Below, piece after piece: positions 1 through 64,000 of a stretch of 64,000 bases of DNA. Under the pieces are notes generated by a model that worked only from the letters and a program-made list of their open reading frames with translations, was not told the origin of the DNA and made no database searches. A program made the position numbers and the translations under genes. The stretch is from Fibrobacter sp. (GTDB lineage Bacteria; Fibrobacterota; Fibrobacteria; Fibrobacterales; Fibrobacteraceae). The stretch covers positions 186,001 through 250,000 of the forward strand of contig JAFPWY010000013.1 in NCBI GenBank assembly GCA_017412605.1, given 5' to 3'. Each line of letters opens with the position of its first letter. Positions within the stretch are counted from its first letter, which is position 1.

Positions 1-2389
1 CAGCAACAGCATGTCTTCGGAAGGCAATACGCTCATTTACGACGTGACCGTCAATTCTATCAAGTTCCAGAACCGCCTGAACGTGTTTGCCGACGGCGGC
101 AAGGTCACGGTGTCGGGCGGCAACATTTCTGTGGAAGGCGCGAACTCTGCGACGCTCGTGCTCACGACCGCGACGAACTTCAAGGCGTTTGACGATGTTT
201 CCGGCAATCCGGGCTCCATTGCCGCTGATATTATGAGCAAGGTCAAAGGCAAGTCTTACGACGAACTCAAGGCTACGCACCTGGCCGATTACCAGGCAAT
301 TTTCAACCGCGTGAGCCTTAATCTGGGTGAACCCGACAAGAGCGCGGGCGACATCACCAGCACCCGCGTGAAAAACTTCAACTCGACAAACGACCCCTCC
401 CTTGTTGAACTCCATTACCAGTATGGCCGTTACTTGCTCATCGCAAGTTCCCGCAAGGGCGGGCAACCGGCCAATTTACAGGGCATCTGGAACAAGGACA
501 CGAACCCGATTTGGGGCAGCAAGTACACCACGAACATCAATCTCGAAATGAACTACTGGCCGGTTGAAACGGCCAACCTCGGCGAATGCGTGTGGCCGCT
601 GATTGATAAGATTAAGTCCATGGTGCCGCAGGGCGAAAAGACCGCCAAGGTCCATTGGGGCGTAGACGAAGGCTGGGTGGAACACCACAATACCGACCTC
701 TGGAACCGTACCGCCCCGATTGACGGAGCCTGGGGCCTGTGGCCGAGCGGTGCCGGCTGGCTCAGCACGCACCTCTGGGAACATTTCCTCTTCAACCCGA
801 CCGACAAGGCTTACCTCCAGGACGTTTACTCGACCATGAAGGGGGCGGCGCTCTTCTTCGTGAACAGCCTCGTGGAAGAACCGGAAACGGGCAACAAGTA
901 CCTGGTCACGGCCCCGAGCGATTCTCCGGAAAACGACCACGGCGGCTACAATGTGTGCTTTGGCCCGACGATGGACAACCAGATTATCCGCGACGTGTTG
1001 AACTACACCATCGAGGCGTCCAAGATTTTGGGCGTCGACGAGGATGTGCGTGCCAAGATGGAAGCGACGGTCAAGCGCCTCCCGCCCACGAAAACGGGCA
1101 AGTATGGGCAGATTACGGAATGGCTCCAGGACTGGGACGATCCGAACAACAAGAACCGTCACATTTCGCACCTGTACGGCCTTTTCCCGAGCGCGCAGAT
1201 TACCCCGGAAGAAACGCCCGACTTGATCAAGGGTGCCCGCGTCACGCTGGAACAGCGCGGCGACGATGCGACCGGCTGGTCTCTCGCCTGGAAAATCAAC
1301 TTCTGGGCCCGCATGCACGATGGCGATCATGCTTACAAGATGATCCGCATGCTCCTTACCCCGAGCAAGACGTACAACAACCTGTTTGACGCGCATCCGC
1401 CGTTCCAGATTGACGGCAACTTCGGTGCGGTCTCCGGCGTGAACGAGATGCTCATGCAGAGCCACAACAACAGGATTAACTTGCTCCCGGCGCTCCCCTC
1501 GCAATGGAAGGACGGCTCTGTCAAGGGTATCCGCGCCCGTGGCGGTTTCGAAATCGATTCGATGGCTTGGAAGGGCGGCAAGCTGGCCTACATTTCTATC
1601 AAGTCGCTTGTGGGACAGACCCTCAATGTCGTAAATGGCTCGAATACGTTCTCTACATCGACAGTCCCCGGCGCAGTCTATGAATTCGATGGCAACCTGA
1701 AACTCACCAACCAGCCGTATGAAGCGGTCAAGGTGCCGGGCAAGATTCAGGCCGAAAGCTATATCGCCATGGACGGCGTGCAGATTGAGCCCGACGAAAA
1801 TGGCGAGCCTAACCTGGGCTGGATTAACGATGGCGACTGGTCCAGCTACCTCGTGAATGTGCCCAGCGCAGGGACATACAAGGTCCGTGCAAGGGTCGCA
1901 TCCGGTTCCGAGGAAAAGTCTACGGTCGTGATTGCAGATTCTGCGGGGAATGCCCTGGGCTCGCTGACTGTCGACCCTGTCAAGACGATGGGATGGAACG
2001 ACTGGTACGAAAGCGAAACGGAAATCGAGCTCCCTGCGGGCGAGCAGACGCTTGTGCTGCAGTATGCCGGCGGGGAATCGTACCTGCTGAACATTGACTG
2101 GTTTGAATTGGAATCGGCCGCTTCGACAACCTTGATTGAAGAACGTGTGCCAATGACGATGTCCGTACACGAAGTGAAAATGTCCCGCGCGACACTCGCG
2201 CTGATGGTGAATGTCCCTGGGAACAATGCCTACACGGCGATGCTCTACGATGCTAACGGGCATCTCGTTTCGAGGAAGGCGGGCAGCGGTACAGGTGCTG
2301 TGCAATTCACCTCGCTGAAGTCCGGCGTCTATGTAGCGGTGGTGCGCTGCGGTTCTGCAACCAAGACCTTGAAAATGAAGCTCCTGTAG
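1..2389 (+). CDS. GH95 alpha-L-fucosidase-like enzyme with CBM6 and C-terminal sorting-like module (5' truncated)
   Basis: The reading frame is open to the left edge, so the true start lies outside the window; residue numbers here count from the first in-frame ATG at 11. Family GH95 hydrolyses alpha-1,2-L-fucosidic (some members galactosidic) linkages in plant glycans such as xyloglucan. The stretch TNINLEMNYW (Asn175, Asn177) and SPEND (Glu307) match the catalytic Asn pair and acid of bifidobacterial AfcA, and IDGNFG (Asp468) matches its further conserved Asp. A linker leads into a CBM6-like module at about 577-700 (INDGDW near 605), followed by a roughly 80-residue C-terminal beta module ending in a basic tail, as in the neighbouring hydrolases. 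The enzyme is probably exported and surface-located. Substrate is inferred from family only. Confidence 0.88.
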   Translation, partial: SNSMSSEGNTLIYDVTVNSIKFQNRLNVFADGGKVTVSGGNISVEGANSATLVLTTATNFKAFDDVSGNPGSIAADIMSKVKGKSYDELKATHLADYQAIFNRVSLNLGEPDKSAGDITSTRVKNFNSTNDPSLVELHYQYGRYLLIASSRKGGQPANLQGIWNKDTNPIWGSKYTTNINLEMNYWPVETANLGECVWPLIDKIKSMVPQGEKTAKVHWGVDEGWVEHHNTDLWNRTAPIDGAWGLWPSGAGWLSTHLWEHFLFNPTDKAYLQDVYSTMKGAALFFVNSLVEEPETGNKYLVTAPSDSPENDHGGYNVCFGPTMDNQIIRDVLNYTIEASKILGVDEDVRAKMEATVKRLPPTKTGKYGQITEWLQDWDDPNNKNRHISHLYGLFPSAQITPEETPDLIKGARVTLEQRGDDATGWSLAWKINFWARMHDGDHAYKMIRMLLTPSKTYNNLFDAHPPFQIDGNFGAVSGVNEMLMQSHNNRINLLPALPSQWKDGSVKGIRARGGFEIDSMAWKGGKLAYISIKSLVGQTLNVVNGSNTFSTSTVPGAVYEFDGNLKLTNQPYEAVKVPGKIQAESYIAMDGVQIEPDENGEPNLGWINDGDWSSYLVNVPSAGTYKVRARVASGSEEKSTVVIADSAGNALGSLTVDPVKTMGWNDWYESETEIELPAGEQTLVLQYAGGESYLLNIDWFELESAASTTLIEERVPMTMSVHEVKMSRATLALMVNVPGNNAYTAMLYDANGHLVSRKAGSGTGAVQFTSLKSGVYVAVVRCGSATKTLKMKLL

Positions 2390-2436
2390 AGCGCATTTGA
2401 GATAGAACTCCACACCCAAACGCGTTAAAAGCGCGG

Positions 2437-2468
2437 CGCCCCGGGGAGACCCGGGGCGTTTCTGTCGT
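2437..2468 (+). terminator. Intrinsic terminator after the GH95 gene
   Basis: A 9-bp perfect GC-rich stem (2437-2445 with 2450-2458) closes a GAGA tetraloop and is followed by a T-rich run. It lies 48 nt after the GH95 stop codon. Confidence 0.85.
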
Positions 2469-2500
2469 TTGCCTTGTGGCTCCTTAATACATCGCTACCA

Positions 2501-2530
2501 TATAAAAAGGCGCCCCGGAGACGGGCGCCT
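2501..2530 (-). terminator. Intrinsic terminator of the minus-strand esterase gene
   Basis: An 8-bp stem (2508-2515 with 2523-2530) is followed, on the minus strand, by a run of five T. It lies 26 nt past the stop codon of the esterase. With the terminator at 2437 it insulates two convergent genes. Confidence 0.8.
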
Positions 2531-2555
2531 GAGGAGAGAATATGAAGAATAAATA

Positions 2556-4166
2556 TTACTTCACGAAGCTGGCAGGCAGCGTGAACTGCTTGAGGAACGG
2601 CCAGCCGATGCTTGCGTCACCGTAGTCGTGGCCACCGTTCTGCTTGGTGCAGAGCACGACCTTCGTGCCGTCCTTGCAGTTGGAGTATTCGTCACAGCCA
2701 TTGGAGTTCTTGGTCGGAGAGCCCTGGCATTCGTTCTTTTCGGCCCAGAACCTGAAGGTGCCTTCGGCGCCGAGGAAGTTCAAACCGTCGTTGAATCCGC
2801 TGTCGCCGCCTTGATATCTGCAGACCGGGTCGTTTGTGCCGCGGAAGTTGATGACGGAGATAGGACGAGACATCTTGCAAGCTGCGCTGTTGGTCTTGTT
2901 CAAGTCCATAGCTGCCGGAGCAACTGCGGCGAAGACATCGGACATCATGCAAGCCACGTGGTTACTCATACCGCCACCCATCGAGAAACCGGTTGCGTAG
3001 ATGCGCTGCGGGTCGATGCAGGCGATTTCTTTGAGTTTGTCAATCATTGCGTAAGAGAACTTGACGTCGTCGTCGTTGGAGCAGCAGGGACCGACGTTCC
3101 AGCCGTTACCCATTCCACCCGGTTTGCTGGTGCCGTCCGGGTAAAGTGTGATTACGCCTTCGGGGTCAGTCTTGGCCTTATACGGAGAACTTCCGAATTC
3201 GCCATTGCCGGAACCGCCAATCGGGTGGTAGTCAATAACGAGCGGTACGGGCTTGTCGCCCTTGTAGGCATTCGGAATGTGCATAATAAAGGTGCGCTGC
3301 TTGCCATCGACGGTCACGGACATGTTTTGCTTATCTCCGACCTTTGCTGTCTTGCCGGAGCAGTCAACAGTCACAGTTGCTTGAGTGTCGTTGCCGCTGG
3401 ATGCAGGAGCTACGCTAGAAGAGCTCTGCTGGCCCGGATTGCTGCTCGATGTGACGGTGGAGCTGCTGGAGCCAGCAACGACGCTGGAACTGCTTCTGCC
3501 AAAGGGATTATCGAAGGGAATGTAATTGCTAGAACTAGACGTGGTGATATTGCTGCTGCTGGAGCCAGCAGCTCCTGTAGCCTTCAAGACAATCCTGACA
3601 TTGGCTTCGACTTCGGCTGCCATCTGGTAGTTGAGGTTTTCAAAGCCTGCCTTCGAGAACATGAGCATGGCCAGCGGATCGCCTTCCTTCAACAGAGCCC
3701 CTTTCGAGGTCAACTGATAGGTGCTGCTCTTGCCGTCGGTCGTTATGCGCAGGAACGAGGCTTTTTGCCTCGTGTACTTGCTCATATCGATGGAGAGGCT
3801 CCCCTGGATATTGCGATATTCTTTGTTGTAAGTCACCTTGCCAAGAACATCAATAAGGGAAATTGTAAGGGTATGTGCGTTCAGCCCTTCCATGCTGAGG
3901 ATGTTGCCAGAATAATTGACAGACTCCTGCTTTCCCGAGAATGCCTTTATGGCGTTAAATGTGCCATCATCATTATGGATAATGGCAAAACCACCTGTAG
4001 CATCGGTTTGTGCAGCTAAACCGGGGAAATTGAAACAGGAAATGTTTACTTGGGGAATGCCTACGCCCGCTTCTGTCACCACCGTGCCAGAAATGGACCA
4101 TGCGAAGGTCATTGTGCTCAGCAATGCAACCCCACTTGCAATTGCCTTGACGTGTGAACCGATCAT
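2556..4166 (-). CDS. Secreted CE1/LpqC-like carbohydrate esterase (acetyl xylan or feruloyl esterase type)
   Basis: Predicted 536-residue exported esterase. The start at 4166 is chosen because AAGGAG sits 6 nt upstream and a signal peptide (residues 1-22) begins there; an ORF reaching 4343 has no such support. Order: signal peptide; carboxypeptidase-regulatory-like beta domain (about 25-90); a sorting-like beta module (about 95-155); a long serine-rich linker (about 200-258); then an alpha/beta-hydrolase related to polyhydroxybutyrate depolymerase/feruloyl esterases (270-536). Catalytic residues appear to be Ser395 in GFSMG, Asp446 in GTNDP and His513 in GGHDY. Cysteines are plentiful in the catalytic domain. 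It probably removes acetyl or feruloyl groups from xylan alongside the GH10 and GH43 neighbours; the precise ester is not deducible. Confidence 0.85.
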   Translation of the reverse strand: MIGSHVKAIASGVALLSTMTFAWSISGTVVTEAGVGIPQVNISCFNFPGLAAQTDATGGFAIIHNDDGTFNAIKAFSGKQESVNYSGNILSMEGLNAHTLTISLIDVLGKVTYNKEYRNIQGSLSIDMSKYTRQKASFLRITTDGKSSTYQLTSKGALLKEGDPLAMLMFSKAGFENLNYQMAAEVEANVRIVLKATGAAGSSSSNITTSSSSNYIPFDNPFGRSSSSVVAGSSSSTVTSSSNPGQQSSSSVAPASSGNDTQATVTVDCSGKTAKVGDKQNMSVTVDGKQRTFIMHIPNAYKGDKPVPLVIDYHPIGGSGNGEFGSSPYKAKTDPEGVITLYPDGTSKPGGMGNGWNVGPCCSNDDDVKFSYAMIDKLKEIACIDPQRIYATGFSMGGGMSNHVACMMSDVFAAVAPAAMDLNKTNSAACKMSRPISVINFRGTNDPVCRYQGGDSGFNDGLNFLGAEGTFRFWAEKNECQGSPTKNSNGCDEYSNCKDGTKVVLCTKQNGGHDYGDASIGWPFLKQFTLPASFVK

Positions 4167-4197
4167 GTGTACTCCTTTTTGGTTCGTTACATATTTC

Positions 4198-4222
4198 CAA
4201 CGGTCATGTGAAATGGCCGTTG
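4198..4222 (-). promoter_or_regulatory. Leader hairpin upstream of the esterase ribosome-binding site
   Basis: Ten base pairs (4198-4207 with 4213-4222, one G-U) close a 5-nt loop inside the 5' leader of the esterase, about 30 nt before its start codon. The hairpin overlaps a possible leader ORF. Function unknown. Confidence 0.45.
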
Positions 4223-4227
4223 AGCAT
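4204..4227 (-). other. Possible 7-codon leader ORF upstream of the esterase
   Basis: ATG at 4227 opens a short frame (MLNGHFT then TGA) preceded by AGGAGG three nucleotides upstream. A TATATT box lies just before that on the minus strand, so the mini-ORF would be in the leader. Strong SD sequences are uncommon here, which makes it notable; translation is not demonstrated. Confidence 0.3.
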
Positions 4228-4541
4228 ACTCCTCCTTTAATATAGAAGTGGCTGCCTTGAATCCGTTTTTTTTTAAAAAAGGCCTTGTAATAAGTGTTGT
4301 GAATATTGAGAAAAAGGGTGGAAATAATGCAAAATGTCCACACTTTTTTGTATGCGAAAATTTACAGACCCGCGGTGGAATGCCCAGGTGCCAATAAACT
4401 ACGGGCAAGATTTGTCTTGATAAAAAATCCATAAAAACGGTTCTGGAACAAATAATATGTCCGGTTTTCAAGGGTATTTTATAGGCGTGGTTTTGTTGCG
4501 CAGCGCCCTCCCGCGAAGGGTGGTGTTGCCAAGGAGTAAGT
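4228..4541. promoter_or_regulatory. Divergent promoter region between esterase and GH43 genes
   Basis: This is the largest gene-free stretch (375 nt counting from the esterase start at 4166). On the minus strand a TATATT box at about 4236-4241 precedes the esterase leader. On the plus strand a TATTTTATAGG box near 4474-4484 and an AAGGAG SD (4531-4536) precede the GH43 start. Long A and T runs occur near 4268-4280. No regulator operator is recognised. Confidence 0.4.
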
Positions 4542-6857
4542 ATGGGAACGTTTAAGCGCCTTTCTAGGCTTGTTGTGGCCGTTTTGGCTGTTTTTGCCGT
4601 TTTTGATACCGCAAATGCGGACACGGTCAATAACCCGATTCTCTATGTCGATAGTCCGGACCCCTCCATTGTCCGCGTGGACGACGCTTATTACATGGTG
4701 ACGACGACCATGCACTTTGCGCCGGGCGTACCTGTTTTCAAGAGTACTGACCTTGCGCAGTGGCGCACGGTGGGATACGCCTACCAGACCCTCATCAACA
4801 ACAACAATATGAACCTCAACGGCCAGGACGCCTACGGCAAGGGCTCCTGGGCATCAAGCATCCGTTACCGTGACGGCTTTTTCTATGTATTGACACCGTC
4901 ATACACGAGCAACAAGACTCACCTCTACAAGACTGCGGACGTGGAAAACGGCCCCTGGACCGAGGTGCAGTTGCCCTTCTACCATGATCCGTCCCTGTTC
5001 TTCGACGATGACGGTACAGCATGGGTGTTTTACGGTAGTGGTGACCAGATCAGCTATGTGCAACTCAATGACGACGCGAGCGGTGTCAAGCAGGGTGGCA
5101 AGAGCGGAAAGCTCGGTGGCGTGAGTATCAACCGGGTGACAGGTTCCAGCAACTATTACGTGCAGCAAGAAGGCTCGCACATGGAAAAGATCAACGGGGA
5201 ATATTACCTGTTTACGATTTCTTGGCCTGCCGGTTCGTGCCGTACGGAGGTTGTCTACCGTTCCAAGAGCCTCCTGGACGGTTTTTCCGGTCGCATTTTC
5301 TTGCAGGATAACGGTGTTGCGCAGGGTGGCATTTTCGACACTCCGGATGGCAAGTGGTATGCGCTCCTGTTCCGCGATTCCGGCCCGGTTGGCCGCATGT
5401 CGCACCTTGTCCCGATGGTCTGGAAGGATGGCTGGCCAGAACCCGAGGGTGGCTCTAAGAAGGCCCCGGCGACGCTTGAATTGCCCGCATCCCCGTTGCC
5501 GGGCTACGGCATGGTCACAAGTGATGATTTCGATTCCGACGTGCTCCCGCTCGAATGGCAATGGAACCACAATCCCGACGACAAGAACTGGAGCTTGACG
5601 GCGAATCCCGGGTATTTCCGCATTACCACGAGCCGCACCGATTCTAGGATTGTGACGGCGAAGAACATGCTTACCCAGCGCACGTTCGGCCCCAAGTGCT
5701 CCGGCAGGACGCTCGTGGATGGCTCGGGCATGAAGGACGGCGATATTGCGGGCCTTGTCGCCCTGCAAGACGACAAGGGTTTTGTCGCGCTAGCCAAGAG
5801 CGGCGATAGCTACAAGGTCGTGATGTACAGCGGAAGCGAAAAGGGCGAAGCCGAAAAGGCGAGTGAACCGCTTTCCGATTCCAAGGTTTACCTGCGAGTC
5901 GATTTCGACTTGCCGGTGGATCGCGGTACGGCCTCGTTCTACTATAGTACCGATGGTACGGAATGGAAAAAGATAGGGGACAACGTAAGCCTCAGCTACT
6001 CGCTCCACATGTTCGTGGGGTATCGCTTCGGCCTGTTCAATTATGCGACCAAGACGGCGGGCGGCTATGCCGACTTTGACTGGTTCAAGATTGGTACTGA
6101 CTACAAGGATGAAATCTACCTGGATGCCATCGAGCAGGATACCACTCCTCCGACTCCGTACAAGGGTGTCCGTGCTGCGATTCCGGGCAAGATCGAAGCC
6201 GAGAACTATGACGAGGGCAAGGCGAACCGCGCCTACCGCGATAGTGACAGCGAAAATGAGGGCGGCGTGTACCGCGAAGATGGCGTGGATATCGTGCAGA
6301 TTGACTCGGCGGATGCTTCCAAGGGTTATGCAATCGGCTATACGGCCGATGGCGAATGGCTCAAGTATTCTGTCGATGTGAAGACGGCCGGGGATTATAC
6401 CGTCTTTGCGAGCATGGCGACTAACGCCGACGATGTGGGCGTCCAACTGTTCATCGACGACGTGGCGGTCACGGATACGCTTGTTGCAACCAAAGGCGAA
6501 GACTGGTCCACCTACGCGAGCGTGTCGGCGAACGTAACCGGATTGACGGCGGGAGAACATGTGCTCAAGATGGTCATTGTCGGCAACTACGTGAATGTCG
6601 ACTACATCAATTTTGTCAGCGGTAAGGATGCTTCGGAAGTCGATTCGACGACGGATATGCGTAAGGCTCTTCGTGTGGATATCGCAGGCCCGCATACGTA
6701 TGGAATTTACGATTTGGGAGGCCGTTTTGTGGGCAAGGTGATCATGGATCGCACCTCTGCGGCGACGGCTCTTCGGGCGAAAGGTTTCAGGCCTGCGGTC
6801 TATATTGTCCGCGAGGTTCGGGGCCGCGAAACGTTCATGGTCAATATCGCGAAATAG
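4542..6857 (+). CDS. Secreted GH43 beta-xylosidase/arabinofuranosidase-like enzyme with CBM6
   Basis: 771 residues with a clear signal peptide (1-26, cleavage after ANA) and AAGGAG before the start. The GH43 five-bladed propeller (about 28-310) shows all three catalytic carboxylates: Asp40 in DSPDPS, Asp149 in HDPS and Glu210 in QQEGSH. A concanavalin-like GH43 C-terminal domain follows (about 325-540), then a CBM6-like module (about 550-690, opening AAIPGKIEAENY) and a C-terminal sorting-like module (about 700-771). The enzyme probably trims xylo-oligosaccharides or arabinosyl side chains and binds xylan through CBM6. It has its own promoter region and shares the CBM6 and tail architecture with the GH10 xylanase immediately downstream. 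Confidence 0.9.
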   Translation: MGTFKRLSRLVVAVLAVFAVFDTANADTVNNPILYVDSPDPSIVRVDDAYYMVTTTMHFAPGVPVFKSTDLAQWRTVGYAYQTLINNNNMNLNGQDAYGKGSWASSIRYRDGFFYVLTPSYTSNKTHLYKTADVENGPWTEVQLPFYHDPSLFFDDDGTAWVFYGSGDQISYVQLNDDASGVKQGGKSGKLGGVSINRVTGSSNYYVQQEGSHMEKINGEYYLFTISWPAGSCRTEVVYRSKSLLDGFSGRIFLQDNGVAQGGIFDTPDGKWYALLFRDSGPVGRMSHLVPMVWKDGWPEPEGGSKKAPATLELPASPLPGYGMVTSDDFDSDVLPLEWQWNHNPDDKNWSLTANPGYFRITTSRTDSRIVTAKNMLTQRTFGPKCSGRTLVDGSGMKDGDIAGLVALQDDKGFVALAKSGDSYKVVMYSGSEKGEAEKASEPLSDSKVYLRVDFDLPVDRGTASFYYSTDGTEWKKIGDNVSLSYSLHMFVGYRFGLFNYATKTAGGYADFDWFKIGTDYKDEIYLDAIEQDTTPPTPYKGVRAAIPGKIEAENYDEGKANRAYRDSDSENEGGVYREDGVDIVQIDSADASKGYAIGYTADGEWLKYSVDVKTAGDYTVFASMATNADDVGVQLFIDDVAVTDTLVATKGEDWSTYASVSANVTGLTAGEHVLKMVIVGNYVNVDYINFVSGKDASEVDSTTDMRKALRVDIAGPHTYGIYDLGGRFVGKVIMDRTSAATALRAKGFRPAVYIVREVRGRETFMVNIAK

Positions 6858-7037
6858 AAAGCGTTTTTGCCAAAAAATGCGCTATTCCATTGCCCCAAAA
6901 AACCACGATGCCATTGACAAAATGGCAATGGTGCATGGACTATTTATCCATAGATTTTAAGCCTCGGAAAAGGCTCTATGGATGGTGTCGGGATAGATTA
7001 TAGATAGTATGGAATTAACCAAAACAAGGATGTGGAT

Positions 7038-8873
7038 ATGTTTAACTTTAAATCTATAATTACCTCAGCCGTGCTTCTTGCATCGGCGTATTCGTTTGCT
7101 GGTCCTGGGTTGGCTGACGGTGCCGCAAAGTTTGTCGGTAACATTACGACCCGCGGCCAGGTGCGTTCTGATTTCGGTACTTACTGGAACCAGATTACTG
7201 CTGAAAATGAATGTAAGTGGCAATCTATCGAAGGCTCCCGTGGCAACTACAACTTCAGTGGCTGCGATGCCGCCTATAACTGGGCAAAGAACAATGGAGG
7301 CTTCTTCAAGTTCCACGCCTTGGTGTGGGGCTCGCAGTACCCGAACTGGTTGGGCAACCTGAGTGCCGACGACACCAAGAAAGCCATTACCGATTGGTTC
7401 GACCGCGTGAAGAAACAGTATCCCGACCTGGATATGATCGACGTGGTGAACGAAGCCATCCGTACCGGTAACAACCAGTATCACTCTGGCTATCCCAACA
7501 CCAAGATTATCCAGGCCCTCGGTGGCGATAACAACGGTGACTATACCTTCGTGACCACGGCCTTCAAGATGGCGCGTGAACGTTGGCCGGATGCCATCTT
7601 GATTTATAACGACTACAATACCGTTCAGTGGCAGAAGAACGAAGGTATCCAGCTGATCCAGACCATCAAGAAAAATGGTGCTCCTGTCGATGCCTACGGC
7701 CTCCAGGCTCATGACATGATGACTCAGGGCGGTGGTGCCGGTGGTACCGGTGGTGGCGGCGGCTGCTTGAACATCAACACGCTGAAGAGTGTTCTTGATG
7801 AAATCTGGCAGAAGACCGAAACTCCGATGTTCATTTCTGAATACGATATCGGTACCGAAGACGACAACACCCAGAAGAAGTGCTACGAAGAACAGATTTC
7901 CCTGTTCATGGAAAACGAACACGTTGCCGGTATCACTCTTTGGGGCTACATCTACGGTGCAACCTGGGTGACCAACGGAAACTCCGGTATCATCAAGGAT
8001 GGCAGGGATCGAGCGGCCATGACCTGGCTGAAGGATTACCTCTCCAAGAACAAGGGTGTCAATACGACGGGCCTTCCGACTGGCGATGCCGCTGCCAAGG
8101 TTGATCCGGAACCGCAACTTCCGTTCAAGGGCACCGCCTTCGCTATTCCGGGCAAGATTGAAGCCGAAGATTTCGATATCCCGGGCAAGGGCAAGAACGA
8201 CGACGGCACGAGCAACCAGTCCTACGCGGATTCCGATACCGAGAACCACGGTGATTCCGACTACCGTAGCGATACCGGTGTCGACCTCTACAAGAAGGCG
8301 ACTGGCGTCGTGGTGGGCTACAACAGCGAAGGCGACTGGCTCGAATACACGATCAACGTGTCCGAAGCCGGCGAATACACCTTCTTTGCCGCCGTGGCCG
8401 CTGCAGGCTCTACTTCCAGCTTCAAGATGTCTCTGGATGGCAATCCCCTTACTGAGACCATCAGTGTTCCTGCCGCTTCGTCTGGCGAAGAGAATTATGA
8501 TGATTACAACAAGGTCTCTGCCAACGTGACGCTCCCGGCTGGTCAGCATGTCCTCCGCATGGACGTGACCGGTGCCTGGTTCGACGTGGACTACTTCACC
8601 TTCGTGAAGGGGGCCAACGCGACTGATCCGGAACCGATTGGCGGTGGCGATCCGCTGGGATTTGCTTCCAACCTCCAGCTGGACGAAACCAATACTCTGC
8701 AGCACTACTATGTGCTCGACCCGCAGGGCGTGCGCATGGGCGTAATCAGCGGGTATGGCTTCAAGGCGACTGCGGAACTGCTCAGGTCTTCCAGTGCGGT
8801 CAAGAGCTCGGGTATGTACTACCTGCGCAACCGTGCCACGGGCAAGATGCAGGCGGTCCGTATCGTCCGCTAG
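7038..8873 (+). CDS. Secreted GH10 endo-1,4-beta-xylanase with CBM6
   Basis: 611 residues. ATG at 7038 is preferred over the GTG at 7032 because AAGGA lies 7 nt before it, and the signal peptide (1-21) starts there. The GH10 barrel (about 25-345) carries the acid/base Glu139 in VVNEA and nucleophile Glu268 in ISEYD. A glycine-rich loop (about 231-242) follows GLQAHDMM near the active site and is unusual for the family. A CBM6-like module spans roughly 370-540 and a C-terminal sorting-like module about 545-611. Role: endo-cleavage of xylan at the cell surface or outside. It is closed by a terminator at 8916. Confidence 0.93.
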   Translation: MFNFKSIITSAVLLASAYSFAGPGLADGAAKFVGNITTRGQVRSDFGTYWNQITAENECKWQSIEGSRGNYNFSGCDAAYNWAKNNGGFFKFHALVWGSQYPNWLGNLSADDTKKAITDWFDRVKKQYPDLDMIDVVNEAIRTGNNQYHSGYPNTKIIQALGGDNNGDYTFVTTAFKMARERWPDAILIYNDYNTVQWQKNEGIQLIQTIKKNGAPVDAYGLQAHDMMTQGGGAGGTGGGGGCLNINTLKSVLDEIWQKTETPMFISEYDIGTEDDNTQKKCYEEQISLFMENEHVAGITLWGYIYGATWVTNGNSGIIKDGRDRAAMTWLKDYLSKNKGVNTTGLPTGDAAAKVDPEPQLPFKGTAFAIPGKIEAEDFDIPGKGKNDDGTSNQSYADSDTENHGDSDYRSDTGVDLYKKATGVVVGYNSEGDWLEYTINVSEAGEYTFFAAVAAAGSTSSFKMSLDGNPLTETISVPAASSGEENYDDYNKVSANVTLPAGQHVLRMDVTGAWFDVDYFTFVKGANATDPEPIGGGDPLGFASNLQLDETNTLQHYYVLDPQGVRMGVISGYGFKATAELLRSSSAVKSSGMYYLRNRATGKMQAVRIVR

Positions 8874-8915
8874 ACAATAGAATCTCTCATAAAACCAAAT
8901 CCTAATCCATACACG

Positions 8916-8956
8916 AATCGGTTCCGGTTTCTCCAACGCCGGGACCGATTTTTTGT
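8916..8956 (+). terminator. Intrinsic terminator of the GH10 gene
   Basis: A 12-bp stem (8916-8927 with 8939-8950, one mismatch or wobble) is followed by a T run. It sits 43 nt past the xylanase stop codon. Confidence 0.85.
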
Positions 8957-8960
8957 ATGC

Positions 8961-8986
8961 GAAAGCCCCTGCCGAAAGGCAGGGGC
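8961..8986 (-). terminator. Intrinsic terminator of the HPt/kinase operon
   Basis: A 9-bp perfect stem (8965-8973 with 8978-8986) closes a 4-nt loop (GAAA on plus). On the minus strand it is followed by CTTTCG and lies 24 nt beyond the HPt stop codon, back to back with the xylanase terminator. Confidence 0.75.
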
Positions 8987-9009
8987 GTTTGGGAAATGTC
9001 GAAAATTTT

Positions 9010-9363
9010 TTAGGCCAAGAATTTGCGGATGTTCTCGATGACGTTGCTGTAGTTGTTCAGGACCGAGGTGAACAGCGTGTCCGAGTTGATCGTGAATTCC
9101 CTCGGGCGGAGGTCCTCGGTCAATGCGCTGCTTGCTTCGTAGAGCTTCTGGAATCCGAGGTTTGCGGCAACGCCCTTGAGCGTGTGAGCCGAGCGGAACG
9201 CCTTCTCGATGTCTTCTTCTTCGAATGCTTTTTCGAGATCGTTGAAACTCGGGTCTTGCAAGAAGAGCCCAAGGTACTTGGAGATGCGTTCTTCCTTGTG
9301 GAGACGGACAAGGACTTCGTCCAGGGATTCGCCCACACTGTCGTAGAATTGTTGTAGGGTCAT
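9010..9363 (-). CDS. Stand-alone HPt phosphotransfer protein
   Basis: 117 residues matching a histidine phosphotransfer domain: the phospho-acceptor His60 lies in SAHTLKGVA with the usual downstream asparagine and glycine (AANLGF). It has no signal peptide or membrane segment and is almost all helical in character. It follows the hybrid histidine kinase by 21 nt on the same strand, so the two are probably co-transcribed and form a His-Asp-His relay. The final response regulator is not visible in the window. Confidence 0.9.
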   Translation of the reverse strand: MTLQQFYDSVGESLDEVLVRLHKEERISKYLGLFLQDPSFNDLEKAFEEEDIEKAFRSAHTLKGVAANLGFQKLYEASSALTEDLRPREFTINSDTLFTSVLNNYSNVIENIRKFLA

Positions 9364-9384
9364 GGTGTTCCTTGTGTTTGTTCT

Positions 9385-11442
9385 TTAGGGTTCAACGAAA
9401 AATTGGGCCAGGTAGTCGGAAAGCTTTTGGGGGTCGACCGGTTTTGCGATGTGGCCGTTCATGCCGACCTGGAAAGCTTTTTGCCGGTCCTCTTCAAAAG
9501 CGTTCGCCGTCATGGCGACGATAGGAATCTGCGAGTAGCCGGAATTGCCCAGCTTGCGGATTTCACTGGCGGCCTCGTATCCGTCCATTACGGGCATCTG
9601 GATGTCCATCAGCACGAGGTCAAACATGCCTGGCTTGTTGCTTTTGATTTTTTGTAGGGCTATGGCGCCGTTCTCGGCTTCATCCACGATGAAGCCCAGT
9701 TCCTTGAGGTGGTCCAGCGCAATTTCGCGGTTCAGTTCGTTGTCCTCGACCAGCAGGACTCTCTTCCCTTCGAACAGTCCGTTGAGCGATGCCTTGGACA
9801 GGGCATCTGCGTCTTTCTTGAAGGTGTAGAACTTCTCCTGGACGTTGAAACTGAGGTGGCAGGTCACTGTGGTTCCCTTCCCCTGCTCGCTCTCGATTTC
9901 CATGGAACCGCCCATCATCTCGACGAAGTTCTTGGTGATGGCAAGTCCGAGGCCTGTACCGTTGACCCCGCTTGTGGTGGAGCTTTGTTCGCGGGTAAAC
10001 GCATCGAAAACATGGGCCAGGAATTCCTTGCTCATGCCGATGCCGTTGTCCTTGATGATGAAGTCGAAACAAGCGACGCCCTGGAAACTCGGGGTCTGCT
10101 TTACGGTGAACTGGATGTGGCTGTTGTGCGGGGAATACTTGATGGCATTGCTCAGAATGTTCAGGAGTATGCGCTCCAGGTGCATGGAGTCGGCATAGAT
10201 GTTCTCGTTCTGGATGCCCTTCATCGAAAGTTCCAGCGTCGTTTCGCTCTTGGCCGCTGTTTCCTGTACGATGGAGATGAACTTGGTGATGAACTCCGGC
10301 AGGTTGATGGCATCGCTTCTCAGGTTGATCTTCCCGCTTTCGATGTGTGCCATGTCGAGCACGTCGTTGATGAGGCTCAGCAGGTGGTCGCCGGCGAGGG
10401 CGACTTTTTCCAGGTAGTCGATGGCCTGCGCCTTGTTGTCGATGTACTTCCGCGCCATGGAGGCAAACCCGAGGATGGCGTTCATCGGGGTCCGGATGTC
10501 GTGGCTCATGTTGAACAGGAATCGGCTCTTCGCTGCATTCGCTGCTTCTGCCTTGGCCGTGGCTTCCTGCAGTTCGGTTTTCTGGCGGTTTTGCTGTTCG
10601 CGCTGTTCAAGTTCTGCTCGGCGCTCGTCGTCTATGTTGCTTAAGCCCAAAATGACGCAGTTGCCTGTGTGGCTTTCCTTGTCGCGTGTGAGCTTGATTC
10701 GGAAGAACTGCTCGTTTCCGTCGATGTTCGCCTTGAACTCGATGAACAGCACCGGTTCGCGTTCGAGATAGTTGAGGATGTAGTCTCTTTGCAGGCGGGC
10801 GTACACCTTCATGCGGTCCTGCTTGACAACAAGGTGGTCAACCAGGTTTTCCATCTGCTTGCTGTAAGGCGGCTGCATATCGAACTTCTTGATGCATTCC
10901 TCCATCAGCTTGCTGGTGCGGTAGCAGAAGTAGGTGTCGCGGTCGAGGTCGATGTAGAAAATGCTTTCGTAGTCGCTGGTGATGCCGTTCAGCATGGCAT
11001 CCATCTGCGCTATTCGCGTGTGCTTCCGTTCGCGTTCGGAAACGTCCTTTACCACGCAGAATGTGTAGATATCTCCGTCCTCGCCCTTCATCAGGTAGAA
11101 TTTCTGTTCGAGGCAGATGGGGGTGGTCCCGTCTGCTGGAACGGTCCAGTAGCTGGCCTGGGTGCAAAGTTCGTTGTTCTTGAACTTCTCGAGAAGGTTT
11201 TCCCGGCTAGCCGTTTCCAGGAATTCCCTAGCTTTGGTGAGCAGGTTCTCTTTGGCCCACTGGTTGACAAATTCCGAGTAGCGTGCCGCTTCGTGGTGCC
11301 TTCCCTTGCGCATGGGGACTGTGCGCCCCTTGATGATTCTGTAAAAATCACCTATGACGACATCCTTGGTCAGGTTGCATTCGAAATAGCCATAAGCTTT
11401 ATAGGTCAGTGCGTCGATGAGATTCTGGGCAATTTTTATCAT
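9385..11442 (-). CDS. Soluble hybrid sensor histidine kinase with receiver domain
   Basis: 685 residues from ATG 11442; longer in-frame extensions would run through the divergent acyltransferase gene and are rejected. No transmembrane segment is evident, so it is probably cytoplasmic. The first 290 residues look like two divergent PAS-type sensor regions, followed by a short coiled coil (about 272-303), HisKA with His314 (NMSHDIRTPMNA), HATPase (N-box SNAIKYS at 431, G-box GTGLGL at 495), and a C-terminal receiver domain (560-683) with phospho-acceptor Asp613 in VLMDIQMP. Phosphate presumably flows to the adjacent HPt protein. The signal is unknown; its position inside a hydrolase island suggests, without proving, a link to polysaccharide use. 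Confidence 0.92.
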   Translation of the reverse strand: MIKIAQNLIDALTYKAYGYFECNLTKDVVIGDFYRIIKGRTVPMRKGRHHEAARYSEFVNQWAKENLLTKAREFLETASRENLLEKFKNNELCTQASYWTVPADGTTPICLEQKFYLMKGEDGDIYTFCVVKDVSERERKHTRIAQMDAMLNGITSDYESIFYIDLDRDTYFCYRTSKLMEECIKKFDMQPPYSKQMENLVDHLVVKQDRMKVYARLQRDYILNYLEREPVLFIEFKANIDGNEQFFRIKLTRDKESHTGNCVILGLSNIDDERRAELEQREQQNRQKTELQEATAKAEAANAAKSRFLFNMSHDIRTPMNAILGFASMARKYIDNKAQAIDYLEKVALAGDHLLSLINDVLDMAHIESGKINLRSDAINLPEFITKFISIVQETAAKSETTLELSMKGIQNENIYADSMHLERILLNILSNAIKYSPHNSHIQFTVKQTPSFQGVACFDFIIKDNGIGMSKEFLAHVFDAFTREQSSTTSGVNGTGLGLAITKNFVEMMGGSMEIESEQGKGTTVTCHLSFNVQEKFYTFKKDADALSKASLNGLFEGKRVLLVEDNELNREIALDHLKELGFIVDEAENGAIALQKIKSNKPGMFDLVLMDIQMPVMDGYEAASEIRKLGNSGYSQIPIVAMTANAFEEDRQKAFQVGMNGHIAKPVDPQKLSDYLAQFFVEP

Positions 11443-11531
11443 AATAAAGCAATATATAAAAGAAGTAAGAAAAATAGAATGGAAAAAAAAGGTTGGCATT
11501 TGGACCATGTGAAAAACGTCACGATATTTGC

Positions 11532-11539
11532 TAAATTTG
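11532..11539 (+). promoter_or_regulatory. TAAATTTG promoter-like box before the acyltransferase
   Basis: The octamer fits the TAnnTTTG -7 element known from Bacteroidetes promoters and ends 8 nt before the chosen ATG at 11548. It would imply a very short leader. Confidence 0.4.
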
Positions 11540-11547
11540 GGCTCATA

Positions 11548-12717
11548 ATGCCGAAACCAGCGAATTATTTCCCCGCCATAGATGGACTCCGCCTGCTGGC
11601 GAGCCTCAATATCGTGATGTTGCACCTGGGCAGCTCCAACGCCCTTGCCTATATGGCGGACTGCACCTGGCTCATGCCTATATTCAATGCGCCGGCTTTC
11701 GCTGCGGGTATTTTCTATGTGTTCGCCGGGTTCCTTTTCGCAAGCAAGTTCAGTGACCCGGATCGCCGGATTCCGGTGGTGCCCTTCATGTTCAGCCGTA
11801 TCGCAAAGCTTTACCGCCTGCATTTCTTCATGACGCTTTTGATGTTTGTCGTGCTCGTGTTCAAGCTGAGCGGGTACACGCATCTGCCCGGGTTCAGCGA
11901 ACTGGGGGATTGCGCATCGAAGGGGCTTGCCGCCATGTCGCATCCCTGGCGCAGCTTGGTCATGCACTTGACGCTCACGTGGTCCATCGTTCCTGATCTT
12001 GGAATGAAGCTTAACGAGCCGTCGTGGTCGCTGACGAGTTTCTTCGCCTGCTATGCCATTACGCCTTGGTTCAGTCGTTGGCTGTTCAAGCGGAGTCGCC
12101 GCAGCCTCTGGGTGCTTTTCGGGCTTGTGTTTATCCCGGGAATCGCATGGGCTGCGGTATTCGGACTTACGGACAACCTTTGGTTTACTGGGTATGACGC
12201 GAAGTACAGGTTCTTCCACATGTTCGCTCCGGTCCGCATTTTTGAGTACCTGCTTGGCATGATAATTTACCGACTCTACAACGAGGGCTACTTCGACTTC
12301 CTCAAGCGCGACTACGTGAGCGGCATTGCCCAGGCGCTGTTGCTTGCGGCCCTTTACGGGAGCTTGTTCTTGCTGAACCCGAATTTGAACGCTGGCTTCA
12401 ACTACGCCTTCCACCACAGTTTGCCTATCCTCATTTACGGGCTGCTCGTACTTTCGCTGCTGAGCGGCAAGGGTTTCCTTGCATGGATTTTCTGCATCCC
12501 GCTTGTCCGTAAAATCGGCCGGGCTTCGTTCTACCCGTACCTGATTCACCTGCCGATTATCACGATTGCCTGGGGAATCTGCAACTTGAATCGTCCCAAG
12601 AATACGCTGCTTTTGCTGTTGTTTATATATACAGTGAGTACGCTTTATATGGAATTCAAGGTATGGCGTCGCAAGAAGGCGAAGCAGTCTGCAGGGGGCT
12701 CGCGCCCTACTGCTTGA
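11548..12717 (+). CDS. Acyltransferase family 3 integral membrane protein
   Basis: 389 residues from ATG 11548, chosen because the family usually begins about ten residues before the F-P-A-I-D-G-L-R motif seen here; an upstream ATG at 11479 would add 23 atypical residues. About ten hydrophobic segments are visible. The conserved histidine after the first helix (MLHLG) and an FARI-like arginine segment (MFSRIAKLYRLH) support the OafA/YrhL-type acyltransferase family, which moves acetyl or other acyl groups onto extracytoplasmic glycans. It is divergent from the histidine kinase (105 nt between starts). Acceptor unknown. Confidence 0.85.
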   Translation: MPKPANYFPAIDGLRLLASLNIVMLHLGSSNALAYMADCTWLMPIFNAPAFAAGIFYVFAGFLFASKFSDPDRRIPVVPFMFSRIAKLYRLHFFMTLLMFVVLVFKLSGYTHLPGFSELGDCASKGLAAMSHPWRSLVMHLTLTWSIVPDLGMKLNEPSWSLTSFFACYAITPWFSRWLFKRSRRSLWVLFGLVFIPGIAWAAVFGLTDNLWFTGYDAKYRFFHMFAPVRIFEYLLGMIIYRLYNEGYFDFLKRDYVSGIAQALLLAALYGSLFLLNPNLNAGFNYAFHHSLPILIYGLLVLSLLSGKGFLAWIFCIPLVRKIGRASFYPYLIHLPIITIAWGICNLNRPKNTLLLLLFIYTVSTLYMEFKVWRRKKAKQSAGGSRPTA

Positions 12718-12969
12718 AGCGTTGTTCAACACCTTGTGTAAAGTTTTGAAAACAAAGAAAACGTATGGCGTGATGAATCACACGCCGTATGCGTAAAAAG
12801 ACGTGCGCTTCTTCACTGTTTTCAAATGAAACCGATTTATTACACTTGGAAATCTTTCAAAAATGCTATTTGATTTTATATTTTATAGTGTCTGCCTTTA
12901 AATTGGATTGGTGTTTGTGTATTTAGAGGTGGTGCTGGGAGTTATCCATTTTTTTCAGAAGGTAACAGA
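12718..12969. other. Intergenic region with hairpin, upstream of the GH8 gene
   Basis: About 250 nt. A hairpin-capable inverted repeat around 12763-12793 (pairing GGCGTG with CACGCC) lies shortly after the acyltransferase stop. The rest is AT-rich and includes a TTTTATATTTTATAG segment near 12875-12890 that could be the GH8 promoter. No gene is seen. Confidence 0.35.
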
Positions 12970-15246
12970 ATGAAAAAAGCATTTACAGTTTTGACAACGG
13001 CGGTAGCCCTCGCGGCGGTCTCCTCCATGGCCGCTCCGAAATACCCGTTCCCCCAGAACATGAAGCATCCCCACGGTAACATTATCGAGTACGCCGATGT
13101 TTCCATGATCAAGGACCACTTCAGCAAGTGGAAAAGTGCCTGGTACGATGCAGGCCAGGGCTGGATTTACGCTCCGGAAGGCACCTGCTCTACGGTGTCC
13201 GAAGCTATTGCTTACGGTATGTTGATTGCCGTGTATATGGACGATGGTAGCAATGGCGCCAAGGACATGTTCGATAAGCTCTATGGGACCTGGAAGACCA
13301 ATGGCGGCAACGGCGGCGGTATGAACTGGCGTGTCGGTTGCGATGGCGGTTCTGGTTCTGCATCTGACGCTGACTTCGACGCCGCCCTCGCCCTTATCAT
13401 GGCTTCGAAGCAGTGGAGTCAGGATTCCTACCTGAACGACGCCAAGACGATTATTTCTTGGATGTCCACCAACGATATCAATGGCACTAAGATTAAGCCG
13501 GGTAGCCAGTGGAATGACGCTTTCAACCCGAGTTATGCCACCTTGGCCAACTTCCGCGTTTTCGCTGCGGTGGGCGGCTCTGGCGACTGGAATGGTGTTG
13601 CTACTTGGGGCGCAAACGAAATCAAGGCTTGCCAGAACCAAACTACGGGTCTCGTCCCGGACTGGTGTGACTGGAACAGCCACCAGCCGACGAAGACTTC
13701 TGCTTCCGTGCAGCAGTCCGAAGCTGCCGGTTTCTTCGATGACGCCGCCCGTACCCCGTGGCGCACGGCTTGGGACTACTACTGGTTTGGAACGGCCTCT
13801 TCTCAGGCCTTTAACGCTACCATTACCAAGTGGCTCTATACTGAAGCTCCTGTGGCTAGCGAAATCAATTCCGGTTACTATGTAGATGGCAAGCCTGAAA
13901 AATCCGTCAAGCGTAACTTCGCTTCTTCCACGTTCTCCGGTGGTCTCGGTCTCGCCGCTTCCAGTGACGAAACTGAAATTGGTCAGAAGTACCTCGGAAC
14001 GGTCTATAGCTACCTCGCTTCCAAGACGGCCTGCAAGAAGGCCGATAAGTGTGGTGAAGGTGACAATCCGGGCGAAAAGTACTACATGTCTACTTTGAAC
14101 CTCCTTTACCTCCTCCTCATGACCGGTAACATGCCCAACTTCTATGATATGACCGGTTTCACCGCCTTCACTCCGGATCCGAGCAAGGCTCCGTCGCTCA
14201 GCGAACTTGATGGCCAGCAGATGGAAATGAAGGATACGACCGTGGGTGTTTCTGGTTTCTGGCACTGGGGTGCCTACCATGACAAGTATGGTATCGGTAC
14301 CACGATGAAGCCGGACTCCGGCACGTCTCCGCTGGTTCTCCGTGGTGGCAAGATTTATGCCGAAGCTTCCATGCAGATCGGTCCTGAACCGGAATGGACT
14401 CAGGAAGCCGCTGATGCAGGTACCCTCAAGTATCCGTCTGCTGGTATTGCCATGTCCTTCCTCCCCGACAGCAAGCAGGGTGTCGACCTCCAGGCTCTCG
14501 GAGTCTCAAAACTCCGTATTACCATCAAGGCTTCCGGTCCTATCCGCATGGCTGTCCTCAACGGCAAGTCTGTAGAAGCTGGTTCCGAACCGGGTATTTA
14601 TGTCGAAAATTCTTCGGACTACAAGGTTATCGAGTACGACTTTACTCCGTATGAAATGGGTTTCAAGGGCTTGGACGACAAGAACAATGGTGGTCTTCTT
14701 GACTGGGTTGACCAGAACTCTGCTCCGGAAGGCAAGGACATCATCAAGGATGTCAGGGGCCTCAAGTTCGAAGTCAAGCAGAAGGAAGGCGGTATCGGTG
14801 ATGTCTCCATCAGCGCTATCGAATTCGTCGATGCTAGCGGCAACGTGATTGATCCGGTCTCTATTACCGGAATGCCGGGTGTCCGCAGCGAAATCACCCA
14901 GACTGCTCCGACTTCTTCCGGTTCTACCGATCCGAACTCCTCGGGTAGCAACCCGACTTCTTCGGGTACCAACCCGAACTCTTCCGGCGTTGGTCCTGCT
15001 GTGGGTTCTTCGGGCAATGCCCTCGCTACGGTCTTTGCTCCGGCTAGGTTCAATACCTCCGTTAACGGCCTCCAGATCCAGATCAGCAATGCTGCTGTCG
15101 GTTCTAACTTCGCTGTGTTCTCCATGCAGGGTAAGGTTATCCAGACCGGCATGATCAAGAACGGCAGCCAGCTTGTCACGGTCAAGAACAAGGGTGCCTA
15201 CGTGATCCGCGTCGGCAACGAAGTTCGCTCTGTCATCGTGAAGTAA
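12970..15246 (+). CDS. Secreted GH8 endoglucanase with CBM-like module, linker and sorting-like tail
   Basis: 758 residues, AGAAGG before the start and a signal peptide of about 22 residues. The GH8 catalytic region (about 25-390) has the proton-donor Glu78 in STVSEAIAYGM and the ASDADFD signature at 131-137. A second beta-rich region (about 410-640) resembles CBM11/CBM30-type carbohydrate-binding domains, though this is a weak call. A low-complexity Ser/Thr/Pro/Asn linker with repeated NPxSSG units (about 645-680) leads to a sorting-like C-terminal module (about 685-758). GH8 enzymes cut internal beta-1,4 bonds in cellulose or related glucans. Single-gene unit with its own terminator. Confidence 0.92.
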   Translation: MKKAFTVLTTAVALAAVSSMAAPKYPFPQNMKHPHGNIIEYADVSMIKDHFSKWKSAWYDAGQGWIYAPEGTCSTVSEAIAYGMLIAVYMDDGSNGAKDMFDKLYGTWKTNGGNGGGMNWRVGCDGGSGSASDADFDAALALIMASKQWSQDSYLNDAKTIISWMSTNDINGTKIKPGSQWNDAFNPSYATLANFRVFAAVGGSGDWNGVATWGANEIKACQNQTTGLVPDWCDWNSHQPTKTSASVQQSEAAGFFDDAARTPWRTAWDYYWFGTASSQAFNATITKWLYTEAPVASEINSGYYVDGKPEKSVKRNFASSTFSGGLGLAASSDETEIGQKYLGTVYSYLASKTACKKADKCGEGDNPGEKYYMSTLNLLYLLLMTGNMPNFYDMTGFTAFTPDPSKAPSLSELDGQQMEMKDTTVGVSGFWHWGAYHDKYGIGTTMKPDSGTSPLVLRGGKIYAEASMQIGPEPEWTQEAADAGTLKYPSAGIAMSFLPDSKQGVDLQALGVSKLRITIKASGPIRMAVLNGKSVEAGSEPGIYVENSSDYKVIEYDFTPYEMGFKGLDDKNNGGLLDWVDQNSAPEGKDIIKDVRGLKFEVKQKEGGIGDVSISAIEFVDASGNVIDPVSITGMPGVRSEITQTAPTSSGSTDPNSSGSNPTSSGTNPNSSGVGPAVGSSGNALATVFAPARFNTSVNGLQIQISNAAVGSNFAVFSMQGKVIQTGMIKNGSQLVTVKNKGAYVIRVGNEVRSVIVK

Positions 15247-15267
15247 TCCGGAAGGATTTTTGAAAAA

Positions 15268-15296
15268 GGCCGTGGGTTCGCCCACGGTCTTTTTTT
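15268..15296 (+). terminator. Intrinsic terminator of the GH8 gene
   Basis: A 7-bp stem (15270-15276 with 15281-15287, plus a flanking wobble) closes a TTCG tetraloop and is followed by seven or more T. A TATATT box for the next gene begins directly after it. Confidence 0.9.
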
Positions 15297-15298
15297 GT

Positions 15299-15304
15299 AT
15301 ATTC
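15299..15304 (+). promoter_or_regulatory. TATATT promoter-like box before the BatA-type gene
   Basis: GTATATTCTTG follows the T run of the GH8 terminator, about 47 nt upstream of the ATG at 15351. The same GTATATTCTGG string precedes the BatB-type gene at 17868, suggesting matched promoters for the two VWA genes. Confidence 0.4.
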
Positions 15305-15350
15305 TTGTGTGTTTTGGGGGAATCCCCTTGATTACGGAATTGGAAACGAA

Positions 15351-16445
15351 ATGGATATTGGTGCGCTGCATTTTCAGAATCCCGAAGCCTTCTGGCTGCT
15401 AGTCTTTGTCCCTATTCTTGTTGTGCTTTACATTTACCGCAATAGGCGCCGCAAAAGCACTATCAAGTTCCCTGCGCTTTCCATTGCCAAGAAGGCTGTT
15501 CCCAGCCGCCGTGTCCGTCTGAGACATATTGTTCCGGCCTTGCGACTTTTGGCCCTCAGCTGCTTTGTTATAGCGCTTGCACGCCCGCAAAATGCGATGG
15601 AGGTGGAATACACCTCTACCGATGGCGTCGACATCATGCTCGCCCTGGACGTGTCGGGCTCCATGGGTACGCTTGACATGCTGACCCGTGCCGAACAGGC
15701 CAAACTTGGCGTGATGAACGCGGAACGCCTGCTCAAGAGCGGCGATTACTGGAAGTATAGCCGCTTGGGGTATGCCAAGGAGGTCATTGCGGACTTTATC
15801 CAGAAACGTCATAGCGACCGCATCGGTCTTTCCGTGTTTGCCGGGCGCTCCTTTACCCAGTGCCCGCTGACATTGGATTATGGCTCCCTGCTCGAGATCC
15901 TTTCGGCTGTGAACGATTCTACAGCCACGGGCAATGGAACGGCGATTGGCGATGGACTCATGAACTCGCTCGCCCGTATAAAGAAGTCTACTGCGAAGTC
16001 CCGTGTTGTCGTGCTCCTCACGGACGGTAAGGACAATGCGAGCCTTGTTTCGCCCCTGCATGCTGCGGATGTGGCCAAGGCGTTGGGCGTGAAGGTCTAC
16101 ACCGTCGGCGTGGGCAAGAAGAAAGGCAAGATTCTGGGCTTCCAGCAAAATCCCTGGACGGGCGAAATTTCGTGGGCGGAAAGGGATATTACCCCCGAGG
16201 AAGGCATCGACGAAGAAATGCTCAAGGGCATCGCCCAGAAAACGGGAGGTCGCTTCTATCGTGCCGAGAACAGGGAAGAGCTGGAAAACATCTATTCCGA
16301 AATCGACGAACTCGAAAAGACCGAGATAGAGACGGTTGCTTATGCCCGTTATTCGGAAAAGTTCTATCCGTGGCTATTGATTGGCGCTTTGCTTATTTTG
16401 CTTGAACTCCTGCTTGCCAATACGCGCTTCGTCAGGATCCCCTAA
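15351..16445 (+). CDS. BatA-like VWA-domain membrane protein
   Basis: 364 residues from ATG 15351; a GTG at 15309 would only add 14 unlikely residues. Two N-terminal hydrophobic segments (about 12-30 and 58-78) carry the family motif ALARPQ just before the VWA domain. The MIDAS site DVSGS is present, with a downstream LLTDGKDN. A final transmembrane helix lies near 340-358. Bat proteins (Bacteroides aerotolerance type) are thought to act with MoxR ATPases at the cell envelope; none is in the window. Its paralogue lies at 17868 with a reversed gene between. The stop is 1 nt from the stop of that convergent gene. Confidence 0.88.
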   Translation: MDIGALHFQNPEAFWLLVFVPILVVLYIYRNRRRKSTIKFPALSIAKKAVPSRRVRLRHIVPALRLLALSCFVIALARPQNAMEVEYTSTDGVDIMLALDVSGSMGTLDMLTRAEQAKLGVMNAERLLKSGDYWKYSRLGYAKEVIADFIQKRHSDRIGLSVFAGRSFTQCPLTLDYGSLLEILSAVNDSTATGNGTAIGDGLMNSLARIKKSTAKSRVVVLLTDGKDNASLVSPLHAADVAKALGVKVYTVGVGKKKGKILGFQQNPWTGEISWAERDITPEEGIDEEMLKGIAQKTGGRFYRAENREELENIYSEIDELEKTEIETVAYARYSEKFYPWLLIGALLILLELLLANTRFVRIP

Positions 16446-16446
16446 T

Positions 16447-17601
16447 CTAGGGCTCGAAACCATTTTTTTCGTATAGCGACGTTGTCGGCTTGAAGCAGTT
16501 GTTCTTGGTGTCATCCAGGAATTCGATGACGTTGTTCACGCCCGGCTTGCCGAACTCAGAATAATTGATGCTGAATGTTATCGGCCATGGCGCAAGGCTT
16601 TGCAGCCTAGCGGTGTTGCTCGTAGCGATGAGCATGTTGCAGAAGGCTTCTACGTCGTTCCATGTCTTTTTTTCGAGGACGATGGCAAAGGAATGCTTCT
16701 GGTAGTGGGCCAGGAACATGTTGTCGCTGGTCATGCGCGCTCTCAGGAAGTCGGCGAATGCGATGACGATGGCCTCTACCTTTTTCTTGCCAAGCTTGCG
16801 GCGGATGTGGCGCATGTTGTCAAGCGTAATGGTCAACAGGAAAAGCCTCTGTTCCGATGTCAGGTCTGCTGTCTTGTCGCGAAGGAAATTGTTGAGCCTA
16901 CGCTCGTTATTGAGGCCGGTCAGGTGGTCCATCGTGATGAGCGTGCTTTGTTGAGTGATGTGGATGTGCAACAGCACCAGGGTGATGACCGGCGTGACAA
17001 TGGGAATTTCCAGCCTTTGCAGGGCTATTTGGATAAGGATGGCCACTACGGGGAGGACCATGATCCAGCACAAGTATTGCTCCTGTCTCCAGCCCGTCTT
17101 GGTGAAGTTCCTGTGGGCTGACCTGAAAGAAATGACGCTCGCCATTGCGATGTAGAAAATGCAGATGGAGTTTGTAATCGCCCACAGTTCGGGAATGTTG
17201 AACTCCTTGGGACTTCCCGGCTGGAGCTGATAGATGCGTGTTACGCAGTACAGGATGCCCATGACGAGCGGAATCGTGATGGGAATGGCATATTTGCGGA
17301 AATGGTAGGCGCTCCCGTATATCTTGTAATGGACGAAAAGGTTCCAAAGGTAGGGAATAAACTGCGTTATGGCGGCGGTGAGCACGACAATGACGTACTT
17401 GATGTCCGGGTTGTTTATTCTTTCTGGGAATTGGAGCTTGCCGACGATGTCCAGGAACGTTTCCGCAATCATCAAGATGAGGATCTTCTTGAACGTGCGC
17501 TCTTCGGGAAACTGCAGTAGCGAGATACGGTACTGGTATAGGACCAGTAACAGGATGGCTATGCAGCAGATGCCTATTTCTATCAGCGCGATGTTGTGCA
17601 T
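16447..17601 (-). CDS. Membrane protein with degenerate GGDEF domain
   Basis: 384 residues: an N-terminal membrane region of about six to seven helices (1-220) followed by a domain that starts like a diguanylate cyclase (DHLTGLNNERRLN) but lacks any GGDEF/GGEEF active-site motif. The corresponding position reads AHYQKHSFAIVL. It is therefore probably not an active c-di-GMP synthase and may be a sensor, an allosteric partner or a pseudo-enzyme. It lies on the minus strand between two plus-strand VWA genes and converges on the first with 1 nt spacing. Confidence 0.75.
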   Translation of the reverse strand: MHNIALIEIGICCIAILLLVLYQYRISLLQFPEERTFKKILILMIAETFLDIVGKLQFPERINNPDIKYVIVVLTAAITQFIPYLWNLFVHYKIYGSAYHFRKYAIPITIPLVMGILYCVTRIYQLQPGSPKEFNIPELWAITNSICIFYIAMASVISFRSAHRNFTKTGWRQEQYLCWIMVLPVVAILIQIALQRLEIPIVTPVITLVLLHIHITQQSTLITMDHLTGLNNERRLNNFLRDKTADLTSEQRLFLLTITLDNMRHIRRKLGKKKVEAIVIAFADFLRARMTSDNMFLAHYQKHSFAIVLEKKTWNDVEAFCNMLIATSNTARLQSLAPWPITFSINYSEFGKPGVNNVIEFLDDTKNNCFKPTTSLYEKNGFEP

Positions 17602-17684
17602 CTATATTCTCGGGTTCCTCAAGGACAATACGTCATGGAGATAGCAATATTATAAGAAAAAAGAACGGAAGTGGCTGAATAATT

Positions 17685-17712
17685 AAGAAAAAAAATTTTT
17701 TTCTTTTTTTTC
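17685..17712. repeat. A/T inverted repeat with trailing T run
   Basis: AAGAAAAAAA and its complement flank a single A (17685-17705), followed by further T. It lies about 85 nt upstream of the GGDEF-like gene start and 155 nt before the BatB-type gene. It could be a weak terminator or a curved-DNA element; no protein is encoded there. Confidence 0.35.
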
Positions 17713-17867
17713 GGGCGTCCCTCTTGTAAACAAGTTGTCTACAGAATGTGAACATTTATGGTGGATAGGGGCGGCTGTTGCTGAATAGTCCGCTTTCCTT
17801 GTACCGTTTTTTGTATATTCTGGGTGTTTTTGGAGACCGCCCCGTGCGTGCTCCATAGGAGACTTCA

Positions 17868-18896
17868 ATGCGATTTGCCGAACCCGACTTTTTGTGGTGC
17901 CTCTTTACGCTGCCGCTGTTCGCCCTGCTGTTTGTCTACGCCTATCATCGCCGCAAGAAACTTGCAGCCCGGTTCGTCTCCCTCTCGATGCTTCCCAAGC
18001 TTTCTACGTCGGTGTCCCCTTGGCGGCGCCTGACAAAGATGTTGCTGCTTTTGCTCGCGCTTGCGTTCCTGTTTGTTGCGCTGGCCCGTCCGCAGTGGGG
18101 ACACAAGATGGAGCATATCGAGCGCAGGGGCCTGGATCTTGTGCTGTTGCAGGACATTTCCCTGTCCATGCTAGCGGAGGATATCAAGCCGAACCGTCTT
18201 GTGCGTTCGCGCCACGAGATTGCCGCCTTCCTGGAATCGCTTTCGGGTGACCGAGTGGGCCTGGTAGCGTTCAGCGGCGAGGCTCAGGTAATGGTACCGC
18301 TCACGCTCGATTACGGTACCGTGCAGATGATGCTGCAAGAACTGAATCCGGGATGGCTGATGCCGGGCACGAACCTTGAGGCTGCCATCCGCAAGGGTAT
18401 GCAGCTGTTCAAGAATTCCGGCGGCGCCGGGAAGTATTCCGTGATGATCTTGATGAGCGACGGTGAAGAACTCGAAGCCGAAGCGGTGAACGCGGCGAAG
18501 GAAGCCGCCGAACTCGGAATCAGGATTTATACGGTGGGCATCGGTTCCCGCGAGGGTGTGCCCATACCGGTGAAGACCAAGAACGGGGAAGTCGCCTATA
18601 AGAAGGATATGCAGGGCAATATCGTCACGACGCGCCTCGAGGACGGGACGCTCCAGGAAATTGCCAACGTGACCGGTGGACTGTACTTCTATGCGAACCC
18701 GAGCGAGTTCCAGCTGCAGAAGGTGCTGACCGAAATCGCTACGCTCGAAAAGAAGGACCAGGCGACGGACCGCATGGAAAACTACCAGGACCGCTACCAG
18801 ATATTCCTGGGCCTTGCGGCGCTCCTGTTCCTTGTGGAAGCGCTTGTTTCCGAACGCGGCCGCCGTCGGCGCCAGCTTGCCGGCAGGTTCAGCTAG
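17868..18896 (+). CDS. BatB-like VWA-domain membrane protein
   Basis: 342 residues, AGGAGA SD 6 nt before ATG. Same plan as the 15351 protein: two N-terminal hydrophobic segments, ALARPQ, VWA domain, C-terminal transmembrane helix (about 307-325). The MIDAS is altered: where DxSxS is expected it reads QDISLS, and the later motif is LMSDGEE. This is a common BatA/BatB-family arrangement. A TATATTCTGG promoter-like box lies at 17814-17823. Envelope stress or aerotolerance role by family; the MoxR partner is absent here. Confidence 0.87.
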   Translation: MRFAEPDFLWCLFTLPLFALLFVYAYHRRKKLAARFVSLSMLPKLSTSVSPWRRLTKMLLLLLALAFLFVALARPQWGHKMEHIERRGLDLVLLQDISLSMLAEDIKPNRLVRSRHEIAAFLESLSGDRVGLVAFSGEAQVMVPLTLDYGTVQMMLQELNPGWLMPGTNLEAAIRKGMQLFKNSGGAGKYSVMILMSDGEELEAEAVNAAKEAAELGIRIYTVGIGSREGVPIPVKTKNGEVAYKKDMQGNIVTTRLEDGTLQEIANVTGGLYFYANPSEFQLQKVLTEIATLEKKDQATDRMENYQDRYQIFLGLAALLFLVEALVSERGRRRRQLAGRFS

Positions 18897-18904
18897 TATA
18901 TACA

Positions 18905-19040
18905 AGAAGACCCAGTGCTGCGGGCACTGGGCTCCTAGGGAAGATAGATAAAAGCCTCCCGGGTGGGTTTGACTCTTGAGAGTCGGGCGGGCCGAGCGAA
19001 CTCGGCGACCGATGTTGTATCCACCAGGAAGGCTCATTAA
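18905..19040 (-). ncRNA. Unidentified structured RNA-like element
   Basis: In the intergenic region between the BatB-type and M16-like genes, a 16-position stem with two mismatches (18953-18968 with 19019-19034) encloses two perfect hairpins: 18971-18984 (loop TTGA) and 18991-19006 (loop CGAA). A further 8-bp perfect hairpin lies at 18911-18931. On the minus strand a TATATTC box (about 19043-19049) lies just upstream, the long stem ends in TTTTATC, and the distal hairpin ends in a T-rich tail, as for a short transcript of about 130 nt. Orientation is therefore inferred as minus. It does not match tRNA, tmRNA, SRP, RNase P or 6S hallmarks known to me. Confidence 0.5.
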
Positions 19041-19147
19041 TGAATATACGATGTTTTTTGGTGTTGGGACGATAAAAATATCGAATCGATACTCCAATTT
19101 GGATTGATAGGTATTTTGTGCCGAATCATTTGCTATTTTCTAGCCAA

Positions 19148-20662
19148 ATGCGTAAGTTTGTATCGTTTTCCGCTATTGCCGCGCTGGCTCTGGCTGCGTG
19201 TTCCGGGGCGCCTGCTCCCGAGACTTCGGCTGGGGAGGCCAGCCCCCGTGTCGCCGCCCAGGATTCTGCGGTGACTCCCGCTCCCGTGGCTTCCGCCGCT
19301 TCTGCTGTACCGGCAAGTTACAGGGACATCGCTTTCCCCGAGTTCCGCTATGTGGCCCCGTACCCGAAGGATTTCAGGGTGCAGGTGTCCGACAGCGTTA
19401 CGGGCTATGTCGTGGTAGACCGGACGCTTCCGCTCGTGAACTTTACCGTGTTTTTCGACGAGCCTCATGAGTCCCTCGGCTTGAAGGACGAGGCCGCCAG
19501 CTCCATGGTCGGAGCCATGTTCCGTCGTGGTGGCGCGGCAGGGATTTCCGCACGCGCACTGGACGATTCTCTCGAGTTTGTCAGTGCCGGAATCACGACA
19601 TCGACAGGAACGTTCACCTCGTCGTTTGACATCGACTGCCTTTCGAAGGATTTTCCGGCGATGCTTTCCTTGGTGAAGAAAATCGTGAAGGAGCCCGCGT
19701 TCGACAAGGACCAACTCGAAATCGTGAAGGCGAACTTCGTGACCAGTTACGACCGTCGCTACGATACTCCGGGGAAGGTCTTGCAGGCTTTGCAGATGAA
19801 GGTCAACTATGCTCCTTCGCCCAGGCTCTGGGATGCAAATGCCAAGGAATACTCCAAGGTCTCCGTTGCCGACGTGAAGCGCCTTTCGAAGGGACTCTTC
19901 TCGTCTCGCCGCATCATATTCGCCTTGTCTGGCGACATCGACCGCGATTCCGCGATGGCCGTGCTCAAGGATTTCTTTGCCGACCTCCCGACGGCTCCGG
20001 TCACCGTGAAGGAACCGCCGAAACCGCTCGAGTTCCTGCGTAAGCCGGGTGTGTATGTGGTGGACCGCGACATTACCCAGGCGAACATCGTGATGAACCA
20101 GCCGTTCGTGCGCAGGCCCCATCCCGATTACTATCCGGCCGCCGTTGCAAGCTTTATCCTTGGCGGGGGGAGCTTCTCTAGCCGCCTGATGAACCGCGTG
20201 CGTAGCGACGAGGGCCTGGCCTATAGCGTCTACAGCGCAGTCGGAAACGAATACCGCGACACGGCGCTCACGACCATCGCGTTGCAGACCAAGGTGGAAA
20301 CTGTCGATTTCGCCATCAAGCTTGTGTTCGAGGAAGTCGACAAGCTGGCGAAGGAAGGGCCGACCGACGACGAACTGGCCCAGGCCAAGAAGTCCCTGGT
20401 CGAAAGTTTGCCGAGCCTGTTCGATTCTCCGGAAGCGACAGCTGTCATCTTTGCGAAGGGTGAACTTTTGGGTAAGACCGACGATCATTACTTGGAATAT
20501 GTAAAGGAAATCAACGCTGTGACTGCCGAGCAGGTGAAGGCGATGATTGCCAAGTACTTCAGTCGCGACAAGATGACGATTTCCATTGTTGGACCGGTGG
20601 CGAAGTTCGATGCTCTGAAACCTTTCACGGTCCTTTCTTTGGACAGTCTTGAATTCAGGTAG
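19148..20662 (+). CDS. M16-family peptidase-like lipoprotein lacking the zinc motif
   Basis: 504 residues from ATG 19148, where a lipoprotein signal begins (LALAACS, acylated Cys near 17). The body has the two-lobed M16 (insulinase/processing peptidase) plan: an N-terminal lobe with the NFTVFFDEP strand and a C-terminal lobe with RSDEGLAYSVYS, the conserved Arg/Tyr region. The HxxEH zinc-binding motif expected in the first lobe is replaced by AASSMVG, so the protein is probably non-catalytic alone. In bacteria such subunits usually pair with a zinc-bearing partner, which is not seen within the window. Confidence 0.82.
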   Translation: MRKFVSFSAIAALALAACSGAPAPETSAGEASPRVAAQDSAVTPAPVASAASAVPASYRDIAFPEFRYVAPYPKDFRVQVSDSVTGYVVVDRTLPLVNFTVFFDEPHESLGLKDEAASSMVGAMFRRGGAAGISARALDDSLEFVSAGITTSTGTFTSSFDIDCLSKDFPAMLSLVKKIVKEPAFDKDQLEIVKANFVTSYDRRYDTPGKVLQALQMKVNYAPSPRLWDANAKEYSKVSVADVKRLSKGLFSSRRIIFALSGDIDRDSAMAVLKDFFADLPTAPVTVKEPPKPLEFLRKPGVYVVDRDITQANIVMNQPFVRRPHPDYYPAAVASFILGGGSFSSRLMNRVRSDEGLAYSVYSAVGNEYRDTALTTIALQTKVETVDFAIKLVFEEVDKLAKEGPTDDELAQAKKSLVESLPSLFDSPEATAVIFAKGELLGKTDDHYLEYVKEINAVTAEQVKAMIAKYFSRDKMTISIVGPVAKFDALKPFTVLSLDSLEFR

Positions 20663-20689
20663 CGGATGACTTTCGGCTCTGCGATAGGA

Positions 20690-21751
20690 ATGTTCAAACG
20701 CCTGATATGCGCCCTCGCTGTGTTGCAGGCGGTGTGCTTTGCTGGCACTCCGTCCGAACCTGCAAAGGATGCGTCTGTCCATATGCTTCCTGTTGCCGAG
20801 GCTCGCTTGCGTTCCGCTATCATGTCGCGTCTCGGAAATGAGGATGACTACCGGTCGCTCTGTTCCGGTACCAAGGCCTGCCTGAACATGGATTTCCCAA
20901 CCTGCCGTGACGAGGACCAGGTCCCTTGGCCGAAAGTGAAGTACGATTCGGAATTCTGCGCCCCCTTTATCGAGATTACCAAGCGCGGGTTCAAGGCGGA
21001 TCTCGCCGTCCCGATGTCCGTCGAAATTTTTGCTCGTCTCGGTCGCCAGTACCGCGTGATTTACGAGAACAAGGGAACGCTGCCGCTGGGGGCCGATGTT
21101 ATTAGCTACTTGTTCGACAACATGCCCTTTACGGCGCAACTGATTAACGCTTACCTGGATTCCCACTACGAACTGAATTACACGAGCTCGAACCGCAGGT
21201 TCTTCTCGGGCAGTAACGGGCGGAGCCTCTCGGGCGACTTTTATTGGGCCTTGCAGGACAGCGCCGGCCATAAGCTGGGCATGCGGAACCTGTTCTTTGG
21301 TTATGGGCATGCAAAAATATTGAAGTGGTCGCTGCACGGGACGGCGATTGCTTACTTGGACATGGATGAGGTCAGCCGGAATGAACTTAAGTACAAGCTA
21401 ACGGCTATTGTGTTTCCGGCGAACACGGTGTTGAACTCGATCATGCAGATGAAGGTGTTCAAGAGTGTCGTGGACCAGAAAATAGACAACATCGTCAATG
21501 ACATCAAGAAGGCTTCGGGCTCCTACTTCTCTGGCAACAAGGAACCGATGCTCAAGAGTGCCGTGCTGAAGTCCGACGAGAACGTACAGTACATTATCGA
21601 TTTTGAAAACGTCGTGAACGGTGGCCATTGGCGCCTTGGTGATTTTGAAAAGCTCCAGAAGGAAAGGGCTGAAAGGGACAAGAACAGTGTCCCCATCATC
21701 ATGGACGAAAAATCGGCCCCGGCTATCATTGAAAAAAAGAAAGGGAAATAG
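20690..21751 (+). CDS. Secreted protein of unknown function
   Basis: 353 residues from ATG 20690 (AGGA directly upstream and a good signal peptide of 18 residues); ATG 20666 would add eight residues that spoil the signal. No domain is recognised. Visible features are a mixed alpha/beta body, several cysteines in the first 100 residues (including CSGTKACLNMDFPTC) and a Lys/Glu-rich C-terminal helix. It follows the M16-like gene by 27 nt and precedes trmH by 2 nt, so the three are probably co-transcribed. Periplasmic or surface location is inferred. Confidence 0.6.
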   Translation: MFKRLICALAVLQAVCFAGTPSEPAKDASVHMLPVAEARLRSAIMSRLGNEDDYRSLCSGTKACLNMDFPTCRDEDQVPWPKVKYDSEFCAPFIEITKRGFKADLAVPMSVEIFARLGRQYRVIYENKGTLPLGADVISYLFDNMPFTAQLINAYLDSHYELNYTSSNRRFFSGSNGRSLSGDFYWALQDSAGHKLGMRNLFFGYGHAKILKWSLHGTAIAYLDMDEVSRNELKYKLTAIVFPANTVLNSIMQMKVFKSVVDQKIDNIVNDIKKASGSYFSGNKEPMLKSAVLKSDENVQYIIDFENVVNGGHWRLGDFEKLQKERAERDKNSVPIIMDEKSAPAIIEKKKGK

Positions 21752-21753
21752 AG

Positions 21754-22401
21754 ATGAGTGAATTGGAATCGCTGCTTGCCCGTGTGACGGAACGCCGTCG
21801 TGACTTGCTTACGGAAGTCGTTAACCGCCGTACAAGACATTTCTGCATGGTGCTCGAGGACTTGTTCGACCCGCATAATATTTCGGCAGTTATCCGTACG
21901 GCTGAAGTGTTTGGCCTGCAGGATGTGCATATTATCGAAGAGGACAACGCTTACAGCGTGAACAAGTCCATTTTGAAGGGTAGCTACAAGTGGATGAGCT
22001 TGTACCTGTACAAGAAGCGCATGCTCTGCATGGAAAAGCTCCGCGCCAAGGGGTATAAGATTGCGGTCGCCAGCACGAACACCACGAATTCCGTGCTGGA
22101 CCTCGACCTGAGCCAACCTACCGCCTTCTATCTCGGAAGCGAGTTCCACGGGAACCACCCGGATACACTCGCCCATGCCGACTACGAGTTCAAGCTACCG
22201 CAGTACGGCATCACTGAATCGATGAATGTTTCGGTCGCCGGGGGCGTGTTGATGACCTATCTCGATGTCTATATGCAGAGGGAAGGCCGCGAAAAGTTCG
22301 CCTTGCCCGCTGCCGAACGGGACCAGCTGCTGTTGGATTGGCTGGATCGCCACGTGAACGGCATCGAGAACAATAGCCCGATAGTGAGAATTGATGCCTA
22401 A
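21754..22401 (+). CDS. trmH: TrmH/SpoU-family tRNA or rRNA 2'-O-methyltransferase
   Basis: 215 residues containing the SPOUT signature motifs: motif 1 DPHNISAVIRTAEVFG (about 30-45), motif 2 FYLGSEFHG (about 127-135) and motif 3 MNVSVAGGVLM (about 155-165). The spacing and short length fit TrmH, which methylates the ribose of G18 in tRNA using S-adenosylmethionine in a knotted dimer. Cytoplasmic. Starts 2 nt after the preceding stop. Confidence 0.88.
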   Translation: MSELESLLARVTERRRDLLTEVVNRRTRHFCMVLEDLFDPHNISAVIRTAEVFGLQDVHIIEEDNAYSVNKSILKGSYKWMSLYLYKKRMLCMEKLRAKGYKIAVASTNTTNSVLDLDLSQPTAFYLGSEFHGNHPDTLAHADYEFKLPQYGITESMNVSVAGGVLMTYLDVYMQREGREKFALPAAERDQLLLDWLDRHVNGIENNSPIVRIDA

Positions 22402-22458
22402 AAGGGAAATTTTGTCCATTTTTGCGGTTTCTGGGCATTTGACGTTCTTAAAATAAAC

Positions 22459-22466
22459 TAGATTGG
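22459..22466 (+). promoter_or_regulatory. TAGATTGG promoter-like box before the MlaD-type gene
   Basis: A TTTG at 22438-22441 is separated by 17 nt from TAGATTGG, which ends 7 nt before ATG 22474. This resembles the Bacteroidetes TTTG / TAnnTTTG promoter pair. Confidence 0.45.
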
Positions 22467-22473
22467 GAAACAA

Positions 22474-23394
22474 ATGAAAAAGAATTCGGTCCTGTACTTT
22501 TCTGTAGGTTTAGTCGTTCTCCTAGCCGTAGTCGTCTTGGTGTTCGGCATATTCTTTTTGAACGAGAAGGACCCGCGCGAGACGTTCAATACCTTCCATC
22601 TGAAGTTTACGCAGGTGAGCACGCTTGTGCTGGATGACCCTGTCAAGATTAATGGTGTCAAGCTCGGCAAGGTCGAGAATATCGAGTTGTCGGGGCACCG
22701 CGTCGTGGTGACGATTCGCCTCCGTACCGACGTGAGAATCCCGAAGGATTCCGAAATCCGCGTCCAGAACATCGGTATCATGGGTGAACGCCAGATAGGC
22801 ATTATCCTTGGCGACGAGGAAAAGTATTTTGCTCCGGGCGATACCATCGACGGCCAGTTCGATGCCGGTATTGCTGAGGCCTTGGGCCTGGCCGGCGAGG
22901 TCTGCGACAGCACCAAGGTCTTGCTTGAATCCGTCAAGGCCGCTTTGAACGGGACCATTTCCAATCCGGAATTCCAGGATCGCTTCAAGACTTTGCTCGA
23001 CAAGGCCGAAAATCTCGAGGACCGCTTGATGGGCCTCGTGCAGAACACGGACCCGCAGATCAAGAAGACCTTGGCAGGCCTGAACGAGGCTACGGGCAAG
23101 GTGAACCAGCTTGTTGACGGCGTGAAACAGCCTATCGACAGCCTCTTTGCCAACACGGACAAGGTGGTGGGCAACGCCAACAATCTCATTGGGGAACTGG
23201 AAGGCGTTACCAAGCACCTGGATGAACTGGTCGGCCAGGTTCAGGCGAAGACGCAGTCTAAGGACAATACCGTTGGGCTCCTGTTGAACGACAAGACTCT
23301 GCATGACGATCTTGTCAAGACTATCCATTCTGCGGATAGCCTGTTCAGAATCATTCTTCAGGATGGTCTGGATATTAATGTGGACTTCTTCTGA
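22474..23394 (+). CDS. MlaD/MCE-domain lipid transport protein
   Basis: 306 residues with one N-terminal transmembrane helix (about 8-28) and an MCE domain (about 38-118) recognisable by DPVKINGVKLGKV and IPKDSEIRV. The C-terminal half is a long helical region with repeated leucine spacing, as in MlaD/TTG2C proteins that form hexameric rings in the periplasm. It would bind phospholipids or other lipids for an Mla-type ABC transporter; the MlaE/MlaF partners are not in the window. It leads an operon with ptsH (8 nt downstream). Confidence 0.85.
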   Translation: MKKNSVLYFSVGLVVLLAVVVLVFGIFFLNEKDPRETFNTFHLKFTQVSTLVLDDPVKINGVKLGKVENIELSGHRVVVTIRLRTDVRIPKDSEIRVQNIGIMGERQIGIILGDEEKYFAPGDTIDGQFDAGIAEALGLAGEVCDSTKVLLESVKAALNGTISNPEFQDRFKTLLDKAENLEDRLMGLVQNTDPQIKKTLAGLNEATGKVNQLVDGVKQPIDSLFANTDKVVGNANNLIGELEGVTKHLDELVGQVQAKTQSKDNTVGLLLNDKTLHDDLVKTIHSADSLFRIILQDGLDINVDFF

Positions 23395-23402
23395 GGAAAA
23401 CG

Positions 23403-23675
23403 ATGATTGTAAAAACATTGACGGTCACTAATAAACTTGGCGTGCATGCCCGGCCTGCGGGCCTGATTGTGGATATCACGGGGCAAGCCAAGAGTGATGT
23501 TTCCATTGTCTATGAAGGCTCGAAGGCCAATGCCAAGAGCATTTTGAATGTAATGATGCTTGCGATTCCCGCCGGTTCCGAAGTCAAGTTCGAAGTTGAC
23601 GGTGAGGATGAAGAAACCATAGTTCAGCAATTGGAACAACTCTTCAATGACCACTTCAACGAAGAACCGTGTTGA
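23403..23675 (+). CDS. ptsH: HPr phosphocarrier protein
   Basis: 90 residues with both phosphorylation sites: His15 in GVHARPAG (accepts phosphate from enzyme I) and Ser46 in NAKSILNV (the HPr kinase target). Length is normal for the family. It accepts phosphate from the enzyme I encoded by the overlapping next gene. No PTS permease (EII) gene is in the window, so a regulatory rather than sugar-uptake role is possible. Confidence 0.93.
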   Translation: MIVKTLTVTNKLGVHARPAGLIVDITGQAKSDVSIVYEGSKANAKSILNVMMLAIPAGSEVKFEVDGEDEETIVQQLEQLFNDHFNEEPC

Positions 23676-25491
23676 GCTTGATCCGGCAGTGAAGGTCGGG
23701 AATGCTGGGAAGGCTAAGGTCAGGACTGTCCTGGTCGGTGTTCCTTCGTCGCCCGGCTTTGCCATGGGGAGGGTTTTCCCCGTAATCAATCGTGAAGTCT
23801 CCGTTGTCGAGGAGACTCTGCCCGAAAGCAGAATTCCCACCGAGGAACAACTGTTCCTGAAAGCCGTGGGTAAGACAGCCAAGGAAATTGCGCAAATCAA
23901 GGAAATCTCCGAGAGCCGTGCGGGTATCAAGGATAGCCTGATTTTTGCGACCCACCTTATGATTTTGCAGGACCCGCAATTGGTGAATGGGGTCCTTGAG
24001 AAAATTCGCGTCGGCCACAAGAATGCCCGCTGGGCGGTGCATGTGGTGCTGGGCGCCTTTATTGACAAGTTTGAATCAATCGATTCTCCGGCCATGCGTG
24101 ACAGGGCAACCGACCTTCGTGATTTGCACAACCGCCTAATGGCGGCCATGGAGGATTCCGGACCGGTACTGGAAGACATCGCTGCCGAAGATGGTGTTGT
24201 GCTGGTAGGGCACGAGATTTTGCCCAGTCTGCTGATGTCGGTTAAACCGGGACAGGTCAGCGCGATTGCCATGGATACGGGCGGACGTACAAGCCATGTG
24301 GCCATCCTTGCACGCTCGTTGCAGATTCCGGCCGTATTCGGTCTACGTAATTTGGCGGGCCTCGCCAAGCCCGATGACATGATTATCGTTGACGGTTCGG
24401 GTGGCATGGTTATCGTGAACCCGAATGAAGACGATATCCGCAAGTTCCACGAACGACAGGAAGTCTACGAGAGGCAGCGCAGGGAACTCTATACCATGCG
24501 CCAGCTGGAACCGATGACTCGCGACGGCAAGTACATTACGTTGCATGCAAACATCGAATTGCCGACGGAGTCCGACAAGGTCAAGGACTATGGTGCAACA
24601 GGTGTGGGCCTGTTCCGTTCCGAGTTCCTGTATTTCCGCAAGGACACGCCTTCGGAAGAAGAGCAGGAAGACGCTTACCGCCTTATTCTTTCGAACATGG
24701 CGCCTAACCCGGTGACTATCAGAACGCTGGATGCCGGTGGCGACAAGTTGGTCCCTGGCGTGACTTCGCCCAACGAGGCGAACCCGTTCATGGGATGGCG
24801 TTCCATTCGCGTGTGCCTCGACAAGAAGGATATCTTCCGTGCGCAGCTGAAGGCGATGCTTCGCGCAAGTTCCGCGGGCAATTTGAGAATCCTGCTGCCG
24901 ATGATTTCTAGCATGAGCGAACTGCATCAGGCCAAGGAGTGCATCGAGGAATGTCGTCAGGCGGTTGTCGCCGAGGGCGTGAAGGTGGGCGACATCAAAG
25001 TGGGCGTGATGATTGAAGTTCCTGCGGCTGTGATGCTTGTGGAAAAGTTGGCCAAAGAGGTCGACTTCTTCAGTCTCGGTACGAACGACTTGATTCAGTT
25101 CACCCTGGCCGTGGACCGTACGAACGAACTTATAACGGATATGTTCCAGCCGCACCATCCTGCAGTGCTGAGCATGATTTACCAGACGGTCGTTGCTGCG
25201 CACCGGGAAGGGATTCCTGTTGCTGTGTGCGGTGAAATGAGTTCGGACCCGCTGAGTGTTCTTTTGCTTGTTGGGCTTGGCGTGGATGAACTTTCGATGA
25301 CTCCGTGGAGCGTGATGGCTACAAAGAAGATTATCCGTTCCATCAACTTCGAGGACGTTCGCGAGACGGCTTTGACTATCCTGCAGATGGATGATGCCAA
25401 GGACGTCAATGAGTACTTGTACAAGAAGTATGCGCAGACGATTATGGATTTGGGTATATCCAGTTTCGTGGGCCAGGTAGAACGCCTGTAA
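23647..25491 (+). CDS. ptsI: PTS enzyme I (phosphoenolpyruvate-protein phosphotransferase)
   Basis: 614 residues. The active-site His217 lies in GGRTSHVAI, the PEP-binding barrel carries GLFRSEFLY and the catalytic Cys lies in AVCGEMSSDP near 530. The chosen ATG overlaps the last 29 nt of ptsH. The usual family start is about 25 residues later (LVGVPSSPGFAMG), so either the N-terminus is extended or translation begins downstream at a non-ATG codon. It transfers phosphate from PEP to HPr. Cytoplasmic. Confidence 0.93.
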   Translation: MTTSTKNRVELDPAVKVGNAGKAKVRTVLVGVPSSPGFAMGRVFPVINREVSVVEETLPESRIPTEEQLFLKAVGKTAKEIAQIKEISESRAGIKDSLIFATHLMILQDPQLVNGVLEKIRVGHKNARWAVHVVLGAFIDKFESIDSPAMRDRATDLRDLHNRLMAAMEDSGPVLEDIAAEDGVVLVGHEILPSLLMSVKPGQVSAIAMDTGGRTSHVAILARSLQIPAVFGLRNLAGLAKPDDMIIVDGSGGMVIVNPNEDDIRKFHERQEVYERQRRELYTMRQLEPMTRDGKYITLHANIELPTESDKVKDYGATGVGLFRSEFLYFRKDTPSEEEQEDAYRLILSNMAPNPVTIRTLDAGGDKLVPGVTSPNEANPFMGWRSIRVCLDKKDIFRAQLKAMLRASSAGNLRILLPMISSMSELHQAKECIEECRQAVVAEGVKVGDIKVGVMIEVPAAVMLVEKLAKEVDFFSLGTNDLIQFTLAVDRTNELITDMFQPHHPAVLSMIYQTVVAAHREGIPVAVCGEMSSDPLSVLLLVGLGVDELSMTPWSVMATKKIIRSINFEDVRETALTILQMDDAKDVNEYLYKKYAQTIMDLGISSFVGQVERL

Positions 25492-25546
25492 CATGGCTGG
25501 ACTTGCAGCATCCAATGGTGATGTGTGCTGCATAAAGAGAGAAAAT

Positions 25547-27874
25547 ATGAGATTTGGTTATTTTGTATGTGTTTTGCTAATGGCGTCGCTTGCCTGGAGT
25601 GCCGATGCTGTGACCGTCGCTCCGGCGATGTCATCGGCGGCGGTGCTGGATTCGACTACGGCAATTGTCATTCCCCCGAGCCCCTATGCAGATTTGGAAC
25701 AAATTCCCTCTAACCGTTTCCAGAACGTGGTTATCCGTGGCGAACGGGCTGTAAAGAATTCCCTTGACTCCACACTTCCCAAGATAGTGCGAGACTTCGC
25801 AAAGGCTGCTGCTTACTATTACAAGGAGAACTGGGATAGCGCCTATGCGGCCTACGATTCCCTACGCTCTGCGGATCCGCAGTTGATGGGTGAGGTCATT
25901 TTGCGCATGGCTCGTTCCATGTACCGTAAGGGGGATTACCGCAGGATGTGGGAAACTCTGAAATTGGGCAAGGGACTAGAAAAGGATGAAAAGTGGCAGC
26001 GAGTGTCTTCTCGCTTGCGTATTGAGGCGGCCATGGCGGATTCTTCCCTGAGCGATCGCGCTCATGCGGATTCGCTCAAGGTCTTTTTGGACAAGTATTC
26101 CAAGTCTTCCGATGCCGACGTGCTCAAGTACCGCTATGCGTGCTATCTCGAAAAGTTCAAACAGCTGAAGGCGGCCAAGAAACTGTACACGAAGTTGTTA
26201 ACAAGCCCGACGTCGTTCAAGGATTCCGCCTTTGCCGCTATTCGCCGCTTGCGTAAGGTTGGCGGTGTCCAGGAAACATTGGCCGAAAAAGTTGCCTATG
26301 CTAGGATGGCCTGTGCGAAGGACGAAGCGAACGTTTGCTTGTCTCTGCTGGATTCCATCCGCATTATCGATTCGGCTCTCGTGGTCTCGAATCCTGAACA
26401 GGTTGCCCCGCCACCTGAGGACACGACGTTCAAGCCGCTTCCGCCGAGCACTCTCAACCGTGATACTCGCATCTATCTGTGGGAAAAACGCGCTGTCACT
26501 TTGCGTACGCTCAAACGCGATTCCGAGTCCATTGCCCAGTTCCGCTACCTCCTTGATTCTGTTGAAGCACGTCCGCTGTGGATGCAGTCTACGCTTCGCT
26601 TGTTGCGCAATAATGCGACGAAGAATGCTGCTGAAATCAAGAGAATGGATTCCCTGCTGCACGATGCGAACCAGTTCAGCAAGGAAAATGCGAATAACCT
26701 TTGGGTGCGCGGCTTTGAATACGAACAGAAGCAGCAGTACGATAGCGCATTGATTTGCTTTAGGCAATTGACGGACAGACGTTTCAAGAACAATGTGAAA
26801 AAGCAGTGGGCCAAGTTCCGTATCGGCTTCATCTACTTCAAGCAGGAAATGTGGAATGAGGCTGTCGCGGCCTTTACGGAAGCGACCAAGGATCAGTACC
26901 TTTGGAGTGGTAGCGGTGCCCGCATGTTCTTGGGCGACGCCTACATGAAACTCGGCAAGGATTCCCTGGCACGTGCCGCCTACTTGGACTGCATCCGTGA
27001 CTTCCCGTTGGCTTATTATGCTCACCGCAGCCGTATCAAGCTCGAGGAGTACAAGCTCATGGCTGCGAAGGATATCCCGTTCGCCCATGGCATCCCGATG
27101 TCGCCGGAGCAGACGCTCGCCTGGATTCGCTCGTCGCAGAAGGGCGTCCGTGCCGACACTTCGTACAACCCGGAACGCTACAAGCGCATCAGGACGCTGT
27201 TCCAGTACGGCTTTGCCGAAGAGGCGTTCGCTGTTTATGACGAGGCACGCAAAAAGAACTACAAGCGTCTTGACTTCCTTTACGAATATGGGAAGCTCTT
27301 CTACGAGATGGGGGAGACTGCGGCCGGCTACCGTCTGGCCCGCCAGTTCCAGAACAATATAGACCGCCGCCGCCTGATGGCGCCCCCGATTGCCGTGCTG
27401 CATTACCTTTATCCGGTGCCGTACACCGAGCAGGTCGTTTACCACTCGGGTACGCGTATCGATCCGTTCTTCGTTTACAGCGTGATGCGCCAGGAATCCA
27501 TCTTCAACTTCGAGATCGCTTCTCCGGTGGGTGCTTGCGGACTCTTGCAGATTATGCCGAAGACGGGCAAGATGCTGGCCGAAGCCGAACAGATTCCGAA
27601 TTTCGACCCGAAACTCCTGTACAACGCCTACATGAACATCCGCCTGGGAATTCGTTACCTGGTCGACCTGAAGGCTGAATATCAGGACGACTATATGTAC
27701 GTGCTTGGGAACTACAATGCTGGGCCCAAGCCGACCAAACGCTGGCAGGCTGCTGGCGAGGGCCTCCCCTGGGACGTCCGCGCCGAGGAAATCAGCTACT
27801 GGGAAACCCGCGAGTACGTGAAACGCGTCATGGGCAATTACTGGATTTACCAGGAAATTTACGACAAGCTGTAG
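25547..27874 (+). CDS. Soluble lytic murein transglycosylase (Slt70-like)
   Basis: 775 residues from ATG 25547, which gives an immediate signal peptide (about 18 residues); the upstream ATG at 25493 lacks one. A long TPR-like helical superhelix (about 40-630) is followed by a lysozyme-like SLT domain (about 640-770) with catalytic Glu in RQESIF and the motifs GACGLLQIMP and GNYNAG. It cleaves peptidoglycan glycan strands in the periplasm, yielding 1,6-anhydro-muropeptides. Last gene of the mlaD-ptsH-ptsI-slt run; 55 nt after ptsI. Confidence 0.9.
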   Translation: MRFGYFVCVLLMASLAWSADAVTVAPAMSSAAVLDSTTAIVIPPSPYADLEQIPSNRFQNVVIRGERAVKNSLDSTLPKIVRDFAKAAAYYYKENWDSAYAAYDSLRSADPQLMGEVILRMARSMYRKGDYRRMWETLKLGKGLEKDEKWQRVSSRLRIEAAMADSSLSDRAHADSLKVFLDKYSKSSDADVLKYRYACYLEKFKQLKAAKKLYTKLLTSPTSFKDSAFAAIRRLRKVGGVQETLAEKVAYARMACAKDEANVCLSLLDSIRIIDSALVVSNPEQVAPPPEDTTFKPLPPSTLNRDTRIYLWEKRAVTLRTLKRDSESIAQFRYLLDSVEARPLWMQSTLRLLRNNATKNAAEIKRMDSLLHDANQFSKENANNLWVRGFEYEQKQQYDSALICFRQLTDRRFKNNVKKQWAKFRIGFIYFKQEMWNEAVAAFTEATKDQYLWSGSGARMFLGDAYMKLGKDSLARAAYLDCIRDFPLAYYAHRSRIKLEEYKLMAAKDIPFAHGIPMSPEQTLAWIRSSQKGVRADTSYNPERYKRIRTLFQYGFAEEAFAVYDEARKKNYKRLDFLYEYGKLFYEMGETAAGYRLARQFQNNIDRRRLMAPPIAVLHYLYPVPYTEQVVYHSGTRIDPFFVYSVMRQESIFNFEIASPVGACGLLQIMPKTGKMLAEAEQIPNFDPKLLYNAYMNIRLGIRYLVDLKAEYQDDYMYVLGNYNAGPKPTKRWQAAGEGLPWDVRAEEISYWETREYVKRVMGNYWIYQEIYDKL

Positions 27875-27934
27875 AGATTCCCGTGGTATAAATTCTACAT
27901 TGGCGCGAGACGCTATTACAGTGATTTTCTGAAG

Positions 27935-28771
27935 ATGCTCTTTTTCTTGTTGACAATTGGCCCCGCGTTCTGCTTTGCCTGCGGTAACATCCTCGAGAAG
28001 TCGGGGATTTCCAAGGTGGGCAAGCGTACAGGCGGTGTCGCAAACCCATGGCAGTTTTTCAAGGGCGTCCTGAGCAATGGCTATTGGTGGTTAGGAATTT
28101 CCTGTTCGGCGATAGCGACGATCGGTTACTACATCGCCATGGCACGTTATGATTTGAGCCTGGTGCAGCCGATGATGGTGCTCAATCCCGTTCTTACCGC
28201 ACTCATGGGATTCTGGCTGCTCAAGGAAAAATTGACGAAACGCATTATCGTGGCCATATGCTTTGTCGTAGCGGGGCTTACCTATTCGGTCGAGACAATG
28301 GGGGCGGCAACCGGCACGCAGAATGTCGCGATGCTCTGGAGTTACGCCGGCACGCTTTCGATTGTTACGTTGTTTGTGCACCTGTGCTACAAGAATCGAG
28401 AAATTGTAGATTCCTTGATTATGGGGATGGGATTCGGACTATCTGCAGTGTTCTACAAGAGCATGGCCATGGATTTTGACCTGGACAAGCTTGGCGTCGA
28501 CACGGTTCTTGGCCTTCTGCTGGACCCTCGTCTATGGGGCTACGTCGCGACTTACTCTATCGCATTTCTTTATTCGCAGGTGTCCTTCTCGAGGGGCCGT
28601 GCGCTCTTTATCGTTCCGTTTAGTGCTGCAGTCGGTGCCGCTGTACCGACGCTTGCCGGTGGAATCGTATTTGCTGAAGCTTTCCCGCTGGGAAAAGTCG
28701 TCTCGGTGTCGCTGGTGCTGATAGGCGCGGCTCTTTTTGTTGTTCGCAGACCGAGAAAATCACAAAAATAG
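27935..28771 (+). CDS. DMT/EamA-like multi-spanning transporter
   Basis: 278 residues, nine to ten hydrophobic helices and a short basic C-terminus (RRPRKSQK). The pattern of two EamA-like halves, with LVQPMMVLNPVLTALMG in the first and PFSAAVGAAVPTLAG in the second, fits drug/metabolite transporter superfamily members. Substrate is not deducible. The start follows the slt stop by 60 nt without a visible terminator. Confidence 0.75.
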   Translation: MLFFLLTIGPAFCFACGNILEKSGISKVGKRTGGVANPWQFFKGVLSNGYWWLGISCSAIATIGYYIAMARYDLSLVQPMMVLNPVLTALMGFWLLKEKLTKRIIVAICFVVAGLTYSVETMGAATGTQNVAMLWSYAGTLSIVTLFVHLCYKNREIVDSLIMGMGFGLSAVFYKSMAMDFDLDKLGVDTVLGLLLDPRLWGYVATYSIAFLYSQVSFSRGRALFIVPFSAAVGAAVPTLAGGIVFAEAFPLGKVVSVSLVLIGAALFVVRRPRKSQK

Positions 28772-28816
28772 TTTGATGCTGAGTACAGAGACTTCAAATA
28801 GTTTTATATTGAGAAA

Positions 28817-31600
28817 GTGAAATTATTTGTTGACCGCATTGGATTCTGTCTTGTTGTCGTTATGTTGTGCGCATGTACGGACTACAAGTCGGAACTTTTG
28901 GAACCGTACGAACCGGTTTCCGCAGAGACTGCGGTTGCTTCTTCTTCGTCTGCGATAGTTATAGATTTCCCGGTAAATGAAAAATCGGCTCTTGCGTTCA
29001 GTGAGGTAAACCCGATAAATGTCAATTATGAGGACGACGAAGGTGATGATGCAGGATGGGTAGAAATTGTCAATAAATCGTCGCATACGGTGAACTTGTC
29101 GGGTTATTCGTTGACGGACAACTTGAAGAAAAAGCAGAAATGGAAATTTGGCAAGGCAAAATTGCATCCTTCGGAGCGCTTGGTGGTGTTTATGTCCGGA
29201 AAGAATTATCCGGACTTTGTTCCTCCATCCGATTCGGTGAACATGATTGGAAAGGGTTGCAGGTTGTGGACAGATGCGCAGAACGACCCTCCCGGGAATA
29301 GTTTTGCAGAGCCGTTGTCAGGAAAGAAGGATATTTGTTTTTCGGAAAAAGGGCGCCGCATGTTTGGGGCACGCATGCAGTTGCGCGAGAACGATGGATC
29401 GGAATGGCCCTCGATTTCTGTTTTCGTTGGCACTCGGGGAGGTGAGCGCAAACAGACCGTAGACCTTTCGAAAACTAACGAGATGTTGTTGACGGGTTAT
29501 ATTCCAAAGGATTACAAGGTCTCGTTGCGGCTTGCTCAACCGGATATTGATGAGAAAAACGGGTATGAAGTGGAATTGACGGGAACGGGAGATTCCAGCA
29601 CGACGTATGCCTTTAGGCTTCCGGTTGAAACAAATTATCCGAATCTTTCCAAGATTTATGGAAGCCGCTTCAGTCCGGGTGTACGCGAGACCCGCTTTGT
29701 GGACATGAAGTTTTTTTCGTATGTTGCACGGAACAGAGGACATGAACCTCATGCATCGTTTAAGTTGAACAAGAATGGAGGGGAACTCTATTTGGTAGAT
29801 TCGCTAGGCGTTGTGAACTCTTATGTGTTTTATCCGGGTGCTGTTCTTGGAAAATCCTGGTCGCTGGGTCGCGGCTTGAATGGCGAGGAAAGTTGGGGGT
29901 ATGCGGATCCTTCGCCGCTCAAGGAACAGAAAGGCAAAGTATTGCCGGGACAATCTGCGAAATTGCCTGAGCTTCCCCCGTCGGGGTTCTATCAGGAACC
30001 ATTTGAGGTCGAGTTCCCGGAGGACCGTTTTGTTCGTTGTGAAATGGGGGGTGCGTTACCTTCGGCTGAAAGCCGTCAGGTGGTATCGCTTCAAGTGAAT
30101 TCAACTACAGTGCTTCGCTGTGCATCTTTTATTCAAGGGATGCTTCCTGGTGATGTCGAAACGCGTACTTATATCTTCGAAAAGGCTCCGACGATTCCTG
30201 CCCTATTTGTCGCTGTTGATTCGAATTCGCTGTTTGATGCTGATACGGGACTTTATGTCGAGGGAGACGATGCGTGGAGCAATGTCCCGTACTATGGGGC
30301 GAACTATTGGCAGGACAAGGAAATACCGGTATTTGTTGAACTTATGGAACCTGACGCAAAAAGTCCGGCATTTGCCGAGAATGCCGGGTATTCCATCTTT
30401 GGCCAATTCAGCCGCGTGAGTGCAAAAAAATCTTTCGTTATAACGTTCCGCGAAAAGTATGGTAAAAGTCGCTTGGAATATAAATTGTTTCCAGATTTTC
30501 CTGAACTCAGAAAATACAAGTCGTTCGTATTGCGGAATAATGGAGGTGGTTTTGGCACGACCTATTTTCTCGATCGCCTAGCGAGTTCCGTTACGGAAGG
30601 GCTCGGGGTGGACTACCAGCGAGGTCGGGCAGCGATTGTTTTTTACAATGGAAGATATTTTGGAATTCATAATATTCGCGAGCGCTCCTCGAAATATTAC
30701 TTTGAAACGCATTACGGCTACGATCCGGATAAAATTGATTTGCTAAAGGCGGACAATTCCGTTTCTGCCGGCAGCGCTTCGGATTATATCAATTTTGTGC
30801 ATTGGCTTGAGGAGAACGATTTGGAAGATGAGGAGGATTATGAATATGCCACCACGCAGGTGGATGTGGATAATTTCCTGAATTATGTATTGTCTGAGAT
30901 CTTCTTGGACAATAGGGATTGGCCTGCAAACAATGTGAAAAAATGGCGCAGAAGCGATGAGAAAAGCCCTTGGAAGTGGTTCCTTTACGATTTGGATTTT
31001 GGATTCGGTAGCGATTTCAGTGACAACACGGACAATATCTTTGATTTCGTGACGGCCGAGGATGGCCCTGGCTGGCCGAATGGACCTCGATCGACGCTCT
31101 TGTTGCGTCGCCTGCTTGAAAACGAAGGCTTTCGCATTGCGTTCATCAATCGAATGACGACGCTTCTTTCGATGAATTTTGAATCGAAACGCCTGTTGGC
31201 GAGAATCGATGCCTTGACTGATGAAATCGCGGATGAAATTGTGCGTGACCAAAAACGTTGGCATCTGAGTGCTTCGCGAATGGACGAGGCAATGTCAAAA
31301 ATGGTTTCGTTCGCAAAGAATCGCCAGGCGGTAGTGATGGACGAATTAGTGGAGCATTTTGATCTCGGAAAGAAATGTTCTGTTGAGCTCGTTGCCGAAG
31401 GTCGAGGCTCCATAGCCGTTCATGGGCTTGCTCTGGACCGTTCTAACATGCGTGTCAAATTTTTCAAGAGCATCCCAGTCACGCTCTCGGCTCATCCTTC
31501 TGAAGGGGCTGTATTCTTGGGCTGGGACGACGGAATCAAGGAAGAAGTAAGGGAAATTTTACCTTGCAGAGTGACGCACATCACAGCCCAATTCCGTTGA
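28817..31600 (+). CDS. Large CotH-kinase lipoprotein with lamin-tail domain
   Basis: 927 residues starting at GTG 28817; the lipoprotein signal reaches Cys19 in VMLCACT. Order: serine-rich spacer, lamin-tail domain (about 50-260; FSEVNPINVNY, WVEIVNKS), a chitobiase-C-like beta domain (about 380-450), the CotH kinase-like domain (about 480-850) with KKSFVITFRE and the metal-binding-type D-x-D in FLYDLDFGFG, and a C-terminal InlB-B-like repeat domain (about 855-927). CotH proteins are atypical protein kinases first studied in Bacillus spore coats. A tandem paralogue follows 78 nt later. Codon use is more AT-rich than that of the paralogue. Targets unknown. Confidence 0.85.
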   Translation: MKLFVDRIGFCLVVVMLCACTDYKSELLEPYEPVSAETAVASSSSAIVIDFPVNEKSALAFSEVNPINVNYEDDEGDDAGWVEIVNKSSHTVNLSGYSLTDNLKKKQKWKFGKAKLHPSERLVVFMSGKNYPDFVPPSDSVNMIGKGCRLWTDAQNDPPGNSFAEPLSGKKDICFSEKGRRMFGARMQLRENDGSEWPSISVFVGTRGGERKQTVDLSKTNEMLLTGYIPKDYKVSLRLAQPDIDEKNGYEVELTGTGDSSTTYAFRLPVETNYPNLSKIYGSRFSPGVRETRFVDMKFFSYVARNRGHEPHASFKLNKNGGELYLVDSLGVVNSYVFYPGAVLGKSWSLGRGLNGEESWGYADPSPLKEQKGKVLPGQSAKLPELPPSGFYQEPFEVEFPEDRFVRCEMGGALPSAESRQVVSLQVNSTTVLRCASFIQGMLPGDVETRTYIFEKAPTIPALFVAVDSNSLFDADTGLYVEGDDAWSNVPYYGANYWQDKEIPVFVELMEPDAKSPAFAENAGYSIFGQFSRVSAKKSFVITFREKYGKSRLEYKLFPDFPELRKYKSFVLRNNGGGFGTTYFLDRLASSVTEGLGVDYQRGRAAIVFYNGRYFGIHNIRERSSKYYFETHYGYDPDKIDLLKADNSVSAGSASDYINFVHWLEENDLEDEEDYEYATTQVDVDNFLNYVLSEIFLDNRDWPANNVKKWRRSDEKSPWKWFLYDLDFGFGSDFSDNTDNIFDFVTAEDGPGWPNGPRSTLLLRRLLENEGFRIAFINRMTTLLSMNFESKRLLARIDALTDEIADEIVRDQKRWHLSASRMDEAMSKMVSFAKNRQAVVMDELVEHFDLGKKCSVELVAEGRGSIAVHGLALDRSNMRVKFFKSIPVTLSAHPSEGAVFLGWDDGIKEEVREILPCRVTHITAQFR

Positions 31601-31678
31601 TGTAAATTGCACAACAATAAAAAAAAGAAAATATGGATTTTTCTGGGGTGGTGCCTTTAAAATGATTACTTTAAGGGT

Positions 31679-34600
31679 ATGCAGTACAGACAATCTCCAC
31701 TCTTGACTGTATGGATTACGGTTTTGTTATCTTCCGCATGCGTCTCCATGGTCGCATGTTCCAACGATTCGGATTCCAACAGTCCGAATCCCATCGCCCT
31801 GTCAGATGACCCATTGGGCGGTGATACTTCGTTATTGGGCTCGTCTTCCAGTGGCGACCTGAATGGCGATATCACTAGTTCGGCGGGTCCTCAACCGGGC
31901 AGTTCGGCGTATGTCGATCCCGTTACGGGCGAGGTCGTCGGATCCAGCGGTAGCGCGGTTCCGGCCAGTAGCACGGCTAGGGATTTCTCGGCAAAGGACT
32001 CGCACGAAGGGCTTCTCCCTGGCGAAGACACTACGCAGGTCCCACTGACGGAGCCCCCTCCCTATGTAGGGAACTTCCCGGTGGTCTTCAGCGAGGTTTC
32101 GCCGTCGAACGCAAGTCTCAAGGATGAAGACGGTAATGACCCGGGCTGGCTCGAGTTATATAATACGTCTGATTCCCCGGTAGACCTGAGCGGCATCGCG
32201 CTGAGCAATGACCTCAAGTTCCCGCGTCGCTGGACCTTCGGCAAGGCCGTCATTCCGGCCAAGTCCTACATGGTCGTGTTCATGTCGGGCAAGAACCTTC
32301 CGGACTACACTCCGCCTTCTGATTCCATTGACATGGTCTCCACGAATTGCCATGCTAACGAAAGCACTGTTAGCGGCATGGGTGGATTTGACTTTGGTGG
32401 ATTCGACATGGGTGGCATGGGTATGGGCGGTACCACGGCTGCTGCAAGCGCTCCGGCCGTCAGCAATCTGCCTGGCCAGTCGGCACTGTGCTTTAACCAG
32501 AACGGGGCGAACATGTTCGGCGCTGTTCTGAGCGTCCCTGCCGGAGCCTCGAATGCTTCGTTCGTCGTCAATCCGAGCACGACTAACCTGAGTAAGATTA
32601 ACCAGCTGGTGCTCAAGGGCTATATCTCGAAGGGGCACAAGATCCGGTTGAATCTGAATGACAATAACGGCTCTATTGGAAGCTGGAGCGGCAAGAACCT
32701 CAAGGGTACTGGCGACTCTACTACAGAGTACAGCATCCGCCTTGGTGACAATGCGATGGGGGTCAACCTTGCGAACGTGTCCGGTACGACATTCTTCTCG
32801 GAATCGCAGGCCGTAGAAAATACTGAAATCAAGATATTCTCCTATATTGCCCGCAACCGTGGCCATGAGCCCCATACCACGTTCAAGGTGGACAAGGATG
32901 GCGGTGCGCTTTACCTGGTGAACACCGAAGGTGGAATCCTGGATTCCGTCCGGTACAATGCGGTCCCTGTCACTGCGACATGGTCCATGAATACGGCTGG
33001 CAAGTGGGGCATCGGCGATCCTAGCCCGTATGGCGCCACGCTTGGCGAAGTGAGCGCGACTCAGGCGTCTTCCGGAGAATCGTCCGTGCCTCCGTCCGGG
33101 TTCTATTCTTCGCCCGTGACGGTCACGCTCCCGCAGGGTAGCCGTTGTGCTACGGGAGGTGCTGAACCCACGATTAACAGCAGTCCGGTAACGCAATCTT
33201 TGAATATTTCTTCTACGACGGTGCTCCGTTGCGTGACATATGTCGATGGTGCGTATCGCAGTGAAATGCTTAACCGCACTTATGTGTTCGAGACGCAGCC
33301 CTCGCTCCCCGCCCTCTTTATCACGACAGATTCGCTGTCCATGTTCAGCGCGGATTCGGGTTTGTACATGACCGGCGATGGTGCCCAGATGATGGACCCG
33401 CACAAGGGTGCGAACTACTGGAGCAATAGAGAACTCCCCGTGTACGTGGAGTTGATTGAACCCGGTGCCAAGCAGCCTGGTTTCGGAATCATGGGTGACT
33501 TCAAGATTTCCGGCCAGTACAGCCGTGCCAAGGAAAAGAAATCCTTCTCAGTCACTTTCCGCGAACAGTACGGCGACAAACGCCTTAAATACACCCTGTT
33601 CCCCGACCATCCTGAACTGACCAAGTTCAAGGCGTTCTCGGTGCGTAACTTCGGTAACAACTGCGGAAATGACTACGTACGTGACCGTGTGGGAACGCAG
33701 ATTACGGAAGGCCTGGATGTTGATTACCAGCGTGGCCGCTACGTGATTGTCTATTACAATGGTACATACTATGGCATCCACGACATGCGCGAGCGTAACA
33801 ACGAGTACTATTACGAGACCAAGTATGGCTTTGACGGCAACGATATCGACCTGCTCGACGCCAATGACGAAGCTACGGCCGGTTCCAGCGCCGATTACGT
33901 AGCCATGATGGATTGGCTCCAGTCCAATAGCTTGAAGGATGATGCAAACTTTAGCAAGATTGCGAACCAGATCGATATAGACAACTATATCAACTACATG
34001 CAGACAGAAATGTTCATAAACAACCGCGACTGGCCGCACAATAACTTGAAGAAGTGGCGCGTGGCAAGCCAGAAGACCAAATGGAAATGGTTTATTTACG
34101 ACACCGACTTCGGATTTGGAACAAACTATTCCATGAATACGACGAATATCTTCAGCTATGTCACTAGCGCTAGCGGTACGCAGATGGCAGCCGGCTTCGG
34201 TATGGGTGGTGGCGGCAATGGCACTGCCAAGGAAACGCTCCTGCTCCGCAGGCTTCTTGAAAATGCGACCTTTGCTCGCTCGTTTGTGAACCGGTTTGTC
34301 GTTTTGCTGGCCTCTTACTTCACTTCGGAACGCATTCTGAAGATGGTTAATGACTTGCAGAGCCAGGTCCAGTCGGAAATGGCGCGAGATCAGCAACTCT
34401 GGGGCTTCAATGCTTCTAGCATGGATCAGGATTTTGCCACGATTACGAACTTTGCTTCTTCCCGACAGCAGCAGATTACGTCGGAAATGGAAACGTTCTT
34501 CTCGCTGAGCAACCCGGTTCCGATGACTATTGCTACCTCTGGATCGGGTTCGGTTCTTGTCAACGGTCTCCCGATTGGCAAGTCTTCCATCACGGCGAAT

Positions 34601-34741
34601 TTCTACAGCAATGTCCCGGTGACGCTTACGGCCAAGGCGACTAACGGAGGCGTGTTCTCTGGCTGGAGCGACGGCGTGAAGGATGAAACGCGCACGGTCA
34701 ATCCGGGCGAAGTGACCAGCATTACCGCTCAATTCAAGTGA
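31679..34741 (+). CDS. Large CotH-kinase lipoprotein with lamin-tail domain, paralogue
   Basis: 1020 residues with a lipoprotein signal ending at Cys27 (SMVACS) and a low-complexity Ser/Gly/Pro linker (about 30-120). Domains parallel the preceding protein: lamin-tail (about 130-380), chitobiase-C-like (about 460-530), CotH (about 560-940; KKSFSVTFRE and FIYDTDFGFG) and InlB-B-like repeat at the end (VFSGWSDGVKDE). It differs by glycine/methionine-rich insertions at about 236-256 and 838-847. An outer-membrane or surface-anchored kinase-like protein is inferred. Followed by a strong terminator. Confidence 0.87.
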   Translation: MQYRQSPLLTVWITVLLSSACVSMVACSNDSDSNSPNPIALSDDPLGGDTSLLGSSSSGDLNGDITSSAGPQPGSSAYVDPVTGEVVGSSGSAVPASSTARDFSAKDSHEGLLPGEDTTQVPLTEPPPYVGNFPVVFSEVSPSNASLKDEDGNDPGWLELYNTSDSPVDLSGIALSNDLKFPRRWTFGKAVIPAKSYMVVFMSGKNLPDYTPPSDSIDMVSTNCHANESTVSGMGGFDFGGFDMGGMGMGGTTAAASAPAVSNLPGQSALCFNQNGANMFGAVLSVPAGASNASFVVNPSTTNLSKINQLVLKGYISKGHKIRLNLNDNNGSIGSWSGKNLKGTGDSTTEYSIRLGDNAMGVNLANVSGTTFFSESQAVENTEIKIFSYIARNRGHEPHTTFKVDKDGGALYLVNTEGGILDSVRYNAVPVTATWSMNTAGKWGIGDPSPYGATLGEVSATQASSGESSVPPSGFYSSPVTVTLPQGSRCATGGAEPTINSSPVTQSLNISSTTVLRCVTYVDGAYRSEMLNRTYVFETQPSLPALFITTDSLSMFSADSGLYMTGDGAQMMDPHKGANYWSNRELPVYVELIEPGAKQPGFGIMGDFKISGQYSRAKEKKSFSVTFREQYGDKRLKYTLFPDHPELTKFKAFSVRNFGNNCGNDYVRDRVGTQITEGLDVDYQRGRYVIVYYNGTYYGIHDMRERNNEYYYETKYGFDGNDIDLLDANDEATAGSSADYVAMMDWLQSNSLKDDANFSKIANQIDIDNYINYMQTEMFINNRDWPHNNLKKWRVASQKTKWKWFIYDTDFGFGTNYSMNTTNIFSYVTSASGTQMAAGFGMGGGGNGTAKETLLLRRLLENATFARSFVNRFVVLLASYFTSERILKMVNDLQSQVQSEMARDQQLWGFNASSMDQDFATITNFASSRQQQITSEMETFFSLSNPVPMTIATSGSGSVLVNGLPIGKSSITANFYSNVPVTLTAKATNGGVFSGWSDGVKDETRTVNPGEVTSITAQFK

Positions 34742-34777
34742 TTTTGATGTAAATTTCTTAAAAAACAACTCCTTTAG

Positions 34778-34809
34778 GGCTCTTCGCTATGGCGGGGAGC
34801 CTTTTTATT
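34778..34809 (+). terminator. Intrinsic terminator after the tandem CotH genes
   Basis: A 10-bp stem (34778-34787 with 34792-34801, two G-U pairs) closes a 4-nt loop and runs into TTTTTATT. It separates the large CotH pair from the next gene. Confidence 0.88.
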
Positions 34810-34889
34810 GCCTGTATTTTAGGGAAAACCGGCATAAGAACAATTTTCCGTCTTTGAGGGATTTGTTTTTTTTATTATTATTTGCGCCA

Positions 34890-36239
34890 ATGTTACTTAT
34901 TTGTTTACGTTATTGCTTCTACTGTCTATGCTTGGCTGTCGTTTTTGCGGCTTGTAGCAATAGTGAATCTTTTGATAGTGGCGCGAACCTCATTGTTTCT
35001 GAGAATGTTCAAGGTGTGGCGGAATCGATAAAAATGATCGATTCGAGTTCGATAGTAAGTTCTAACGTAGATTCTGACAATTTGGAAGAAGAAGGCTTGC
35101 CTGTGATGGAAAGTCTCCCGTTTGATGATTCTGAATATCCGTATGTCGGCTTGCCTAGGGTTGTCATTAGAACTGAGGATGATAAAGAAATCAAAGATCG
35201 CGAAAATTATGTGAATGCAGAATTCCAAATTTTTGGACAAGACAAGCAAAAATCTAGAGTTTATGACATGGTGATTCGCGGTCGCGGAAACACGACATGG
35301 GTGTATTATCCTAAAAAACCGTATGCCATCAAGTTTAATAAGAAAGTTTCTTTGTTCGGCATGCCGGGTGCAAAGAACTGGGTCTTGCTCGCGAATTATC
35401 GAGAACGTACATTAATGCGAAATGCCTTGGCTTTCAAGGTGGCGTCTAATACCGATTTGGAATGGTCTCCGAAAGGCGTTTTTGTAGAATTGTTTTTGAA
35501 CGGGACCTTTTTGGGAAACTATTATCTCTGCGAAAAAGTAGAGGTGAAAGAATCTAGGGTGAATATTGACAAAAATGCGTATTTGCTCGAATTTGACAAG
35601 AACTACGATGAAGAATACAAATTTAGGACGACGATAAAAAATTATCCTGTGAATATAAAAAATCCTGATAATCCGACGGCTGCCTCCTTTGCATATATTC
35701 AGGATTATATCGATACCGTTGAGTCTATTTTGTATGGAAAGATGGATGGCTTAGACATTGAAGAATATATCGACCTGAAAAGTTTTGTGGATTATTTTAT
35801 TGTAAATAATATTGCGCAAAATTATGAAATAAATGGTCCCAAGAGTGTTTTTATGCATAAGGACCTGAATGGTAAATTGAAAATAGGGCCTGTTTGGGAT
35901 TTTGATTATATGACGTTCAATCCATCAAGATTGGGCCTTTGTTGCAAAGAAAGTTTGTGGTACGATAAACTGTTGAAAAATGAGAATTTTATTTCGCTCT
36001 TGAAACAACAATGGAATTCTTATAAAGATGCGTTTTTAAAGAACGATGTGTTTATCGATTCTATCGCCGATTATATCCATGATTCCAATGAAAGAAACTA
36101 TTCTATATGGCGCATTGGAATCAAACGTGATTTGATAGGGGATGAAAAATTCGGTTTCGATGATGCTGTAAAAATGCTCAAGACCGTTTATATAAATCAA
36201 ATCTCCAGATTGGATTTGGAAATAAACGGGTTGCAGTAG
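34890..36239 (+). CDS. Small CotH-kinase lipoprotein
   Basis: 449 residues from ATG 34890 with a hydrophobic leader and lipobox (VVFAACS); an in-frame TTG at 34854 is possible. After an acidic Ser-rich spacer comes LPFDDSEYPYVGLPR, a signature shared with the CotH protein at 52860. The CotH domain shows RGRGNTTW with KKPYAIKF (nucleotide-binding type) and GPVWDFDYMTF (metal-binding Asp pair). No lamin-tail domain. Composition is AT-rich. It lies directly before ugd, at the left border of the polysaccharide locus, suggesting a surface role tied to that glycan. Confidence 0.85.
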   Translation: MLLICLRYCFYCLCLAVVFAACSNSESFDSGANLIVSENVQGVAESIKMIDSSSIVSSNVDSDNLEEEGLPVMESLPFDDSEYPYVGLPRVVIRTEDDKEIKDRENYVNAEFQIFGQDKQKSRVYDMVIRGRGNTTWVYYPKKPYAIKFNKKVSLFGMPGAKNWVLLANYRERTLMRNALAFKVASNTDLEWSPKGVFVELFLNGTFLGNYYLCEKVEVKESRVNIDKNAYLLEFDKNYDEEYKFRTTIKNYPVNIKNPDNPTAASFAYIQDYIDTVESILYGKMDGLDIEEYIDLKSFVDYFIVNNIAQNYEINGPKSVFMHKDLNGKLKIGPVWDFDYMTFNPSRLGLCCKESLWYDKLLKNENFISLLKQQWNSYKDAFLKNDVFIDSIADYIHDSNERNYSIWRIGIKRDLIGDEKFGFDDAVKMLKTVYINQISRLDLEINGLQ

Positions 36240-36291
36240 AAATAACGTGGTATATGGCCGATTTCTTTTGATGATGCGCATCCCAATTTGC

Positions 36292-36299
36292 TAAATTGG
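36292..36299 (+). promoter_or_regulatory. TAAATTGG promoter-like box before ugd
   Basis: A TTTG at 36267-36270, a 21-nt spacer and TAAATTGG ending 7 nt before ATG 36307 resemble a Bacteroidetes-type promoter with a very short leader. Confidence 0.45.
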
Positions 36300-36306
36300 G
36301 AGCATT

Positions 36307-37677
36307 ATGAGCTTTAAAACCAATATTGTCTGTATCGGTGCGGGCTACGTCGGTGGCCCCACTATGACCGTTATCGCCGACAAGTGCCCCGATGTTAAAG
36401 TTACCGTAGTCGATATCAACCAGTCTCGCATTGACGCGTGGAACAGCGAGAATCTCCCGATATTTGAACCCGGTCTAGACGATGTGGTGAAGCGTGCTCG
36501 CGGCCGTAACTTGTTCTTCAGCACGGATATTCCTGCCGCAATCAAGGAAGCGGACATCATCTTCGTTTCCGTGAATACTCCGACCAAGACGTTTGGCCAT
36601 GGTGCTGGCAAGGCCTCTGACTTGCAGTACTGGGAAAAGACTGCCCGCAACATTCTGGAAATTGCCGACGAAGGCAAGATTATCGTCGAAAAGTCCACGC
36701 TTCCGGTGCGTACCGCCGCCGCGATGGAACGCATCCTGAACAGCAACGATAAGGGCCTGCATTTCGAAGTGCTTAGCAACCCTGAGTTCCTTGCCGAAGG
36801 TACGGCCATTAACGATTTGTTTGAACCGGATCGCGTGCTTATCGGATCGCACCAGACGGAATCGGGCCTTGCTGCCTGCCAGAAACTCGTAGATGTTTAT
36901 GCTCACTGGGTGCCGCGTGACCGCATCCTTACAACGAACCTCTGGAGTTCCGAACTCACGAAACTTACTGCGAACGCCTTCCTCGCGCAGCGTATCAGCT
37001 CCATCAACTCCATCAGTGCCCTCTGTGAGAAGACTGGCGCCGACGTGGACGAAGTCGCCTATGTGATGGGCAAGGATCGCCGTATCGGTCCGAAGTTCCT
37101 CAAGGCCTCCATCGGCTTTGGCGGTAGCTGCTTTAAGAAAGACATTTTGAACCTCGTGTACCTGTGTGGTTACTATGGGCTCCCCGAAGTGGCTGCTTAC
37201 TGGGAATCCGTGGTGAAAATCAACGAGTGGCAGACTCACCGCGTGGTAGACCGCATGCTCGAAACGATGTTCAATACGATTGCTGGCAAGAAGATTGCCG
37301 TATTCGGTTTCGCCTTCAAGGCAAATACCGGCGATACCCGCGAAAGCCCTGCAAATCTCGTAGTCCGCGACTTGCTCGCCGAACATGCACAGCCGGTCGT
37401 GACCGACCCGAAGGCCATCCCCGATGCCAAGCGCGACCTGAAGGACGTACTCGACCAGGTGCAGTTTGAAGAAGACCCGTACAAGGCTGCCGAAGGCGCA
37501 CATGCTGTGGTGGTCTGCACCGAATGGAAGTGCTTTGCCGAACTCGACTGGAACCGTATCTACAAGGGCATGGCCAAGCCGGCCTTCGTGTTCGATGGTC
37601 GCAATATTCTGGATGCCGACGCTCTCCGCAAGATTGGTTTTGAAGTGTCTGGAATAGGAAAGGGAAAAGCAGAATAA
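36307..37677 (+). CDS. ugd: UDP-glucose 6-dehydrogenase
   Basis: 456 residues. The N-terminal Rossmann fold opens with GAGYVGGPT, and the catalytic cysteine lies in [10 protein letters not shown]. The sequence resembles the eukaryote-type long form ([27 protein letters not shown]) more than short bacterial Ugd. It oxidises UDP-glucose to UDP-glucuronate using two NAD+, feeding acidic-sugar synthesis for the capsule genes that follow. Cytoplasmic. GC content looks higher than that of the adjacent cotH and glycosyltransferase genes. Confidence 0.95.
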
Positions 37678-37758
37678 TATAGGATGTATGGTGTTTGGTT
37701 CTGATGCTTTAGGCGAGGTTATGCATACTCGCAATTGCTAAAAGGAAACGAATAAAAA

Positions 37759-38613
37759 ATGGGTCTTGATTCAAAAACGAAACAGCCAATTGCATTGACC
37801 GGTGCGCAGGAGAAGATTTTTGAAGTTTTCAAGTTGGTAAAGAAGTACCTGGATGGTGCTTCCATGCCATATTTTTTGCTGGGTGGATCGCTTCTCGGAG
37901 CCGTACGCCATAAGGGCTTTATCCCTTGGGACGATGATATTGATATCGGATTGTGCCGCGAGGATTACGAACGTTTTATCCAGGAAATACCCGCTAATTT
38001 GCCGGATCATCTGGAACTGAGAACGTTCCGCGACGAGTCTGACCACCACTATTATTTTTCGCGGATTGTCGACAACCGCTATTTGATGAAGCGCGAGGGG
38101 AGCCTTGTGGCCCGCTACGAAAACGTGTGGGTTGATGTGTTTCCTCTCGATGGCATGCCGAACGGGGCGATTTCCAGACGCATCCACATGTTGCGTCTAT
38201 TATGGGTCCGCATGTGGTACCATATCGCATGCTTTGACAAAGTGAACTTGCACCGTCCGAATAGGCCGCTTTCCGAAAGGATTGTTATCGCTATTGTTAA
38301 GATGTTTAACGTCCATGGCGGCAAGAATTATAAGAAGTGGCTGGAAAAGCTGGATGTCCTGTTGAAAAAGTACAAAGTCCAGGATACGAACTGGGTCGTG
38401 AATTTTATGGGCCAGTACAAGTTTAAAGAGATGTTCCCCAAATCCTATTATGGAAAGGGCAAACTCTATCCGTTTGAAAACTTGGAATTGATGGGCCCGG
38501 AAGATTACGATAAGGTGCTTACGCAGATGTACGGCGACTACATGAAGGAGCCCGAAGACTGTAAAAAGAATGTCCATGATGCACATCTAGTGTCGGCTGA
38601 CGAGAACAAGTAG
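37759..38613 (+). CDS. LicD-family phosphotransferase
   Basis: 284 residues beginning with AAGGAAACG upstream of ATG. The LicD/fukutin core is clear: GGSLLGAVRHKGFIPWDDDIDIG (about 35-57), whose Asp cluster binds metal. LicD proteins attach phosphocholine, or in related members ribitol or glycerol phosphate, from CDP-activated donors to glycans. It is the first of two adjacent copies and is followed by the second after 2 nt. The presence of a TagD-like enzyme in the facing operon suggests CDP-glycerol as a donor. Confidence 0.88.
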   Translation: MGLDSKTKQPIALTGAQEKIFEVFKLVKKYLDGASMPYFLLGGSLLGAVRHKGFIPWDDDIDIGLCREDYERFIQEIPANLPDHLELRTFRDESDHHYYFSRIVDNRYLMKREGSLVARYENVWVDVFPLDGMPNGAISRRIHMLRLLWVRMWYHIACFDKVNLHRPNRPLSERIVIAIVKMFNVHGGKNYKKWLEKLDVLLKKYKVQDTNWVVNFMGQYKFKEMFPKSYYGKGKLYPFENLELMGPEDYDKVLTQMYGDYMKEPEDCKKNVHDAHLVSADENK

Positions 38614-38615
38614 TT

Positions 38616-39458
38616 ATGGCGGATTCTTCTCTTAGACAGTTGCAGTTGAAGGAACTCAGCCTGCTGAAACTCTTTCAACAAATTTGTAAGGAAAACCATA
38701 TTACTTATTATGCGCTGGGCGGGACTTTACTCGGCGCTATTCGGCACAAGGGCTTTATCCCGTGGGACGACGATATCGACGTAGGTATCCCGCGCCCGGA
38801 TTACGACCGACTTTGCAAGATTCTGGAAACGCAACCTTTGGGAGAAAAAGCACGTTTCCATACTTTCCGCAATTCGAAAGAATATATCCGTTATTTCGGG
38901 CATCTGGAAGATACCAGCTTTAAGGTTGTGCGTCATGACAAACTTAAGGACGAGGAAACTTATGCCTGGATAGACCTCTTCCCTCTGGATGGTATGCCGA
39001 ACAACGGCTTGCTTCGGAAATTGAAGGTGTGGCAGGTGCTTGCCCTGCGCGCCATGTTCCGTTTCTCTTGCTTTGACACGCTTGTCGATGTGAACAAGAA
39101 GGGGCGCCCCTTGCATGAAAAGATTTTGGTGTGGGTGGGGCTCCACACGCCGATTCAGAAATTCTTTAATACAAAGAAATGCCTTGATCGGATGGAACGC
39201 GCCCTGACTTCGACTCCTTATGAAAAGTCTAACTACTTAGTGAATGCCATGGGCGCCTACAAGTTCCGTGAGATGTTCCATAAGAAGTATTACGGCAAGG
39301 GCAAAATGTACCCGTTCGAAGATACGGAAATTTGCGGCCCCGAAGACTATGATTTTGTCTGCACACAGCTTTATGGTGATTACATGACTCCTCCCAAGAT
39401 GGACGATCGTAATCACCATGGTCTGGAAACGGTTGAATCTTCTGAAGCAAACGGCTAG
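38616..39458 (+). CDS. LicD-family phosphotransferase, second copy
   Basis: 280 residues, a paralogue of the preceding protein with the same metal-binding core GAIRHKGFIPWDDDIDVG (about 35-52) and a shared C-terminal pattern (YYGKGKMYPFEDTE, PEDYD). The two copies are clearly diverged along their length, so different acceptors or positions on the glycan are likely. It overlaps neither neighbour; GT2 starts 5 nt after its stop. Confidence 0.88.
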   Translation: MADSSLRQLQLKELSLLKLFQQICKENHITYYALGGTLLGAIRHKGFIPWDDDIDVGIPRPDYDRLCKILETQPLGEKARFHTFRNSKEYIRYFGHLEDTSFKVVRHDKLKDEETYAWIDLFPLDGMPNNGLLRKLKVWQVLALRAMFRFSCFDTLVDVNKKGRPLHEKILVWVGLHTPIQKFFNTKKCLDRMERALTSTPYEKSNYLVNAMGAYKFREMFHKKYYGKGKMYPFEDTEICGPEDYDFVCTQLYGDYMTPPKMDDRNHHGLETVESSEANG

Positions 39459-39463
39459 GTCTT

Positions 39464-40531
39464 ATGCCTGCGATAAGTGTCGTCATCCCTGTTTACAATT
39501 CCGCAAAATATTTGCGCGAATGCCTGGATAGCGTTGTCTCCCAGTCTTTTTCGAACTGGGAAGTCGTTGCTGTTGATGATGGCAGTTCCGATGAATCGCC
39601 GGTCATTTTGGATGAATATGCAGCAAAGGATGCCCGCTTTAAGGTTATTCACAAAGAAAATGGTGGAGTGTCGGCTGCGCGCAATGACGGCTTGGCGGCG
39701 GCAAAAGGTGAATATGTCCTATTCATAGATTCCGATGACTGGGTCGATGAAAATGCTTTTCGGGTGTATTGGGACGAGGCTTGCCAAACTAGGGCCGACG
39801 TGGTCATTACTGACCATTGGACTTGGAAGGATAACGGCACTGAAACGGAGCATCGGTTCTTTGCTCAGGATTTTGTTGTAAATGACAGAACGGGCATTCA
39901 GGCCTTGCAGCGCACGGTCCTGTACAGGGGCTATTCTCCTTATCCTTCTGATCGTTGCAGCTACATGTTTTCGGCTCTTTGGTCTAAATTGATTCGTCGG
40001 CAGTTGTTGCTCGAGAATGAAATCCAGTTCTCCAGAACTCTAAAATTGTACGAAGACGGCCTATTTGCTCTGCAGGTTTTCCATTTTGCGAAAAGTGTCG
40101 CGTACAGGCAGGTGCCGACATACCATTACCGGATTTTAAATAATTCGCTTTGTCATATCAACGAACAGAAATTGGTAACGGATAGTTCCAATATCTTAAG
40201 TGAAGTCCAATCTTTCATGGATGCGACCGACAAAGATCGCGCTCTTGAATCGGCTTTCTTGGCAAGGGCCCTTTTCCTTACGAAGAAGATGGCTTTGCGC
40301 AGTTTCTTTTGCAAGGGTGCGCAAGGAACGTTCTATCGCCGATACAGGGCTTTTAAAGCAATTCTTTTGACGGAACCTTATAATACCGCAGTGGAAAAGG
40401 CAAAGACCCTAAAACTTTGTGGCAATGAAAAAAGCTTCGGCAAGTTGGTGAGCCATGGACTATTTTTTTTAACGGCCTTGATGTACGAGTTGCGGACTAG
40501 GATTCAGCGTCGATGGCTTCTGCGTTGCTGA
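39464..40531 (+). CDS. GT2-family glycosyltransferase
   Basis: 355 residues with the GT-A fold signatures SVVIPVYNSAKYLRECLDS (about 4-22), VDDGSSDES and LFIDSDDW (DxD near 86-91). It probably adds a sugar from a nucleotide-sugar donor during repeat-unit assembly at the inner membrane. The last 35 nt overlap the 3' end of the convergent wzy-type gene. Specificity cannot be assigned. Confidence 0.9.
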   Translation: MPAISVVIPVYNSAKYLRECLDSVVSQSFSNWEVVAVDDGSSDESPVILDEYAAKDARFKVIHKENGGVSAARNDGLAAAKGEYVLFIDSDDWVDENAFRVYWDEACQTRADVVITDHWTWKDNGTETEHRFFAQDFVVNDRTGIQALQRTVLYRGYSPYPSDRCSYMFSALWSKLIRRQLLLENEIQFSRTLKLYEDGLFALQVFHFAKSVAYRQVPTYHYRILNNSLCHINEQKLVTDSSNILSEVQSFMDATDKDRALESAFLARALFLTKKMALRSFFCKGAQGTFYRRYRAFKAILLTEPYNTAVEKAKTLKLCGNEKSFGKLVSHGLFFLTALMYELRTRIQRRWLLRC

Positions 40532-41876
40532 CGTCTTCGTTGGCTGTTTCTGAGTCGCTTACCTTGGTGTTGTTTTCAAAGGCGATTTGTTTGTAATGGG
40601 AAATATAGCCTAGCTGAATGCCCACAAACATGAACAGGAACGAGGAACTGTTCCCGATAGTACCTGAGAGTGTCAAAAATAATGTTCCGCTAGCCATCAG
40701 GGCATAACCACCACGAATTCCCTTTAGCTGGTTTCTGTAGCGGAAAAGCAGAACGAACATCCATAATAAAAGAAGATAATAGGAGAATAAACCCAGGAAT
40801 CCTCTATCGATGAGAAGAGAGAAGATGATGGATTCCAGGCCTCCGAGGTCGTTTCCGCTGCTGTCGGAGGCTCTTACGTCTTCGCCGAAAATGACATGAG
40901 ACGTGTATTTATTCCCGTTGCCAAAAATAGGGGAATTGCTAATTGTGGCTATGGAAAATAGGAGTTGGGATGTTCTGAAATCGAGGGAAGATCCTCCGTG
41001 GTCTGTATTTGTCTGGAAATTTTGTAGCAGTATGGTCAATGCCGCAGATGAGGCGAAAATTACAATTCCAGCAATGATGATTTTCAGAAGTGGCTTAAGT
41101 TTGAAATATATGTAGAGACAAACGCCAAATGCGACGCACAGCATTGCTGTTCTGGAGCCACACAGAAATAGGTTCACAGCCAGCAGGCCAAGCAACAGCG
41201 CAATTTTTTTTTGTTCGGAAACTTCATTCTTGACGTAGGGCGCATAAAACAAGAATAAACTCATTAATAGAGTGCCAAATGCGGTGGGATGCTTTGTTGT
41301 AAAGCAGGTCCTGAATCTCCAGCTTTCTGTGAGGTTCATGGAAGATAGGAGGTTCTGACCTCCTTCGTAGTAAGGAAAAGCCGCATTGACAATTCTATAG
41401 GGGTAGTTGTCGCCTAAGAGAATTTCGATAATACCGAAAGCACAGATGACAAAGGTAAAGGGAATAAGCTTCTTTGCGAATTCATAAACGTTTTCTTTGC
41501 GTCCGCAAATAAAGGCTGCGTAAATGTAACCGAACCCATCGATAACATCGCGGATGCCGTAATACATGTCCTTGGATGCGATGCCGGAATTGTAGATGGA
41601 TGTGAATATGTAACTGACGAGGCTTAGACCAATTGGGAAAAGCAGGAGATTGTTGGAAATACTTTTGTTGAAGTTCTGCCTGTCCTTAAAAAATTCTATG
41701 ATGAAGAATGCATACAGAAAAATATGCTGTGGAGAAACAGAAGGATTTTTAATTAGGAGAGCCGTTGTCGGAAACAACACTGTCCCCATAACCAAGGCCA
41801 GGAATCTTCCTTGGGTGTTCGTTAGGAACATGTATGTAAGAAGCCCGAAAAAGAATAGCAGGACAACGTAGCTCAT
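40497..41876 (-). CDS. O-antigen/capsule polymerase (Wzy-like)
   Basis: 459 residues with about eleven to twelve transmembrane helices and a large periplasmic loop (about 290-345), the usual plan for Wzy polymerases or O-antigen ligases (Wzy_C-like). A charged C-terminal tail ends the protein. A TATATTTG box 4 nt before ATG suggests its own promoter. It is the last gene of the minus-strand polysaccharide operon and overlaps the convergent GT2 tail by 35 nt. With Wzx and Wzc it completes a Wzy-dependent pathway. Confidence 0.82.
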   Translation of the reverse strand: MSYVVLLFFFGLLTYMFLTNTQGRFLALVMGTVLFPTTALLIKNPSVSPQHIFLYAFFIIEFFKDRQNFNKSISNNLLLFPIGLSLVSYIFTSIYNSGIASKDMYYGIRDVIDGFGYIYAAFICGRKENVYEFAKKLIPFTFVICAFGIIEILLGDNYPYRIVNAAFPYYEGGQNLLSSMNLTESWRFRTCFTTKHPTAFGTLLMSLFLFYAPYVKNEVSEQKKIALLLGLLAVNLFLCGSRTAMLCVAFGVCLYIYFKLKPLLKIIIAGIVIFASSAALTILLQNFQTNTDHGGSSLDFRTSQLLFSIATISNSPIFGNGNKYTSHVIFGEDVRASDSSGNDLGGLESIIFSLLIDRGFLGLFSYYLLLLWMFVLLFRYRNQLKGIRGGYALMASGTLFLTLSGTIGNSSSFLFMFVGIQLGYISHYKQIAFENNTKVSDSETANEDVSNAEAIDAES

Positions 41877-41880
41877 TTTC

Positions 41881-41888
41881 CAAATATA
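41881..41888 (-). promoter_or_regulatory. TATATTTG promoter-like box before wzy
   Basis: The octamer reads on the minus strand and ends 4 nt before the ATG at 41876. No TTTG is visible 17-21 nt upstream, so only the -7-type element is supported. Confidence 0.4.
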
Positions 41889-41971
41889 CTAATTGACAAC
41901 TAGGTTGAACGTCGCGAAAAATGCGTTTTGCGTAATATTATGATTGAATCTCCATATAGAAAATATCGAAG

Positions 41972-42817
41972 TCATTCTTTACTGCTGTTGAATTTAAAGC
42001 GGATTGTTACGGGAGAATGGTCCGATGGATAGCGAGGCGTTCCGTTGTCGAGGTAAGTCTCGTTTAAAATTTCGTAACGACGGATTTTTATTAGCGGGGA
42101 TACCATAATATGGTCAAATGTCCAGGGGCTCGCCTTGTTTGGGTCGAAGTAGTTGTAGCTGCCATTAGGGGCGAATGTGGAATCGGCAACGTCTTTCGAA
42201 TCGTTCATCTTTATGCAGGTACCCAGGTTTTTATACGACTTGGAGTCCGCGGTAAAATTCAAGTCTCCCGCAAATATGAATGGGGCCTCTTTTGCCATGG
42301 CAAGAATTTTTTTATTCATCAATAGGGCACTTTCCCTTTGTGCATCCTTGCCGTGGTAATCAAAGTGAACGTTGAAAATGTAAAGAGTATCTTGATTGAA
42401 TACGAGTTTTGCCCACGTGCAGTAGCGGGCGTGCTTGGAATCCCAGCTCTTGCTTTTTTTCTCCGGGGTCTTGGACAGGTAGAATCGTCCGAAGTCTGCA
42501 ACGGCGAACATTCCCTTACGCACGACAATGGGGTTGAATTCCATCGTGTCGGAAACAATGATTTCGTAATCGGGCAGAAGTTCCATCAATTGCTTTAGGC
42601 GAGGGGGGCTTCCTTCCTGGAGGCCTATGATGTCGAAATCGTGGTCTTTGATAATATTGGCGATAGGTTCCTTTCGCTTTTCCCAGGCGTTGCCTTCTTC
42701 GATATCTTTTGCGCTTTCCCAACGAATGTTCCAAGATGCGTAGCTGAGTTCTCTTCCGAAGGACGGAACTAGAAGACACGATAGCAAGATTAGAAGAATT
42801 GAGAGAACCTTAGTCAT
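41972..42817 (-). CDS. Secreted endonuclease/exonuclease/phosphatase-family hydrolase
   Basis: 281 residues from ATG 42817, whose signal peptide (about 1-19) starts directly; ATG 42844 would add nine residues and overlap the upstream gene more. Family motifs are present: WNIRWE, IGLQEGS (catalytic Glu), GDLNFTAD and the C-terminal SDHSPVTI with catalytic His. EEP enzymes cut phosphodiester or phosphomonoester bonds in nucleic acids, lipids or sugar phosphates. ATG overlaps the GT8 stop by 8 nt. An exported hydrolase in a glycan operon might act on a phosphodiester in the polymer; that is speculation. Confidence 0.82.
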   Translation of the reverse strand: MTKVLSILLILLSCLLVPSFGRELSYASWNIRWESAKDIEEGNAWEKRKEPIANIIKDHDFDIIGLQEGSPPRLKQLMELLPDYEIIVSDTMEFNPIVVRKGMFAVADFGRFYLSKTPEKKSKSWDSKHARYCTWAKLVFNQDTLYIFNVHFDYHGKDAQRESALLMNKKILAMAKEAPFIFAGDLNFTADSKSYKNLGTCIKMNDSKDVADSTFAPNGSYNYFDPNKASPWTFDHIMVSPLIKIRRYEILNETYLDNGTPRYPSDHSPVTIRFKFNSSKE

Positions 42818-43787
42818 GAATTTTATTGAATAGTTTTTGTTCAATGTTGGAGAAATCGAGGCCTTTGTAGAAGTTCCTTGATTTGATTAGCCCGAATTTG
42901 TCGAAAAGAGTACGAATCTCGTACTTGACATGGCGAAATCCTGTGTAACGGTAAACCAACTTTTTGTTTTTCCATTCAGTCTTGTTGTAGAAGTGTCGCC
43001 AAATGGATTTTAAAGGGTTGACGCATTCTTTATGCCAAGGTTTCTTGTAGCCCGTGTAGTGAATCAGGGTTGCATTGACTTTGGCTTCTTCCATGTCCTT
43101 GAGATAAACTTTGTCTATAAACTGGTTTTCAAAAGGCTCAAAGAAGTGCTCCTGAAGATTGAAACGGATAGACAGTGTCTGGATGGTCCCGTGCAAGACG
43201 ACGTTTAGGGCGTCCTGGTCGTGGAACTTGCAAATGTCCCGGTTCTCGGAAACAAATTTGATGGATTTGTTCTGTATGTCGTTTTTGCGCCACCAGTCAA
43301 GGTTGATGAGCATGACTCCGGCATTGAAATAATCGTCCGCACGATTGAAAGAGAGCCTGTTTAAAACTCGTATGTCGTTGCAGCGCATATCTGGAACAGC
43401 TGCTGCGGAGAAGTTTTCCAGAGGCGTTTCCCAGAGCTCTCCGAGAGAGTCCAGACAAATAATATCGCCGTCGATGTAGAGGACCTTGTCTATTTCTTTG
43501 GGTAGAATTGTTGGGAGCAGCAAACGGAAATATGTGGCGATAGATACGTGTTCGCCTTGGCGAATAGGACAATCCTTCAGGTAGGACTCGTCGATGGTGT
43601 AAAAGGATATGCCAAAAGAAGGGTTTACGAGATTTCTCGAAAGCGTATCCTGTGCCTTTTGGCTTAGTCCCGCCGAAATGATATTATAATGAATTTGTGC
43701 CTCTGGATTGGATGCTGCAATTGATGTCATCAGCACCGCGGTGGGCATGACGTAATTGTCGTCGGTACAGAGTACAATTTCTATCAT
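42810..43787 (-). CDS. GT8-family glycosyltransferase
   Basis: 325 residues with the GT8 pattern: N-terminal IVLCTDDNYVMPTAVLMTS, the DxD metal motif in YIDGDIICL (about 104-106) and HDQDALN further on, with a C-terminal HYTGYKKPWH motif. Such retaining enzymes (LgtC/WaaJ-like) transfer glucose or galactose. Tandemly arranged in the operon with 9 nt to the next gene upstream. Confidence 0.9.
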   Translation of the reverse strand: MIEIVLCTDDNYVMPTAVLMTSIAASNPEAQIHYNIISAGLSQKAQDTLSRNLVNPSFGISFYTIDESYLKDCPIRQGEHVSIATYFRLLLPTILPKEIDKVLYIDGDIICLDSLGELWETPLENFSAAAVPDMRCNDIRVLNRLSFNRADDYFNAGVMLINLDWWRKNDIQNKSIKFVSENRDICKFHDQDALNVVLHGTIQTLSIRFNLQEHFFEPFENQFIDKVYLKDMEEAKVNATLIHYTGYKKPWHKECVNPLKSIWRHFYNKTEWKNKKLVYRYTGFRHVKYEIRTLFDKFGLIKSRNFYKGLDFSNIEQKLFNKIHD

Positions 43788-43796
43788 AATTTCCCT

Positions 43797-44705
43797 TTAT
43801 GGAACTATCCAGTATTTTTCCAGAGTCTGCTTGTTGCGTGGTTTGGATATGTAGAACCCAAGTTCGCGTTTGATTTTTGTCCTCTGGTAGCGGAGTAGGG
43901 CCGCAAGGCCTTTTTTGTGCGGAACAGGATTCTCCGTATAGACGAAGTAATTTAGACTCACTGTTTTGTAGTGGTGGTGTAAAACCCACAATGTGAACAA
44001 GCGCTCGGACATGAACCCGAAAATGCGCTTCTGGTAAGAATCGTATTTCTCTATGCTTGCTCTTTTTTCGACATCGAAGAGAATCTTGAACAGCCATTCG
44101 CAATATTTCTCAAATTCGTCGATAGGCATGATGAACATGTTGCAGTCATAAAAGAAATTGTTGCAAATGAAAAAGTTGTTGAAATCGTCCAGGAATTCTG
44201 GAGACTGCTCTTTTATTACATCGTGGAGGTGCCGGAGATCCACGCTGATGTGGGCATGCTCATAAGCAGAAGCCACTGAAGTCTTGAGGTATGCCTTTGG
44301 GGGAATGATGATTTTTCCCTGGGAGAGCCACTGTTCAATCTTTTTTTTGTCAAGATTGTATTTGTCGAGTTCGCTGATGTTTTTGGCGATGCCGCTGCCG
44401 GTAGCGCGATGCTCGTCAAATGCGAAATAGCGACGGTAATGATTTAAACCGATATATTGAATTTCCGGGTAGATCTTACGGATGTTCTTCCATGCCCAGT
44501 ACAATGCGGTCAGCTCACAGTAATTAGGATTCTTTTCGCTGATGTTGTCGCATGTTTCCCCATTGACAAGGTTGTCCTTTTGAAAACCGAGGTCTTGCTT
44601 AGATAGTGCGGCCCCGACCTGTATGGGCAAAAACCAGTCTTGAGATGGAACGGGGCACGGCTTGTGGCAGCAAACGAGAATCTTTATTTTGGATGAGTCA
44701 AGCAT
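43797..44705 (-). CDS. DUF4422 glycosyltransferase-like protein
   Basis: 302 residues. The family pattern is visible: KILVCCHKPCPVPS at the N-terminus, GETCDNISEKNPNYCELTALYWAWKN (about 48-73) and GLNHYRRYF. DUF4422 proteins occur in capsule and O-antigen loci and are regarded as glycosyltransferases, some acting downstream of galactofuranose synthesis. It follows glf by 1 nt, consistent with use of UDP-Galf, but this is inference. Confidence 0.85.
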   Translation of the reverse strand: MLDSSKIKILVCCHKPCPVPSQDWFLPIQVGAALSKQDLGFQKDNLVNGETCDNISEKNPNYCELTALYWAWKNIRKIYPEIQYIGLNHYRRYFAFDEHRATGSGIAKNISELDKYNLDKKKIEQWLSQGKIIIPPKAYLKTSVASAYEHAHISVDLRHLHDVIKEQSPEFLDDFNNFFICNNFFYDCNMFIMPIDEFEKYCEWLFKILFDVEKRASIEKYDSYQKRIFGFMSERLFTLWVLHHHYKTVSLNYFVYTENPVPHKKGLAALLRYQRTKIKRELGFYISKPRNKQTLEKYWIVP

Positions 44706-44706
44706 T

Positions 44707-45837
44707 TTAGAAATCCGTGAGGTTCAGGACCTGTTCTATGATAGGTGCCATGTCATAGTATTTGTATTCTGCCAACCTGCCGCCGAATATGACGTTCTTC
44801 TCGTTCTGGGCGAGTTCGCGGTATTTTTGAGCCAGAAGGTTGTTCCGGTCATTGTTGACAGGGTAGTAGGGTTCCATGCCTTCGGTCCATTCGGTGGAGA
44901 ATTCCCTAGAAATGACCGTCTTGGGAACATCGTAAACGCAATTCCCGAACATCTCGAAATGCTTGTGCTCGATAATCCGAGTGTACGGCACTTCGCGCTC
45001 CGTGTAGTTGACGACGGCGCACCCTTGGTAGTTCGGTTTGTCGATGATTTCGGTTTCGAAGTTTACCGTGCGGTATTCCAGTTTGCCGAACTTGTAGTTG
45101 TAGAACTCGTCAATGGCGCCGGTATAGACAATTTTTGTTGCGATGGTTTCGTAGTAATCGCGTTTGACAAAGAAGTCTTCGTTGGTGCGAGTTTCGACGC
45201 CTTTCAACAAACCTTCGACGAGCTTGTTGTAGCCGCCTTCGGGAATGCCTTGGTATTTGTCATTGAAGTAGTTGTTGTCGAAAACGAAGCGTACAGGCAG
45301 CCGCTTGATGATGAATGCTGGAAGGTCTTTGCAACTGCGTCCCCATTGCTTTTCGGTATAGCCTTTGATGAGGGCTTCGTAGATGTCCTTGCCTATAAGG
45401 AGGAGAGCCTGTTCTTCCAGGTTGCGGGGCTCCTTGACGCCTGCGGCTTCCATGGCGGCGACAGCCTCCTTCTTTTGTTCTTCTATTTTTGCTGCGGCTT
45501 CTTCGGGCGTTTTTACTCCCCACATTTCAAAGAACGTGTTCATGTTGAAGGGGAGGTTGTATAACTTGCCTTTGTAATTTGCAACGGGGCTGTTGGTGAA
45601 ACGGTTGAATTCTACGATTGAATTGACAAAATCCCAGACTTTCTTGTTGGATGTGTGGAATATGTGTGCCCCGTATTTGTGGACGTTTATTCCTTCAACG
45701 TTTTCGCAATAGACGTTGCCACCAAGGTGGTCTCGCTTATCGATGACGAGACAGCGTTTTCCGGCCTTTGTTGCCTGATGGGCGAATGTAGCCCCAAAAA
45801 GTCCGGACCCCACGATGAGATAATCAAAATGTTCCAT
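44707..45837 (-). CDS. glf: UDP-galactopyranose mutase
   Basis: 376 residues from ATG 45837, immediately before the FAD-binding motif LIVGSGLFGATFA; an extension to 45906 is rejected. Later motifs include GGNVYCE, KYGAHIFHTS and GYTEKQWG. It converts UDP-galactopyranose to UDP-galactofuranose with reduced FAD, supplying Galf to the operon's glycosyltransferases. Length is typical. A TATATTTG box ends 4 nt upstream of the start, so an internal promoter is possible. Confidence 0.96.
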   Translation of the reverse strand: MEHFDYLIVGSGLFGATFAHQATKAGKRCLVIDKRDHLGGNVYCENVEGINVHKYGAHIFHTSNKKVWDFVNSIVEFNRFTNSPVANYKGKLYNLPFNMNTFFEMWGVKTPEEAAAKIEEQKKEAVAAMEAAGVKEPRNLEEQALLLIGKDIYEALIKGYTEKQWGRSCKDLPAFIIKRLPVRFVFDNNYFNDKYQGIPEGGYNKLVEGLLKGVETRTNEDFFVKRDYYETIATKIVYTGAIDEFYNYKFGKLEYRTVNFETEIIDKPNYQGCAVVNYTEREVPYTRIIEHKHFEMFGNCVYDVPKTVISREFSTEWTEGMEPYYPVNNDRNNLLAQKYRELAQNEKNVIFGGRLAEYKYYDMAPIIEQVLNLTDF

Positions 45838-45841
45838 AGCA

Positions 45842-45849
45842 CAAATATA
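45842..45849 (-). promoter_or_regulatory. TATATTTG promoter-like box before glf
   Basis: Minus-strand octamer with 4 nt (TGCT) between it and ATG 45837. This is the same spacing as upstream of wzy, so transcription would start at or within a few bases of the codon. No TTTG is seen 17-21 nt further upstream. Confidence 0.4.
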
Positions 45850-45892
45850 ATTTTTTAAAATAATGTTTGATGTGCTAGGCCGGTTTGGCTGT

Positions 45893-46846
45893 TCAGGAAT
45901 ATGCAAGATTCTTTTGTGGAATTTTAACGCCCAGTATTTTGCAAATTTTTCTCTGAACTCTAAATAAAAAACTCTTGATTCTATGCCGTTGCAGTTGCTT
46001 TTTTATGAACTTCTCGTCAAAACCATATTTTTGGGCTTCTGCGACACAGCGCTTGTAAACATCGTTTTTGTGATTTTTTTGGCAATATTTGAACGGCCAA
46101 AGCATCATTTTGTCGATGAAATCCACATGGTTGTCTTGTAAAAAACGGTTCTTTCGTGCAAAAACGCTTACGCGTGTCAGGAGCCTGTCGTCGGAAACGA
46201 TCCTTGAAACGCTTCCTTCGCGGATGGTGTAATTGTAAATGGGGTGGTCGCAAACGGCCAATTTTTTTGCATGGAAACCGACAAGGTAGGAGTATTGCGT
46301 GTCGTTGTGAACCTTGGTTTCTTCGAAGCGGATTTTATTTTCTTGGATGATTGAGCGTCGAACCATCTTGCACCAAGGCTCTCCAAAATAGTAGCGTAAA
46401 AGTTTTTCGCCCTTTTCTGGAGCTTTTTTGTATATGCTGATGATTTCGGCTACATGGTTTGGAATCTTTGCAGGTTCTCCGGTATCGGTGTTGACAAAGT
46501 TTGCGTTGAAATAGACAATGTCGTTGTCTTGGGCGCTGTACTTGTCTAAAAGAAATTCGAAACCTTTGCAAAAATAATCGTCTGCATCGGAGAATAGGAT
46601 GTAGTCGCCTTTGGCTTCGTCGAGGCCTCGGTTGCGTGCGGCACCCCCTCCGCCGTTCTTTTCGCAAAATACGAATTGTGCGTAAGGGAATGTTTCCTGC
46701 ATTTCTATGAGCTTTCGGCGGTTTTCTTCGCTGCTCATATCATCGACGACTACGACCTGAATGTCATCGCGTCTAGGAATGCTTTTTAGGCAGCGTTCCA
46801 ATAAGGCCGGAAGATTGTAGTGGGGGATGATGATGGAATATGACAT
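45893..46846 (-). CDS. GT2-family glycosyltransferase
   Basis: 317 residues with SIIIPHYNLPALLERCLKS at the start, VVVDDMSSEEN, and the DxD-type LFSDADDYF (about 90-98). Catalytic core of a GT-A inverting enzyme; the C-terminus is basic. It abuts the wecF-like gene upstream with no gap and precedes glf. The transferred sugar is not deducible. Confidence 0.9.
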   Translation of the reverse strand: MSYSIIIPHYNLPALLERCLKSIPRRDDIQVVVVDDMSSEENRRKLIEMQETFPYAQFVFCEKNGGGGAARNRGLDEAKGDYILFSDADDYFCKGFEFLLDKYSAQDNDIVYFNANFVNTDTGEPAKIPNHVAEIISIYKKAPEKGEKLLRYYFGEPWCKMVRRSIIQENKIRFEETKVHNDTQYSYLVGFHAKKLAVCDHPIYNYTIREGSVSRIVSDDRLLTRVSVFARKNRFLQDNHVDFIDKMMLWPFKYCQKNHKNDVYKRCVAEAQKYGFDEKFIKKQLQRHRIKSFLFRVQRKICKILGVKIPQKNLAYS

Positions 46847-47989
46847 CTAGCCACCTTCATTTGCAGAATTCGCAAGATTGTCAAAAAAAGTCTGAAGTTG
46901 CTTGATGTAGGTCTCGTAGTATTCTTCGTTGTAAACAACAGATCTATTTTTATTCTGGATGTCTTCGTCAAGAACGCTGTCGAAAATAGTTGGCTCTAAA
47001 TCATTTTCGATAGAGAAAATTTTCGCGCCTGCATTGCAGAAATGCTTATATGCAATGGAATCTTTGTATAGGAAAATTTTGCGCCCTTCGCAAAGCATGT
47101 GAAGGATGTTTCCGACGGCTTGTTGCCTGATATGGCCGAAGAATGCGATTGAACATTCGTTGATTATGGCAAAGTATTTTTCTCTGGGAATGAACTCTTC
47201 CAAGAAAATCGGCGTGACATGCTGGAGGCGCTTCGCGAATTCCTTTAGCCTTTTTTTATAGGGCCCGGGAACGTCCGGGTAGCTGATCGGAATATAGACC
47301 TTGCAATTGACTTTTAGGTTTTCTAGTGATTGAAGAATGTCAATATGGTTGTTTGCTGGGTCAAGGCTGTTCCCTAGAAGGATCGATTTTGTGGGCGATA
47401 GAATGTTGTGATTGAGAGCGCCGTTGTCTTTATCGACGTATCGGAATGGATAGAATTTCAGTTGATTGAAATTCTTTTTTACCATTTCAAATTCTTCGGG
47501 CAGCACGACGGATAAGTACGAGATTTTTTTCAGGAAGGCATCGTGATGTTTTTGCCACGAAGATTTATACCCGACTTTTAGAAGAGCGTATTTTATTTTT
47601 TCTTTAAAAGTTCTTTGTTGCGGTCCGAGAGCTTTTCTTGTTAGCGGCTTGAACAAGTCTAGAACTACGGGTCTGCGCTTGGCATTCTTCTTGTCGGAAT
47701 AAATGTCGTATCCCCAAGAACTCCATAAGATAGGCATTTGCAACTTGGACAGGATTCTAGGAGAAAGACAAAGGGAATGGAGAACCGCATAGTCAAAATG
47801 GTTCCCGTTTGCATAGTTTACAATTTGTTCCGATGTATGGAAAATTCTGATGTTGGGCGATTTTACCAGTTTTGCCTTGTCCCCTGGAGCGCATACGCAG
47901 AATTCTGATTCCACGCCATGTAGATCGGAAAATTGCTCTATGGCGCAGTCTATGAATTTTTCGTCAAGGCTAATATGGACTATTCGCAT
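46847..47989 (-). CDS. WecF-like (Fuc4NAc-type) glycosyltransferase
   Basis: 380 residues from ATG 47989; the longer frame to 48052 lies within the upstream ATP-grasp gene. The sequence matches the GT56 family (TDP-Fuc4NAc:lipid II transferase): MRIVHISLDEKFID at the start, WSSWGYD (about 100), and GNSLDPANNH (about 216-225), the family's GNSxDPxNNH motif. It would transfer a 4-acylamido-4,6-dideoxy sugar, which fits with the DegT-type aminotransferase upstream. Confidence 0.82.
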   Translation of the reverse strand: MRIVHISLDEKFIDCAIEQFSDLHGVESEFCVCAPGDKAKLVKSPNIRIFHTSEQIVNYANGNHFDYAVLHSLCLSPRILSKLQMPILWSSWGYDIYSDKKNAKRRPVVLDLFKPLTRKALGPQQRTFKEKIKYALLKVGYKSSWQKHHDAFLKKISYLSVVLPEEFEMVKKNFNQLKFYPFRYVDKDNGALNHNILSPTKSILLGNSLDPANNHIDILQSLENLKVNCKVYIPISYPDVPGPYKKRLKEFAKRLQHVTPIFLEEFIPREKYFAIINECSIAFFGHIRQQAVGNILHMLCEGRKIFLYKDSIAYKHFCNAGAKIFSIENDLEPTIFDSVLDEDIQNKNRSVVYNEEYYETYIKQLQTFFDNLANSANEGG

Positions 47990-47993
47990 AATA

Positions 47994-49019
47994 TTAAATA
48001 TTGAGTTTCTTGTTGATGATCGTGGGCAAAATTTCCTTACAGGCGGAAACACCAGTCTGGATGTGAAGCAAATCCCAATTTGTATCCTTTCCGTTTAACC
48101 AGTTTATTATTTGCTGCGGGACATCAACGCCGGCAACATGGGTGAATGGATACTGCCCGCCAAAGCGACAATTCATTTCGAGTACGAAAATTTTCCCGTC
48201 ATTGCTTTTGAAACAGTCTACGTCAAGGAGTGCCATATGTTTTAAATGAACAGAAATGTTCTTAGCGATATCTTCGAATTCTTTTATGTCTACAGTTTCA
48301 GCAATGTCTGTTTCGCCGGAACGCATGGCAATTTTTTTCTTGGCAAATGTGGTAACGTATTTGCAGTCCAGGTCGTTCAGAATCTCAATGCCGTATTCTT
48401 GTCCCTTTATGGCTTGCTGGATAATGACGCTTTTTTCTGCGTCTGCGGCAGATTCGTATTTCAGGTATGTGTCGAAGATTTCACGATGGAGCTTTTTGTA
48501 GAGCACATCGAGCTCCGCATCGTTCTCGGCTTTGTAAATGCCGATGGAGCCCATGCCCCAACGTGGCTTGAGATAAATTGGATAAGATATTTCCCCATTG
48601 GAAAGCGCAGCCTTAGCTTCGGCAATTGTAATAAATGATGGCGTCTGATTTATGCCTATGCCTTTCAGGAAATTGTATGTTTCCCATTTGTCGTTGCAAA
48701 TCAGGGTCGCCTCGTAGTTGGAAACGACAAGTTTGATGTTTTCTTTTTCAAAAACCGAGCGGTTTTTAGACAGAACGGGAAGATCAATATCAAACAGTGA
48801 AATGATGGCGTTGATGCTCTTTTGCTTGCAGTATTCGACCAAGAAGGAAATGTATTGGTCGTCGTAGATGTTCGGCGTCAAAACGTATTCGTCTGCTTGC
48901 AGAAGCGTGTGCGTGAGAACGCTGTTGGAGGCAAACACTTTGCCGGAGCCGTTAAGTGCCGTCTTGAAATATTCGACCATGTAGGTCCTGCGGCCTGCAG
49001 ATGTCAGGAGAATGTTCAT
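47994..49019 (-). CDS. ATP-grasp ligase
   Basis: 341 residues: a pre-ATP-grasp Rossmann domain (MNILLTSAGRRTYMVEYF) followed by an ATP-grasp fold with KPRWGMGSIGI as the lysine/glycine-rich loop (about 151-161) and a metal-binding end (LDVDCFKS, EMNCRFGG). It resembles carbamoyl-phosphate-synthase-like/PylC-type ligases that join a carboxylate to an amine. It is directly between the wecF-like gene and the PLP decarboxylase, so a glycan-amine substrate is plausible. Confidence 0.83.
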   Translation of the reverse strand: MNILLTSAGRRTYMVEYFKTALNGSGKVFASNSVLTHTLLQADEYVLTPNIYDDQYISFLVEYCKQKSINAIISLFDIDLPVLSKNRSVFEKENIKLVVSNYEATLICNDKWETYNFLKGIGINQTPSFITIAEAKAALSNGEISYPIYLKPRWGMGSIGIYKAENDAELDVLYKKLHREIFDTYLKYESAADAEKSVIIQQAIKGQEYGIEILNDLDCKYVTTFAKKKIAMRSGETDIAETVDIKEFEDIAKNISVHLKHMALLDVDCFKSNDGKIFVLEMNCRFGGQYPFTHVAGVDVPQQIINWLNGKDTNWDLLHIQTGVSACKEILPTIINKKLNI

Positions 49020-49035
49020 GTTTTATTCGCCTTGC

Positions 49036-50262
49036 TTATTTTTCCAGCATGTTTAATAAATCCGATGCATCCTGTCGATTCTTGAGGATGTTTATATGGC
49101 CTGAGGAAGTCACTTCGACGACCGGACTCCAGGGGATGATAAAGAGAGGGGACAGATTCTGCCTGTAGGCACCGACTGCTCTGAACAGCAGGTAATCTCC
49201 GTGGGAGTAGTGCTTTAGCGAAACGCCCTCGGCAATCTTGTCGACTTCCATGCAAGTGGCACCTACGACATCCGTTATGATTTCGGGTTGTTCTGGGTTG
49301 TCACTGTATTCTGTGAACGGAAGATTCATCTTGGTGAGGAAAGGGCGGACCTGAAAATAGCTAGCATCGGCAAAGACGAAATCTTGACCCTGGATATTCT
49401 TGTGCTGGTGAATTTTTGTTACCAGTTCAAAAACGTTAGAGACTACAGAGGCGCCGGGTTCGATGACGATGTAAGGTTTGCGCTCGCTGAACCATTTGTC
49501 GGCAAGGAGAGTTTCACAGATTCCCTTGGCATAGTCTGTGTATTTTGGTTTTTTCGAAACATCGATTCCTTCGGGGGCTGCGCCAAAGAACCCGCCACCA
49601 ACATTGATGTACCGGATGTCATTTAAATCAAATTTCGCACGGATCTCCATTAGGCGATTTGCAATGTGCCGGTAGTTGTCTACGATACGGTCCGAAGAGG
49701 ATGTATGCCCGTGGAGCGAAATGATTTTGATGTTGGCTTCTTTTAGCAACGGGATGACTTTTTCCAGCATGCTCGTAGTGAAGCCAAAACGGCTCTGACG
49801 CAGGCCACCTTGGAGTGCTATGCTGCCGGAGCCGACTTCCATATTTATGCGGAGCCCGATTTTAATTTCTTGTCCCGGATTTTCTTTTTGCAGTTTCAGG
49901 ACATGTGTAATTTCGTATTCACTGTCCAATTGAACGATGGACTTGTTTATCAATGCTGTCTTGATGTCTTCAAAGCTCTTGATGGGACCGTTAAAAATAA
50001 TCTTGTCCGTTGCAAAGCCTTTTTGAACAGCAAGATTGTATTCCATCGAGGATACAGTCTCTGCAAAGCAGCTTATTTCCTTTGCTTTCTGTAATAGGAC
50101 AGATGTGTAGTTGGTCTTAAACGAATAGGACAGGATAAAATTGGGGTATATATCGGTAAACGCCTTACGGAACGATTGCAAATTGTTGACGAATCGTTCC
50201 GGATACACAAAGTAAAATGGCGTGCCGCATTCGTTGTCGACTTTCTTAATGAGCTCAAGCAT
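49036..50262 (-). CDS. PLP-dependent decarboxylase (fold type III, LysA-like)
   Basis: 408 residues of the ornithine/diaminopimelate decarboxylase superfamily. The N-terminal barrel has a PLP-lysine in YSFKTNYT (about 47-54), GGGFFGAAPEG, and a C-terminal beta domain with a cysteine in VGATCMEVDKI, the expected site of the catalytic Cys. It is not a standard LysA by context, being flanked by an ATP-grasp ligase and an aminotransferase in a glycan operon; it probably makes an amine or modified amino acid for attachment. Confidence 0.84.
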   Translation of the reverse strand: MLELIKKVDNECGTPFYFVYPERFVNNLQSFRKAFTDIYPNFILSYSFKTNYTSVLLQKAKEISCFAETVSSMEYNLAVQKGFATDKIIFNGPIKSFEDIKTALINKSIVQLDSEYEITHVLKLQKENPGQEIKIGLRINMEVGSGSIALQGGLRQSRFGFTTSMLEKVIPLLKEANIKIISLHGHTSSSDRIVDNYRHIANRLMEIRAKFDLNDIRYINVGGGFFGAAPEGIDVSKKPKYTDYAKGICETLLADKWFSERKPYIVIEPGASVVSNVFELVTKIHQHKNIQGQDFVFADASYFQVRPFLTKMNLPFTEYSDNPEQPEIITDVVGATCMEVDKIAEGVSLKHYSHGDYLLFRAVGAYRQNLSPLFIIPWSPVVEVTSSGHINILKNRQDASDLLNMLEK

Positions 50263-50268
50263 TGCAGA

Positions 50269-51384
50269 TTATTTCTTGTTAGTAATGACTTCAATCACCC
50301 TATTAACGCCTTCGTCATCGAGGGTGGCAAACATCGGTAGGCAAAGTACCTGGTCTGCAAGCTTGTGGGCGATAGGCAGGTTTGCTGGATTGGCAGAATC
50401 CAGCCCCTTGTAGGCGCTGAAAGTGCTGATAAGCGGGTAGAAATAGCGACGCCCGTAAATATTGTGCTTTTGCAGTAAAGCGTAAAGCTCATCGCGGCTA
50501 ACGCCGTATTCTTCGCTAATGAAGATGGGAAAGTAAGCGTAGTTGTGGCGGACCCCTTCGATGTCGGGGAGGAAACGAATTCCGGCAATGTCTTTTAGCG
50601 CGGCTCTGTACTTGTTTGCAACCGCCTTGCGATTTTCGATGGCGCTATCGACTTGCTTCAGATTTAATAGTCCGTATGCTGAACGAATTTCGTCCATCTT
50701 GCTGTTGATGCCGGGGGCGACGACTGTCGTTTCATCTGCGAAGCCGAAGTTCTTCAAGTAATCGATTCGCTTCTTTGTAGCCTCGTCATGGCAAACAAGG
50801 GCGCCGCCTTCAACTGTATTGTATACCTTGGTTGCATGGAAACTGAGCGTGCTCATGTCGCCCGCTTTTAATACGGATTCTCCGTTTACCTGCACTCCAA
50901 ATGCATGCGCGGAGTCATAGATGACCTTGAGCCCGTAGATATCGGCGATTTCCTGAATGCGTTTCGTGTTGCAGGGTGTTCCGTAAACGTGTACGGGCAT
51001 GATGGCTGTTGTGCGCGGTGTAATGGCGGCCTCGATTTTTTCGGGATCGATATTGCCGGTTTTTTCGTCAACATCGACAAAAACAGGCTTAAGGCCGTTC
51101 CACCAGATGGAGTGTGTTGTTGCCACGAAACTATAGGGCGTGGTAATGACTTCCCCAGTAATTCTCATTGCCTGCAGTGCAGTAATCAGCGGCAAGGTCC
51201 CATTGGTAAACAGGCTGATATACTTTACGCCGAGGTATTCGGCAAGGGCTTTTTCCAGCTCCTGATGGTAGTGGCCGTTGTTGGTCAGCCATTTTCTATT
51301 CCAAATATCCTGAAGCATGGGAATGAATTCTTCCAGCTTCGGAAAGAGTGGGGAGGTGACTGTAATAGTTTTATTATCGCTCAT
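50269..51384 (-). CDS. DegT/DnrJ/EryC1/StrS sugar aminotransferase
   Basis: 371 residues with the family features: SLFTNGTLPLITALQA (about 56-71), VFVDVDEKTGNIDP, VHVYGTPC, DSAHAFGV and SFHATKVYNTVEGGAL, whose Lys (about 184) forms the PLP aldimine. Such enzymes aminate keto-sugar nucleotides, e.g. making dTDP-4-amino-4,6-dideoxy sugars. The next enzymes needed (4,6-dehydratase, N-acetyltransferase) are not in the window. Ten nt separate it from wzx. Confidence 0.92.
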   Translation of the reverse strand: MSDNKTITVTSPLFPKLEEFIPMLQDIWNRKWLTNNGHYHQELEKALAEYLGVKYISLFTNGTLPLITALQAMRITGEVITTPYSFVATTHSIWWNGLKPVFVDVDEKTGNIDPEKIEAAITPRTTAIMPVHVYGTPCNTKRIQEIADIYGLKVIYDSAHAFGVQVNGESVLKAGDMSTLSFHATKVYNTVEGGALVCHDEATKKRIDYLKNFGFADETTVVAPGINSKMDEIRSAYGLLNLKQVDSAIENRKAVANKYRAALKDIAGIRFLPDIEGVRHNYAYFPIFISEEYGVSRDELYALLQKHNIYGRRYFYPLISTFSAYKGLDSANPANLPIAHKLADQVLCLPMFATLDDEGVNRVIEVITNKK

Positions 51385-51394
51385 AATAGGTAAT

Positions 51395-52840
51395 TTACAT
51401 TTTATTTTTCTTTTTGTTCAAAAGTTCTAGCAGTTCCTTGACTGTTTCCCTGTTAAATATCCAGTTGCTCACCCCATAGTATAGGGCTCCAGCAGCAATG
51501 CCTAGAACGAGTTGTAACGCATACTCTTTTTCTGGAAGAATCATGGTTACGCCTACACTTATGGCTCCCATGATAAGGGAGTTCAAAAGTGTGGGAATAT
51601 ACATTTTCATTTGGCTCAAAAGACCGGCGTTCAACAACTTCCCGGAATAGTACGTGTTTATCACAAGGCCGAAACAGGTATCGACCCATTGGCCGAAGCA
51701 CATAGCGATGATTCCATAGGGAAGCGTGACGCAAAGTATGATGATGCCTGTAATCTTCTTGATGATTTCCAGTTTTAGGAATAAGTCAGATCGTCCCATG
51801 ACTTGCAGTACGTTCAGGTTGATTGCATGTACGGGGTGCCACATATGGGCGATGCAGATAATTTGTAGTATCAGGATGACGTTGACCCATTTCTCGGTAA
51901 GGACTAGGAGAATAAAAGGTTTTGCCAGAGCAGCAAGGCCAATCATGAGCGGGAATATGACCAAGGTGGACATGTTGAGAAACTTTAAATATCCTTTTCT
52001 CAACTTTTCGTGATCGTCTTGGATTTTGCTCAGAACAGGAAAGGTGACTCTTTGGAAAATTCCTGTGATGTTTGACGAGGGAAAGTTTGCGAAATGAGAT
52101 GCCCTGCTGTAGTTTCCAAGGGTGGATGCAGAAAAAAACTTGCCGATAATCAGGTCGTAGATGTTTTCGTACAAGGTGTTCAGTAGGCCGGAGGCTAGAA
52201 GTTTGGAGCCGAACCCGAACATGCTCTTGAACGAGGTCTTGTTGAAAAAACTTTTGGGGCGCCAGCGAACCAAACCCCAGAAGAGAAGCACCCTGAAGGA
52301 TGTCGTGGTCATCTGTTGCACAACCAGTGACCACACTCCGAGCCCGTTATAGGCACAAATGAGACCCGCCGTTCCGCCTACCACCGCTCCCGAGAAGGAT
52401 ATCTTTGCGAGCATCTTAAAATTCAGGTCGATGGTCAGGTTCAAACGCTGGATGGAACCGAATGCTTGAATAATGAGATTTATCGCCAAAATTCTAAGAA
52501 TGTCTGCCAGTTGCGGCATATTGTAGAATCGGGCTACGTAGGGTGCCGCCAAGAAGATTACGGCATAACAGGCTGCCGCCATGAAAATGTTGAAGAAGAA
52601 TACGGTCGCTTTATCGTTTTCGTTACGGTCTGGTTTACGGATAAGTGCATTGCCGAAACCGCTGTCGATGAAGGTCTGGCTCACCGCCATGAAGATGGTG
52701 AGCATGGCTATCATGCCGTAGTCGTTAGGCGTTAAAAGCCTTGCGAGGAGGATGCCGAAAAGGAACTGCACACCTTGCGTAGAGAACCTTTCTACAGCGC
52801 TCCAGATGACACCTTTGAATGTCTTTTGCTTTAACGACAT
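51395..52840 (-). CDS. Polysaccharide flippase (Wzx/WzxC-like, MOP superfamily)
   Basis: 481 residues from ATG 52840, with a good N-terminus (MSLKQKTFKGVIWSAVERF); extension to 52876 runs into the cotH gene. About twelve to fourteen hydrophobic segments. The motif LLARLLTPNDYGMIAM and the DSGFGNALI segment are typical of the lipopolysaccharide exporter family. It flips lipid-linked repeat units across the inner membrane before Wzy polymerisation. Starts 20 nt after the cotH stop. Confidence 0.9.
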   Translation of the reverse strand: MSLKQKTFKGVIWSAVERFSTQGVQFLFGILLARLLTPNDYGMIAMLTIFMAVSQTFIDSGFGNALIRKPDRNENDKATVFFFNIFMAAACYAVIFLAAPYVARFYNMPQLADILRILAINLIIQAFGSIQRLNLTIDLNFKMLAKISFSGAVVGGTAGLICAYNGLGVWSLVVQQMTTTSFRVLLFWGLVRWRPKSFFNKTSFKSMFGFGSKLLASGLLNTLYENIYDLIIGKFFSASTLGNYSRASHFANFPSSNITGIFQRVTFPVLSKIQDDHEKLRKGYLKFLNMSTLVIFPLMIGLAALAKPFILLVLTEKWVNVILILQIICIAHMWHPVHAINLNVLQVMGRSDLFLKLEIIKKITGIIILCVTLPYGIIAMCFGQWVDTCFGLVINTYYSGKLLNAGLLSQMKMYIPTLLNSLIMGAISVGVTMILPEKEYALQLVLGIAAGALYYGVSNWIFNRETVKELLELLNKKKNKM

Positions 52841-52848
52841 ATACCCCG

Positions 52849-52856
52849 CAAATATA
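52849..52856 (-). promoter_or_regulatory. TATATTTG promoter-like box before wzx
   Basis: A minus-strand TATATTTG ends 8 nt before ATG 52840, with TTGA 17 nt further upstream. It lies close to the cotH stop, within an apparent operon, so it would be an internal promoter; a chance match in AT-rich DNA is possible. Confidence 0.35.
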
Positions 52857-52859
52857 GCA

Positions 52860-54128
52860 TTACAAGTTCTCGTCAATCCACTGGATTCGCTGCTCTATCC
52901 AGGATTTTATAGCGTCCACGGCTTCTTGATAATTACTGAATTTTCTAAAAAAAGGAAAGCCCGAGTCGTTTTCGAGTACAGGCCATCTCTTGAATTCGTT
53001 TGACGACGCTTTAGCCAGTTTCTTGGACATGGAATCTATGGAGTCCAGGGTGGCTACAAAAATGGTCCGGTTCTTTTTCCAATAGTCCCTGACCCGTTTT
53101 TTGTATTCCTTGTTCTTGAAAAGGAATCGGTTCCATCCGTAATTACGAATCAGCCATTGGTCGGGAACGGCTTTTTTGTCACTTGAATTTCCGTAACCTA
53201 GATCGAAATCCCATACAGGGCCCATCTTGATAGGCGTATTAATGCCATCCTTCTTTTCCCAGATTAAAAAGATACTCCGTCTAGGACCATCGATGTTCTT
53301 TGTGAATTCCTGTATCCAGTAATACCTTATGAAGTCCTCAATGTCAATCCATTGGGCGATGCTGTCCAAGCTGTAAATGTTTTTTGATTGCAGAAAACGT
53401 TCAAATTCGTTGATGTGGTTTTCGAGAAGTTCTTGGGATTGGGTGTTGGGTTCCTTGGGCTGGTCGAACTTGAAAATATAATTTAGGCTAGACGTAAACA
53501 AGACTCCGTTCGTAGATGTCTCGGTGGTCTTTTCAAAGAGAAAACTGGAATCGTTTTTAGCGATGTTTACCCGGTTCTTGGAAACTTTGACGTGTTCGAC
53601 CAAAAGGTATATTCCTTGGTACTGCCGATTCAGGAACAATTCAAGAAATTTGCATTGGGGATGGTATTCGTCGCCGAGGATTCCTGCCAGCTGGTAGGTG
53701 ATGTAGTTTAGCAGCATGGACTTGTCGCGAAAGTTGGACACAAGATCCCATTCCCTGTCTTTGGGCATGCCGAGCATGGAATCTTTTTCGGCAAGATTGA
53801 TTTTGTACCCATATTTTGTCATGACAAAACTGGAATTACCCCGGCCCCTGATTGTAAGGTCCTGAATGGGGCCAGAGGGCTTGCTTTTTCCGTAGAATTG
53901 AAAATGTGCGGGGACTTTCGTGTCTTTATTGTTAATTTGTCTGAAATTGTCGGTTTCGATGACGAGGCGGGGTAACCCTGCATAAGGGTATTCCGAATCA
54001 TCCAATGGCAAATAGGTTGAATTGGAATCGGTAGCCGACTCTTCGCTCCAGATACTGCAGGAGCTCATAAAAAGAAATAAAAAAAGAACAGAAAATATCG
54101 ATAGAAGCTTCTTTAATGGGCGCTTCAT
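52860..54128 (-). CDS. CotH-kinase lipoprotein within the capsule operon
   Basis: 422 residues with lipobox at FMSSCS (Cys24). After a short acidic spacer it has LPLDDSEYPYAGLPR, matching the CotH protein at 34890, then RGRGNSSFVMTKYGYKINL (nucleotide-binding type) and GPVWDFDLGYG (metal-binding Asp pair). A C-terminal basic/aromatic segment may contact the envelope. Between tagD (9 nt upstream) and wzx (19 nt downstream), so probably co-transcribed with the glycan genes. Probable substrate: an envelope protein or glycan; unknown. Confidence 0.85.
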   Translation of the reverse strand: MKRPLKKLLSIFSVLFLFLFMSSCSIWSEESATDSNSTYLPLDDSEYPYAGLPRLVIETDNFRQINNKDTKVPAHFQFYGKSKPSGPIQDLTIRGRGNSSFVMTKYGYKINLAEKDSMLGMPKDREWDLVSNFRDKSMLLNYITYQLAGILGDEYHPQCKFLELFLNRQYQGIYLLVEHVKVSKNRVNIAKNDSSFLFEKTTETSTNGVLFTSSLNYIFKFDQPKEPNTQSQELLENHINEFERFLQSKNIYSLDSIAQWIDIEDFIRYYWIQEFTKNIDGPRRSIFLIWEKKDGINTPIKMGPVWDFDLGYGNSSDKKAVPDQWLIRNYGWNRFLFKNKEYKKRVRDYWKKNRTIFVATLDSIDSMSKKLAKASSNEFKRWPVLENDSGFPFFRKFSNYQEAVDAIKSWIEQRIQWIDENL

Positions 54129-54137
54129 TGCGATTTG

Positions 54138-54536
54138 CTATTTCTTTAATGATTCCAGGTCTTTCTTGATTTGGGTGGTGCTTATTTCTGGAGTGCGTTC
54201 CAAATAGACTACTTCGCAGTAGTCTTTCAAGAAATCGAATTTTCCTTTCCAGTCATCGCCCATTACAAAGGTGTCTACATGATATTCCTTGACATCTGTC
54301 TTTTTTTGCTCCCAGTTGTCTTCAGGAATAACTAGGTCCACATAGCGGACGGCTTCCAAAAGCTGTTTGCGCTTTTCGTAGCTGAAATAGCATTTTTTCT
54401 GCTTTTGGTTCCAGTTGAATTCGTCCGTAGAAAGGGCTACAATGAGATAATCTCCTAAAGCCTTGGCTCGCTTCAGCAAGTTGATGTGCCCGTAATGCAA
54501 CAGGTCGAAAGTTCCGTATGTGATGATTTTTTTCAT
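54138..54536 (-). CDS. tagD: TagD-like glycerol-3-phosphate cytidylyltransferase
   Basis: 132 residues from ATG 54536. It has the nucleotidyltransferase signatures YGTFDLLHYGHINLLKRAK (about 5-23, with the HxGH motif) and ISTTQIKKDLE at the end. Length is normal for the family. It makes CDP-glycerol from CTP and glycerol-3-phosphate. No TagB/TagF-like glycerophosphotransferase is present nearby; the two LicD proteins are the best candidates to consume the product. First gene of the minus-strand operon. Confidence 0.88.
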   Translation of the reverse strand: MKKIITYGTFDLLHYGHINLLKRAKALGDYLIVALSTDEFNWNQKQKKCYFSYEKRKQLLEAVRYVDLVIPEDNWEQKKTDVKEYHVDTFVMGDDWKGKFDFLKDYCEVVYLERTPEISTTQIKKDLESLKK

Positions 54537-54603
54537 AGTATGCTGTAATATATAAATATGTCGTAGACTTAACAACCGACTTCGCCCCTAGGAACGTTTT
54601 TTT

Positions 54604-54609
54604 TAAATT
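54604..54609 (+). promoter_or_regulatory. TAAATT box abutting the annotated start
   Basis: TAAATT runs directly into ATG 54610 (TAAATTATGG). If it is the core promoter, transcription starts downstream of that ATG, favouring the in-frame GTG at 54625. Confidence 0.3.
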
Positions 54610-55455
54610 ATGGGCTATCTCGCCGTGAATCGATATTTTTCTTTGAAAATAATTCCTGCTTGTGCGCTCTTCTTGGCTGTTTTTTGCCTTGCTCGCGAAA
54701 CCATATCGCCAGTGCGTGCTCCTGAAAGCTATGCCTTGTTTGGCTCGCTTGTGGAACTTCGCGATGATGTCTACAGCGCAGATCTGAATTTGGCAGGAGA
54801 GTTCGCGCCTTGCAATTGTTTCGCTGTTTACGGCGATTTTTCGTACCGTCTCCTAAGCTATAAATATGACTTCACGTTCCATGACCAGCGCCACGAGGCG
54901 CTGAATATGCAAGTCAATGGATTGAATGAATCTTATTTGGGCATGAAATTAATGCCGTTTTCGTTTTTGGGGCTTGATGCCAGCTGGCGCCTTCCGCCGC
55001 GTGAGGGGGCAAGAGTGAATCGCTTTCACCGATTTGGTGTATCTCCGTATGGCCTTTACGAATTTTCTCGGAACATGACGCTTGGCACTGCGGTAGAATA
55101 TTTCACGTTTCTCGAAAAACAGAATTTCCAGCCGGGCGATGAATTGGGCGTAAAGGGCTCTATTTCGTGGAAAGTGTTGTGGGACCGCGGTAGCCGTTCG
55201 GGTTGGAAATTGGATTATGTTTTCCTATACCGTTGGCGTATCCAGGAATCCGAAAACATGAACATGGAACAGCCCTACCGCGAGATGGACGACCTCCATA
55301 GCGGTTTCAGAATGCGTTTCGATATGGCCCGCTATTTTTTGTTCTATGAAAAATCCCTCGGTATTGCCCTATTTTACGAGATGAACCGAGGGGATTTATT
55401 CGGAATGGAAACGGGGCACACCATTGGGCTCTATGCCAAATGGATGTTCCCGTAA
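54610..55455 (+). CDS. Predicted outer-membrane beta-barrel-like protein, unknown
   Basis: 281 residues from ATG 54610, or 276 from GTG 54625, which gives a cleaner signal peptide (NRYFSLKIIPACALFLAVFCLA). After cleavage the protein alternates hydrophobic and polar residues with many aromatics, for example GLYEFSRNMTLGTAVEYFTF, and ends in a strand closing with IGLYAKWMFP, like an outer-membrane barrel. No family is recognised. It is adjacent (3 nt, convergent) to the Wzc-type kinase, so a role in polysaccharide export is conceivable. Confidence 0.6.
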   Translation: MGYLAVNRYFSLKIIPACALFLAVFCLARETISPVRAPESYALFGSLVELRDDVYSADLNLAGEFAPCNCFAVYGDFSYRLLSYKYDFTFHDQRHEALNMQVNGLNESYLGMKLMPFSFLGLDASWRLPPREGARVNRFHRFGVSPYGLYEFSRNMTLGTAVEYFTFLEKQNFQPGDELGVKGSISWKVLWDRGSRSGWKLDYVFLYRWRIQESENMNMEQPYREMDDLHSGFRMRFDMARYFLFYEKSLGIALFYEMNRGDLFGMETGHTIGLYAKWMFP

Positions 55456-55458
55456 CAA

Positions 55459-57558
55459 TTAGTACTTTCCGTACTTGTAACCGTAGCCGTCGCTGTTTCG
55501 GTGTTCGTACTTGTTGATGACGAAACTGGCGTGGGCATCGTTGTTGCCCTTGAGCAACTGGGCCATACCGTCTTGGATGGCGTCGATGCTGTGCTTGTTG
55601 TATTCCAGCACCATGACGATTTGCGAGGCGACGCGGCTTGCCAAGGTGGCGTCTGTCACAAGCATAATCGGCGGAGTGTCGATGATGATGATATCGTACA
55701 ACTTTTCAACTTCGTCAATCAAGTCGGTGTAATGCTTGCTGCCGAGAATTTCGGAGGGGTTCGGGGGGACCAGTCCGCATGGGATGATATCCAAGTTCTC
55801 GACTTCGGTATGGGAAATGACCTCTTCCTTGGTCACTTCGTGCAACAGAATCTGCGAAAGCCCGTTGCCGCGCTTGATACCGAATTCCTTGTGCAGGCGG
55901 CCTTTGCGGAGGTCTGCGTCGATAAGCAGGACCTTCTTGCCCAATCCGGCGTACAGCGCTGCCAGGTTGACAGAGATGAAGCTCTTGCCGACACCTGGGA
56001 TGAGACCGCTGATGCCAATAATGGGGCGGCAACCTTCGTCCATACTGAACTCGAGCGAACTGCGCAGGGCGCGGAGCGACTCCACGGCGACATCGTCCGG
56101 CTCGACCACGGCGAGCGGTCGAGTTCCCTTTGTTCCCTTCGGGTTGCCTTTGGGAACTTTTGCGTAAACGCTATATCCAGTTTCCCGCTCGATGAAGTGT
56201 GCGTCTTTGACGCCGCTGCTAAACTTGTTCTTTAGCGTGACGAGGAAAGCTCCGAAAATGAAGCCGAGGAACAGGGCAATGCAGAGGATAACCTTCTTTT
56301 TCGGCTTGGTCGGCTTGGAAACTTCTTCGGCAAAGTCGATGATGCGGACGGATCCGACTTCGCCGGCCGAAACCAATTTCAATTGCTGGATGTTGTTGAG
56401 CATCGTGGTGTACATGACTTTGCTCATGTCCACTTCGTTCGTGAGTTTCAATACTTCCTGCTGTGTGGCGGGAAGCTTTTTGGTCTCGTTCGTATTGATA
56501 GAGAGCTGACGCTTGAGGGTAGCTTCCTGCTCTTCTAGAGTCTTGATTGTCGGGTGCTCCGGCTGGAACAGACGGATGGCACTTTGTTTCTTTTGCTGGA
56601 GATCGAGGAGGTCCTGCTGGAGTTTCGTCCTGTTGTCCAAAATGATTTTCGTTTCCGCGTTGATATCGATAGAGCCAATCTTGTTGCGGTAGGTGTTGTA
56701 CTTGAGTAGCGAGGAATCCATCTGCGCCTTTACGTCGGGCAGCTGCTTTTCCAGGAATTCAAGCGTCTTCTGGGCTTCGGCGTTACGCTGTTCCACGTTC
56801 TGTCGCAAATAATTGGAGGCGATTTCGTTCAGGATTTCGGTAGCGCGGTCGGGATAAATGTCTTGGTAGGTGAATTCGAGAATGCCGGTTTTTTTACCCT
56901 TTTCCTTGACCTCAAATGCATTCTTGAAGGCAGTTATCGCTTCGAGTCGAGTGAGCTTCGTGATTTCGAACTTCTGCCCCTTGTGGGCCTTCATGCTTGA
57001 AACATTGAAAATGGCCGTGTCCCCGGCGTAGGGAAATCTGTATGTTTGGCCAACAACGCCTTCGAGAATTTTTTTCTTGTGGTGGTCAAAAAGGACATAT
57101 TCCGTGCTGTCGTCCTTTGCCGCTGCAATCCAGGGGGTGCCTTCCTCTTCTTCGGGAAGCTTATCCCAGGGAATTTCGAACAGGTTGATGTCCATTCTCC
57201 CTTCGCGGTGCAGAAGTCGGTTGAGTCGGCTGGTGGGGACTGCGATGTATTGGAGCCGCATCTTTTCTACGGCGTCACCGATAATTTGGCGGCTGTTGAT
57301 GAGTTCGATTTCGGTTTCGGCAGGGCTTGTCGTGGCAAAAAGGCTGCCGAGCCCGGCCATCATGCCGGCACCCTTGTTGTCTTTCGATTCAATCTGTAAC
57401 AGGGCGTCTACTTGATACACTGGACGAATCCACAGGGCGACAAATACGCCTATGATTCCCGAAAGGATAATACACGGGAACATGATCTTCCAGTTTTTTA
57501 TCAGGTCATTCAAAAGTTCAGAAAGGTCAGTTTCTTCTTTTTTCTTTGTTGATGCCAT
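55459..57558 (-). CDS. wzc: Wzc-like polysaccharide co-polymerase and tyrosine autokinase
   Basis: 699 residues fused as in proteobacterial Wzc. Two transmembrane segments (about 30-52 and 430-450) flank a periplasmic Wzz/PCP domain with long coiled coil (about 265-400). A BY-kinase domain follows, with Walker A GVGKSF near 525 and LLIDADLRKG (Walker A'), LDIIPCG and IIIDTPPI (Walker B). The C-terminus is tyrosine-rich (YEHRNSDGYGYKYGKY), the autophosphorylation tail. It regulates chain length and export. Single gene facing the barrel-like gene. Confidence 0.93.
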   Translation of the reverse strand: MASTKKKEETDLSELLNDLIKNWKIMFPCIILSGIIGVFVALWIRPVYQVDALLQIESKDNKGAGMMAGLGSLFATTSPAETEIELINSRQIIGDAVEKMRLQYIAVPTSRLNRLLHREGRMDINLFEIPWDKLPEEEEGTPWIAAAKDDSTEYVLFDHHKKKILEGVVGQTYRFPYAGDTAIFNVSSMKAHKGQKFEITKLTRLEAITAFKNAFEVKEKGKKTGILEFTYQDIYPDRATEILNEIASNYLRQNVEQRNAEAQKTLEFLEKQLPDVKAQMDSSLLKYNTYRNKIGSIDINAETKIILDNRTKLQQDLLDLQQKKQSAIRLFQPEHPTIKTLEEQEATLKRQLSINTNETKKLPATQQEVLKLTNEVDMSKVMYTTMLNNIQQLKLVSAGEVGSVRIIDFAEEVSKPTKPKKKVILCIALFLGFIFGAFLVTLKNKFSSGVKDAHFIERETGYSVYAKVPKGNPKGTKGTRPLAVVEPDDVAVESLRALRSSLEFSMDEGCRPIIGISGLIPGVGKSFISVNLAALYAGLGKKVLLIDADLRKGRLHKEFGIKRGNGLSQILLHEVTKEEVISHTEVENLDIIPCGLVPPNPSEILGSKHYTDLIDEVEKLYDIIIIDTPPIMLVTDATLASRVASQIVMVLEYNKHSIDAIQDGMAQLLKGNNDAHASFVINKYEHRNSDGYGYKYGKY

Positions 57559-57718
57559 AAAAAATTCCGTTTGGATATTTCATTTGCTCCTAAGGAGATT
57601 CCTTGGGGAAGATGCCTTGGATGTAAAGGTAACAAAAAAGGATGGCCCTGTGTTTGGAAGTATGGGGTGAAAATGGTAGAATTTATTAGTTTTATAGGAC
57701 TTAAAGAGGAACTCGCTT

Positions 57719-58597
57719 ATGTGGATTAACATTATTGCTGGAATTCTTGTTTCAACTGTCTTGTGCTTTTCGGCGGAGGGGGCTCCGGTTCCCGATTTGG
57801 CAAAGCTCACGACTGAAGACAGCGAGGACTATGGGGAATATACTAGGCGGATTGAACTGGTCGAGACGAGCGCCAAGGTGCTCGAGGATTCCCTCCAGGT
57901 GAAAATGGCTTCTATCGAAGACTCTCTGCCACCTCTTGCGCCGAAGGCCGACGATGAATCGGATTCCGTTTACGAGGCGCGAAAAAATCAGTATGATGTT
58001 GATATGCACAGGACCATGCGGGAAAAAGAGGACGCCGCCGCCATGATGTCGCGCCTTGGCGAACTGAAGGCCGCTGCGAACACGCTCAAGAAAATCCAGA
58101 TGGGCATGTTCGGATCGTTGCTGGTGAATACCGTTCCCGAACAGGCTTCGGTGAAGATTTCATCGCAACCGCAGACGCTAGAGTCTCCCGCCCATTTTGT
58201 ACAGGTTGTCCCGGAGTCTCTGACGGTAACCGTAAATTTGGATGGGTACGAAACGCAGAATATTCCATTGGCGCTCAAGGCTCGTGAAAATCGCGAAATG
58301 GATGTGACCTTGGTGGCGCTGGCCGAGGCGACCGAGCAGGTGAAGGAAGGGTGGACATGGCGTGGCTATGCCCGTGTATCTGCATTTGTTGCCGCTGCTG
58401 GTTTCCTGGGTGCTGGCCTGCTCGAAAACAAGATGGCCTCCGACCGTGCTGACGATTACAACAATCTTGCCGTCCGCACACAAAAGGACCGCGATGCAGC
58501 GGAACGCAGCATTGACCGCCGCCAGACGCTCCGTGGCGTGTATTACGGAATTGCCGGAGCCTTAACCGCATTTGGCGTGGCGACATTCTTCTTCTAG
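57719..58597 (+). CDS. PEGA-domain envelope protein
   Basis: 292 residues, AGAGGA SD, signal peptide of about 21 residues. An alpha-helical/coiled-coil region (about 25-135) leads to a PEGA-like domain (about 140-200: LLVNTVPEQASVKI, VNLDGYETQNI). A transmembrane helix lies near 216-232, a helical hairpin follows and the protein ends in a second hydrophobic segment (ITGALTAFG-like, about 272-290). PEGA domains occur in secreted or surface-anchored proteins. Leads a run with the SppA fusion and CNNM genes; function unknown. Confidence 0.7.
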   Translation: MWINIIAGILVSTVLCFSAEGAPVPDLAKLTTEDSEDYGEYTRRIELVETSAKVLEDSLQVKMASIEDSLPPLAPKADDESDSVYEARKNQYDVDMHRTMREKEDAAAMMSRLGELKAAANTLKKIQMGMFGSLLVNTVPEQASVKISSQPQTLESPAHFVQVVPESLTVTVNLDGYETQNIPLALKARENREMDVTLVALAEATEQVKEGWTWRGYARVSAFVAAAGFLGAGLLENKMASDRADDYNNLAVRTQKDRDAAERSIDRRQTLRGVYYGIAGALTAFGVATFFF

Positions 58598-58612
58598 TAA
58601 ACAAGACGGATT

Positions 58613-60913
58613 ATGAAGCGATTTTTATTACCCTTTTTCATGCTTTCGGCATTCTGCTTTGCCTACTTGCCGGGCGAATCCGAATTCGCCTCGCTTGATG
58701 GTGGACATGGCATTTTCGGGAACCCCGCAGCCATTCCTGCATTTGATTCTTGGGGAGCCTTGACCGATTACCAGTTTGACGACGGCATTTCCACGTTCCG
58801 TATTGGTGGAAACCTGGATCACTTGGCGGCGGGATTTTCTTACAGCCGCGATGGCAAGGGCTTTGACGAGTCCCGTTGGAGCTTGAGCCATGGCTCGGAA
58901 TGGTTGGCACGGTCCATTTTCCTTGGAACTCGAGTCGAGGCCTTACGTAGTGCCGCCTTCAACGGGACGGAATGGCTTTTTACTGCCGGTGCGATTGTTC
59001 GCCCGATGGATTTTGTTTCGCTGGGGTATACCGGGCGGAATCTCTTGCAGGGTGGACCCGAAGAGCAGAAGAAGATCCATGACTTAGGCGCAACGGTGCG
59101 TTTGGGAAGCCTGTTCAGCGTGAGTTACGATGTCGAGAATTTCAAGAGACACCGCTTGCTTTTCGAACTGGAGCTTTACGGTACCCGTGTCGGGTTCAAG
59201 ATGCCGCTCCATGACGATACCCGCGAGTATACGCTTACCTTGTCTACTTCGCTGGGAGGCCACAATACCGCTGCGGTCACGTTCTTCGACGATTATATGA
59301 TAAAGCGCGGTGCATGGGGCTATCATGCGGCAAAGAATCCGCGTGCGACGACTTCGGCTCAGATATACCGCGTCCCGCTGGATAAGGAAGTGGGCGAGGT
59401 CGAAAGCGACTTTGTCTTTTTGGGCTCTCGCACCATGGGCATCCATACGGTTCGTAACCATTTCGAACATTTGCTGCACGATCCTGGTGCGGGAATCGTG
59501 ATCCTTGATTTTTCCGGGTATCGTGGCGGTGTCGCCATATCGATGGAAATCAAGCGCTACGTAGAAAAACTTCTTGCTCGGGGTTCCAAGGTCATTGCCT
59601 ATGTCGACGACTTGCGCCCCTCTGTTATACTTGCGGCTCTATCGTGCAATCGCATTGTCGTGGAACCCTCTGCGCACTTCTCTTGGCGCGGGTTGGGCGG
59701 GTCTTCGCTATATTACAAGGGCCTTTTCGACAAGCTCGGCGTGAAGGTGGAATTCCTGCGTCATGGCGCCTACAAGTCGGCTGTGGAACCATACACGGCC
59801 GATTCTATGTCGGCGGAAGCTCGTGCGAACAGGGAAGAGCTTTATAACGATTACTGGAGCGCCATAACGACCGCAGTGGCAGAACGCTTTGCTCGTCGCG
59901 GGGTACATCCTGACGATGCGAAACGCGCTATAGATTCCTTGGCCGGTGTTCCGCTTCTGACGGCAAAGAGTGCTGTGCAGAACGGTTTTGCCGATACGCT
60001 TCTCTATCTTGATCAGGTCCCGTCGTATGCGCTCAAGCAGTTCTTTGATATAGATGTTCCCATGGCCCGTTACAAGACATGGAAACCATCGGACAAGAAA
60101 TTGTTCCTTGAAGACTGGGGTTGGCGCCGCCATATTGCCCTCCTGAATATTGACGGGTCGATAGACGGACGTATGGAAAAGTCCGTACTGGACGCGTTGA
60201 GGGCTCTCCCCAGCAGTGGGGCGGAGGCTCTTGTCTTGAGAGTCTCGTCGCCTGGCGGAAGCGCTCTTGCTTCCGACAAGATTTGGGCGGCAGTCAAGTT
60301 TGTCCGTGAACAGGGTATCCCGGTGGTTGCAAGCATCGGCAATATGGGCGCTTCGGGTGGATACTACATTGCCTGCGGTGCCGAAACGATTATTGCCGAA
60401 CCGTATTCCATTGTGGGTAGCATAGGCATTTACGGCGGCAAGGTCGATGCATCCGGCCTTCTTGACAAACTCGGACTCAAGGCCGAGACGGTAAAGACGC
60501 ACAAGTACTCTGATGCGGAATCCTTCAACCGTCCATGGACGGACGAGGAAAGAGCAGCCCTTCAAGAATATATGGATGATTTTTACGACCGCTTTGTTGG
60601 TGTCGTGTCCGAGGCCATTGGCAAGCCCAAGGCTGAAATCGACTCCCTTTATGGTGGTGGCCGGGTGTTCATGGGATGGAAGGCTCTTGAGTACGGTCTA
60701 GTGCACAAACTAGGCGGCATTGATGCCGCAATCGCAGAAGCTAAGCGTCTTGCCGGTATCGGCGAGGGTACCAACATCGAAGTCATCTTTGTCAACACGG
60801 AAAAGTCTAGGATTCTCCCCGCAACAGGCGTTTCCGCCTGGCTTGACTTTGTGGACGGAATCGGCCGGACGCAGTTCTGGGCCATCGAACCGCAGCGTTT
60901 CGATTTTGAGTAG
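58613..60913 (+). CDS. SppA (signal peptide peptidase) fused to a barrel-like N-terminal region
   Basis: 766 residues. Signal peptide (1-17), then about 230 residues with alternating hydrophobic/polar strands opening in GHGIFGNPAAI, reminiscent of FadL/PorV-type outer-membrane barrels. The rest (about 260-766) is a double SppA: the first half has the catalytic Lys388 in RHGAYKSAVEPYT and the second the Ser581 in NMGASGGYYIACGA, the E. coli-like Lys/Ser dyad. SppA degrades cleaved signal peptides at the inner membrane; a fused N-terminal barrel is unusual and suggests a different location. 15 nt after the PEGA gene. Confidence 0.85.
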   Translation: MKRFLLPFFMLSAFCFAYLPGESEFASLDGGHGIFGNPAAIPAFDSWGALTDYQFDDGISTFRIGGNLDHLAAGFSYSRDGKGFDESRWSLSHGSEWLARSIFLGTRVEALRSAAFNGTEWLFTAGAIVRPMDFVSLGYTGRNLLQGGPEEQKKIHDLGATVRLGSLFSVSYDVENFKRHRLLFELELYGTRVGFKMPLHDDTREYTLTLSTSLGGHNTAAVTFFDDYMIKRGAWGYHAAKNPRATTSAQIYRVPLDKEVGEVESDFVFLGSRTMGIHTVRNHFEHLLHDPGAGIVILDFSGYRGGVAISMEIKRYVEKLLARGSKVIAYVDDLRPSVILAALSCNRIVVEPSAHFSWRGLGGSSLYYKGLFDKLGVKVEFLRHGAYKSAVEPYTADSMSAEARANREELYNDYWSAITTAVAERFARRGVHPDDAKRAIDSLAGVPLLTAKSAVQNGFADTLLYLDQVPSYALKQFFDIDVPMARYKTWKPSDKKLFLEDWGWRRHIALLNIDGSIDGRMEKSVLDALRALPSSGAEALVLRVSSPGGSALASDKIWAAVKFVREQGIPVVASIGNMGASGGYYIACGAETIIAEPYSIVGSIGIYGGKVDASGLLDKLGLKAETVKTHKYSDAESFNRPWTDEERAALQEYMDDFYDRFVGVVSEAIGKPKAEIDSLYGGGRVFMGWKALEYGLVHKLGGIDAAIAEAKRLAGIGEGTNIEVIFVNTEKSRILPATGVSAWLDFVDGIGRTQFWAIEPQRFDFE

Positions 60914-60933
60914 CCGGGAGCATCGAGGTTGAT

Positions 60934-61992
60934 ATGTTTGCGATAGTAATGACTGTCTTGGGGTGCCTTGCCATTTCGGCTTTCTGCTCGGTGACCGAAG
61001 CCTCTTTTTACAGCGTGCCTCCTTCTACAGTGGAATCGCTCCGGCGGCACAAGAGATTCACGGCGAGGTACCTTGCGCATGTCAAGGAGAACATCGACCG
61101 CTATATCGCTTCTGTGCTGGTGGTGAACACCGTAGCGAACACCGTGGGCGCATCGCTCGCTACGGCTCTTGCTGTGAAGAGACTCTCGCCCATGGGCGCA
61201 ATGGCGCTGCCCGTCATCCTTACCATATTGATTCTGCTCTTTGGCGAAATCACGCCGAAAACGCTCGGCGTGAAGCAGGCAAAGATTGCGGCCCCGCTGG
61301 TGGCTGTGCCGTTCTACTACATCACCAAGATTTTGAGTTGTACTGGAATTATTTGGCTTTGTCTTACACTCACTAAGCGCTGGACCCGTGAGGACGAAAC
61401 TAAGAAGGACGTCAGCGTGGAAGACATCAATAGTCTTGTGAACCTCGGGCTTCGCGAAGATGTCATTGACCGCCAGCAGGCGCTAGTTATCAAGAACATT
61501 CTCGCCCTGAAATCCGTTGCCGTGCGCAAGGTGATGACTCCGCGCCAGGTCGTGTTCTCGCTACCAGCCGACAAGACGATTGGCGAGACTGTGGATGAAC
61601 GTGGAAACTGGCCGTTCTCCCGTGTTCCGCTCCATGGCGAAAAGAAGGATGACTGGGTGGGAATCGTGCTCCGCCGTGATGCGTACAACAAGCTTGCGGA
61701 AGGCAAACGTGACATCAAGCTCCGCCAGATGATGCGGCCCCTGCTTCTTGTGCCTGACAGCCTGACGCTCGACAAACTCCTGCTCCGCTTCCTCAAGCAG
61801 CGAGGTCATATGGTGGGTGTCGTGGATGAGTGGGGCGCTATCGCGGGTATCGTGAGCTTGGAGGACGTGCTCGAAGAAATCCTCGGTCGCGAAATCGTGG
61901 ACGAGTACGACGAATCCGTGAATTTGCAGGAAACTGCCCGCCGCCGTTCAAATGCGCTTGCGTCGATGCACAAGAACGAGAAGAGACCGTGA
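60934..61992 (+). CDS. CNNM/CorC (HlyC) membrane protein with CBS pair
   Basis: 352 residues with GAGG upstream of ATG. A DUF21 membrane domain (about 1-160; four hydrophobic segments, LFGEITPKTLGV) is followed by two CBS domains (about 190-325; VMTPRQVVFS, VVDEWGAIAGIVSLEDVLEEI). Such proteins are linked to magnesium/cobalt efflux and membrane integrity. The usual C-terminal CorC_HlyC domain is missing or very short. Third gene of the PEGA-SppA run, 20 nt after SppA. Its stop is 11 nt from that of the convergent CotH gene. Confidence 0.85.
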   Translation: MFAIVMTVLGCLAISAFCSVTEASFYSVPPSTVESLRRHKRFTARYLAHVKENIDRYIASVLVVNTVANTVGASLATALAVKRLSPMGAMALPVILTILILLFGEITPKTLGVKQAKIAAPLVAVPFYYITKILSCTGIIWLCLTLTKRWTREDETKKDVSVEDINSLVNLGLREDVIDRQQALVIKNILALKSVAVRKVMTPRQVVFSLPADKTIGETVDERGNWPFSRVPLHGEKKDDWVGIVLRRDAYNKLAEGKRDIKLRQMMRPLLLVPDSLTLDKLLLRFLKQRGHMVGVVDEWGAIAGIVSLEDVLEEILGREIVDEYDESVNLQETARRRSNALASMHKNEKRP

Positions 61993-62003
61993 TGACTAGC
62001 CGG

Positions 62004-64000
62004 TTATTGGCATTCTGCTGTATATATTGAATCTCGGATAGGGTCTATTATCCGGTTTGGATCGGTTGAACCGTCTTCCCATGCTATGAATGCTGTAGGG
62101 CATTCTACGCTCAATTTCATGGGATGATGTTCAAAGACATCCCATTTGTATTCTTGGCTTTGTTTGATGTCGAAATCATCCAATTTTAATATTCCGTTGC
62201 CTTTTACTTCTATAGTAATGGGAACTTCGTCATTTAGGTCAAATGCTTCTTTAAAATCGTTTCGTACTGTTATGTCACGATTGTAGGACCATGTTCTTAA
62301 ACAACTGCCGTCTGTTTCAAAGTATGTCCCGCAAGAGTTTTTATGACTATTTCTTGTGTATAGTTCTAAATCTCTTGTAATTTGCGCTGGGTCGATTGAT
62401 TTATTTATGAGGTCTATTTGTTGCGCTACTTTTTTGCCATTGATAAATGTTGAATACAGGTAAGATGCGCGATTGATGAACTTTTGCTTGAAATCGGAAT
62501 TTTGGATAAGTTTTATAAAAATGTTTCCAAAACATTTGTAGTTGTTCCCGCCAGAACATGGTAAATTTGGTCGCCCTCCGCCGAGTATCCACTCAATCAT
62601 ATTTGTATTTTCCGTAAACCCGGCGAGTTTAGGTAAAAAGTCGAAACCATTGTCTATGTCGTAAGCTATGAATTTCCATGGGGAATTTCCACTTTTCCAT
62701 GCTCTCACATTATTTTGAGGCCAATCGTTGTTGAAATAAAAAATTTCTGCGGCCATATATTCCAGATAGTTTGGAATGTCAATCATTTTGGCAACAGACT
62801 GATATGCCGCACTGTCGTCTTTAAAGTTTGATTTGTCAATAAATTGTATTGTGTTAAGATAATCGTCCAAAGAGCCGTTTTTTAGATATATGTTATCATT
62901 TATAATTTTGATGAAGTCAACATTGTTGTTGTCTATTCCATAATTGGTTTCTATGAAATGCTCATTGAGCTTTTCTTGCATGCCAAAGATTCCTTGATAT
63001 TTACCATTGTAAAATACAATAACCTGTCTAGAGCGTTGATAGTCTACATTTGTTCCTTCAAGAAGGCTTGTTGCCAAAGCATCTTCATAAAGATCTCTTT
63101 CAAAGCGATTTCCGTTGTTGCGTAATTTGAATCCTTTGAATGCGCTTTTTTCCGGCCGTGTTTCAAATAGAGGATAATGTATTTTTCCGGATTGATATTC
63201 TTTCCTCATTCTTATTTCAACGGATTTTTTTTCAAAATTTCTGCTGTAGTTTCCGGCAATTGAAAGCCCTGCGTTTATTTCAAAAGCTTTCTCTTTCGAG
63301 GAACTTCCGTTGGCAAAATATTCCACGTGTGCCGGATATTCAACATCTTCCCAAAACTTGGCTTCTTTGCAAGGGTTTGGCAGGCATGGGCTGGCGTTGA
63401 GGTATTCTTTTACATAATACGGGTCTACGCTGATAGATACAACGGGCATATTGATTTTTTCGTTGACGAAGTAGGTCTCGGTTTGCTGCTTTGCTAGCAT
63501 TCCGCTTATGAATTCGTAACAGCGGACGACTGTAGTTGTATCTATCAACCGGGCTTCTGAAAATGCCGGTGTGGTTGAATCGGGTTCAGAACCGTCAAAG
63601 GTACATTGGACGATGCCTTGTGTTGGGGGGGGTGATAGCGTAAATGGCTTTTTGAAACCTGCATCTGGAATCAGCGCCCGGGATGCGGCTTGCGCAATTA
63701 TCTTGTTGAGGGAATCCTTAATGTTTGTGGAGTCGTTTTTTACATCAACGGAATCGTTGTTGACGTTTGCGGAGTCGTTTTTTACATCAACGGAATTATT
63801 GATAACGTTTGCGGAGTCGTTATTTGTGTTGAGGGAATCCTTAATGTTGATGGAGCTTTTTTTTACATTGACGGAATCGTTGTTGATGTTTGCGGAATCA
63901 TTTTTAACATAGGTAGAGTCTGTTGTTGCTCCGATGGTGGAGGACTCTTTTTCAACAGGGGTGTTTTCTAAGGAATCGTTGATTAAAGAGATTGCCTCGG
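62004..64000 (-). CDS. CotH-kinase protein with tandem-repeat linker (5' truncated)
   Basis: The frame stays open to the right edge (64000), so the N-terminus and any signal lie outside; the TTG at 63548 is not the start. From the edge: a Ser/Asn/Asp/Val repeat linker (63724-63920), a chitobiase-C-like domain (QCTFDGSEP, RLIDTTTVVRC), the CotH domain with EKKSVEIRMRKEY and FIAYDIDNGFDF, and a C-terminal InlB-B-like repeat (ILKLDDFDI, FIAWEDGSTD). It is closer in plan to the two large CotH proteins at 28.8-34.7 kb than to the small ones. AT-rich. Confidence 0.85.
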   Translation of the reverse strand, partial: EAISLINDSLENTPVEKESSTIGATTDSTYVKNDSANINNDSVNVKKSSINIKDSLNTNNDSANVINNSVDVKNDSANVNNDSVDVKNDSTNIKDSLNKIIAQAASRALIPDAGFKKPFTLSPPPTQGIVQCTFDGSEPDSTTPAFSEARLIDTTTVVRCYEFISGMLAKQQTETYFVNEKINMPVVSISVDPYYVKEYLNASPCLPNPCKEAKFWEDVEYPAHVEYFANGSSSKEKAFEINAGLSIAGNYSRNFEKKSVEIRMRKEYQSGKIHYPLFETRPEKSAFKGFKLRNNGNRFERDLYEDALATSLLEGTNVDYQRSRQVIVFYNGKYQGIFGMQEKLNEHFIETNYGIDNNNVDFIKIINDNIYLKNGSLDDYLNTIQFIDKSNFKDDSAAYQSVAKMIDIPNYLEYMAAEIFYFNNDWPQNNVRAWKSGNSPWKFIAYDIDNGFDFLPKLAGFTENTNMIEWILGGGRPNLPCSGGNNYKCFGNIFIKLIQNSDFKQKFINRASYLYSTFINGKKVAQQIDLINKSIDPAQITRDLELYTRNSHKNSCGTYFETDGSCLRTWSYNRDITVRNDFKEAFDLNDEVPITIEVKGNGILKLDDFDIKQSQEYKWDVFEHHPMKLSVECPTAFIAWEDGSTDPNRIIDPIRDSIYTAECQ
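63724..63920 (-). repeat. Degenerate tandem repeats coding a NDSxNVxNDSVDVK-type linker
   Basis: Roughly 42-bp units, each made of two related 21-bp halves, occur in line and stay in frame in the CotH gene. The 7-residue halves read like NDSANVN and NDSVDVK. Between units there are substitutions, so the array is an ageing or diverging tandem repeat rather than a perfect one. Confidence 0.7.

Follow-up and report, generated by a model that had tools for sequence, protein, structure and literature searches.

The window, by which is meant the whole 64,000-nt stretch of a Fibrobacter sp. contig (JAFPWY010000013.1) that was analysed, contains an intergenic gap between the gene of a VWA/BatA-type (BatB) protein and that of an M16 peptidase. 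A folded stretch lies in this gap at 18905–19040. The comparisons described below indicate that it is most likely a minus-strand gene for a small RNA, absent from Rfam 15 and from the literature searched, and present once per genome in most Fibrobacter species. Fibrobacter is a gut bacterium and a main cellulose degrader of the rumen. A minus-strand open reading frame at 18171–19097 runs antisense to BatB. Elsewhere in the window, a membrane protein gene on the minus strand (16447–17601) is oriented opposite to the two VWA/Bat-type genes that flank it (15309–16445 and 17868–18896).

On the minus strand, a long imperfect stem is formed by pairing of GAGCCTTCCTGGTGG with CCACCCGGGAGGCTT, and it encloses two perfect hairpins, GCCGAG-TTCG-CTCGGC (18991–19006) and GACTC-TCAA-GAGTC, both with 4-nt loops. 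Another perfect hairpin, CCCAGTGC/GCACTGGG (18911–18931), adjoins the long stem and is followed on its 3′ side by the T-rich tail TCTTCTTG. All of these elements, together with a TATATTC box in front of them, had been described in an earlier reading of the sequence alone, and all are present in the DNA. The core consists of 84 nt arranged as a three-way junction, in which a closing stem of ∼15 bp surrounds the two hairpins, and the terminator hairpin comes after it (Table 1).

Table 1. Parts of the putative RNA gene, in the order in which they would be read on the minus strand.
Feature	Position in window	Strand	Remarks
Upstream palindrome ATCCAAATTGGAG	19092–19104	−	Putative regulator site, centre at −63; genus consensus TTCCAAnTTGGAA
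−10 box TATATT	19043–19048	−	Found in 64/64 homologs; spacing to the core exactly 7 nt in 61
Conserved RNA core, three-way junction	18952–19035	−	Predicted +1 is the G at 19035
P1 closing stem, 5′ strand	19021–19035	−	Partner is 18952–18966
P2 hairpin, CGGU..GCCG with inner CCGAG-UUCG-CUCGG	18988–19011	−	Most variable stem
P3 hairpin, GACUC-UCAA-GAGUC	18971–18984	−	Pairs kept in 99.5% (alignment A5) and 100% (alignment A7)
P1 closing stem, 3′ strand	18952–18966	−	Followed by TTTT in the window
Pyrimidine-rich single-stranded linker UUAUCUAUCUUCCCU	18937–18951	−	Read from the sequence
Terminator hairpin and U-rich tail	18905–18936	−	Terminator-like site at 18910–18932 (scan)

The predicted fold of region 18900–19060 has a z value of −5.80 on the minus strand, where none of 200 shuffled sequences was equally stable, and of −2.60 on the plus strand, where 4 of 200 were. 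Generic scans are weak when taken alone; no consensus sigma-70 promoter was detected, and terminator-like sites numbered 1 against 0.7 expected. The true proof that the element is non-random is comparative.

A DNA search of 80 genomes of the genus gave matches in 19, one of which (L027) was due to chance and was dropped. The distant homologs found in this search retain the P1 strands and the −10 box. A covariance model built from eight sequences (R1) detected the RNA in 64 of the 80 genomes, or 33 of the 40 that are of good quality, and always at a single locus; a second match in one genome (G036) corresponds to this locus read on the opposite strand. A wider model (R2) recovered the identical 64 genomes, which amount to 64 of 111 in the family and 64 of 167 in the phylum, and it found the RNA in none of the 87 phylum genomes outside the genus. 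The remaining 16 genus genomes stayed negative in a relaxed search, with weak matches in two (best E 0.209), and therefore the RNA is not essential. Named records from a pattern scan were mostly Fibrobacter. When R2 was applied to 14 pattern matches from other organisms, it gave a single weak match, in Prevotella (L147; 22 bits, E 0.0032), which from its sequence is taken for chance.

Secondary structure is conserved among the homologs. When the 48 distinct cores were folded singly, 47 formed two or more hairpins inside a stem that pairs both ends in register, and the median z was −4.82 for the sense and −3.96 for the antisense direction, with the sense value lower in 38 cores. Covariation was assessed in two alignments. 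Alignment A5 contains 45 of the 48 distinct cores fitted to the model, and is thus biased towards it; L023/L024, L046 and L082 are omitted because of the E-value threshold or because antisense matches would enter. Alignment A7 contains 33 of the 48, aligned on sequence only, and omits 15 cores of a lineage marked by CCUCC motifs, in which sequence alignment misplaces P2. Because a further alignment, A4, included unwanted opposite-strand rows, a single row per locus, the first, was taken from it. In A5, 94.7% of cells pair and 14 of 28 pairs show changes on both sides, with a covariation score of 0.240 compared with 0.083 for shuffled and 0.014–0.090 for slid alignments. In A7, 92.8% of cells pair and both-side changes are found in 9 of 28 pairs versus 4.9 in shuffles; the count of further pair types (16) is not above that of the shuffles (16.6).

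The three stems contribute differently. P2 displays compensatory changes in all eight pairs counted on A5, and P3 shows UA/AU and GC/AU exchanges. In P1, 9 of the 15 pairs are invariant on A7 and therefore provide no covariation support, and two have changed on both sides. P1 as a whole is thus supported partly by pairing and partly by sequence conservation. Invariant segments are found in P1, in P3 and where the junction begins (GGUGGAU on A7); variation is greatest in the linker, in the 5′ junction and in the P2 loop, whose length ranges from 3 to about 30 nt.

At the level of transcription signals, the TATATT box keeps an almost constant distance from the core throughout the homologs (Table 1), and a promoter scan found no consensus −35 sequence. 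A run of at least five T residues directly follows P1 in 30 of the 64 homologs, and P1 therefore doubles as terminator in these; the window has TTTT instead. A downstream hairpin with a run of at least four T residues passes the script rule in 35 of 64, of which 31 are without the T-run at P1, and in all, 61 of 64 homologs have a terminator by this rule. The failures are the window, L010 and L042, in which hairpins are present with imperfect T tails. CUAUC-pyrimidine linkers akin to UUAUCUAUCUUCCCU are found only in homologs that have a separate terminator.

Conservation, covariation in the homologous loci, the fixed position of the −10 box and the terminators of nearly all homologs support the minus-strand small RNA gene proposed in the sequence-only reading, and the absence of covariation, there named as grounds for rejecting it, does not apply. 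The cloverleaf-like core in the same proposal is not upheld. The element has three arms and ARAGORN finds no tRNA or tmRNA, which it resembles in having several short arms around a junction. A protein-coding function is also unlikely; lengths differ between homologs by non-multiples of three and the stems covary. Transcription of the minus-strand gene is a prediction from these sequence signals.

The genomic neighbourhood of the RNA varies. Among the 64 homologs, both BatB and M16 adjoin the RNA in 48, M16 alone in three and neither gene in 12; the remaining homolog (L073) has M16 on the same strand, downstream of the RNA but behind the RNA's own T8 run. In the relocated copies that were checked, the upstream gene is biotin-synthase-like (radical SAM + BATS, L062) or ornithine-carbamoyltransferase-like (OTCase-like, L072). 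Conversely, M16 is present in 14 of the 16 genus genomes without the RNA, and at three of these loci (L101, L102 and L104) a BatB-type gene is adjacent and the gap has no visible RNA, which makes them natural empty sites. As the neighbourhood changes while the unit of promoter, RNA and terminator stays constant, the pattern argues for an autonomous gene whose RNA would act in trans. In L043–L071, the sequence GTACCC or GTATCC is often found 3′ of the T-run, at both genomic locations, and may be a leftover of a moved unit.

A palindrome lies upstream of the −10 box. Sequences like TTCCAAnTTGGAA are found 43 bp before TATATT in 62 of the 64 homologs, those that occupy a different genomic location included, and are centred at −63 in 59. 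Compared with TTCCAAnTTGGAA, the 64 palindromes have no mismatch in 16 cases, one in 21, two in 11 and three in 16; in 150-nt stretches drawn at random from these loci, zero or one mismatch was never found and two mismatches in 0.95%. The palindrome of the window has two mismatches, and those of the 18-genome CCUCC lineage mostly three. Exact copies of TTCCAAnTTGGAA are present in all 80 genus genomes, at 2–26 copies per genome, compared with 0–2 for a control pattern. The genome from which the window comes has six exact sites (control 0), located in L173 and L229–L233, and 30 sites with at most one mismatch (control 9); the palindrome loci overall are L161–L242.

The sites sampled for adjoining genes were all exact ones in five genomes (G000, G001, G003, G005 and G004, the last with 14 sites in addition to that of the RNA gene), seven of the 11 exact sites in G006, and individual sites from further genomes. 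In all five fully sampled genomes, the start of a PadR-family gene is located 15–55 nt 3′ of an exact palindrome. Other genes that adjoin sampled sites encode a sugar transporter, GH9 cellulases, GGDEF/EAL and HD-type response-regulator proteins, a pilin-like protein, a ribosome-hibernation-type protein and RelA/SpoT. On sequence grounds it is thus well supported that the RNA gene belongs to a palindrome regulon, and the TTCCAAnTTGGAA sites probably represent a global regulon of Fibrobacter. A regulator bound to the −63 palindrome probably controls the RNA gene. The PadR-family protein is the best candidate for this regulator, since the palindrome is present at its own gene; a point against the proposal is that members of this family usually act as repressors. 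Some sugar-transporter genes have a TATATT-like box 53–55 bp after the site, a distance longer by one helical turn than that in the RNA gene. No common spacing between site and −10 box stands out over 68 exact palindrome sites, which also counts against the proposal, and a constant class-I spacing was not found at them.

Known RNA families provide no identity for the element. Rfam 15, in which the sequence-only reading had suggested looking, gave no match at the gathering cut-off in the whole window or in 10 homologous loci. At a relaxed threshold, the region and its homologs showed matches of chance level that are far below the cut-offs (Afu_513, STnc340, STnc380 and others); for example, the fungal snoRNA Afu_513 (RF01514) scored 21.4 bits against a cut-off of 48. 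The element shares with trans-acting bacterial small RNAs an intergenic location, a promoter and a terminator of its own, a length of about 85–150 nt and the lack of a conserved reading frame. It differs from them in having no conserved free seed, in having both ends in one stem and in matching no Rfam family.

The layout of 6S RNA consists of a closing stem, an open junction with an unpaired 5′ strand, an apical stem and a small hairpin on the 3′ strand. The element resembles 6S RNA (RF00013) in its closing stem, open junction, apical stem, purine start and U-tail, but it is approximately half as long, with 6S RNAs of other families in the phylum at 162–187 nt, and its apical stem of about 8–11 bp counts against the likeness. 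The Rfam 6S model matches 22 of 167 phylum genomes, three of them over the cut-off, and none of the 111 genomes of the Fibrobacter family; the window's own genome is among those without an RF00013 match. A phylum 6S model (R3), made from 20 of the 22 matches, found none in the 111 family genomes, in a search that had no internal positive control. R3 did not match the window, and among the homologs it matched only L045, marginally (16.1 bits, E 0.2). The minus-strand RNA is not a recognised 6S RNA, and Fibrobacter is without a recognised 6S.

The gene unit, its fold, the position of the promoter, the palindrome and the conservation are supported by computation. The fuller proposal, that of an autonomous small non-coding RNA gene that is probably regulated, acts in trans and is likely recognised by a protein, is considered reasonably probable. 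According to this proposal, 18905–19048 would be transcribed from TATATT, starting at the G at 19035 and ending at the hairpin near 18905, to yield an RNA of about 130 nt. The first 84 nt would form the three-way junction, with the ends paired in P1 around P2 and P3. In other lineages, P1 and its T-run would themselves be the terminator, and the RNA would be only ∼85–110 nt in length. A regulator, perhaps the PadR-family protein, would bind the −63 palindrome and control the gene. The RNA would then act in trans through a protein that recognises the sequence-invariant parts of P1 and P3, and may couple the palindrome regulon to a response at the post-transcriptional or RNA polymerase level. 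The choice of protein binding over seed pairing is a tentative one, made with rather less than even confidence, because the loops and junctions, which are the segments a pairing RNA would use, vary, and positions in P1 and P3 are invariant.

A small RNA that acts by base pairing, and whose exposed C/U-rich stretches (CCUCC or the pyrimidine linker) would block translation by binding to the G-rich ribosome-binding sites of target mRNAs, is considered unlikely. It would account for the two unpaired CCUCC motifs, in the P2 loop and the linker, that are found in 18 of the 64 homologs and are kept there although the stem adjacent to the loop changes; several more homologs (L025, L036, L037, L038, L042, L055, L072 and L073) have one CCUCC that is mostly unpaired. 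However, CCUCC is missing from the RNA of the window and from many homologs, it is inside a stem in L045-type RNAs, and hardly any unpaired strand is left in homologs that end at P1. The junctions, P2 loop and linker vary, and no conserved single-stranded seed is found. In addition, a Shine-Dalgarno-like 5/6 match precedes 7 of 40 open reading frames in the window compared with 3.0 expected, and is thus barely enriched. Shine-Dalgarno blocking as a general mechanism is weakened by this low enrichment together with the patchy occurrence of CCUCC. That the RNA is a shortened form of 6S and binds RNA polymerase is improbable. The layout, the lack of a recognised 6S in the genus and the marginal R3 match of L045 are in keeping with it, but the RNA has about half the length of 6S with a short apical stem, the window gives no match to the 6S models, and the 6S search was equally empty in the genomes without the RNA, namely 16 of the genus and 31 others of the family.

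Function in cis is less probable again, and the relocated copies largely refute it. The element could be envisaged as a leader or riboswitch of M16 on the plus strand, as had been suggested from the sequence alone, or as an antisense RNA to the BatB or M16 messages, and in the window it does sit between both genes, 3′ to 3′ with BatB. However, 13 of 64 homologs have other neighbours, the RNA points away from M16 in 51 of 64, and the fold is stronger on the minus strand. M16 probably has a −10 box of its own beyond the element, a TATTTT at 19134–19139 that was found by eye 8 nt before the ATG at 19148. The gap contains several perfect inverted repeats, which might also suggest a repeat or mobile palindromic element of the REP or MITE type, but copy number refutes this and leaves it a negligible probability: the window's genome has one copy, the other ten matching places in it are chance matches of 14–24 nt, and other genomes have a single locus each.

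The preferred reading, that of an autonomous RNA gene, describes a small RNA gene of an ordinary kind that represents a new family and whose upstream regulatory site is clearer than expected. The literature searched contained no Fibrobacter small RNA, and the portions consulted of PMC2864571 and PMC9029176 yielded nothing on the minus-strand RNA. The predicted anatomy of this single-copy, genus-wide RNA is defined well enough for the design of probes, deletions and pull-down experiments. The genus-wide palindrome before genes for PadR, sugar transporter, GH9 cellulase and c-di-GMP enzymes renders the putative global regulon directly testable. One speculation, to which only a small probability is given, is that a miniature RNA that binds RNA polymerase or a regulator has replaced 6S, and that the TTCCAAnTTGGAA regulator switches it together with the sugar transporter, GH9 cellulase and c-di-GMP genes. 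If so, one small RNA would link cellulose and sugar status to global transcription.

An additional sequence feature is found in the biotin-synthase-linked lineage (L062 and its relatives), where an inverted repeat, TACCACTTTAGAAATAAAGTGGTA, overlaps the −10 box of the RNA gene. This repeat is possibly a second operator, or the terminator of the preceding gene.

Follow-up and report, generated by a model that had tools for sequence, protein, structure and literature searches.

A tandem S49 (SppA) protease fused to a predicted FadL/PorV-type outer-membrane barrel in Fibrobacter

The window analyzed here is a stretch of 64,000 nucleotides from a Fibrobacter sp. genome (contig JAFPWY010000013.1 of GenBank assembly GCA_017412605.1, positions 186,001 to 250,000), and it contains an open reading frame in which a beta-rich N-terminal part precedes a tandem S49 protease (Table 1). 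The host genome (3.5 Mb, 99.5% complete) holds this gene as its sole S49 peptidase gene, and also encodes an M50 (RseP-type) protease. The signal peptide is shared by the full-length relatives and by almost every fused protein from other phyla. Behind it, the beta-rich stretch measures about 220 residues and extends to about residue 240. It includes the sequence GNPAA at residues 36-40. An artefact of assembly or frameshifting is ruled out and the fusion is considered real, because 31 full-length relatives, 37-95% identical to it, were recovered from Fibrobacter, Fibrimonadales and other Fibrobacteria genomes, the closest one found (95%) being from a yak omasum Fibrobacter.

Table 1. Features of the fusion gene and its immediate neighbors, with positions in the window.
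Feature	Residues	Position	Strand	Basis or remark
Barrel/SppA fusion ORF	766 aa plus stop	58613..60913	+	
Signal peptide (signal peptidase I type), MKRFLLPFFMLSAFCFA	1-17	58613..58663	+	Sequence, relatives
N-terminal barrel plug (predicted)	18-47	58664..58753	+	Aligns with the plug of FadL from chain residue 10
FadL-type NPA motif (Asn37-Pro38-Ala39)	37-39	58721..58729	+	Cross-phylum alignment, hhalign against FadL
14-stranded beta barrel (predicted)	48-238	58754..59326	+	AlphaFold2, fold matches, amphipathic strands
Short linker	239-249	59327..59359	+	AlphaFold2 model
N-terminal S49 domain	250-480	59360..60052	+	Pfam, structural match
Catalytic Lys388, general base (E. coli Lys209)	388	59774..59776	+	Alignments
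C-terminal S49 domain	505-727	60125..60793	+	Pfam, structural match
Catalytic Ser581, nucleophile (E. coli Ser409)	581	60353..60355	+	Alignments
CNNM/CBS (CorC/GldE-like) membrane protein		60934..61992	+	20 bases downstream of the fusion
PEGA-domain exported protein		57719..58597	+	Ends 15 bases upstream of the fusion

In each of the 28 Fibrobacter-group loci, the CNNM/CBS gene directly follows the fusion and is likely to be its operon partner; it does not adjoin the fusion in four Fibrimonadales-type loci (L029-L032). The PEGA-domain gene on the upstream side is retained in close relatives only. No partner gene that is constant across phyla was seen, and the neighbors vary by genome, so that gene order indicates no functional partner. 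The original prediction had suggested a coupling to protein export, for which no direct support was obtained: in the lineages examined no conserved secretion partner adjoins the gene, and the likeness to PorV described below concerns a fold that is common to transporters. Elsewhere in the window, a 281-aa exported beta-rich protein without a Pfam or NCBIfam match (54610-55455, plus strand) resembles a small outer-membrane protein and is kept near the fusion in some relatives. CotH-like proteins are encoded on both sides of the block (52860-54128 and 62004-63548, minus strand), and an imperfect 42-base tandem repeat of 4.7 copies (63718-63910) lies upstream of the second of these, near the end of the window.

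On sequence grounds, the fusion is a member of the S49/SppA family, as judged from its catalytic dyad, its tandem domains and its score with the NCBIfam model SppA_dom (TIGR00706), which passes the cut-off (199 bits against 155.45). Two stretches were assigned to PF01343 in a Pfam search (E 3e-60), and residues 293-717 align with E. coli SppA (31% identity over the 427 columns of the profile alignment). By the offset of this alignment, Lys388 and Ser581 coincide with Lys209 and Ser409 of the E. coli protein. Both residues are invariant in a 32-row alignment (A1) and present in all fused relatives that were read. The equivalog model for the SppA 67K type (TIGR00705) scores below its cut-off (238.4 against 311.45 bits) and covers residues 280-724 only; the inner-membrane helix of this type is absent from the fusion, which has the barrel in its place. 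In the full-protein AlphaFold2 model the S49 fold begins at residue 250, and the active-site loop (residues 387-398) is modeled with low confidence. Comparison with the structure of E. coli SppA (3bf0) gave a Z-score of 35 over 453 aligned residues, starting at residue 249, such that the linker and the barrel stand where the E. coli enzyme has its membrane helix. The description of a complete two-domain SppA with an intact Lys/Ser dyad behind a beta-rich N-terminus containing GNPAA was thus borne out.

The protein was matched in 141 of the 151 genomes of the phylum. Nearly all genomes of the genus Fibrobacter carry the full-length fusion, which is common in the family as well. Divergent fusions with signal peptide, NPA motif and beta-rich domain occur in more distant classes; others have only unfused SppA, in forms of about 600 or about 300 aa. 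Outside the phylum, sampled genomes of other families proved to contain S49 reading frames of 750-950 aa. A fusion with NPA motif, beta-rich domain and intact Lys/Ser is present in 23 of the 127 sampled genomes (G168-G294), a count from which a protein of genome G266 (L112), with a beta-rich N-terminus lacking NPA, was excluded. Its occurrence there with the dyad intact argues that both halves are selected together. In about half of these genomes, the fusion is accompanied by another SppA, encoded separately and about 580-690 aa long. Among the loci of other phyla, L109-L111 and L113-L115 encode fused SppA proteins with very divergent barrels, two of them (L113 and L114) being paralogues in the single genome G272. 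One further candidate (L116) was rejected as a fusion: although long, it has no barrel.

In an S49 tree the fused proteins cluster, requiring 9 changes against 20.5 in shuffles, on long branches. A single clade of fused proteins is compatible with the tree in the approximately unbiased (AU) test (p 0.314). Because of this clustering and of the AU result, an old architecture with subsequent losses, or one that was gained a few times, is plausible from the sequences and not proven.

The N-terminal part has no match in Pfam, NCBIfam or the PDB sequences, and a comparison of structures was therefore needed. The Pfam Toluene_X/FadL family gave no match at E up to 1, either with the full protein or with 19 N-terminal parts, for which reason the fusion is not filed by sequence as a member of that family. 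It was likewise unmatched at E up to 1 by the PorV_fam model (NF033709; bar 90 bits). When the host genome was searched with a profile of the fused barrels, a second protein was found at E 3e-7, which belongs to the PorV family; NF033709 matches this same place in the genome, making the link between the fusion and PorV_fam an indirect one. The domain is very divergent, with a mean column identity of 24% in a 34-row alignment spanning several classes and other phyla. This alignment retains the NPA motif, an RP motif and a few glycines, and Asn37 and Pro38 are invariant in it. With hhalign, the NPA of the fusion falls on that of E. coli FadL in an overall weak match, and the alignment with PorV, which we do not count as evidence, is confined to the NPA region (E 0.016, low probability). 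As is typical of membrane barrels, the predicted strands alternate between hydrophobic and polar residues, to a degree of 2.99 (mean of 32 relatives), compared to 1.44 ± 0.27 in shuffles, none of which (0/2000) was as high. Beyond the signal peptide, no helix-like hydrophobic stretch that could anchor the protein is present in the fusion.

AlphaFold2 modeling of the full protein, based on 32 relatives, predicts 14 antiparallel strands over residues 48-238, arranged as an up-and-down barrel preceded by the NPA-bearing plug. The same 14 strands were obtained when the N-terminal domain was modeled in isolation (pTM 0.75, with block pLDDT values of 81-94 across most of the barrel). Among solved structures, the predicted barrel is best matched by E. 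coli FadL (Z 22.7, 214 residues aligned at 2.7 A), followed by P. aeruginosa FadL (Z 22.4), TodX (21.9) and CymD (21.8), and the FadL matches take in the N-terminal plug. Two chains that we take to be PorV of the type 9 translocon score similarly (8gl6_F, Z 21.5; 6h3i_F, Z 21.3), as does, at Z 20.0, the FadL-like chain of the Flavobacterium BAM complex (9n2d_B); the plain porin OmpG ranks lower (Z about 17). Foldseek TM-scores are only about 0.5, because FadL is much longer. Structure prediction thus yields a barrel with FadL, TodX and PorV among its matches and no soluble domain at the N-terminus, and we interpret this part as a predicted outer-membrane barrel of the FadL/PorV type with a plug. 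This supports the outer-membrane reading put forward in the original prediction.

The rank of PorV among the fold matches, together with the presence of SprA and several PorV-family proteins in the genome, might suggest that the fusion is tied to type 9 secretion (T9SS). We regard this as very improbable: the structural scores of FadL and TodX are no lower than that of PorV, no T9SS genes adjoin the fusion in the loci examined, and a T9SS is not expected throughout the 23 fusion-bearing genomes outside the phylum.

In our preferred reading, to which we assign a probability of roughly 0.65, the protein is an SppA (S49) protease that uses the 14-stranded FadL/PorV-type barrel as an outer-membrane anchor and clips hydrophobic peptides from the periplasmic side. 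The signal peptide, the intact dyad, the lack of any other anchor and the conservation of the whole protein are seen in the sequences themselves. The fold and the location in the outer membrane are predicted from the models, and we infer the oligomer, the substrates and the role. The signal peptide would direct export through Sec, after which the barrel would insert into the outer membrane with the NPA plug inside, taking over from the inner-membrane helix. The S49 part would then be suspended in the periplasm, separated from the barrel by about 10 residues, since the number of strands is even and the plug is N-terminal as in FadL. The active site would consist of Lys388 and Ser581 and would presumably sit in an SppA-type oligomer that opens toward the outer membrane. 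The most likely substrates, cut at or near the inner face of this membrane, are hydrophobic peptides such as remnants of signal peptides, stubs left from outer-membrane or exported proteins, and strands that have misfolded. The fusion would thereby constitute an outer-membrane counterpart of the inner-membrane SppA. In Flavobacterium columnare, deletion of an ordinary sppA, whose product is described with a transmembrane helix, increased the production of outer-membrane vesicles 3.8-fold (PMC13236525), which supports a role of SppA in envelope upkeep. SppA goes unmentioned in the main texts of the published F. succinogenes envelope proteomes.

A different location would follow if the N-terminal part were a beta domain that is soluble or associated with the inner membrane, and the protein acted there as an ordinary inner-membrane SppA; as this genome has no other S49 protease, the usual task of SppA would otherwise be left unfilled. 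Yet the M50 protease could clear signal peptides, and roughly half of the genomes that carry the fusion in other phyla also encode a separate SppA of ordinary size. Considering also the FadL-like model of 14 strands with its plug, the alternating hydrophobicity, and the signal peptide as the only membrane helix, we find an inner-membrane protein very unlikely.

The barrel could be more than an anchor, and act, like FadL, as a working channel that passes hydrophobic peptides outward through a lateral opening or the lumen, or delivers peptides of the outer membrane to the protease. Its closest folds are transporters of hydrophobic substrates, the NPA plug is kept, and the joint conservation of plug and fusion in many lineages exceeds what a bare anchor would need. 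However, the loops are short, the barrel is about half as long as FadL, and the divergence of the domain outside the NPA motif, the RP motif and a few glycines leaves no conserved binding pocket visible. We therefore hold a channel function to be unlikely, though worth weighing, and prefer the barrel as an anchor.

The likeness of this barrel-anchored protease to known systems is partial in each case. It shares with E. coli SppA (protease IV; TIGR00705, MEROPS S49, 3bf0) the placement of the lysine in the first half and of the serine in the second, whereas the short N-terminal inner-membrane helix of the E. coli enzyme contrasts with a cleavable signal peptide followed by a predicted 14-stranded barrel. 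With the channels FadL and TodX (2r8a, 6z38) it has in common the 14 strands, an N-terminal plug and the NPA motif in register (Z about 22). FadL, however, forms a channel by itself and has about 420 residues and long loops; the fused barrel has about 190 residues and short loops, is unrecognized by Pfam and carries a protease. A FadL-like protein, BamG, is a subunit of the BAM complex of Bacteroidota (PMC12611786). Like BamG and PorV of the T9SS, the fused barrel would be a FadL-type barrel that serves the handling of envelope proteins, but these two are separate subunits of larger machines, whereas in the fusion the barrel is covalently joined to an enzyme. In OmpA-type architecture, too, a barrel comes first and a C-terminal periplasmic domain follows; OmpA combines 8 strands with a peptidoglycan-binding domain, in contrast to 14 strands and a protease here.

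For decades, work on SppA has treated it as a protease of the inner membrane. The architecture found here is an unusually widespread variant that is unremarked in the papers searched: no curated family with the same arrangement was found, and it is undescribed in the literature searched, which comprised mostly papers available without subscription, such that an earlier mention elsewhere is possible. In this literature, no paper contains both "FadL-like" and "peptidase S49", and SppA and FadL are named together only in an article on membrane organization from 2015, with one mention each. Since family models see only the S49 part, the fusions are likely to be named just "signal peptide peptidase SppA".

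Recurrence of the architecture in many families outside the phylum suggests a second, outer-membrane class of SppA. A bolder and rather doubtful extension would be that this class is ancient and spans phyla, that many diderms have one S49 protease per membrane, and that the plugged barrel actively gates the passage of hydrophobic peptides, either supplying the protease with them or letting its products out. An outer-membrane SppA operating in many lineages would shift part of SppA biology to the other membrane; outer-membrane quality control would gain a protease that is covalently anchored by a barrel, and FadL-type barrels would gain another role in protein handling beside those of PorV and BamG. 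Fibrobacter provides a clean test case, the fusion being its only S49 protease.

Two other PorV-type arrangements were observed in the host genome. A frame of 794 aa (L162, G000:C10:160498 onwards; also L070) begins with a PorV-like barrel and continues with tetratricopeptide-type repeats, a further use of the FadL/PorV-type barrel as a module in this genome. The second, a PorV-family protein of 744 aa (L065, G000:C13:159273-161393, minus strand), has a propeller-like repeat region that is seemingly inserted between the NPA plug and the remaining barrel.
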